A DNA stretch of 32,443 nt from NCBI GenBank assembly GCA_025453525.1, contig JALOQD010000009.1, positions 1,710-34,152 of the forward strand, in the 5' to 3' direction. Made by a program: the position numbers and the translations under genes. Positions 1-32,443 of the stretch are shown here, in pieces. Numbering within the stretch: the first letter of the stretch is position 1; every line of letters begins with the position of its first letter. The notes under the pieces were generated by a model that made no database searches, was not told the origin of the DNA, and was given only the letters and a program-made list of their open reading frames with translations. The stretch is from Myxococcota bacterium (GTDB taxonomy: Bacteria; Myxococcota_A; Polyangia; JAAYKL01).

Positions 1-1512
1 AGTGGAAAGCAGTGGGTGAGCGGCGTCCTCGAGGACCTGCCGGACGCTGTCCATGACGAGCACCTCCCCGAACCTGGCGATGCCCTGGAGCCGTGCGGTG
101 TTGTTCATCTCTCGACCAAAGGCCGTGAAATCCCCATTGGGTCCAAAGGTGCCCACCGTGGCCTTGCCAAAATTGACGCCTGTTGCCACACCGAGGCCTG
201 GGACGACGCTGCTGGACCGGATCCTTTCGATGAGAGGCAGGCCGGCCAGTGCAGTTGTGTAGTCGTTTATCTCGATAGCCGCCTCGACTGCCGCGGCTGC
301 GATGTCCGGGCCGCCGAGGTCGTCGAACGGCGTGCCGAACAGGCCGATGACGCAGTCGCCCACCATTTTGTCGAAGACGCCGCCATGGCGATGCAGGATG
401 CGCACAGCGCCCTCGGACCAGAAGTTGACGAGCTCGCCCACCTCTTCTGGTCCACTGAGAACCTGTTCGCTGATTTTGGTAAAGGAGACAATATCCGTAT
501 AAAGGAACGCGATGTCTCGGACTCGCGAATGAAGGAACCTCTCATAGTAGTCGGAGAAGGACAACAAACGCGACACCACCTCGGGGGAAAAGAACGCTTC
601 GAGATAGCGCCGGTCCTTGTGGTAATCGACGAGCCTCTGGCCAAAGACTTCGGCAAAGTGCTGGAGCAGATCATTGCCGCCGCACGTCGAGAGGCGCGTC
701 GATCCAACGGCCACGACGAGCCCTTGCTCCACAGGCTCCGACAATCCCGACGGAATGACCGCCGCTGCCTTTGCTTCGCCAGCCATTCCGGTGCCTCGCA
801 ACACGTCATCGAGGCTCAACGGGTTCGACGAGGCGCACATCTCGCCCAAAGGCGTTGCGTCCCCAGGCATTGCGCGCTGTGCGAGCCGGCCCTGCTCGTA
901 TAATCTGCAGCACCGCCGCATGGCCTTCCCAGAGTGTTCGCAAAAGACGATGGCCAGCGATGAGGCGCCAAGCTCTTTCGAGAGGTAGGCGGCGGTCTCG
1001 TCCAACGCGGCGTCGAGAACATGGCCCTTGAGCCTGCGGCTCACCTCGATGACCTGATCGTGGCGAATGGCGGCGCGGCGATACTCGAACAAGAGATTGT
1101 CGAGCTCCTGTCCCGCCACCTCGAGGAGCACGGCTGGGCCAGGCTCGCCAGGGTCGCTTTCGAACGCTCCGGCCAGCCAGCCGATGATTTCGTCGTGCAG
1201 CACGAGGGGCACCTGCGCAATACCGGGCCGAGTGTCGACCCCGTGAGCGACGAGGTGCGCGCGCAACTCCTCCTGCTGCTGCCCGTAGCTCCAAAGCTCG
1301 TTGGCGCCGTTAGGGCGAGTCAGGGCAACGGCCAGGCCGACGGCGTTGAGCTCGCCCAATAGCCATGGAGCCACTGCACACAGGGTTTGCTCCGCGGTGC
1401 AACCGTTCTGTTGGGCTGCTTCGAGCTTGAGGTCGAGGCCGTGAGCGAGACGAAACGCGCGCTCCGCAGCCGTGCCTCGCAAGGACAATAGGTCGAGAGG
1501 TGGGGTCATCAT
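1..1512 (-). CDS. Class III adenylate cyclase with N-terminal GAF-like region (3' end beyond window)
   Basis: Makes a cyclic nucleotide, most likely cAMP from ATP, in the cytoplasm. The frame is open from ATG 1512 to base 1 (504 codons), so the C-terminus is missing. The last ~175 residues are a class III cyclase domain. The metal-binding Asp340 lies in FLYTDIVSFTK and the second, Asp386, in MVGDCVIGLFG. The adenine-contact Lys346 and the Asp of GDFTAFG match adenylate rather than guanylate cyclases, and the Asn/Arg transition-state pair lies in REMNNTARLQ. The first ~290 residues read as one or two divergent GAF-type sensor domains, followed by the FFSPEVVSRLL linker often seen before such cyclases. 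No membrane segment is visible. A second ATG sits at 1509; GAGG six bases before 1512 favours the upstream one. It diverges from the glycosyltransferase. Confidence 0.88.
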   Translation of the reverse strand, partial: MMTPPLDLLSLRGTAAERAFRLAHGLDLKLEAAQQNGCTAEQTLCAVAPWLLGELNAVGLAVALTRPNGANELWSYGQQQEELRAHLVAHGVDTRPGIAQVPLVLHDEIIGWLAGAFESDPGEPGPAVLLEVAGQELDNLLFEYRRAAIRHDQVIEVSRRLKGHVLDAALDETAAYLSKELGASSLAIVFCEHSGKAMRRCCRLYEQGRLAQRAMPGDATPLGEMCASSNPLSLDDVLRGTGMAGEAKAAAVIPSGLSEPVEQGLVVAVGSTRLSTCGGNDLLQHFAEVFGQRLVDYHKDRRYLEAFFSPEVVSRLLSFSDYYERFLHSRVRDIAFLYTDIVSFTKISEQVLSGPEEVGELVNFWSEGAVRILHRHGGVFDKMVGDCVIGLFGTPFDDLGGPDIAAAAVEAAIEINDYTTALAGLPLIERIRSSSVVPGLGVATGVNFGKATVGTFGPNGDFTAFGREMNNTARLQGIARFGEVLVMDSVRQVLEDAAHPLLST

Positions 1513-1571
1513 CGCATGCCTCGTCGATCATTTCTGCTCTGTTCAAACAAGAAGAAACGGTAGCACGTTTA

Positions 1572-1600
1572 CTGACCTCGCCCATGGGGAGCGCTATAGT
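1572..1600 (+). promoter_or_regulatory. Candidate sigma70-type promoter for the glycosyltransferase gene
   Basis: CTGACC (1572-1577), a 17-base spacer, then TATAGT (1595-1600), about 58 bases before the start at 1659. It lies in the 146-base divergent gap between the cyclase and the glycosyltransferase. Matches are 4/6 and 5/6 to the consensus. The promoter rules of this organism are not known, so this is only a candidate. Confidence 0.35.
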
Positions 1601-1658
1601 GCGTTTTCGAGGCTGCTGGTCGAGACCAAAGCCGCGCTTCCTAAAAAAAGAGGAGCCC

Positions 1659-2408
1659 ATGCCCAACCTTTCACTTTCCATCGCGCTTTTGGCTTACAAC
1701 GAGGAACGCAGCCTGGCCGGCGTGATCGAGGAGACGCTCGCGTTCTGCCGCGAGCGCCTTGAGGACTACGAGATTATTGTGGTCGACGACGGTTCCACAG
1801 ACGGCACCGCCTCTGTGGCGAGGAGTTATGCCGAGCAGTATCCACAGGTGCGACTCGTCCAGCATGAACGCAACTACGGAATGGGCCGCGGGATCCGCAC
1901 TGGCATTCAACGAGCGACCAAAGATTTCTTCCTATTCAACGCCGCCGACGGCCAGATCCCAGCGACCGAGATCGGTAAACTGCTGCCCTTGCTCGACCGA
2001 GCAGACATCGCCTTGTCGGTTTACGAAAATCGCCGGGAAACGCTCGCCAGACAAGTGACGAGTCGAGCGTTCCGACTCTACCTGCGCATCGTCGCAGACG
2101 TTCGCTTTGAGCTCGAGGGTCTGTACATATTCCCGTCGAAACCGGCCAAAGCCATCGAACCCCTGATCTTGGCCAATAGCTTTTTCTTCAGCTTCGAGTT
2201 GGTGCAGCGGGGTCTGGAGCGAGGTTTGACCGTGGCTGGCACGCAGCTCCGCTGTCAGCCTCGCGAACAGGGAAAGTCCAAGGTCTTTATTCCCAGGCGG
2301 ATTCTCGAGGTGGGCCGCGAAGCCGCAGCCTACGGAATGCGCCGATGGTTCTACCTCGGCACCGATCCCCACGGCGGCCGCAAGGGCCCCCCCTACGGAG
2401 CTGCTTGA
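1659..2408 (+). CDS. Family 2 glycosyltransferase, DPM1-like
   Basis: A 249-residue GT-A fold transferase, likely cytoplasmic or membrane-peripheral, moving a sugar from a nucleotide donor to a lipid or glycan acceptor. It shows SIALLAYNEE at the N-terminus and the nucleotide-binding DDGSTDGT at residues 43-50. AADGQIP at 95-101 stands where polyprenyl-phosphate sugar transferases have DADxQ. There is no C-terminal membrane domain, as in single-domain dolichol-phosphate-mannose synthases. The start at 1659 is chosen because AGAGGAG sits just upstream; the frame stays open further upstream without a better signal. The replacement of the first Asp of the DxD-like motif is slightly unusual. Donor and acceptor cannot be told. 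It overlaps the glycerate kinase start, so the two are probably co-transcribed. Confidence 0.85.
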   Translation: MPNLSLSIALLAYNEERSLAGVIEETLAFCRERLEDYEIIVVDDGSTDGTASVARSYAEQYPQVRLVQHERNYGMGRGIRTGIQRATKDFFLFNAADGQIPATEIGKLLPLLDRADIALSVYENRRETLARQVTSRAFRLYLRIVADVRFELEGLYIFPSKPAKAIEPLILANSFFFSFELVQRGLERGLTVAGTQLRCQPREQGKSKVFIPRRILEVGREAAAYGMRRWFYLGTDPHGGRKGPPYGAA

Positions 2409-3730
2409 CGCCTTTTCCTGCCCTGAATTGCCCCGACCTCGAGGAACAGCGGCGCCAGCTGCTTGCCCGGCTGGTGGACTTCGCCATCGAAGCCGCGGAC
2501 CCGGCCGCTGCTGTTGCCCGTGGTTTGTGCGCCGATGAGCTCGAAACCAGCGGAAGAACGGTTCTCATCGCCGCGGGAAAGGCGGCCATCCCCATGGCCG
2601 GCTCTGTCCTGGAGGTGCTCGGGTCACGTTTGACGCAAGGAGTGGTCGTGTTTCCGTGCGCCATTGCGCCGCCAAAGAGCGGCGGGTCGCGCCTCAGGTT
2701 CGTTCCAGGCAGCCACCCAGTGCCCGACGAACACAGCGTGGCCGCGGCCAAGGCCGTGGCAGAGGCCGTGACCTCTCTTCGGACCGCTGACAGGCTTGTT
2801 CTGGCTCTGTCCGGCGGCGCCACGAGCCTGCTCGCCGCGCCCAGGCCAGGGCTCCAACTGGCCGACATCGTCGAGCTCAACAAAAGGTTGCTGCGGTGCG
2901 GCGCCTCCATTGAACAGATGAATTGCGTCAGGCGCCATGTCCTCTCCCTCGGCGGTGGAGGCCTTGCACAGCTCGCCGCGCCTTCCCAGGGAATCGCCTT
3001 GCTGCTCTCGGATGTCGTTGGCGATGATCCCGCGGTCATCGGTTCTGGACCGCTCTGCGCTGATCCCACGACCTTCTCGGACGCTCTCGAGGTGCTGCGA
3101 AAGCTCGACCTCGCCCGCGCGCTGCCCGCGGTGCAGGATTTTCTCGAGCGCGGCAGCCGAGGGGAAATCCCCGAGACGTTGAAGCCGGGTTCAGCGCTAT
3201 CTGCCCAATTCGAACATCGCCTGGTCGGAAGCGGACCCATGGCAGCTTCGGCTGTGGCGAAGCGGGCCGGGCAGCTCGGCCTTGTCGCACGCGTAGATCC
3301 ACGGCCTCTCGTCGGAGACGTAGAGCAGGCCGCAGAGCGCGTGGCGGCCATGGCGCGGGTCATGAGCCAAGACGACACTGCTCGCCCTGCTGTGCACATC
3401 CTCGCGGGAGAAACCACGGTTTCCGTCACTGGAAGTGGAAAGGGGGGCCGCAACCAGGAGCTCGCCCTGCGCGCCGCGGTTCATCTGGCAGGGCTTTCCG
3501 ACGTCGCGGTTCTCACGCTTGCCACAGACGGGGTCGATGGCCAGTGCGACGCTGCTGGCGCGGCCGTCACTGGAAGCACCGTCGAAAGAGCCATGCGCCT
3601 GGGCATCGACCTTGGGGCGAGCCTCGCCAATAACGATTCCAACGTTGCCCTCAAGGCCCTTGATTGCCTGCTGTGCACAGGCCCAACGCAAACAAATGTC
3701 GCGGATCTCGCGTTCATCGCGCGCTGGTAA
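2405..3730 (+). CDS. Glycerate 2-kinase, MOFRL family
   Basis: Predicted to phosphorylate D-glycerate to 2-phosphoglycerate with ATP in the cytoplasm, feeding glyoxylate/serine carbon into lower glycolysis. Family landmarks are present in order: AGKAAIPMAG, GSHPVPDEHS, the glycine-rich LALSGGATSLL, LSDVVGDDPAVIGSGP, and in the C-terminal MOFRL part GETTVSVTGSGKGGRNQELA, TDGVDGQCDAAGA and CTGPTQTNVADL. The length of about 441 residues is normal. The only in-frame ATG (2345) lies deep in the preceding gene. TTG at 2405 overlaps the stop of that gene and follows CGGAG, so translational coupling from TTG is the likeliest start. It converges on the radical SAM gene, 36 bases away. Confidence 0.9.
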   Translation: MTPFPALNCPDLEEQRRQLLARLVDFAIEAADPAAAVARGLCADELETSGRTVLIAAGKAAIPMAGSVLEVLGSRLTQGVVVFPCAIAPPKSGGSRLRFVPGSHPVPDEHSVAAAKAVAEAVTSLRTADRLVLALSGGATSLLAAPRPGLQLADIVELNKRLLRCGASIEQMNCVRRHVLSLGGGGLAQLAAPSQGIALLLSDVVGDDPAVIGSGPLCADPTTFSDALEVLRKLDLARALPAVQDFLERGSRGEIPETLKPGSALSAQFEHRLVGSGPMAASAVAKRAGQLGLVARVDPRPLVGDVEQAAERVAAMARVMSQDDTARPAVHILAGETTVSVTGSGKGGRNQELALRAAVHLAGLSDVAVLTLATDGVDGQCDAAGAAVTGSTVERAMRLGIDLGASLANNDSNVALKALDCLLCTGPTQTNVADLAFIARW

Positions 3731-3766
3731 CGTCGAATCTCACGTGTGGAACAGCGCAGACAGGCA

Positions 3767-5215
3767 CTACGGAAGGTCGGGGTCCGGGGGCTCTGGGCTT
3801 CCGTATTCGAGCACGTTGGTGTCGGTGTCCGAGATGCCGTACTCGGGCTGAGGATCGGTGTTTGTGTCTGGCATGCCGTATTTTTCGACATTGGTGTCGA
3901 CATTGGTGTCGGTGTCTGGGATGCCGTACTCGGTCTGGGGATCGGTGCTCGTGTCTGGCATGCCGTATTTTTCGACATTGGTGTCGGTGTCTGGGATGCC
4001 GTACTCGGGCTGAGCATCGGTGCTCGTGTCAGTGGTGGTGTCTGTGGGCTTGGGATTCGGATCGTCTGACTCTGGGCAACCGGTCCCTAGGCCTACGAGG
4101 GTTCCAGCGAGCAGGGCCGCGGCTGCGGCGTGACCGACCTTGTGATGAGCTGGCGCGTCCTCGCAGGCGATGCGGTATAGGCACTGGGTGTACTCGCCGA
4201 GCTGGCCAGAGGCGACCCGTTTGCCCAGGCATCCGCCGCGACACACGGTGGCGTGCTTGCACTGCTGGCAAAAGCCGCGCAGCTGCTCGATGCTCCACTT
4301 TCGATTGTAGGCAAAGGCGTTTGGGTCGTTCCAGATGTCCGCGAGCGGCCTCTGGCGTACGTTGCCCTCCACGTAGTCCTTCCCCTCTTCGTTGTAGCCG
4401 GCCATGATGGAGAGGCAGCCCTTGACGTTGCCGTTGGACTCGATGCCGATGACGCGCACACCGGCGCCGCAGCCGCCGAACGCGGCCTTCTTGCGTCCGT
4501 TGTGCACGCTGCTGCGCAGTGCCACCTCGTGCTGACCGTAGTAACCGATGGAGTCGGCGATATCGACGCGCATGCGGCCGCGCCGGACGATGTCCGCGAG
4601 AATGCTCTCGAGGGCTGGGAGGCTCCGTTTGTCCAGATGAAGATCTGGATGCTCCCGCAGGTTGCCCATGTCAGAGCCGAGCTGCACCTGCCAGGCAAAG
4701 GCGCCGTGGTTGGCGAGCAGCTCGTACATGTCGCCGAGCTGCCTGAGGTTGAGGGAGTTGATAAAGGTGACGCTGGCCCAGGGCAGGCCTGCCGCGACGC
4801 TGGCGTCCATGGCCCGTATGATGTGCTCGAAATGGCCGACCTTGCCGCGCACCCGGTCGTGCACCTCCCGCAGGCCGTCGAGGCTGAAGCCCACGGCGGC
4901 CAGACCCGCATCCCTGGCGGCCTTGGCGTTTTCGACGTTCCAGAGCAGTGCGTTGGTGATGAGCCCGACGCGCATGCCGGCTTTTTTTGCGCCGGCGATG
5001 AGCTCCAGCCAGTCCGGGCGCATGGTGGGCTCTCCGCCTGAGATGGTCACTCGCTCGCAGCCGATGCCAGCGAGCTCCTCGAACACGCGCAAGCTCTCTG
5101 CGGTCGATAGCTCGTCGCCGCGCGCCTTGCCCGCCCTCGAGCCGCAGTGCTGGCAGCGCAGGTTGCACGCCAGGGTCGCTTCGAACACGCAATTCTTCGG
5201 GGTGTAGGTCGGCAT
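3767..5215 (-). CDS. Radical SAM/SPASM protein with fused lipobox-like segment and YG-repeat tail
   Basis: A predicted peptide-modifying radical SAM enzyme of 482 residues. The [4Fe-4S]/SAM motif is Cys17-x3-Cys21-x2-Cys24, with SGGEP at 59-63. A full seven-Cys SPASM domain follows: Cys249, Gly262-x4-Cys267, Cys316-x2-Cys319-x5-Cys325-x3-Cys329, and Cys345. After it comes a hydrophobic Ala/Leu/Gly stretch (363-379) ending in GLGTGC (Cys380), which resembles a lipoprotein signal but is internal. A Pro/Asp/Thr tail follows with six YG motifs (405, 417, 430, 446, 459, 471), mostly YGIP or YGMP. The tail looks like a modification substrate carried by the enzyme itself (inference). ATG 5215 is preferred because AGGAGG lies before it; ATG 5239 is an alternative adding eight residues. 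Confidence 0.85.
   Translation of the reverse strand: MPTYTPKNCVFEATLACNLRCQHCGSRAGKARGDELSTAESLRVFEELAGIGCERVTISGGEPTMRPDWLELIAGAKKAGMRVGLITNALLWNVENAKAARDAGLAAVGFSLDGLREVHDRVRGKVGHFEHIIRAMDASVAAGLPWASVTFINSLNLRQLGDMYELLANHGAFAWQVQLGSDMGNLREHPDLHLDKRSLPALESILADIVRRGRMRVDIADSIGYYGQHEVALRSSVHNGRKKAAFGGCGAGVRVIGIESNGNVKGCLSIMAGYNEEGKDYVEGNVRQRPLADIWNDPNAFAYNRKWSIEQLRGFCQQCKHATVCRGGCLGKRVASGQLGEYTQCLYRIACEDAPAHHKVGHAAAAALLAGTLVGLGTGCPESDDPNPKPTDTTTDTSTDAQPEYGIPDTDTNVEKYGMPDTSTDPQTEYGIPDTDTNVDTNVEKYGMPDTNTDPQPEYGISDTDTNVLEYGSPEPPDPDLP
3794..4006 (-). repeat. In-frame repeats encoding the YG-motif tail
   Basis: Imperfect direct repeats in the 3' end of the radical SAM gene. Two units encode residues 404-427 and 429-456, each with one YGIPDTDTNV half and one YGMPD half. 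The second unit carries an extra DTNV, an in-frame 12-base duplication. A partial third unit reads EYGISDTDTNV and is followed by LEYGSP. The DNA is nearly identical between units, so the tail has grown or shrunk by recent duplication. Confidence 0.9.
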
Positions 5216-5264
5216 CGTCGGTTCTCCTCCTTGACTCATGCTTTCTTCAACAATGTGCCCTGGT

Positions 5265-5284
5265 CCCCATTCCTTGAAATGGGG
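5265..5284. promoter_or_regulatory. Inverted repeat upstream of the radical SAM gene
   Basis: CCCCATT, six bases, AATGGGG: a perfect 7-bp inverted repeat 50 bases before the radical SAM start, in the divergent gap shared with glycogen phosphorylase. It could be an operator or an RNA hairpin in the radical SAM leader. There is no T-run, so a terminator is unlikely. Confidence 0.35.
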
Positions 5285-5359
5285 AATTCGCTGACTGCTC
5301 TTTGGATGCGGTGATGAGTTTAGCTCCGATTTTCTATTCGCTCAGAAAAAAACGCCGGT

Positions 5360-5388
5360 TTGACGCTCGAGGAGAGCGGCAGAACAAT
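5360..5388 (+). promoter_or_regulatory. Candidate sigma70-type promoter for glycogen phosphorylase
   Basis: TTGACG (5360-5365), 17 bases, AACAAT (5383-5388). Matches are 5/6 and 4/6 with ideal spacing, about 80 bases before the glgP start. The surroundings are A+T-rich compared with the flanking genes. Confidence 0.4.
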
Positions 5389-5469
5389 TAGGAACGTTTC
5401 GAAGTTTATTTTTGTAGGAAAAACCTGCGCGGTTTCGTGCGTGGTCCGCGCAAAAGCACTGGAGGGCTC

Positions 5470-7989
5470 ATGAACGTTCACCCCAAGAGTTGGCGTAAGC
5501 TGACCCAGCGCGATCTGGGCCTGGACGAGGCTGCTATCGAACAAAGCTTTAGCGGCCATGTGGAGTACACCCTGGGCAAGGACGAGTTCTCAGTGACGCT
5601 GCAGGACTTTTTCAGCGCCTTGGCTTTCACCATGCGCGACCGCTTGCTCGATCGTTGGAACAAAACCCAGCAAAAATACTACAAGCATGAAGACAAGCGC
5701 GTCTACTACCTGTCCATGGAGTTCCTCGTGGGAAGACTCTTGGACAGCGCCATGATCAGCCTGGGGATTCGCGAGGAGGTCAAGAAGGTTTTAGCTCAGT
5801 ACGACCTCGACTTGGGTACCCTCATCGAGCAGGAATGGGACGCAGCTCTGGGCAATGGCGGGCTCGGGAGGCTCGCGGCGTGTTTCCTCGACTCCATGGC
5901 CACGCTCGGTCTGCCGGCCATGGGCTGTGGCCTGCGATACGAGTACGGTATTTTTAGACAGATCATCCAGAACGGCGAGCAGATGGAGCGGCCAGACAAT
6001 TGGCTGCGGTACGGCTGCCCGTGGGAGCTGCCGAGGCCTGAGTTCATCTTTCCGGTGCGGTTCTACGGACGCGTGCTGTGTCGGCGCGATTTTTCTGGCC
6101 GCGAGATATTCGATTGGGTCGACGCGCAGGAAGTTGTGGCCATGGCGTACGACGTGCCGGTGCCGGGCTTTGGCAACCAGACGGTCAATACTCTGCGCCT
6201 GTGGTCTGGCAAGGCTTCCCGCGAGTTCGATTTCGCCAATTTCAACCGCGGCGACTACATCAAAGCCGTGGAGGACAAGAACGCCTCAGAGAATATCTCG
6301 AGGGTTCTCTACCCCAACGACAAAACGCGCGCTGGTCAAGAGCTGAGGCTCAAGCAGGAGTATTTCCTCGTCTCGGCTACGCTCCAGGATGCGTTGCGGC
6401 GACATCTCAAGACGCACGAGCGCCTCTCGAATCTCCACGAGAAAGCGGTCTTCCAGCTCAACGACACCCACCCGGCCCTCGCTGTCGTGGAGCTATTGCG
6501 CCTGCTCATGGACGAACACGGTATGGGTTGGGACGAGGCCTGGACAGTGACGAGCCATTGCATGGCCTACACCAACCACACGGTGTTGCCCGAGGCTCTC
6601 GAGCAATGGCCTGTGGAGATCTTGAGCCACCTTCTGCCCAGGCATATGCAGATTCTGTTCGAGCTCAATCACCGCTTTCTGGAAGAAGTGCGAAGCCGTT
6701 TTCCGGGCGATGAGGCCAAGGTACAGCGCATGTCCCTCATTCAGGAAGGAGATGGGCGCAAGGTGCGCATGGCCAACCTCGCCGTGCTCGGCAGCTTTTC
6801 GGTCAATGGCGTCTCGAGGTTGCATAGCGACATCGTGCGCGACAGGCTCTTGCGCGATTTTTCCGAAATGTGGCCTGACAAATTCAACAACAAGACCAAC
6901 GGCATTACGCCGCGGCGCTGGTTGCTCGAGTGCAATAACGGCCTAGCCTCCCTGTTGTCCGAGGTCGCGCCGGGATGGCCGCGGGATCTGCGCCAGCTCG
7001 AGAAGGTCGCGCCGCTTTCCAGCGATTCCTCGTTCCAGGAGAAGTTCCGGGCGGTCAAGCGGCGCAACAAGGAACTCCTTGCCACTTACGTTGTTCGAAA
7101 TTTGGGAATCCGGATCGACCCAGAGACGCTGTTCGACGTGCAGGCCAAGCGCATCCACGAGTACAAGCGCCAGCACATGAACGCTCTCCATGTGCTGCGG
7201 CTCTATCTCGATATCAAGGCCGGGGTTGCAGCAGACCGCGCACCGCGCACGGTGTTCTTCGCCGGCAAGGCAGCCCCAGGCTACGACGTGGCCAAGCGCA
7301 TTATTCGCTTGGTGCACGTTTTGGCAGACACCATCAACAACGACCCAGCGGTGAAGGGCCGGCTCAAGGTGGTGTTTCTGCCGAACTATTCTGTTTCTCT
7401 GGCTGAGGTTCTGATTCCTGCGGCGGATCTCTCGGAGCAGATTTCCACCGCCGGCATGGAGGCCTCAGGCACGGGCAACATGAAGTTCGCATTGAACGGC
7501 GCGCTGACCATCGGCACTCTGGACGGCGCCAACGTCGAGATCCGCGAGGCCGTTGGCGAGGAGAATTTCTTCCTCTTCGGTCTCACCGAGCCGCAGGTGG
7601 TGGAGCTTCGGCGTCAAGGTTACGACGCTCTGCGCTATTACAACGAGAATCCACAGCTCAAGGAGGCGGTGGATGCCGTGGCCATGGGGCATCTCTTGCC
7701 CAGCGACCCCAGCGCGTTTTGGCCCCTGGTGGACACGCTGCTTCTGCACAATGATCCCTTCTTGGTGCTCGCCGACTTCGACGCCTACCGGGAGTGCCAG
7801 CGCCGCGTGGACCAGGTGTTTCGAGATCAGCGCAGTTGGATGCGCATGGCTATCCAAAACGTGGCCCACATGGGGCGATTCTCGAGCGATGAGACCATCA
7901 AGGCCTATGCCCGCGGAATTTGGCAGGTCGAGCCTCTGCCGCAAGATGCGCCGTTCCCCAAGGGAGAGCTGCGCCGCGGCAAGCACTGA
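5470..7989 (+). CDS. glgP: Glycogen/starch phosphorylase
   Basis: Releases glucose-1-phosphate from the non-reducing ends of glycogen or maltodextrin using phosphate and pyridoxal phosphate, in the cytoplasm. At 839 residues it is full length for the GT35 family. Clear family blocks include YYLSMEFLVGRLL near the N-terminus, FQLNDTHPALAVVELLRLL, NKTNGITPRRWL, KRIHEYKRQHMN, and the cofactor block EASGTGNMKFALNGALTIG with the PLP lysine at Lys672. Nothing resembles the phospho-serine control segment of animal enzymes. The ATG at 5470 is preferred over the upstream in-frame start because TGGAGGG precedes it. It diverges from the radical SAM gene and is followed by a strong hairpin plus T-run, so it is probably transcribed alone. 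No other glycogen genes are in the window. Confidence 0.97.
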   Translation: MNVHPKSWRKLTQRDLGLDEAAIEQSFSGHVEYTLGKDEFSVTLQDFFSALAFTMRDRLLDRWNKTQQKYYKHEDKRVYYLSMEFLVGRLLDSAMISLGIREEVKKVLAQYDLDLGTLIEQEWDAALGNGGLGRLAACFLDSMATLGLPAMGCGLRYEYGIFRQIIQNGEQMERPDNWLRYGCPWELPRPEFIFPVRFYGRVLCRRDFSGREIFDWVDAQEVVAMAYDVPVPGFGNQTVNTLRLWSGKASREFDFANFNRGDYIKAVEDKNASENISRVLYPNDKTRAGQELRLKQEYFLVSATLQDALRRHLKTHERLSNLHEKAVFQLNDTHPALAVVELLRLLMDEHGMGWDEAWTVTSHCMAYTNHTVLPEALEQWPVEILSHLLPRHMQILFELNHRFLEEVRSRFPGDEAKVQRMSLIQEGDGRKVRMANLAVLGSFSVNGVSRLHSDIVRDRLLRDFSEMWPDKFNNKTNGITPRRWLLECNNGLASLLSEVAPGWPRDLRQLEKVAPLSSDSSFQEKFRAVKRRNKELLATYVVRNLGIRIDPETLFDVQAKRIHEYKRQHMNALHVLRLYLDIKAGVAADRAPRTVFFAGKAAPGYDVAKRIIRLVHVLADTINNDPAVKGRLKVVFLPNYSVSLAEVLIPAADLSEQISTAGMEASGTGNMKFALNGALTIGTLDGANVEIREAVGEENFFLFGLTEPQVVELRRQGYDALRYYNENPQLKEAVDAVAMGHLLPSDPSAFWPLVDTLLLHNDPFLVLADFDAYRECQRRVDQVFRDQRSWMRMAIQNVAHMGRFSSDETIKAYARGIWQVEPLPQDAPFPKGELRRGKH

Positions 7990-7997
7990 CTCTTTTT

Positions 7998-8089
7998 GGG
8001 GAAGATCCGACGGATCGGTCGGATCGGTCGGATCCGACTGGGGGAAGATCCGACGGATCGGTCGGATCGGTCGGATCCGACCGATCGAC
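7998..8089 (+). repeat. 9-bp repeat array 1 (between glgP and the four-helix-bundle gene)
   Basis: Two exact 41-bp copies (7998-8038 and 8041-8081) separated by TG. Each is built of the 9-mers GATCCGACG, GATCGGTCG, GATCGGTCG and GATCCGAC. Every 9-mer starts with GATC. The same unit recurs twice inside the next gene. The array is nearly self-complementary and can fold into hairpins. Confidence 0.95.
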
Positions 8090-8096
8090 TTTTTTT
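8065..8096 (+). terminator. Rho-independent terminator formed by the repeat array
   Basis: A perfect 22-base palindrome (8065-8086, half site GATCGGTCGGA) followed after three bases by seven T (8090-8096). It stands 75 bases past the glgP stop and 84 bases before the next start. The terminator stem is made of the 9-bp repeat units themselves. Confidence 0.7.
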
Positions 8097-8179
8097 CGCG
8101 CCCCAGGCCTTGGGAAAAAAATTGCAGCTCGGTGCAGTTTTTTGGCAACTTCTGGGATCTTTCGGCCGAGATACTCCCC

Positions 8180-9019
8180 ATGAGCACCTCTGAGCACCGA
8201 CCCAGACTCCGGCCCTCGGGCGGCTACCGCGAGCTGCGCTCCTTCCGAGCCGCGACCCTCATCTACGACGCCACGGTCCTGTTCTGTCAGCGGTTCTTGA
8301 GCTCGCGTTCCCGCACTGTCGATCAGATGGTCCAAGCAGCCCGTAGCGGACGCCAGAACATCGCCGAGGGCAGCCGCGCCGCAGCGATATCGAGCCAGAC
8401 CGAGCTGCGCCTGGTAAACGTCGCGCGCGCCAGCCTCGATGAGCTGCTCCTCGACTACGAGGACTTCCTGCGCCAGCGCACCCTTCCCCAGTGGACCAAG
8501 GACCACCCCCACGCCCTGCGGGTCAGGGCGCTGAGCGCAGTGCAAAATGATTCGAAAGATCCGAAAGATCCGAAAGATCCGACGGATCCGACCGATCCGA
8601 CCGATCGGTCGGATCTCTCCCAGCCCACCCAGCGCTTTGGCCCCTACGCGCCCTGGCTCACGCACGTCGATCCCGCGGTCGTGGCCAACGCCCTCTTGTG
8701 CCTCATCCACCAGGCCAACACCCTGCTCGATCGCCAGATCAGCGCCCTGGAGCAAGCGTTTGTCCACGAAGGCGGCTACACCGAGCAGCTCGCCGCGGCG
8801 CGGTGCGCCACGAGGCGAAATCGAGCCCAAGAAGATCCGACGGATCGGTCGGATCGGTCGGATCGGTCGGATAATCTGCCGAGCCGTCCTCCGCCGCGAT
8901 GCCCCGAGTGCGGGGGCCAAATGGTGTGTCGCACCGCTCGCCGAGGCCCCTGGCCTGGCTCGTGCTTCTGGGGCTGCTCAACCTTTCCTGCCTGCCGGGC
9001 AGTGTTGGCAATGGAGTGA
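8180..9019 (+). CDS. Four-helix-bundle (IVS-like) protein with suffix domain and topoisomerase-type zinc finger
   Basis: A 279-residue protein related to the four-helix-bundle proteins first found in 23S rRNA intervening sequences. Residues ~18-100 carry the family core, including GRQNIAEGSRAA, SQTELRLVNVARASLDELL and DYEDFLRQ. A second helical part (about 147-210) fits the four-helix-bundle suffix type. The C-terminus (about 240-278) is a CPECGG ... FWGCSTFPACRAVL zinc finger like those on topoisomerase I. Function is unknown; nucleic-acid binding is plausible. Two Asp/Pro/Thr/Arg/Ser repeat tracts (residues 124-146 and 219-231) are encoded by the 9-bp arrays and sit between domains. The ATG at 8180 is the first that suits the family start; no clear Shine-Dalgarno precedes it. 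There is no rRNA gene nearby. Confidence 0.85.
   Translation: MSTSEHRPRLRPSGGYRELRSFRAATLIYDATVLFCQRFLSSRSRTVDQMVQAARSGRQNIAEGSRAAAISSQTELRLVNVARASLDELLLDYEDFLRQRTLPQWTKDHPHALRVRALSAVQNDSKDPKDPKDPTDPTDPTDRSDLSQPTQRFGPYAPWLTHVDPAVVANALLCLIHQANTLLDRQISALEQAFVHEGGYTEQLAAARCATRRNRAQEDPTDRSDRSDRSDNLPSRPPPRCPECGGQMVCRTARRGPWPGSCFWGCSTFPACRAVLAME
8549..8615 (+). repeat. 9-bp repeat array 2, inside the four-helix-bundle gene
   Basis: Seven units of GATYCGAAA / GATCCGACS / GATCGGTCG plus a final GATC. In frame it reads NDSKDPKDPKDPTDPTD and onward, an inter-domain linker. The unit length of nine keeps the frame open whatever the copy number. Confidence 0.93.
8834..8873 (+). repeat. 9-bp repeat array 3, inside the four-helix-bundle gene
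   Basis: GATCCGACG once, GATCGGTCG three times, then GATA. It encodes an Asp-Pro-Thr-Asp-Arg-Ser-Asp linker just before the zinc finger. Confidence 0.93.
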
Positions 9020-9031
9020 AGTCCGCTGCGT

Positions 9032-10546
9032 TCAGGTCGTCCGCGGCACCTCGGAGCGTCGCGTGGCTTTCCATTCGCCGTAGGCGACGAGCGATTCAGC
9101 ATCGTGGGGGCAGAAGCGGGAGCCAGCTTCGTAGCCGCGGTGGCAACGGGGGCAGATCATGCCCGAGGCTGGGCTTGGCGCCGAGGTGCTGGTGTCGGTG
9201 AAGGCCTGCAGCTCGATGAGGCGGCTGCGATCATGGGGACAGAAGCTCGCCTCTGCTTCGTAGGTGCGGCCGCACGAGGGGCAGGCCTTCTTGGCCGGTG
9301 GTGGCGCGTGCGTTGGGCCACGCGCGGCGGCCGGTTGTTCGACGGCGTCTTCCTCGGCCTGCGCAGCGGACTGGGCTCGCCTTTTAAGGAACAGGAGCAA
9401 GGTGACTCCTAGACCGGCAACCATGAGAAGCGCAATGCCCAGGGCGATCCATAGCGCCGGCCCGGGCTCCTTGGCCGGGTTTGTCGTAGAGGCCGGTGGG
9501 AGCGCTGCAGCAGTGGAGGGGCTGGGTTGTTCCGCCTTGGGCGGAGCCTGGGGCTCGGACAGCGGCTTGAGCCGAGCCGCGAGCAACTCGCCGAGCTCGG
9601 GGAACGCCACCACGACCTCCACTTCGTCGCTGCGGCCCTGGAACTTGGCGGTGACGGCATAGGTGCCCTCGGCGTCGGCCGCTGTTTCTCCAGCGCTAAA
9701 GCATCCGTTTTGGGCCACGAGCCCGCTGACCGCTACGCCGTCCTGGGAGGCGCTCCACGCGACATTGACCGGAACTTCGCATCCTTTGGCATCCGTAGCC
9801 GTGACCTTGAAGCAGGCCCTTTGGCCCGGACCGAGCACGACCCTGCGAGGCGTGAGATTGAAGTGCGCGAGCGCTCCGGGCTTGTCACAGCCCGGCTGAG
9901 TGTTCTGATGGACTTTGACTTCGGCCCTGCCGGTGTTCTCCTGTTTTTCTGGTGCGCTCGCCGGTTCGGAACCTTCCCGCACATAAGTTCGACGCTCATC
10001 GAGCAACGCGACGCAGTGGCTTTCTTTCAGAGTCCAGTCGAAGCGAGAGATCGCTTTATACTCGAGGAGAGCCTGTCCCTTGGCCACGAGGGAGTACTCG
10101 CCACGCTCGAACTTGGGATCGCCTTTCTGGGTCTGGCATACCCGTTCCCAGCGACCTGGCGCGATGAGCTCACTCACGCTCTCGATCCGCGGGTTCGGGG
10201 ACCAGCAGCGATCGGTGCGCCCGCCTCCACTCGAGAACACGAGGTGCGAGCCCAGATCGTTGATCTCCACGGGCCGAGGCGTATTCGTGGCATAGGACTT
10301 GGGCTCTGGCCCACAGTAGTCCCCCCAGCTCTCGACCGTGACGGTCAGGCGCATGGTGGTCATGGTCCAAGTGCCGGCAAACTGCGCGGAGCCGGCCGAG
10401 GCGCGGCCGACCATCAACAGCCCGCAGGCCCCGAGGAGGAGAGACAGACCCGGGCGGAAGCGGACGCGCCAGCAGCAAAGGCCGGGCCTTTGGGCCATCG
10501 TTTTCACCATGTGTTTCAGTAAAGCACCGTTTTGTTCGTTGACCAT
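9032..10546 (-). CDS. Membrane protein: signal peptide, Ig-like domain, one TM helix, two zinc ribbons
   Basis: 504 residues, no named family recognised. A hydrophobic export signal ends near VGRASA. Then comes a Cys/Trp-containing extracytoplasmic part (AQFAGTWTMTT onward), a bacterial Ig-like segment (about 215-325: PRRVVLGPGQRACFKV, VAWSASQDGVAV, GTYAVTAKFQG), a Pro/Ala linker, and one membrane helix (about 365-388) followed by KRRA. The C-terminus has two near-copies of CPxC-x5-YEA-x-SFCPHD/RFCPHD, so the zinc ribbons should be cytoplasmic. It may carry an outside signal to an inside partner (inference). The start is uncertain: no good ribosome site is seen at 10546, and internal ATGs at 10510 and 10498 would still keep the signal peptide. 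It converges on the four-helix-bundle gene, 12 bases apart. Confidence 0.75.
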   Translation of the reverse strand: MVNEQNGALLKHMVKTMAQRPGLCCWRVRFRPGLSLLLGACGLLMVGRASAGSAQFAGTWTMTTMRLTVTVESWGDYCGPEPKSYATNTPRPVEINDLGSHLVFSSGGGRTDRCWSPNPRIESVSELIAPGRWERVCQTQKGDPKFERGEYSLVAKGQALLEYKAISRFDWTLKESHCVALLDERRTYVREGSEPASAPEKQENTGRAEVKVHQNTQPGCDKPGALAHFNLTPRRVVLGPGQRACFKVTATDAKGCEVPVNVAWSASQDGVAVSGLVAQNGCFSAGETAADAEGTYAVTAKFQGRSDEVEVVVAFPELGELLAARLKPLSEPQAPPKAEQPSPSTAAALPPASTTNPAKEPGPALWIALGIALLMVAGLGVTLLLFLKRRAQSAAQAEEDAVEQPAAARGPTHAPPPAKKACPSCGRTYEAEASFCPHDRSRLIELQAFTDTSTSAPSPASGMICPRCHRGYEAGSRFCPHDAESLVAYGEWKATRRSEVPRTT

Positions 10547-10663
10547 AAAGCGCCGCTGCGTCTCGGGCCTTGGTGTAAGGTTTCACAGCTTCCAGGGCTA
10601 TGAATGAGCCTATACAGCTAGCACTGTTCCTGATATGTCAGCTTTTCATCATTGGAGGACCCC

Positions 10664-12163
10664 TTGAAAAAAGCTTTTGCGATTCGTATGCCTTGGGCTC
10701 TCATGGTGGGACAGGTCTTCGCCTTTGTCCTCGCTTCCAACAGCATGGCGTCGGCGTCCACCTCCCTTGGTTTTTTGGGAAATGACGCCCGCGCCTCGGC
10801 CATGGGCGGTGGAAGCGTCGCTGTGGGCAGGGGGCCGAGCCTGCTCCTGCGCAATCCGGCGCTCATGCCTTTTGCAAAGGGCGGCGTCTGGCTCGGGTTC
10901 GACGGAGCAGGGGGCAACCTTTCCATCACGCCAGACCCACGGGGCGATGACTTTCTCGTTCCCGAGGGCATGGAGTTGACCGACCCGAAGGGCTGGCTCG
11001 GCCAGCAGCCCGTGCCCTCGGTGCGTCTGGCAGGCCGAAGCCGAACCAACACGGATCTCGGCGGCTCATACCTGTTGCACCTCGTGGCGATTTCGTCTTT
11101 CGACGTGCCTGGGCTACGCGTAGGTCTGGGACTCAGCACGCCTGTGCCGAATCTGGTGGGCTTCGACGTTTGGTACAACGATGAACGAGAGCAGTTTTTC
11201 TCCAACAAGCTCCACTTTGAGCGCGTGGGCGAATGGGACGAGATCTTTGCCATCTATCCGGCGATATCCTATTCGCCCGTGGACTGGTTCTCGTTCGGCG
11301 CGGCGCTCAAGGTGGGTCTGGCCATGGGCCTCGACGTGGGGATGTACGTTTCGAGTGTCAACAATCTCGAGACCCCGGCGATCGCCCCCATCGGCGAGGT
11401 GACCCCAGCCGTGCAGCCCATCGCTGGCGTGGCCTTTCGCTTGCCCATTGGCCTGCAGTTCGGCGCCACCTACACCCACGAAGCGTATGTGGACATCGGC
11501 CTCAATGTCGACGTGCAGATCGCCGACGTCGCCGCGCCCTCGGACAATCCCGACGAAGTGCCCGAACCAGGCACGCCCTTTAAGCAGAAACACAGGTTCG
11601 TGCTCGGTTACGAGCCCATTTCCATTGCCGCCGCTGTGGGCTACGAAAAAGGTCCGTTCAGCGCCGAGGTCGTCGCGACTTTGGAGCTATGGTCCCGCTA
11701 CCTCGACAAGCATGGCAACGACTGGTTCGGTGGTTTCTACGACCCCCAGTTTCAGAATATCGTCAATGTCCGGGCTGGTCTGGAATGGCAGGCCATCGAT
11801 TTGCTCGCAGTGCGGGCCGGTTTTGCCTACTTGCCCTCGCCCATGCCCGAGATGACTGGCCGATACAACTATGTGGACAACGATGTGGTGCGGCCATCTC
11901 TCGGCGCTGGCTTGACGTTGCCCCTCGGAGACAAAGTGTTGACCGTGGACCTCGCCCTGGCGCTGCTCGTCCTGCGCTCGATGACGGTTTACAAGAACCC
12001 GGATACCTTGGTCGACGAGATCCCCGACAACGTAACGGATTCGGTTACAGAGGAGCCATGGGAGCCTGGGCAGGGATTTCAAACGAACAACCCCGGATAT
12101 CCGGGCTTTAGCTTTGGCGGGGTGGTGCTGCACGGTGGGCTGACCGTGGGACTGCTCTACTAA
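10664..12163 (+). CDS. FadL/OmpP1-like outer-membrane beta-barrel protein
   Basis: 499 residues with a signal peptide ending near NSMASA. The N-terminal part then resembles the FadL family (SLGFLGNDARASAMGGGSVA, GPSLLLRNPALM). The rest alternates polar and hydrophobic residues as in beta strands and ends in GLLY, an aromatic barrel terminus. Members move hydrophobic compounds across the outer membrane; the substrate here is unknown. TTG at 10664 is taken as the start because GGAGGA lies five bases before it and it gives MKKAFAI, a typical signal start; another in-frame TTG at 10652 lies on top of that site. The lipoprotein gene begins 22 bases after the stop, so the two form a probable operon. 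Confidence 0.75.
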   Translation: MKKAFAIRMPWALMVGQVFAFVLASNSMASASTSLGFLGNDARASAMGGGSVAVGRGPSLLLRNPALMPFAKGGVWLGFDGAGGNLSITPDPRGDDFLVPEGMELTDPKGWLGQQPVPSVRLAGRSRTNTDLGGSYLLHLVAISSFDVPGLRVGLGLSTPVPNLVGFDVWYNDEREQFFSNKLHFERVGEWDEIFAIYPAISYSPVDWFSFGAALKVGLAMGLDVGMYVSSVNNLETPAIAPIGEVTPAVQPIAGVAFRLPIGLQFGATYTHEAYVDIGLNVDVQIADVAAPSDNPDEVPEPGTPFKQKHRFVLGYEPISIAAAVGYEKGPFSAEVVATLELWSRYLDKHGNDWFGGFYDPQFQNIVNVRAGLEWQAIDLLAVRAGFAYLPSPMPEMTGRYNYVDNDVVRPSLGAGLTLPLGDKVLTVDLALALLVLRSMTVYKNPDTLVDEIPDNVTDSVTEEPWEPGQGFQTNNPGYPGFSFGGVVLHGGLTVGLLY

Positions 12164-12185
12164 GAGGAAAGGATTTAAAGAGGAA

Positions 12186-13196
12186 ATGACGACAAAAAAA
12201 CTCCCGATGATCGGTATTGTGGCGCTTCTTATGACCTTCGCCGTGAGCTGTGGCGACGACATTCAGGGCGCCAAACCGATGGACACGACAAACGGCGAAG
12301 GCGAGGGCGAAGGCGAGGGTGAAGGCGAAGGGGAAGGCGAGGGCGAAGGGGAAGGTGAGGGCGAAGGGGAAGGCGAGGGCGAAGGCGACGACCCAGGCGC
12401 GGCGTTTGTGGGCACTTGGGGCGAGCTCCTCAACCTGCCCATCAAGCAGACCGGTATCCCCCTCATCAAAACCCAGGTCGCCATTGGTCGCACCTACTTT
12501 CTCAACACCATCACCAGCGACGGCCAGGGAAATCTGACGATTTCGCAGCAGGCGTGCAAGATCATCACCAAGCTCCAGTTGCCTGGAAACAATCTTCTGG
12601 TGCCTAATGCGTTCATTGACGGGCTCGAGCCTGTGGTGCGCCATGTGACCGTGACCTCGAACAAGCCAGGCACGCCGTTCGTCTCCGACGATGTCTACGA
12701 GGTGCGCGGCGCCAAGCTCAAAAACCCGACGAGCGATCCTCTGCCGAAAAACGACTCTGGCGGCAAGGCTCTGCCCTGCGACGAGGCGTCCTTTGGCTCT
12801 GAGTGCGACCAGGACAATGACGGCAAGCCAGGGATGACCAACGTGTTGTCCGGCATGCTCAACTGCAAGATCTATGTCGTCCAGCGGTGGCACGCCCAGT
12901 ACGACGGCGAGGTCGTTGACGAAGATCACATCGCCGGTTCAGTGCCGAAGAATTTTTCAGAGCAAAGAGTCCTGGGTTCGAATGATATCCTGTGCCATGC
13001 GCCGGACGCGAATACGACGGCAGTGAACCAAAAATGCCCAGACATTTTCTACTTCAAGATGGTCCGCCTCGACAAGGGCGCGACCTGCGAAGACGTCATG
13101 GCCCTGACGAACTGCGATGATAAGCCCAATGCGTGCGACGGCGACGACACCTACGAGCTGAATCCTGCGCTGGATGATCCGGACGATTGCGATTGA
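12186..13196 (+). CDS. Lipoprotein with (GE)n linker, family unknown
   Basis: 336 residues. The signal TFAVSC gives the lipidated Cys22, followed by Gly-Asp-Asp; a 31-residue Gly-Glu linker then leads to a globular domain with conserved-looking Cys pairs. The globular part begins FVGTWGELLNLP, which resembles the opening strand of small lipocalin-like lipoprotein folds, but I do not recognise the family. The Asp-rich C-terminus (DGDDTYELNPALDDPDDCD) could bind calcium. AGAGGAA precedes ATG 12186. It follows the FadL-like barrel closely, so it is a candidate accessory or ligand-delivering lipoprotein of that barrel (inference). It converges with the PilB-like gene 19 bases away; no terminator is visible between them. 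Confidence 0.8.
   Translation: MTTKKLPMIGIVALLMTFAVSCGDDIQGAKPMDTTNGEGEGEGEGEGEGEGEGEGEGEGEGEGEGEGDDPGAAFVGTWGELLNLPIKQTGIPLIKTQVAIGRTYFLNTITSDGQGNLTISQQACKIITKLQLPGNNLLVPNAFIDGLEPVVRHVTVTSNKPGTPFVSDDVYEVRGAKLKNPTSDPLPKNDSGGKALPCDEASFGSECDQDNDGKPGMTNVLSGMLNCKIYVVQRWHAQYDGEVVDEDHIAGSVPKNFSEQRVLGSNDILCHAPDANTTAVNQKCPDIFYFKMVRLDKGATCEDVMALTNCDDKPNACDGDDTYELNPALDDPDDCD
12294..12386 (+). repeat. Hexanucleotide repeat encoding the (GE)n linker
   Basis: 15.5 units of GGCGAR (GGCGAA or GGCGAG, with a few GGTGAR/GGGGAR). Mixed third bases mean it is not a fresh slippage product. The same kind of linker occurs in the lipoprotein at 29827-30447. Confidence 0.95.
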
Positions 13197-13215
13197 ACGA
13201 CAAGACCCTGCCGCG

Positions 13216-14688
13216 TCATTTTTCGCTCACCACACTGCGCAGCACTTCGTCCACGGTCGTGATTCCCCGCAGGGCCGCTTCCACGGCTTGCTCGAACAGG
13301 CTTCGCATGCCATGGCGGCACGCGGCGTCGTAGATGACGTCGGGTGTCGAGCTCGCGCCCACCAGGGTGCGAATGTTCTCGTTGACTTCCAGAATCTCGT
13401 ACAGAGCGAGTCGCCCAGAGTAGCCGCTGCCCTCGCATCCAGTGCAGCCGCGCGCTTCGAATACGGTGAATTCCTGGTTCTGTTCGAGGTTCATGGAGGT
13501 CTTCTCGTTGACTGTGGTTTGCCTGGGATATCGACAGGACGCACAGAGCTTGCGGACGAGGCGCTGTGCGATGACCGCCGTGATCGCGGCGTTGAGCGAG
13601 TAGGGCGCGAGCCCCATCTCGAGGAGCCGTGAGAACGTGGCGGCCGAGCTGTTGGCGTGCACGGTGGTGATGATGAGGTGGCCGGTCATGCCTGCCTGAA
13701 TGGCGATGGCCCCGGTCTCGGGATCGCGGATCTCTCCCACCATGATCACGTCCGGATCTTGCCGCAGCAGAGCGCGAAGCCCCTTGTCGAAAGTGAAGCT
13801 CTTGGGCTCATCCACCTGGGACTGGTTGATGCCCGGGATTTCGTATTCGATGGGATCCTCCAGGGTGGCAATGGACCGGGCGCCCTTACTCGTTTCCTGG
13901 ATCGCTCTCAAGGAGGCGTAGATGGTGGTGGTCTTTCCCGAGCCCGTGGGCCCGGTGAAGATGATCATGCCCTGCGGTCTCGCGATGAGCTGCCGCAGCA
14001 ATCGCTCCTGGAGCTCGGACATGCCCAGCTCCACGAACCCCTGGCCCTTGGCGGTCTTGCCCAGAATGCGAATGACGATGCGCTCGCCGTGCAAGGTGGG
14101 CATGAACGCGATGCGAAAGTCCGCGGCTCTGGCCCGCGCATCGGCAGCCTCGGACGTCTCGTCCCGATCCGGTCCGATGCGGCCGTCCTGGGGCAGAAAG
14201 CCCTGGTACACCACCAAGTTCGACAGCACCTTGAGCCGGTTGGCGATGGGGTGGCTCAGCGAGACCGGGATGTTGACCAGATCAGTGAGCAGGCCGTCGA
14301 TCCGCACTCGCACGGCAAATCCGTTGCGTGACGGATCGAAGTGGATGTCCGAGGCCCGAGCGGCGATGGCCTGGTAGATGATGTAGTCGATGATCAGCGG
14401 GACATCTGGCGATGAGAGGCGGCACATGGCCTTGAGCGATTCGGCCATCTGAGCCGGGCTTTCGGGTTTGAAGTCCCGGGCAGCGCGCACTTTCTTGCCT
14501 GGACGGATGGCTTCGAAGTCGAAAAAGGAGGCTCCGGCGAGCAGGATGCCGAGCAGTACGACGAGCTCCACCCCAGGGACATCGGCGCCAAAGGAAACTG
14601 GAGCGATGTAGGACCAGGCTTGCCGGGTGACCATCGAGGCGCCGAGGAGCCAGAGCGCGGCTTGGAGAAGCTTGGGGTGTTTTATCAT
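13216..14688 (-). CDS. PilB/GspE-type secretion ATPase with N-terminal membrane helices
   Basis: 490 residues. The C-terminal two-thirds are a type II secretion / type IV pilus assembly ATPase. Walker A is GPTGSGKT (Lys252), followed by ATLEDPIEYEIPGINQSQV with the Asp box, RQDPDVIMVGEIRDPETG (Walker B) and TGHLIITTVHANS with the His box. A four-Cys zinc site (CASC ... CTGC) precedes GRLALYEIL. The usual N-terminal T2SSE_N/MshEN domain is absent. In its place are two hydrophobic segments (about 7-28 and 40-57) and a short charged linker, so the protein should be anchored in the inner membrane. No other pilus or secretion genes lie nearby. The ribosome site (CAGG) is close to ATG 14688 and weak. 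It diverges from the HtrA gene. Confidence 0.9.
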   Translation of the reverse strand: MIKHPKLLQAALWLLGASMVTRQAWSYIAPVSFGADVPGVELVVLLGILLAGASFFDFEAIRPGKKVRAARDFKPESPAQMAESLKAMCRLSSPDVPLIIDYIIYQAIAARASDIHFDPSRNGFAVRVRIDGLLTDLVNIPVSLSHPIANRLKVLSNLVVYQGFLPQDGRIGPDRDETSEAADARARAADFRIAFMPTLHGERIVIRILGKTAKGQGFVELGMSELQERLLRQLIARPQGMIIFTGPTGSGKTTTIYASLRAIQETSKGARSIATLEDPIEYEIPGINQSQVDEPKSFTFDKGLRALLRQDPDVIMVGEIRDPETGAIAIQAGMTGHLIITTVHANSSAATFSRLLEMGLAPYSLNAAITAVIAQRLVRKLCASCRYPRQTTVNEKTSMNLEQNQEFTVFEARGCTGCEGSGYSGRLALYEILEVNENIRTLVGASSTPDVIYDAACRHGMRSLFEQAVEAALRGITTVDEVLRSVVSEK

Positions 14689-14691
14689 TAC

Positions 14692-14706
14692 CTGCTAGAT
14701 TAGCAG
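14692..14706. promoter_or_regulatory. Inverted repeat directly upstream of the PilB-like gene
   Basis: CTGCTA GAT TAGCAG, a perfect 6-bp stem with a 3-base loop. It is only three bases from the start codon of the ATPase gene and covers its weak ribosome site. It may be an operator or a translational hairpin; not proven. Confidence 0.3.
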
Positions 14707-14820
14707 CGATGTCGTCACGTACCAGTTCCCCCGGAGCTCGGACGGATCCGCTTGGTGGACTCGAGTCGGAAATAAACTCGAACCGTCGCGGGTTATTTTG
14801 CCGAACCGATGGAGGAAAAC

Positions 14821-16293
14821 ATGCGGATGCTAAGAACGAAGAACACAACCTTAATGAGCTTGCTGGCAATGGCCGGGTTAGCGGCTGCCATGGCTGTGGC
14901 TTGTGGCGCTGCGTCGTCCAAGGACGCGGGCGCTGATGCCAAGGCCAAGAAGGACGATGCGCCCTTGGCGCCGATCAGCTACGACCCGCGCATCTCCCTC
15001 TCGCCCCTCGTCGAGAAAGTGGGACCCGCGGTGGTCAACATCTCCACCTCGCAGGTCGTTCGCCGGCCCATGTCTCCCTTTGGAGGGATGGACCCGTTTG
15101 AGTTCTTCTTTGGACCGAGGGGCCCGCAAGGCATGCCCGGGCCAGAGATGGATCGCAAGGCGCGCAGCCTCGGCTCGGGATTCATCATCGACAAGAGCGG
15201 CGTCGTGGTCACCAACAACCACGTCGTGGCCGGTGCTGACGAGATCGAGGTGCAGCTCTCGGACAAGCGCAAGTTCAAGGGCAAGGTGATCGGCACGGAT
15301 CCGCGCACCGACGTGGCTGTGCTGCGGCTCGAAGGCGCCAAGAACCTGCCGACTGTGATGCTGGGCGATTCGGACGCGCTCAAGGTGGGCGATCAGGTCG
15401 TGGCCATCGGCAACCCGTTCGGTCTGGATCACACGGTGACCGCTGGCATCGTATCGGCCAAGGAGAGGGTCATCGGCGCCGGTCCCTATGATCAATTCAT
15501 TCAAACCGATGCGTCGATCAACCCGGGCAACTCCGGCGGACCGCTGTTTAATCTGCGCGGCGAGGTGGTGGGCATCAACACGGCCATCGCGCCTCAAGGT
15601 CAGGGCATCGGGTTTGCCATCCCGTCCAACCAGGCCCGCCATGTGTCGGATTCTCTGTCGCGGGACGGGAAAGTCGTACGCGGCTACCTGGGCCTCTTGC
15701 TTCAACCTCTCGACGAGCAGCTCGGCAGCGCCATGGGTGTCAAGAACGGTCAGGGCGCCTTGGTGGCTGAGGTGACCTCCGGCTCTCCGGCAGAAGCAGC
15801 GGGTGTCCAGGCTGGCGATATCGTCGTAGAGGTGGCGGGCAAGGCCGTCAAGGACTCCCGGTCTCTCCAGAACGCCGTCGCGGGTTTGAAACCCGGTTCC
15901 AAGGTCAAGCTCAAGGTGATTCGCAACAAGGACGCGAAGAACCTCGACGTCACCATTGGCGAAATGCCTTCGGAGCCTGGAGAGGCCACGTCGGGCAAGA
16001 AGGCCAAGGCCGATGCCCGCTTGGGGTTCGGCGTCTCTGCCCTTTCCGGCGAGCTGCGCCAGCGGCTCGGGTTGCCGCCGAGCGCCCAGGGGGTGGTGGT
16101 CGACGGCGTGGACGAAAGCGCGCCGGCCTCGGAGGTGTTGCGACCGGGGGATATCATCACTGAGGTGAACCGCAAGTCCGTTCGCTCGGTCGAGGACTTC
16201 AAGGCCGCGACGACCTCCCTCAAGAAGGGCGATGACATGCTCTTGCGCCTCAACCGTCAAGGCCAGTGGCTCTACGCCGTGATCCGCCTCTAG
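14821..16293 (+). CDS. HtrA/Deg-family serine protease, predicted lipoprotein
   Basis: A 490-residue periplasmic quality-control protease. The catalytic triad is His134 (NNHVV), Asp164 (RTDVAVL) and Ser238 (GNSGGPL). Two PDZ domains follow (about 285-370 and 395-490; GVQAGDIVVEVAGKAV and VLRPGDIITEVNRKSV). The Phe/Gly/Pro-rich LA loop (MSPFGGMDPFEFFFGPRGP) is typical of DegP/DegQ. The signal MSLLAMAGLAAAMAVAC looks like a lipoprotein signal (Cys28), followed by an Ala/Lys/Asp linker; most DegP-type proteases are soluble, so membrane tethering is a variation. ATG 14821 is chosen because GGAGGA (14811-14816) lies before it; the earlier in-frame ATG (14809) overlaps that site. A separate transcription unit is likely. 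Confidence 0.95.
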   Translation: MRMLRTKNTTLMSLLAMAGLAAAMAVACGAASSKDAGADAKAKKDDAPLAPISYDPRISLSPLVEKVGPAVVNISTSQVVRRPMSPFGGMDPFEFFFGPRGPQGMPGPEMDRKARSLGSGFIIDKSGVVVTNNHVVAGADEIEVQLSDKRKFKGKVIGTDPRTDVAVLRLEGAKNLPTVMLGDSDALKVGDQVVAIGNPFGLDHTVTAGIVSAKERVIGAGPYDQFIQTDASINPGNSGGPLFNLRGEVVGINTAIAPQGQGIGFAIPSNQARHVSDSLSRDGKVVRGYLGLLLQPLDEQLGSAMGVKNGQGALVAEVTSGSPAEAAGVQAGDIVVEVAGKAVKDSRSLQNAVAGLKPGSKVKLKVIRNKDAKNLDVTIGEMPSEPGEATSGKKAKADARLGFGVSALSGELRQRLGLPPSAQGVVVDGVDESAPASEVLRPGDIITEVNRKSVRSVEDFKAATTSLKKGDDMLLRLNRQGQWLYAVIRL

Positions 16294-16365
16294 CGCTCTT
16301 TGCCTCGCCAGCTCAAGGAAATCGATTTGATTTGACCGTTCGTTCTTTCATGACATTTCTTCTTC

Positions 16366-17847
16366 ATGCGAACAAAACATTCACTTCGCGGCGTGCTCGC
16401 CTTGACCGTGATGTTCATGGGTCGATTCGCCTTGGGAGTGGAGCCGCTCCCCGGGGTGCCGGCGGCGACGGCTGGGCAGCCCGTGGCGGCAGAACCGACC
16501 GAACCGTCAGAAGCGCAGGATGCCACGCGGTCCCTGGAGAGCAGGCTCGCGGCAGTGGAGGCCGAGCTCGCGGCGATGAAGGAGCAACAGGTCACCGAGC
16601 GACCGTGGGAGGAGGAGGATCTCGTCGAGGAATTCGAGCCGACGCTCAGTGTGCACGGGTTCTTCGATTTGACCTTCTCCTACTCTGACGTGCCAGACAA
16701 CAGCCCTCTGCTGGTGTACATGATGCCCTACCCCACCTTTCTCATGTCGAGCGTCAATGTGTTCGTAGACGCCAAGCCCACGAAGACCTTTTCGACCACG
16801 GTGGAGATTGGGTTCCATTTCATGCCCGCGGGTTTGTACCGCGAGCCAGCCCTCTACTCCTCCGAGGGCGCGCGGCTCAAAGACGCCAAGCGGGACGACC
16901 CCTGGATCCGCGACAGCGCGACGACGGCCCTTTCCTTCCCAGGCACGACGCGCATCGTCCGGGCCCAGGCCAGCTATCAGCCCCGCGACTGGTTCGGGAT
17001 CACGGCTGGCAAATTCGTGACCCCCTACGGCATCTGGAACGTGGAACACGCGCCCACCGTGGTGCTCCCAGCTCATGTGCCGTACCTACAGGTACGCCAG
17101 ATGATGCCCCTGGAGCAACTCGGTCTCCAGGCGTTCGGTCGCGTGTTCTTCGGCAGCAGCACCTATCTCGACTACGCGGTGACCCTGTCCAATGGCCGCG
17201 CGAATATCGTGAATACCGACATCGGGGATCTCGATAAGAACAAGGCCTTGGGCTTGGGACTCGGCCTGTCCTACGACTCGGCCGGACTGCTCCTCAAGGC
17301 CGGTGGCTACCTCTACTACGGCAAGCTGTCGGACTCCGAGCCGCGGGTGACCGTCAACGAGTCCGGCGGGTTCGAAAGCGCCAAGATGGTGCAGTTATCC
17401 AGCTACCACGAGCTCATCGCGGCTTTCCATGTGCTCACCGAGTACAAGGGGCTGCGCTTTCAGGGAGAGCTCCTTACGACGCGAGGCACAGTCATCAAGC
17501 CCCAGCAAGCGAGCGTCATGGACCTCGCCCTTGCCGCGCAAGACCCTACGCCCGGGCGTTATTACCAGGCCTCCTGGAACGGCTTGGGCGCTTACTTGCT
17601 CCTAGCCTATACCCTGCCCATTGCGCTCATCGAGCCGATCCGCATCATCCCTTACGCGGTGTACGAGTACAACAAAACACGGGATACCCAGCCGTACTTC
17701 AACGTCCAGTACGTGGCCGGTGGGCTCACCGTGAGACCCCAGGCCGACCTGGCCCTCAAGCTGGAGTACGTCCGGTTCTTCTTGGATAAAGAGATTTACA
17801 AAGGCGATATGTCTATGTATGCCGCTCAGATCGCGGTGAGCTTCTGA
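16366..17847 (+). CDS. Outer-membrane porin-like beta-barrel with N-terminal coiled coil
   Basis: 493 residues. A signal peptide ends near RFALG and is followed by a Pro/Ala linker. A short coiled coil (TRSLESRLAAVEAELAAMKE) may trimerise the protein or tie it to peptidoglycan. A long beta-rich domain rich in Tyr/Gly/aromatic turns ends in AAQIAVSF with the terminal Phe expected of outer-membrane barrels. The phrase RDWFGITAGKFVTPYGIWN is typical of porins of the phosphate-selective/OprO-P-like broad group (fold-level similarity only). No clear Shine-Dalgarno is seen before ATG 16366. The stop is 10 bases before the PstS-like gene, so the pair is likely an operon; the context suggests uptake of an anion such as phosphate, but this is inference. 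Confidence 0.75.
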   Translation: MRTKHSLRGVLALTVMFMGRFALGVEPLPGVPAATAGQPVAAEPTEPSEAQDATRSLESRLAAVEAELAAMKEQQVTERPWEEEDLVEEFEPTLSVHGFFDLTFSYSDVPDNSPLLVYMMPYPTFLMSSVNVFVDAKPTKTFSTTVEIGFHFMPAGLYREPALYSSEGARLKDAKRDDPWIRDSATTALSFPGTTRIVRAQASYQPRDWFGITAGKFVTPYGIWNVEHAPTVVLPAHVPYLQVRQMMPLEQLGLQAFGRVFFGSSTYLDYAVTLSNGRANIVNTDIGDLDKNKALGLGLGLSYDSAGLLLKAGGYLYYGKLSDSEPRVTVNESGGFESAKMVQLSSYHELIAAFHVLTEYKGLRFQGELLTTRGTVIKPQQASVMDLALAAQDPTPGRYYQASWNGLGAYLLLAYTLPIALIEPIRIIPYAVYEYNKTRDTQPYFNVQYVAGGLTVRPQADLALKLEYVRFFLDKEIYKGDMSMYAAQIAVSF

Positions 17848-17857
17848 GGAGGCGATC

Positions 17858-18322
17858 ATGAAACCTATGACGATCGCACTCGGACTTTTCGCGCTCCTCG
17901 CGGCGCTCGGTATCGCGTGCCCCGCAGCTGCCGACGGTCCAGACGATATTCTCATCGTGGCCAACAAATCCGTGCAGGAGAACGCCCTCTCTCTCGATGA
18001 AGTGCGCCTCATCTTTCTCAAGAAGCGGCGCGTCTGGGCGAGCGGCCAGGATATCGTGGTGCTGCACGACCAGTCCACCACCGCGCTGCGCCATCGCTTT
18101 GGTGCGGAAGTGCTCGGCATGACCGTAGGGGACGAAATGCGATACTGGCGCGATGAGGCCGTGCGCAGCAGTCTCAAGGCCCCCAAGGAGATCGAGACCA
18201 AGGGCCATGAGAGGCTCAGGGCCGTGTTCTCGAAAAAGGGGGCCATCAGTTACGTGCTGCGGCGAGACTACGTAAAAGACGTGGTGAAGATCCTCGCGGT
18301 GGTAGGGGCCAAAGCGCCCTAG
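17858..18322 (+). CDS. Short PstS-like periplasmic protein (PBP-like domain)
   Basis: 154 residues. A signal peptide ends at about PAAADG. The domain has the landmarks of the small phosphate-binding-like family: LSLDEVRLIFLKKRRVWASG, VVLHDQSTTALRHRF, MRYWRDEA and KKGAISYVLR. It is about half the length of a full PstS, and no ABC transporter genes follow, so it may be a scavenging or sensing protein rather than a transporter subunit. GAGGAGG six bases before ATG 17858 is an excellent ribosome site. It follows the porin by 10 bases and ends 16 bases from the oppositely oriented receiver gene. Confidence 0.8.
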   Translation: MKPMTIALGLFALLAALGIACPAAADGPDDILIVANKSVQENALSLDEVRLIFLKKRRVWASGQDIVVLHDQSTTALRHRFGAEVLGMTVGDEMRYWRDEAVRSSLKAPKEIETKGHERLRAVFSKKGAISYVLRRDYVKDVVKILAVVGAKAP

Positions 18323-18338
18323 TACCGCAGACCGGAAT

Positions 18339-18824
18339 TTAAAGACCTAGAAAACCAGGGCCAAACCCGTACTCTTCGGCCCGCGCCCCATCCTCCTTGA
18401 TGCAGCGTCGCGCAGCATCGAGCAAAAGGGCTTTGAGCTTTTCGTAGTCCCAAGGCTTGGCGACGTACTTCCAGAGCAGGTCTTTGTTGAGGGCGTCGAT
18501 GACCACGTTGATATCGCTGTAGCCTGTGAGCAGGATGCGCACCGTGGAGGGGTCGATGTTTTTTATTTTTTCAAGGAGCTCGATGCCTGTCATCTCAGGC
18601 ATGCGCTGATCGGAGATCACCAGCCGCGGCGAGTGTTCCTTGAATTTGGCGAGGGCATCGGGCGCCGAGGTAGCGTGATAGATGTCGAAATGGCGCGAAA
18701 AGGTCTCCCGCAGGGACTCCACGATTTCGGCCTCGTCGTCGACGATGAGAAGCCCCAGCTTTTTGATGTTTTCTTCTTCTGTGACCTTGCCTGTCTTGCG
18801 AAACTCTTTCCATCCGCCGCTCAT
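18339..18824 (-). CDS. Stand-alone response-regulator receiver
   Basis: 161 residues, a single REC domain with no output domain. The acidic pair Asp29-Asp30 (LIVDDEAE), phosphoacceptor Asp72 (ISDQRMPEMTG), Thr100 (ILLTGYSD) and Lys123 (YVAKPWD) are all in place, so it should be phosphorylated normally. The KPWD ending is typical of receivers that work with multi-step or HD-GYP-type systems. After it only an amphipathic stretch (ARRCIKEDGARAEEYG) remains. ATG 18824 is preferred because AAGGGAG stands nine bases upstream; ATG 18833 would leave that site one base away. It is the last gene of the kinase-tnaA-receiver cluster, 84 bases after tryptophanase. Confidence 0.9.
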   Translation of the reverse strand: MSGGWKEFRKTGKVTEEENIKKLGLLIVDDEAEIVESLRETFSRHFDIYHATSAPDALAKFKEHSPRLVISDQRMPEMTGIELLEKIKNIDPSTVRILLTGYSDINVVIDALNKDLLWKYVAKPWDYEKLKALLLDAARRCIKEDGARAEEYGFGPGFLGL

Positions 18825-18908
18825 GATTTCCATCTCCCTTTCAGAAAGGCCCTTGGCTTTCGGCGGAGCGCTGCGAAGCGCGTCCCCTCCTCGACGACTC
18901 GCGAGCCG

Positions 18909-20303
18909 TCACACGTATTTAAATGTGGAGACAAAGTGCCGAATGCCCGGCAGTTCTTTGTCGAACATGAGTCCGCTGCGACGGCTACCCTCGGTTTTGC
19001 GGACCGTGTCCGCGACATCGACGACGTACTCGAGGTGCTCCTTGCCGTACACGCGTCGCGGCAGAGCGAGTCGGCAGAGATCCAGAGCCGGACGGATGTT
19101 GTCACCGTTGTCCGGATCCCGACCGATGAGGTTGGAGCCGACTTCGACCGGTCGCACGGCGCCTTCTTTGTACATCTCTACGCACAGTAGCTGGGCTGGG
19201 AACTGATCCTCGGGCACATGGGGGAAAAAACGGCGACCGTCGATGAAGACCGCGTGGCCACCCACTGGCTCGACGATAGGCACGCCGACCTCATTAAGCC
19301 ACTTTCCGAGCATCCGACTCTGACTGATGCGGTGAACGAGGTAGTCCTCTTGCACGACTTCCTCAAGCCCCTGAGCCAGGGCTTCCATCATCAGGCCGCT
19401 CATGCCGCCGTAAGTGAAGAACCCCTCGAACAAAATGGTCGGAACCTTGAGCGCTTCGTACAGACCCTGATCGCGAGTCGCCACGAGCCCCCCCATGGGC
19501 ACGATGGCGTCTTTCTTGGAGCTCATGGTGCATCCGTCGACGCAGTCGAACATCTCCCTTACGATCTGGGGGATGGTCTTTTTTTCATAGCCGGCTTCGC
19601 GCTCCTTGATAAAGTAGGCGTTCTCGGCAAACCGGGCCGCGTCAAAGTAAACCCTGACGCCTTTGCCGTGGGCGAGCTCGCTCACCGCGTGGATGTTCTC
19701 CAGGGACACCGGTTGTCCGCCGCCGGAATTGCAGGTGACTGTGATGAGGACATAGGCGATGTTCTTGGGGCCGAATTCGTCGATAGTGGCGCGCAGTTTC
19801 TCGAGGTCGACGTTGCCCTTGAACGGGTGCATGGTCTGTGAGCTCTTGCCTTCCTTGATAGTGCAATCGACACAGCGACCGCCAGCGAATTCGATGTGCG
19901 CCTTGGTGGTGTCGAAGTGCGAGTTGCCAGGCACGACTCGGTTCTTTTTAACGAGCACCGAGTTGAGCACCTTCTCCGCGCCGCGTCCCTGGTGAGAAGG
20001 CAGCACGTACGGCAATCCCGTGAGATTCTGGAACGTCTCGGCGAGCCTGTGGAAACTGCGCGAGCCGGCGTAGGACTCGTCGCCCATCATCATGCCGGCG
20101 AGCTGGGCGTTGCTGATACTGCCCGTGCCGCTGTCTGTGAGAAGATCGATGTAAACATCTTCCGCCCGGATATTGAACATGTTGAGGCCCGCGCGCTCGA
20201 TCACCGCGAGTCGTTCGTCCAGCGGGATGAGCCTGATAGGCTCGATGACCTTGGCCTTGAACGGAACGATTTGCCTGTTGCTCTCTCGATGATTTCCGCT
20301 CAT
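18909..20303 (-). CDS. tnaA: Tryptophanase
   Basis: Cleaves L-tryptophan to indole, pyruvate and ammonia with pyridoxal phosphate, in the cytoplasm. It has 464 residues, the normal length. Landmarks are IYIDLLTDSGT-like YIDLLTDSGTGSIS, MMMGDESYAGSRSF, LPSHQGRGAEKVL, DAARFAENAYFIKE and CTMSSKKDAIVPMGG, the second Lys (Lys264) carrying PLP. The close relative tyrosine phenol-lyase has a substrate-binding Arg in a MERG motif; here the place reads PVEVGSNLIGRDP, as in tryptophanases, so indole production is favoured. AAGGAG lies five bases before ATG 20303 (a GTG stands just before). It starts 19 bases after the histidine kinase. No tnaC-type leader or TnaB permease is present, so control must differ from Escherichia coli. 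Confidence 0.93.
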   Translation of the reverse strand: MSGNHRESNRQIVPFKAKVIEPIRLIPLDERLAVIERAGLNMFNIRAEDVYIDLLTDSGTGSISNAQLAGMMMGDESYAGSRSFHRLAETFQNLTGLPYVLPSHQGRGAEKVLNSVLVKKNRVVPGNSHFDTTKAHIEFAGGRCVDCTIKEGKSSQTMHPFKGNVDLEKLRATIDEFGPKNIAYVLITVTCNSGGGQPVSLENIHAVSELAHGKGVRVYFDAARFAENAYFIKEREAGYEKKTIPQIVREMFDCVDGCTMSSKKDAIVPMGGLVATRDQGLYEALKVPTILFEGFFTYGGMSGLMMEALAQGLEEVVQEDYLVHRISQSRMLGKWLNEVGVPIVEPVGGHAVFIDGRRFFPHVPEDQFPAQLLCVEMYKEGAVRPVEVGSNLIGRDPDNGDNIRPALDLCRLALPRRVYGKEHLEYVVDVADTVRKTEGSRRSGLMFDKELPGIRHFVSTFKYV

Positions 20304-20322
20304 CACGTCTCCTTAGAATCCT

Positions 20323-21996
<1,674 letters not shown>

Positions 21997-22134
21997 TTCC
22001 GTTCTTGTTTCTGCTGCTCTCGTTGATATTCGCGGTTCTATGTCGCCGTTCGCCTGTGGCTGCCCTTGGCTACTAGAGCGACCAGGGCGAGCCTAGCGCG
22101 GTCGACATGCCTGAGCAAGCAAACGAGATGTGGT

Positions 22135-22533
22135 TTAGGGCACTTTGTCCGGATCGATGGCTTCGTTGATCCAGCGCAGTGCGATATCCTCCCAGTTCGG
22201 CTCCTTGTCGGCGTTGATGTAGCGCTCCCAGTCGTAAATGCCTGTTTCCTTGGCGATGCGCCGAAACTGCATTGTCAGCACCGCGCTGGACAAAATCACT
22301 GCCGAGCGTTTCATTCCCTTTTCCTTATACAAGCGCTGACCGTCCCGCATCGCGATTTGGGCGTCGTCGGTGAGCGGTAAAAGGGTGCGCATGTCGACGA
22401 ACACGCCAAATGGCGGTTCGGCCTTAGACAGCAGCGCGCGCGATTGCTCGAGCCAGGCGCTCATTTCGGCTCGGTCGATGGTACCGCCGAATGTGAGCCA
22501 ATATCCGAACAGCCGCTTTTCGATAGAATACAT
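22135..22533 (-). CDS. Small SpoIIAA/STAS-like protein
   Basis: 132 residues, cytoplasmic, no signal or membrane segment. The pattern fits the SpoIIAA-like/STAS fold: a starting strand YSIEKRLFGYWLTFGGTID, a helix EMSAWLEQSRALL, a strand FGVFVDMRTLLPL, a helix AQIAMRDGQRLYKEKG and a strand RSAVILSSAVLTMQF. The C-terminal helix includes YDWERYINAD. Similar proteins are linked to signalling, but no specific role can be given, and the fold call is by eye. ATG 22533 is chosen (GAAAGGG seven bases upstream); an in-frame TTG at 22560 is less likely. It is oriented like the kinase gene, 138 bases upstream of it, and could belong to the same transcript. Confidence 0.7.
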   Translation of the reverse strand: MYSIEKRLFGYWLTFGGTIDRAEMSAWLEQSRALLSKAEPPFGVFVDMRTLLPLTDDAQIAMRDGQRLYKEKGMKRSAVILSSAVLTMQFRRIAKETGIYDWERYINADKEPNWEDIALRWINEAIDPDKVP

Positions 22534-22728
22534 TTTCAAACCCTTTCGCGCAGAGTCCAAAGTGCGTCAGCTAGGCGGCGCGAGCCCGCACGACCGTAGC
22601 AGAACCCCTGCGCGAATGACAACTGATCTGAAGGGAGGCTTCTGGCTCCCGCCACTGTCCTCTGGCCGGAAATCCTGAGCAGCGCAGGGCCGGGATGCGC
22701 TATACTTCGGCCCAAATGAGGTGAAGCC

Positions 22729-25272
22729 ATGATGAGGTCGGTTCTTGTTTTCGCAGCGGGTATTCTATTCCTCTCGAGTGCGACGGGCTGTTCCGACAAC
22801 AGCTCGGGCAGCCAGGATTCTGAATCGGACGACAGCGGCGGCTCGAACGGGAGCGACAGTGGGACGAGCAGCGACACGACAAGCGATAGCGACGAGCCCG
22901 GGCTCGACGTGACCTTGTGGGGTGAGCGCATTCCCGGCCGCATTCTCGGGTTGTCCATCCAAGGACGCCACCTGTGGATCGGCACGGCGTTCGTCCTCGA
23001 CCCGGCTGATCGCTCTGGGGCGACCGCACTCGCTGGCTTGGCGCGCCTCGATCTCGACAGCGGCGAGGTAGAGTACCTCGGCGACGAGCTGCCGCAGGAG
23101 ACCAAGTGGATCGGCGCTGTCGGACCCGTGGATACGGCCGACGTCATCGAAGACGGCGACCGGGCCATCGCGCTCTCGCGCTTGGGGCTGCTCGTCATTG
23201 AGAACGACGCTGTGACTCTGCACGAGCTGGAGGTCGAGCCGGGGGTGAAGGCCGTGCCCATGGCCATGGCCCTGGACCGCAGCGACAGCCGCGCCTACCT
23301 GTGGGTGGGAACGAACCAGGGCCTGCTCGGTCTCAATGCCGACACCTTGGAGCTGGAGCAGCGCTTCGCCATGGCCGAGCTGGGAACAGACAGCGTCGGG
23401 AGCTTGGCCATCGATCCTTCGACTGGCGCGGTATTTGCGGCTCTGCACGACCTCGACGGCCCGGGGCTCGGCTCGGGCGTGGCGCGGGTACTTCCCAGCC
23501 TTGTGTCCTTCTTCTCGCCCGGTGACCAAGGCACTGGACTGGGGTCGGTCGGAGACGTGGTGTTCGATTCTGTGTGGAAGGCGGCACTGTTCGCTGTGTC
23601 GAATTTCAGCGCGCAGGGCGGCGGAGTCCTTCGGTGGGACGGCGTGGTGGCGAGGACCGTGGCGAGCGAAGGACAGCTCGGCCTCCCCGGTTGCGGGCTC
23701 CCGTGCGCCTTTGGTCCGAGCGATCTGGCCCTCGACTCGGAAGCGCGCTTGCTCATCGTGGGCGGCAGGCTCACCAGCACCATGAGTGGTCTTCTGGGCG
23801 GCGGTCTCGTGGTCCTCGACCTCGAGACAGGTCAGATGGCCGGCGACATCCTAGGGCAGCTCCGCTTGCCTGGCGCGCATGTGACCGCCTTGATCTACGA
23901 CCCGCAGACCAAGCGGACCTACGCGTCGCTTGCCGCTCCGTGCAGCGACGTCCATCTGGGCAACCTCGGCCTGTTCGCCCTTTCGTTCGCGAAAGACGGC
24001 TCCTTGCAAGTCGAGCGGCCCATCTTGTCCGGCGTTCGTTCTCTCCTCGAAACAGGCGAGGGAATGCTCGTCGGTCTGCGGGACGAAATGCCGGGCGCGT
24101 CCTGCGAGGGGCTCTTGGTGCAGACAGGGCTGGTGCGACTGCAGTCCAATCGCTCGGGACTGCTGTTGCCCCTGGGTTTGGCGCACCAGGTAACGGAGAT
24201 CCTGCCAGATGCCGGCCCAGTGGCGCTCGACGCGGTGGGCGATGATGCCTTCGCGGTCGGGACGTGGCGCGACGGCACGCTCATCGGAGGCCTTGCCGAC
24301 GGCCTCGTCATCAATCAGGCCCTCGAACCCGGGGTATCGCTTCTCACCTCGGACATCGCGTTTGCCGGGGCAGACAAGGTGTGGCTCAGCGGGCCAGCCA
24401 CCCACGACAACGGCGATCCGGACGTACTCGCCGACAAGGGACCGCGGGGCGCGGCGTCGTTCATCCTCGGTCCCGGGCCGTCGCTTTCGGAAATCAAGCA
24501 TTATGTTCGTCTTGCAACGTCCGAAGGGGAAATCGGAGGTCTGCCGTCGAGCAATGTCACGGACATCTTGCCAAAGGGCGACGGCTCAGCCCTCTTGGGC
24601 CTTGGGATCGAGCGATTGCGCGGCGTTTACGATCGGGATGAGGGCCAGCCCTTCGTGTTCGAGGGAGAGACCCGAGAAGGGGGCCTAGCGGTCATCGACG
24701 AGCAAGGGCAGCTCTCGGTGCTACAGGCCGGAGCGCCGCTGTCCGACGTGCGGGCCATCGCCTTGGCCGACGACGGCCTCTTGCATGTGCTCGACGCCTC
24801 GAGTGGGTACGCAACGTGGGATCTGTCTGGGAACAGCTCCCCGAAGCTCGCTTCTCTCCCTGGGCCAGGCGCGCCGAAAGGGTCGATCCCCCGGTCTCTC
24901 TGGCTCGGCAAGGGCGGCGATCTGGCCGCGACCTTTGATACAGGAGCACTCGTGTGGCTCGGGGGCAATGCGGCGTTCCTCGACGAGTTCGGCGACTGCT
25001 GGCGCATGGAGCTCCGCAGCGGCGGCGGGCTGCTCATCGGCTCGGATCGGGGCCTCGTGCGCGTGGTCCACGGCGGTCAAGACGACGTCTCCGAGCCTGC
25101 GCCGGTCGAGGCCTTTGATCCGCCCTTCAAGAGCTTTGAGCAAGACACCGACAGCGGCACTGACAGCGATTGTCTCACCCAAGGAGAGATATGCGCTGGA
25201 GCCATGGAGGATTGCTGCGAGGGACTCGTGTGTGGTGGCTCGGGGTTTGCCCTTGCCTGCGTCCCCCAATGA
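22729..25272 (+). CDS. Large beta-propeller-like lipoprotein with C-terminal cystine-knot-like module
   Basis: 847 residues. The signal ends in SSATGC (Cys21), followed by a Ser/Asp/Gly-rich linker to about residue 60. The body has repeated blocks of strands with motifs such as GLARLDLDSGEVEYLG, LWVGTNQGLLGLNADTLEL and GGLVVLDLETGQMAGD, as in WD40/YVTN-type or two-component-sensor-type propellers. The final 33 residues (815-847) hold six Cys spaced C-x6-C-x6-CC-x4-C-x8-C, the framework of inhibitor cystine knots, so the end is probably disulfide-bonded and exposed. GAGGTGAA precedes ATG 22729, and TATACT at 22701-22706 may be a -10 box. No partner gene is obvious; function unknown. Confidence 0.8.
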   Translation: MMRSVLVFAAGILFLSSATGCSDNSSGSQDSESDDSGGSNGSDSGTSSDTTSDSDEPGLDVTLWGERIPGRILGLSIQGRHLWIGTAFVLDPADRSGATALAGLARLDLDSGEVEYLGDELPQETKWIGAVGPVDTADVIEDGDRAIALSRLGLLVIENDAVTLHELEVEPGVKAVPMAMALDRSDSRAYLWVGTNQGLLGLNADTLELEQRFAMAELGTDSVGSLAIDPSTGAVFAALHDLDGPGLGSGVARVLPSLVSFFSPGDQGTGLGSVGDVVFDSVWKAALFAVSNFSAQGGGVLRWDGVVARTVASEGQLGLPGCGLPCAFGPSDLALDSEARLLIVGGRLTSTMSGLLGGGLVVLDLETGQMAGDILGQLRLPGAHVTALIYDPQTKRTYASLAAPCSDVHLGNLGLFALSFAKDGSLQVERPILSGVRSLLETGEGMLVGLRDEMPGASCEGLLVQTGLVRLQSNRSGLLLPLGLAHQVTEILPDAGPVALDAVGDDAFAVGTWRDGTLIGGLADGLVINQALEPGVSLLTSDIAFAGADKVWLSGPATHDNGDPDVLADKGPRGAASFILGPGPSLSEIKHYVRLATSEGEIGGLPSSNVTDILPKGDGSALLGLGIERLRGVYDRDEGQPFVFEGETREGGLAVIDEQGQLSVLQAGAPLSDVRAIALADDGLLHVLDASSGYATWDLSGNSSPKLASLPGPGAPKGSIPRSLWLGKGGDLAATFDTGALVWLGGNAAFLDEFGDCWRMELRSGGGLLIGSDRGLVRVVHGGQDDVSEPAPVEAFDPPFKSFEQDTDSGTDSDCLTQGEICAGAMEDCCEGLVCGGSGFALACVPQ

Positions 25273-25741
25273 CCGAAGAGGTCCGCTGCGTCGCGGGCAA
25301 TGGCCTGTCTCCTCGCTGGCTGCGGTGCCAGTGCCTTTTTGCCGCGTAACAGCCTACGCTGTGTTCCGCCCCTGTGCAGGCGCGCTTCCACTGAGCGATG
25401 AAACCCTTGCCCCGAAGAGGACCCCGGCGTCACTAATCTGCGGGTTTCGGTGTGTTGCAGGTCCACCCGCTGTGAAAAAAACGAAGGACAATGGTCGGAA
25501 AGCGCCAGGGACATCCGATGCTCTGCCTGCGTAACCAGCTTCGCACCTGGCGTTTTAAAGGGCGGGTGCCGATATGTTTGGAATCCCGGTTGAATGGATA
25601 GGATTTCATGCCACTTAGGCGAGGAATGACCCCCCCTACATGGAAGCGGCTCGCCCTTGGCGAGGGATTTGCTTGCTTGCCGGGAACCCCCGATTTTTTT
25701 GGGGTATTCGATGAAAGATAAACAAAAGGAGCCAGTAGAGA
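25273..25741. other. 469-base intergenic region before the carboxyltransferase gene
   Basis: No convincing gene on either strand. It holds two perfect or near-perfect hairpins: CTCGCC CTT GGCGAG (25650-25664), and ACCCC ... GGGGT (25686-25705) with seven T in the loop, the latter 30 bases before the AAAGGAG ribosome site. These may be a structured leader of the downstream gene; I cannot match them to a riboswitch class. TTTTAAAG at 25554-25561 is a possible A+T-rich promoter part. Confidence 0.4.
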
Positions 25742-27094
25742 ATGACCCAAATTACCGAAACCGCGCTTCGCGACGCCCATCAGTCTCTGTTTGCCACGCG
25801 CCTGCGCCTCGGTGACGCCATGGAAGCCGCGCCGCTCCTAGACCTGGTCGGTTTCGCCTCCCTCGAGGCCTGGGGTGGGGCGACGTTCGATAGCTGTTTG
25901 CGGTTTCTCGGCGAGGATCCATGGCTCAGACTGCGCGCCCTCAAGGCCGTCTGTCCTCGCACTCCCATCCAGATGTTGCTGCGCGGCCAGAACCTCGTGG
26001 GCTACCGCCATTATGCGGACGACGTTGTCGACAAGTTCGTCGAGCTGTCTGCCCGAAACGGCGTCGATATTTTTCGCATTTTCGATGCGCTGAACGATGT
26101 GCGCAACATGGAGCGGGCCATCGATGCGGTCAAACGCGTGGGCAAGCACGCGCAGGGCACGCTGTCTTACACGACGAGTCCGTTCCACACCATCGAGCTG
26201 TATATCGAGCAGGCCAAGACCTTGGCTCAGATGGGCTGCGACTCCTTGTGCATCAAGGACATGGCCGGCATTATTTTGCCCAAGGATGCGTTCCAGTTGG
26301 TCAGCTCTCTGAAACGCGCAGTGAACCTGCCCATTGTGCTCCATTCGCACTGCACCGCCGGGCTCGCGCCCATGTCGTACCAGGCGGCTATCGGTGCTGG
26401 GGTGGATCGTCTGGATTGCGCCATTTCGCCGTTTGCCGGTGGCACGTCCCAACCAGCCACAGAGTCCGTGGCCCATGCCCTCCACGGTACGGAGCAGGAT
26501 GCGGGCCTCGACCTCGTCGCCCTGGGGCATGCCACTGAGATGTGGAAGGACATACGGGCCAAGTATGAGCCGTTGATTGATCGAATTTCCGAGCGGATCG
26601 ACGCGCGGGCCCTCACTTACCAGGTTCCAGGCGGCATGCTCTCCAACCTTGTGAGCCAACTCAAGACCCAAAAGAAGATGGATAAGTTCGAGGAGGTGCT
26701 GGCCGAGGTGCCCAAGGTCCGCGCCGAAATGGGCTACCCACCCCTGGTGACGCCCACCAGCCAGATCGTCGGCGTTCAGGCCGTGTTCAACGTGCTGCTC
26801 GGCCGCTACAAGGTCGTGGGCAACGAGACCAAGGCCCTCGTCAAGGGCATGTACGGACGCACCCCAGCGCCCATTGATCCGGAGTTCAGCGCCAAGATCC
26901 TCGGCAACGAGCAGCCCATCCAAGGCCGGCCAGCCGATTGTCTCGAACCCGAGCTCGACAAGCTTCAGGCCGAATACGGCAAGACCGGCCTCATCAAGAA
27001 GCCCGAGGACCTGCTGACCCTGGCCATGAATCCCACGGTCGGCAAGGACTTTCTCTCTGGCAAGGTCAAGGCCGAAAAGGCGCCCTGGGAATAG
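25742..27094 (+). CDS. Biotin-dependent carboxyltransferase subunit (PycB/OadA/5S type), without biotin domain
   Basis: 450 residues of the pyruvate/oxaloacetate carboxyltransferase family, moving CO2 between carboxybiotin and a 2-oxo acid in the cytoplasm or at a membrane decarboxylase. The metal and catalytic residues are all present: Asp11 (LRDAHQS), Lys172 (LCIKDMAGI, the carboxylated Lys), and His201/His203 (HSHCTAGLAP). The conserved GGMLSNL and YGRTPAPIDP blocks follow. The protein stops after the conserved C-terminal helices; the biotinyl domain (AMKM) found on oxaloacetate decarboxylase alpha and pyruvate carboxylase is missing, as in transcarboxylase 5S. A separate biotin carrier must exist elsewhere. 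AAAGGAG lies 12 bases before ATG 25742. Whether the substrate couple is pyruvate carboxylation, decarboxylation or transcarboxylation cannot be told here. Confidence 0.9.
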   Translation: MTQITETALRDAHQSLFATRLRLGDAMEAAPLLDLVGFASLEAWGGATFDSCLRFLGEDPWLRLRALKAVCPRTPIQMLLRGQNLVGYRHYADDVVDKFVELSARNGVDIFRIFDALNDVRNMERAIDAVKRVGKHAQGTLSYTTSPFHTIELYIEQAKTLAQMGCDSLCIKDMAGIILPKDAFQLVSSLKRAVNLPIVLHSHCTAGLAPMSYQAAIGAGVDRLDCAISPFAGGTSQPATESVAHALHGTEQDAGLDLVALGHATEMWKDIRAKYEPLIDRISERIDARALTYQVPGGMLSNLVSQLKTQKKMDKFEEVLAEVPKVRAEMGYPPLVTPTSQIVGVQAVFNVLLGRYKVVGNETKALVKGMYGRTPAPIDPEFSAKILGNEQPIQGRPADCLEPELDKLQAEYGKTGLIKKPEDLLTLAMNPTVGKDFLSGKVKAEKAPWE

Positions 27095-27244
27095 ACAAAA
27101 AAAACGGTGACCAACGGGAGCTGGGGGCTCCGTGCGATCACGGCTCGTAGTAGTCCGGCCGATAGAGCTTGGGCCGAGCTCGAGCCTGTGGTTAGAGTCG
27201 CATCGAGCGCGTGTGAGAACCTTCGGCTAGGATAGGAGAACGCC

Positions 27245-27793
27245 ATGGACTGGACCGCGATCTTCGGAAAGAAAAGCACCTCCAGCGGGAACGGTGAGCT
27301 GGGTAAGCTGTTTGCGACCATCGAGAGTCTGGCGAGCGGTCGTTCGGTTGATGAGATCAAGCGCATCACCGGCTGGGCGGGCTTGCTTGGCCGAGTCGCC
27401 TATGCAGACCTGGAGCTCGCCAAGGAGGAGCTCGCGGCCATCGAACGGGTGCTCGAAGAGGTCCACGCTTTGGGTAAGGACAACGCCCGACAAGTGGTCG
27501 AGCTCATCGAGAAGGAGCGCGTGCAGCTCCTGTCCATCGAGGACTACCACTACACTCGCCTCATCAACGAGGTCGCGTCGCGTCTGGAAAAGGTCGAGCT
27601 GCTCGGCGTCTTGTTTCGGGTGGCCGCAGCCGACGGCACCGTGGCCGAGCGAGAAGAGGCCGCCATTCGCCTTGTGTCCCAGGGCCTGCTCCTCGATCAC
27701 GCCGACTTCATCGCCGCGCGCTTGCTCGTGCGGGATTGCGTGCCGGTGCTGCGTCGACGGAGCTCGAGCGCAGGTGGCCAAACCACAAACTAG
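27245..27793 (+). CDS. TerB-like protein
   Basis: 182 residues, cytoplasmic, mostly helical. Two TerB/DjlA-type motifs are seen: RVAYADLELAKEELAAIERVL (about 50-70) and FRVAAADGTVAEREEAAIRLV (about 126-146), each with the acidic ADG/ADL turn that binds a metal or protein partner in this fold. The N-terminus (MDWTAIFGKK) and the C-terminal Arg/Ser-rich end are not conserved in any way I recognise. TerB-like domains occur in tellurite resistance and phage-defence loci and also alone; the surroundings here support neither role. AGGAGAACGCC precedes the ATG. It lies 150 bases after the carboxyltransferase gene, with a short AGAAAG-CTCG-CTTTCT hairpin right behind the stop. Confidence 0.8.
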   Translation: MDWTAIFGKKSTSSGNGELGKLFATIESLASGRSVDEIKRITGWAGLLGRVAYADLELAKEELAAIERVLEEVHALGKDNARQVVELIEKERVQLLSIEDYHYTRLINEVASRLEKVELLGVLFRVAAADGTVAEREEAAIRLVSQGLLLDHADFIAARLLVRDCVPVLRRRSSSAGGQTTN

Positions 27794-28038
27794 AAAGCTC
27801 GCTTTCTTGTGCTGGCATGGGGACGACGACAAAACGGTCGTGCTGTCGCGGGGGGACGTGACGCAAGTGGTATTTTTCGTGGAACAGAAGTCTATCACAA
27901 ATGGGTCTTAACTGTGCGAAGGTGAACGGAAAAACGGAATGGGCAAAAACGAGGTACTCACATTCTTACTCACAAAATGAAGGGGTGCTCGCGCTTTTTT
28001 GAAGGGGGGGGGGAGCCGAGGGCTCAGATGAATCGATC

Positions 28039-28095
28039 TCAGCGACCGTGCTTGAGCTCTACGAGGCCAGCCTTAACATTCGTCTTAATTTTCAT
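28039..28095 (-). CDS. 18-residue peptide ORF (MKIKTNVKAGLVELKHGR)
   Basis: A complete short ORF with a near-ideal ribosome site (AGGAG six bases before the ATG) in an otherwise gene-poor stretch. The peptide is basic. Its MKxKTxVKAG start reminds me, from memory only, of short peptides in other bacteria that carry one or more KTxVKAG units of unknown function. No modifying enzyme lies next to it; the radical SAM gene of this window is 23 kb away. An inverted repeat AGGTAT-TGCG-ATACCT lies at 28315-28330 upstream, and a run of ten G (28004-28013) lies behind it. Could be a real small protein, a leader peptide, or chance. Confidence 0.5.
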   Translation of the reverse strand: MKIKTNVKAGLVELKHGR

Positions 28096-28517
28096 GATGT
28101 TCTCCTAGTTCTTGTTTGATTATGGGCGTATCCCACGGCGCGAGAGAATGACCGACGGCACCTCATCCCGTCAATCGAAATTTCGAAGGAACCGGCGCAA
28201 AACAAACTTCGCAGTGTAAGAATCTCCCAGCGGTGAAACCCCCGTGGCGCGAGTTTTTGATCACTCGATGGCTTTCGTGAATGACGGCGCAGGTCTTCGG
28301 CAATATTCATAATCAGGTATTGCGATACCTATTTGAATTGGCCGTAGATATCCGTAGTCATTGAGCCTTTGAATTATTGGTATTTTTTCAAAAAGGGCAG
28401 TTCGCTAAGGGCCTGCGCGGCATGCAGCACATAGTATTTTTATGTAAATACGACTGAATGGGCTGTGCGCGGGGAGAGCAAAAAATCGGCCGGTCAAGGG
28501 TCCAAGCGATCAAGTGT
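28096..28517. other. 422-base intergenic region, A+T-rich
   Basis: Upstream of the 18-residue ORF and downstream of the FGE-like lipoprotein gene. Short frames exist (for example 28092-28310, minus) but lack ribosome sites and family features. The only structure noted is the perfect AGGTAT/ATACCT inverted repeat at 28315-28330. No RNA gene recognised. Confidence 0.4.
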
Positions 28518-29630
28518 CTAGGGAACAGACCTCGCAAGGCGGAAGCCCAAAAGGTTGTCGCGGATGCCCTGGGTGCCGAAGGTGCGATCGCCGCAGCGAG
28601 CGTATCTCGCATCGAAGAACGAATCGCCGCCCCGTACCACGCGGTCGGAGGCCGATAAGGGACCTACGGGGTCGACAAGCGGCGAAGCGACTGAACCGGC
28701 GGGATATGTCCTTTGATACCCATCCCACGTCCACTCCGACACGTTGCCGCTCATGTCGTACAGGCCCCATGCGTTCGGCGTCTTGCCGGCTACCGGGTGC
28801 GGCGTGCTGCTCGCGTTGCCGCAGTACCAGCCAATCGCGTCCAGGTTCGTGTCGAGCGGTGAGCAACCCATATTCGTGATCGCCCCGTTGGAAAACGCCG
28901 TCAGCGTCCCGGCCCGCGCCGCGTACTCCCACTCGCTCTCCGTCGGCAGCCGGTACCCAGAGCAGGCCTGCGGTTTCGAATAGGCCGCCTTGAGCTCGCA
29001 CGTCACGCTCTCACCCGTGCCCGTGCAGTCGTAGCATGCGGCGTACCCCGCCTGCGCCGACAGCGCGTTGGCGAACGTCAGCGCCTCGTGCCAACTCACC
29101 ATCTCCACAGGACAGGTGCCACCGCAGCTCGCGAAGACCGACGGGTTGTAGTCCATCAGCGCCTCGAACTGCGCCTGCGTCACCTCCGTCCGCATCAGCT
29201 CGAACGCGTGCGTCAGCGTCACGTAGTGCAGGTCCTCGTCATCGAAGCGGCCGAGCTCCGAGGTGCACGACGCGCCGCCGGGGCCGGTGTAGTCCGAAGG
29301 GCAGCTCCCGTCAGGTGTGCCCATCCAGAACGACCCGGCTGGGGTCGTCGTCCACTCCGCGCCGATGTCCACCGTCGTCGTGTCCGTGTCGGGCCCCGTT
29401 CCTGTGCCAGTGTCGCTCCCTGTGTCCACCGCGGTTCCACTGCCGGTGCCTGTATCGGTGTTGCTCCCAGTGTCCACCCCGGTCCCGCTGCCAGTGTCCG
29501 TGCCCGTGTCGGGCCCCGTTCCTGTGCCAGTGTCCTCCGTGTCTTTCCCGCCCCCACTGTCCCCGCAACCGACGAGTACTAGCAGACAAACGAAAACCGC
29601 GATCCCCAACAAGATAATGTACCTTTTCAT
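28518..29630 (-). CDS. Lipoprotein with FGE-sulfatase (SUMF1-like) domain, probably non-catalytic
   Basis: 370 residues. The signal ends LVLVGC (Cys22); a long Asp-Thr-Gly-Ser linker (31-86) follows. The domain (about 90-368) has the usual FGE blocks: PAGSFWMGTPDG, ELMRTEVTQAQFEALM, PVEMVSWHEALTFANALS, YRLPTESEWEYAARAG, WGLYDMSGNVSEWTWD, VVRGGDSFFD and LLGFRLAR. Real formylglycine-generating enzymes have a copper-binding Cys pair after RGGS; here the place reads SFFDARYARCGDR, with the first Cys lost, so enzymatic oxidation of sulfatases is unlikely. It is more likely an exposed binding domain. Extra Cys pairs (CPSDYTG ... CTSE; CYDCTGTGESVTC) suggest disulfides. AGGAGG lies before ATG 29630. 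It is 196 bases downstream of the DUF1566 lipoprotein. Confidence 0.88.
   Translation of the reverse strand: MKRYIILLGIAVFVCLLVLVGCGDSGGGKDTEDTGTGTGPDTGTDTGSGTGVDTGSNTDTGTGSGTAVDTGSDTGTGTGPDTDTTTVDIGAEWTTTPAGSFWMGTPDGSCPSDYTGPGGASCTSELGRFDDEDLHYVTLTHAFELMRTEVTQAQFEALMDYNPSVFASCGGTCPVEMVSWHEALTFANALSAQAGYAACYDCTGTGESVTCELKAAYSKPQACSGYRLPTESEWEYAARAGTLTAFSNGAITNMGCSPLDTNLDAIGWYCGNASSTPHPVAGKTPNAWGLYDMSGNVSEWTWDGYQRTYPAGSVASPLVDPVGPLSASDRVVRGGDSFFDARYARCGDRTFGTQGIRDNLLGFRLARSVP
29373..29540 (-). repeat. DNA repeats encoding the (DTGS/GTGP)n linker
   Basis: Degenerate 6-12 base direct repeats (units such as GGCACAGGAACG and GACACGGG on the coding strand) giving alternating DTGT, DTGS and GTGP. 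Two ~24-base stretches reading GTGTGPDT are nearly identical. It is a flexible linker between lipid anchor and FGE-like domain. Confidence 0.8.
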
Positions 29631-29826
29631 GAGGCCCCTCCTGCCTTGTGGCAGTGCACGGTGATGCTCTCACCCTACGAGCTGTCCTGGACTATGGCGT
29701 CATCGATGGCGAAGTGCTAGCTGTGCGCGGGATGAAATAGCTACCTCGCGTACCGTCGGCGTCGAAGGCGGACCGCTCGGGGCGCAATTGCCCAAATGCG
29801 ACCGGGCTTCGCCTAGAACCAAGAAA

Positions 29827-30447
29827 TCAAAGGACCAAACGGACACACCGGACCCGGAGACCGTCCGGCTTGCTGTCGTACATGACGTAGCCGGTGCCGA
29901 AGTCCGCGTACCACCCGTGGGACCCACTGACCGCGTTGGACGACGACCAGTAGTGACTGCACGTCCCGCCCAACGCCGGATCCCAGTAGCACCCCGACGC
30001 GGGTGAGCACTCACTGCATGTGGTTCTGTCAGCACAGCTATTCATCGTTACACACCCTTCGGGGATCATCTCGCAGAAACTCCGGCTCAGGTCTCCTGTC
30101 GGGTCTCCATCTTCACATCCGCGGAGCAGCGAGATCAGCTCGTCGATGTTGGGCAATCGCCAGTCCGACTGGCCACCAATGTTAAGGCCGTTACAGTAAG
30201 CAAGGGCTTCATCCCAGGTGGGCTCACCGGTCGATGGAGGGTTCTCCCAGCACAAATTCGTCACCGAATCCAGCTTGCCGCCGGCGCAGTCGGTCATTTC
30301 CGAAGCGACGCCCTCGCCCTCACCTTCGCCCTCACCTTCGCCCTCGCCGGTATCACTGGGCGAAGCGCTGTCATCGTCGCCGCAGCCGACTAAAGACACA
30401 GGCAGAATGAGCAGACAAAATACAAGAAAGCCTGAAACTCGTGCCAT
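29827..30447 (-). CDS. Lipoprotein with DUF1566 (Lcl C-terminal-like) domain
   Basis: 206 residues. The signal ends VSLVGC (Cys22), followed by GDDDSASPSDT and a short (GE)n linker. The domain matches DUF1566 landmarks: LCWENPP, TWDEALAYCNGL, DWRLPNIDELISLL, HYWSSS and the ending WYADFGTGYVMYD ... LRVRCVR. The family is extracytoplasmic, with a C-type-lectin-like fold in some members; the exact role is unknown. Many Cys (CADRTTCSECSPASGC) point to disulfides outside the cytoplasm. ATG 30447 is preferred over the upstream in-frame ATG (30465) because GGAGGTGG lies before it and the signal peptide then starts normally. It lies upstream of the FGE-like lipoprotein, same strand. Confidence 0.87.
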   Translation of the reverse strand: MARVSGFLVFCLLILPVSLVGCGDDDSASPSDTGEGEGEGEGEGEGVASEMTDCAGGKLDSVTNLCWENPPSTGEPTWDEALAYCNGLNIGGQSDWRLPNIDELISLLRGCEDGDPTGDLSRSFCEMIPEGCVTMNSCADRTTCSECSPASGCYWDPALGGTCSHYWSSSNAVSGSHGWYADFGTGYVMYDSKPDGLRVRCVRLVL

Positions 30448-30554
30448 TGGCCACCACCTCCACATTTTGGATGAGTTACGTGGAAGAGCGATCGCCTTTC
30501 ATAGAAGCATGGCGACGGCGATTCCTGCAACCCCGCTGCCATGGTGCCCGTCGT

Positions 30555-30989
30555 TTATGATAGGGGAGGATCACTGGCCTGCACCGCTGTCGGTGAAGTC
30601 GCTGACAGAGCCACGACTCCCTGCGTGGCAACCTTATACCAGTTGGCATCGCCCTCTTTGGCCTCAATCTGAAATTCAATTGGCCCCGGTTCAAACATCC
30701 GAATACCGGCCGGAAAGTTCATGTAAAACTGAACCCCCTTGGGCTCTAACGCGTTGCTAACTGTCAACAATGTCTCGTTTTCATCGTTCTTCTTACGGAC
30801 GAATCGCAGTGAGAGAGTGCCTGTTGCTTCGCCAAGCCTCTCAAGCAGTGCGGCGAAACCGAATTTCGGGAACATAGACGGGAACTCCGGGGCGCGTATC
30901 TCCGTGAGGGTGTTCACCAAGGTGAGGCTGTTCGTCCCCGAACCGTGGACCACCGTTTCACATAGGACGAACCAGCGACAGGTGTACAT
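30555..30989 (-). CDS. Hypothetical protein in the toxin-antitoxin operon (DUF6941-like)
   Basis: 144 residues, no signal peptide. It is predicted to be beta-rich, starting with RWFVLCETVVHGSGTNSLTL, then a PKFGFAALLER segment, strands TGTLSLRFVRK and VQFYMNFPAGIRMFEPG, and IEFQIEAKEG near the end. It resembles, from memory, the small DUF6941-type proteins that open with a strand containing LCE and a short statement-like loop; this is a weak family call. GGAGCAGAGC precedes the ATG. It begins 9 bases after the antitoxin stop, so it is very probably the third gene of the higB-higA operon. Confidence 0.6.
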   Translation of the reverse strand: MYTCRWFVLCETVVHGSGTNSLTLVNTLTEIRAPEFPSMFPKFGFAALLERLGEATGTLSLRFVRKKNDENETLLTVSNALEPKGVQFYMNFPAGIRMFEPGPIEFQIEAKEGDANWYKVATQGVVALSATSPTAVQASDPPLS

Positions 30990-30998
30990 GCTCTGCTC

Positions 30999-31598
30999 CT
31001 ATCCTGCCTTTGCGAACCTGTTCTCTAGGGCCTCGGGAGTGAATAGCTCTGAAGTCGACCGTGACAAGGCAGCGCCATCCGTAATGGCAACCGGACTCCC
31101 CAGCGCCCAAGGTGTCGCCATTATCAAGCTGGAAACCATCGCAGAAACAGAAACGCCGCTGGCCGCCGCCGAAGCGGCGAGTCTGGCGAACACATCGGTT
31201 GGGAGATGACACTCAACTGTTTCAAATCCCTCAGGGACATCCCGTTCAACGCCCAAGAGGGAGGCCAAAGGAATGCCAAGCCCCTCGTGAAGTCGGCAAA
31301 TCATGCCCTTTGACAGCCCCCGTTTTCGATTGAGCACCTCGGAAACCTTGGCGGCTGTTCCGATAAACGGAACAAGGTCTTTGGGTTTTAGCCCGCCTTG
31401 GTCCATGCGGAAAGAGATGGCATCAACGGGGTCTGGTGGTGGAATGTGAATATTTGCATCTTCGTAAACGGTGATCCGTTCGACAAGTGTTCGGCGCTCA
31501 TCCCAGTCGGCATCCCCAGGTTTCGCTGCCCAAATCTCATCGAGGCGTGCGAGCGCCTTCTCCAAATCCTTGCGGCTTTTTATTTTAAGGACTCTCAT
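30999..31598 (-). CDS. HigA-type antitoxin with extra ribbon-helix-helix-like C-terminus
   Basis: 199 residues. Residues 40-116 match HigA antitoxins: VERITVYEDANIHIPPPDPVDAI followed by an HTH-XRE domain with FIGTAAKVSEVLNRKRGLSKGMICRLHEGLGIP. It should neutralise the upstream HigB toxin and repress the operon. The usual protein ends near residue 120. Here a further 80 residues follow, of which about 125-162 (ETVECHLPTDVFARLAASA and VSVSAMVSSLI) look like a CopG/MetJ-type ribbon-helix-helix domain, giving two DNA-binding domains in one chain. AAAGGAG lies before ATG 31598, which overlaps the toxin stop (ATGA). Unlike most antitoxins it is larger than its toxin. Confidence 0.85.
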   Translation of the reverse strand: MRVLKIKSRKDLEKALARLDEIWAAKPGDADWDERRTLVERITVYEDANIHIPPPDPVDAISFRMDQGGLKPKDLVPFIGTAAKVSEVLNRKRGLSKGMICRLHEGLGIPLASLLGVERDVPEGFETVECHLPTDVFARLAASAAASGVSVSAMVSSLIMATPWALGSPVAITDGAALSRSTSELFTPEALENRFAKAG

Positions 31599-31894
31599 CG
31601 CAACTCCTTTAAATTCAGGCGTTCATAATCGGCGTGGGTTCCGAAAAACTTGATGTAGATCTCCTGACCGGAAAACCAAACCCTTACTACCAAGCGAAAC
31701 CGGTTCCAGCAGATGTTGAAAACTACCGTCTCGCCCTCGACCAAGTCTGCGTCTTTGTACTTCTGCCTTATGTCCTGAAAAGTTCTCCATTCCGCGCGAC
31801 TCGCTTCGTGATACCAGGCTTTTGCTTGGGCAACAGCGGCTGGTCCAAGCTTCTCCGCTGCTTCGAGAAGTGTGCTTTTTGCGATTACGTTCAT
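31595..31894 (-). CDS. HigB-type mRNA-interferase toxin
   Basis: 99 residues of the HigB/RelE-like superfamily, predicted to cut mRNA on the ribosome. It has the family pattern MNVIAKSTLLEAAEK, a helix AVAQAKAWYHEASRAEW, FQDIRQKYKDADLV, VVFNICWNRFRLVVRVWF and the ending IYIKFFGTHADYERLN with the conserved THADYD-like motif. It is the normal length, intact. As in classical hig loci, the toxin gene comes first and overlaps the antitoxin by four bases. GGGAA precedes ATG 31894. Confidence 0.88.
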   Translation of the reverse strand: MNVIAKSTLLEAAEKLGPAAVAQAKAWYHEASRAEWRTFQDIRQKYKDADLVEGETVVFNICWNRFRLVVRVWFSGQEIYIKFFGTHADYERLNLKELR

Positions 31895-32443
31895 TAGTTC
31901 CCATTATGGGAAGAAGATAAACACAGATCCCAGAAAATGCAAGCGGGAAGCGGCTCGGCGTGTTTTCTCGACCTGATCATCCGGTCCGTATTCATGCTAC
32001 CCATTTCCGCCCCTTTTTGCCTGTTTAGGATAGTGATACAGGGTAGTTGACTCAAGAAGAAATCATCCGGTCACCATACAAAAAAACCGACCCACCGGGC
32101 CGGGCCAGGCGGCTTCGGCTCCGATGTCACCCAATTTTTCTTCTTCGCCGGCTGCGATCGCCGGGCCCACTTGCACCCACTTCGCCGTTTGCATAGGGTC
32201 GCCGCATGGAGCGGATACTTCTCACCATCGTGATCACAGGTCGGGTGCTCGACGCCTGCCTGAAAGCGCTCACTCGGTTCTTTCGCTTCATTTATGCTTT
32301 GATCATTCTGGCCGGGGGGGAGCAATTCTCGGCGCCATCCTACAACCTCCACCGAAAATGAATTGCGCACCCGGGGGGGACGACTCACCTTCATCATTTT
32401 TGAGGGGTGGACCCTTTTGCTTTTGGGCCCCGAGGGGGCTCAT
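31895..32443. other. 549-base region at the window end without a supported gene
   Basis: Promoter region of the higB-higA operon, then a stretch with several G/C homopolymers. Two frames were considered. One is a 51-codon plus-strand ORF (32206-32361) encoding a hydrophobic peptide starting MERILLTIVITGRVL; the other is a 108-codon minus-strand ORF (32071-32397). Neither has a clear ribosome site or recognisable family. The last 40 bases (GGGGTGGACCCTTTTGC and on) faintly resemble ends of IS21-like elements, but this is from memory and cannot be confirmed. Confidence 0.3.

Follow-up and report, generated by a model that had tools for sequence, protein, structure and literature searches.

Radical SAM/SPASM enzymes such as SkfB, PqqE and SuiB act on separate precursors and have no fused tail, and among SPASM enzymes PqqE and MftC are known to act on Tyr. 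In NCBIfam, the families TIGR04133 and TIGR04134 pair a radical SAM/SPASM enzyme with a lipoprotein. Fusion of a maturase with its target is represented by the borosins. In types I-III (for example, omphalotin OphMA) a RiPP maturase is fused to its own core peptide and acts on it, and the split borosins (type IV) are the unfused counterparts of these fused forms (PMC8429565).

The window analysed here is a stretch of 32,443 nucleotides from a Myxococcota bacterium. On its minus strand, which carries all features of the gene described below, a single frame spans positions 5215 to 3767 and encodes a 482-aa protein combining a radical SAM/SPASM maturase, an internal lipoprotein-type signal and a tail of YxxP repeats. 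GGAGG is present upstream of the ATG at 5215, and an alternative start at the in-frame ATG at 5239 is possible. Pfam recognises only Radical_SAM, SPASM and Fer4_12 in this protein. The Radical SAM domain (aa 14-167, 4715-5176; PF04055, 1.6e-26) carries CX3CX2C as Cys17/21/24, invariant across 67 homologues. The SPASM domain (aa 249-345, 4181-4471; PF13186 match at aa 249-320, 1e-8) contains Cys249, 267, 316, 319, 325, 329 and 345, six of which are invariant in the 67 homologues, the exception being Cys329. In the AlphaFold2 model the enzyme part (aa 1-355) mostly has pLDDT > 90, and its closest solved relatives, by sequence as well as by fold, are SkfB, PqqE and SuiB. Domain content and Cys positions thus point to a radical SAM/SPASM enzyme of the peptide-maturase type; the modification of a peptide is itself an inference. 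A first-pass annotation had described a seven-Cys SPASM domain, a hydrophobic run ending in GLGTGC380 and six YG motifs, all in one frame with no internal start codon before the hydrophobic part. Each element of this description was borne out for the window gene.

Comparison with the NCBIfam systems places the protein outside all of them. The enzyme scores 152 bits on TIGR04133, far from the cut-off of 425, and the tail has no TIGR04134 match at E<=1; membership in this pair of families was therefore rejected. The best NCBIfam matches of the enzyme domain are TIGR04103 (nif11-class peptide maturase 3; 252 bits, cut-off 725) and TIGR03913 (GDL-motif peptide-associated maturase; 239 bits, cut-off 592), and neither cut-off is met. 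In contrast to these two systems, the window gene has no recognised nif11 or GDL-motif peptide gene next to it, although no dedicated search for one was made. Judged by these profile scores, the enzyme belongs to a subfamily other than TIGR04133 and resembles TIGR04103 and TIGR03913 more closely, though it stays below both cut-offs. Its architecture also differs from TIGR04133/TIGR04134 in being one fused chain with many repeats and without a TIGR04134 domain in the tail. The first-pass annotation had mentioned YGxP motifs in TIGR04134 lipoproteins and suggested aligning the tail with them. The tail does not match the TIGR04134 model, but the presence of such motifs was confirmed: partners of the TIGR04134 type carry YG[TMV]P just past the lipobox, and YG[TM]P near the lipobox is found in true TIGR04134 lipoproteins. 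The protein at L147 928-1551 is above the TIGR04134 cut-off and carries TACIVEYGTPYAEF, while those of L149 and L117 read ACYGVP and ACYGMP, respectively. The latter is part of a near-threshold TIGR04133/TIGR04134 pair on another contig of the host (C253; L117 1450-1812 and 315-1466), the enzyme of which reaches 370 bits on TIGR04133 against the cut-off of 425.

The parallel with the borosins lies in the joining of a maturase to a putative core within a single chain and in the existence of split counterparts elsewhere. However, the borosin catalyst is an alpha-N-methyltransferase, a domain missing from the window protein, which has radical SAM/SPASM instead; also unlike in borosins, enzyme and core are separated by a lipoprotein-type signal. 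By analogy, the system would act like TIGR04133/TIGR04134 and like a fused borosin while belonging to neither, the modification being inferred.

The proposed substrate is the Asp/Thr/Pro-rich tail (aa 381-482, 3770-4075), which is disordered (pLDDT < 50). Each of the six Tyr in these 102 residues is followed by Gly: YGIP at Tyr405 (3992-4003), YGMP at Tyr417 (3956-3967), YGIP at Tyr430 (3917-3928), YGMP at Tyr446 (3869-3880), YGIS at Tyr459, with Ser in place of Pro (3830-3841), and YGSP at Tyr471 (3794-3805). Six YG were reached in none of 100,000 shuffles of the tail, ruling out chance or composition as their origin. The main arrays of the tail have periods of 12, 36, 75 and 87 bp, every one divisible by three, as expected from the in-frame repeat duplication proposed earlier. 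When the window gene is compared with its nearest paralogue, dN/dS comes to about 0.17 for the enzyme part and about 0.33 for the tail; among three further fused genes (L022, L047 and L129) the tail value is 0.15-0.25. By these ratios the tail is under purifying selection, and it is therefore translated and kept as protein. Structure prediction had been suggested as a way to see whether the tail reaches the active site. The enzyme and the helix that follows it were modelled by AlphaFold2, but the disordered tail was left unplaced.

The first-pass annotation had considered either Tyr or Gly as the modified residue. Across the sequences compared, the constant core of the motif is Tyr with Pro at +3 or +4, and Gly is not constant. 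Gly appears dispensable, because one paralogue has only DYSAP, DYSTP and DYSDP, and the residue after Tyr in split precursors is usually Met, Gly, Ala or Ser. Gly is thus an unlikely target. Tyr is inferred either to carry the modification itself or to form one end of a crosslink; which reaction takes place is unknown.

The fused architecture is not restricted to the window. Three more fused genes accompany the window gene in the host genome (5.9 Mb, 89% complete), bringing the total to four; a tandem pair lies on contig C375 (85% and 54% identity) and a single gene on C376 (42%). Relatives were gathered by a GTDB scan and genome searches, and duplicates were merged before tails were counted. 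This yielded 38 distinct fused tails across Myxococcota/'Deltaproteobacteria', from many independent assemblies, 34 of them with at least two Y[GASM] motifs. Among 205 Tyr in 29 fused tails, 110 are preceded by Asp or Glu and 137 are followed by Gly; Pro is at +3 in 64 and at +4 in 98. Some tails add CCxCxYGxxPPxVxxxCC units. There are a few aberrant forms. The L125 and L093 tails both keep the lipobox and are D/S/T-rich; the former is uninterrupted without Y[GASM], and the latter hits a stop without showing one. These two are possibly decayed or differently targeted. The uninterrupted tail of L094 lacks Y[GASM] and has a single YDAP, and in L038 an in-frame stop separates the lipobox from the repeats.

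In the host genome, the DNA pattern for YGxP-Asp-Thr occurs five times, always inside fused genes, and a search with the tail matches fused genes only. This confinement favours action of the enzyme on its own kind over action on a separate substrate, although an unseen separate substrate is not excluded because the genome is only 89% complete. Among 21 fused loci, no recurrent neighbour gene was found, whether a protease, a transporter or a possible substrate; the largest neighbour cluster is, by its sequence, an antisense frame of the enzyme gene. A conserved operon partner was accordingly rejected for these loci.

Homologous loci in which the two parts are split, a search for which the first-pass annotation had proposed, were found in two forms. 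At least 18 unfused loci (L015, L016, L020, L021, L023, L025, L027, L028, L029, L031, L032, of which L137 is a duplicate, L037, L097, L099, L101, L135, L139, L142 and L144) belong to the same clade as the fused forms and have a separate same-strand neighbour with a short helical leader (for example, MSESEIRAILRxVCERLARQ or MKEKDIRERIHTFLRD), together with an internal, lipobox-bearing hydrophobic stretch and YGVP/YMAP/YSAP/YAAP repeats. In seven further split loci, the precursor has a zinc-ribbon leader and one or two Tyr motifs. When both types are pooled, 31 of the 92 Tyr in 19 separate proteins precede Met, 25 precede Gly, 16 Ala and 11 Ser; Ala is at +2 in 50 and Pro at +3 in 59. None of the representative split precursors tested matched a Pfam or NCBIfam family above cut-off. 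In a tree of 94 enzyme domains, the fused label requires 3 changes versus 28 in shuffles. This strong clustering of fused and split forms implies that fusion or fission took place one to three times, in a direction that is unresolved.

Other arrangements were seen around enzyme relatives. At L107, L109, L110 and L111, related radical SAM genes, two in tandem, stand beside a lipoprotein-like protein with a single C-terminal YKGVSFP, YRGVAFP or YLGVRF motif, and at L107 and L110 a sulfatase-like gene is next in order; this looks like another uncharacterised maturase-target pair. Unfused relatives at L017/L103, L024/L104 and L105 have an L,D-transpeptidase-like gene directly downstream, and no YxxP partner was found nearby. 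Outside Myxococcota, a similar motif is present in Chlorobium ferrooxidans, where a protein ending in LLYGTPPVPLYQAPSK (L043 5393-5920) is encoded upstream of a distant enzyme relative.

The link between enzyme and tail is a predicted helix (aa 357-375, HHKVGHAAAAALLAGTLVG; 4091-4147), in which a positive side precedes a hydrophobic run that is conserved in fused relatives. The run ends in GLGTGC, with a lipobox-like GTGC at Cys380 (4076-4090), and the residue at -1 of the Cys in fused relatives (n=29) is small: Gly in 21, Ala in 5 and Ser in 2. Median run lengths are 16 residues (fused) and 15 residues (split). The net charge is positive ahead of the run and -7 after the Cys (median, 30 residues). 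Two features of the window protein are atypical: Gly occupies -3, where Leu, Val or Ile is preferred, and the signal is internal in the chain. The latter had been called topologically strange. The internal position is real, but it is less odd than it seemed, since split precursors also place the run after a leader, here a cytoplasmic one of about 25-80 residues, and an internal signal is thus a rule of the family rather than a peculiarity of the fusion. Lipidation and cleavage at Cys380 are inferred from these features.

Other lipoproteins are encoded in the window. Two putative ones (12186-13196 and 29827-30465) have (GE)n linkers after the lipobox Cys, and a third (28518-29630) has an Asp/Thr/Gly linker ahead of a formylglycine-generating-enzyme-like domain; the acidic linker after Cys380 resembles the linkers of all three. 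Elsewhere in the window, several arrays of 9-bp units (CGGATCGGT / GATCCGACG type) occur at three places within 900 bp (7998-8872), inside or beside a four-helix-bundle-like ORF.

The above observations are probably best explained by a radical SAM/SPASM maturase whose substrate is covalently part of the same polypeptide, the enzyme modifying the Tyr repeats and the tail then being exported; both the chemistry and the processing steps are inferences. Within the cytoplasm, the enzyme would direct SAM-cluster radical chemistry at the Tyr of each Y-x-x-P, or at a bond linking this Tyr to a residue close by, working iteratively along the disordered tail of its own chain or of a second copy. The enzyme domain would stand in for the short leader of the split precursors. 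The internal hydrophobic segment may then serve as a lipoprotein signal for Sec export, with Lgt lipidating Cys380 and LspA cleaving the chain, which would leave the enzyme in the cytoplasm and the modified repeats anchored outside it. The union of enzyme and lipoprotein-like target, already suspected in the first-pass annotation, is supported by the recurrence of the fusion in many homologues, by the split YxxP lipoprotein-like counterparts, by purifying selection on the tail and by the confinement of YGxPD[T] to fused genes. It is weakened by the fused tails without the motif, by Gly at -3, by the failure of AlphaFold2 to place the tail and by the incompleteness of the genome. More tentatively, one may think of an autocatalytic maturase in which the enzyme is both the leader and the n-region of the lipoprotein signal and modifies the Tyr of each YxxP repeat in its own tail before LspA severs the product, giving one displayed modified lipopeptide per enzyme. 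It would belong to a large Myxococcota family, so far undescribed, whose members are either fused or split with a helical or a zinc-ribbon leader. We regard this extended version as somewhat less likely than not.

Other readings of the same data have to be weighed against a self-modifying, exported tail. The tail may be the substrate and yet remain uncleaved, the helix being a signal anchor that tethers the enzyme to the inner membrane with the modified tail outside. It is an established topology for a big folded domain to precede a lone helix, as in PknB-type kinases with their large cytoplasmic domain, one export helix and external repeats, and the predicted helix 357-375 and Gly at -3 fit such an anchor. 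However, in virtually every fused form, and in the split precursors, the run terminates in a Cys preceded by a small residue, and it is as short as in lipoprotein signals (median 16 residues), making an uncleaved anchor unlikely. We regard as less likely still that the enzyme modifies another protein and that the chemically unchanged tail merely anchors or localises it. Asp/Thr-rich linkers are indeed common after the Cys in other lipoproteins of the window (for example, 28518-29630), and a few fused relatives lack the Tyr motif. The first-pass annotation had named the same enzyme with unrelated tails as a refuting case, but this holds only for a minority (L125 and L093 without the motif, L094 with one YDAP), 34 of the 38 tails keeping it. 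Moreover, in split loci it is this Tyr motif that recurs along the separate neighbour protein, and no candidate substrate turns up repeatedly next to the 21 fused loci compared.

The other refuting case, an assembly frameshift joining two genes, does not apply. The fusion is present in dozens of independent assemblies, which excludes an assembly artefact, and the tail, read in the frame of the enzyme, shows purifying selection. Translation of the tail from an internal start might be suspected from the in-frame GTG or ATG near the junction in some fused relatives, but several others have none, and in the window gene no in-frame ATG, GTG or TTG occurs from the SPASM end to the hydrophobic run; this candidate was also rejected. 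Taken together, artefact and internal start are very hard to credit.

The fusion is thus real and recurrent, and apparently undescribed: no account of it was found in the open-access literature, subscription papers not being covered. On the best reading it represents a widespread lipoprotein-RiPP-like system, the chemistry and processing of which are inferred. Since enzyme and target are one molecule, a substrate motif (Y-x-x-P past the lipobox) can be assigned to radical SAM/SPASM enzymes without a named target, and this motif is tied to the long-listed but functionally open TIGR04133/TIGR04134 system. One expressed protein holds both enzyme and substrate, so that the unknown chemistry may be read directly by mass spectrometry. 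If confirmed, the family would be, to our knowledge, a radical SAM counterpart of the borosins, with a lipoprotein signal sited after a folded enzyme.
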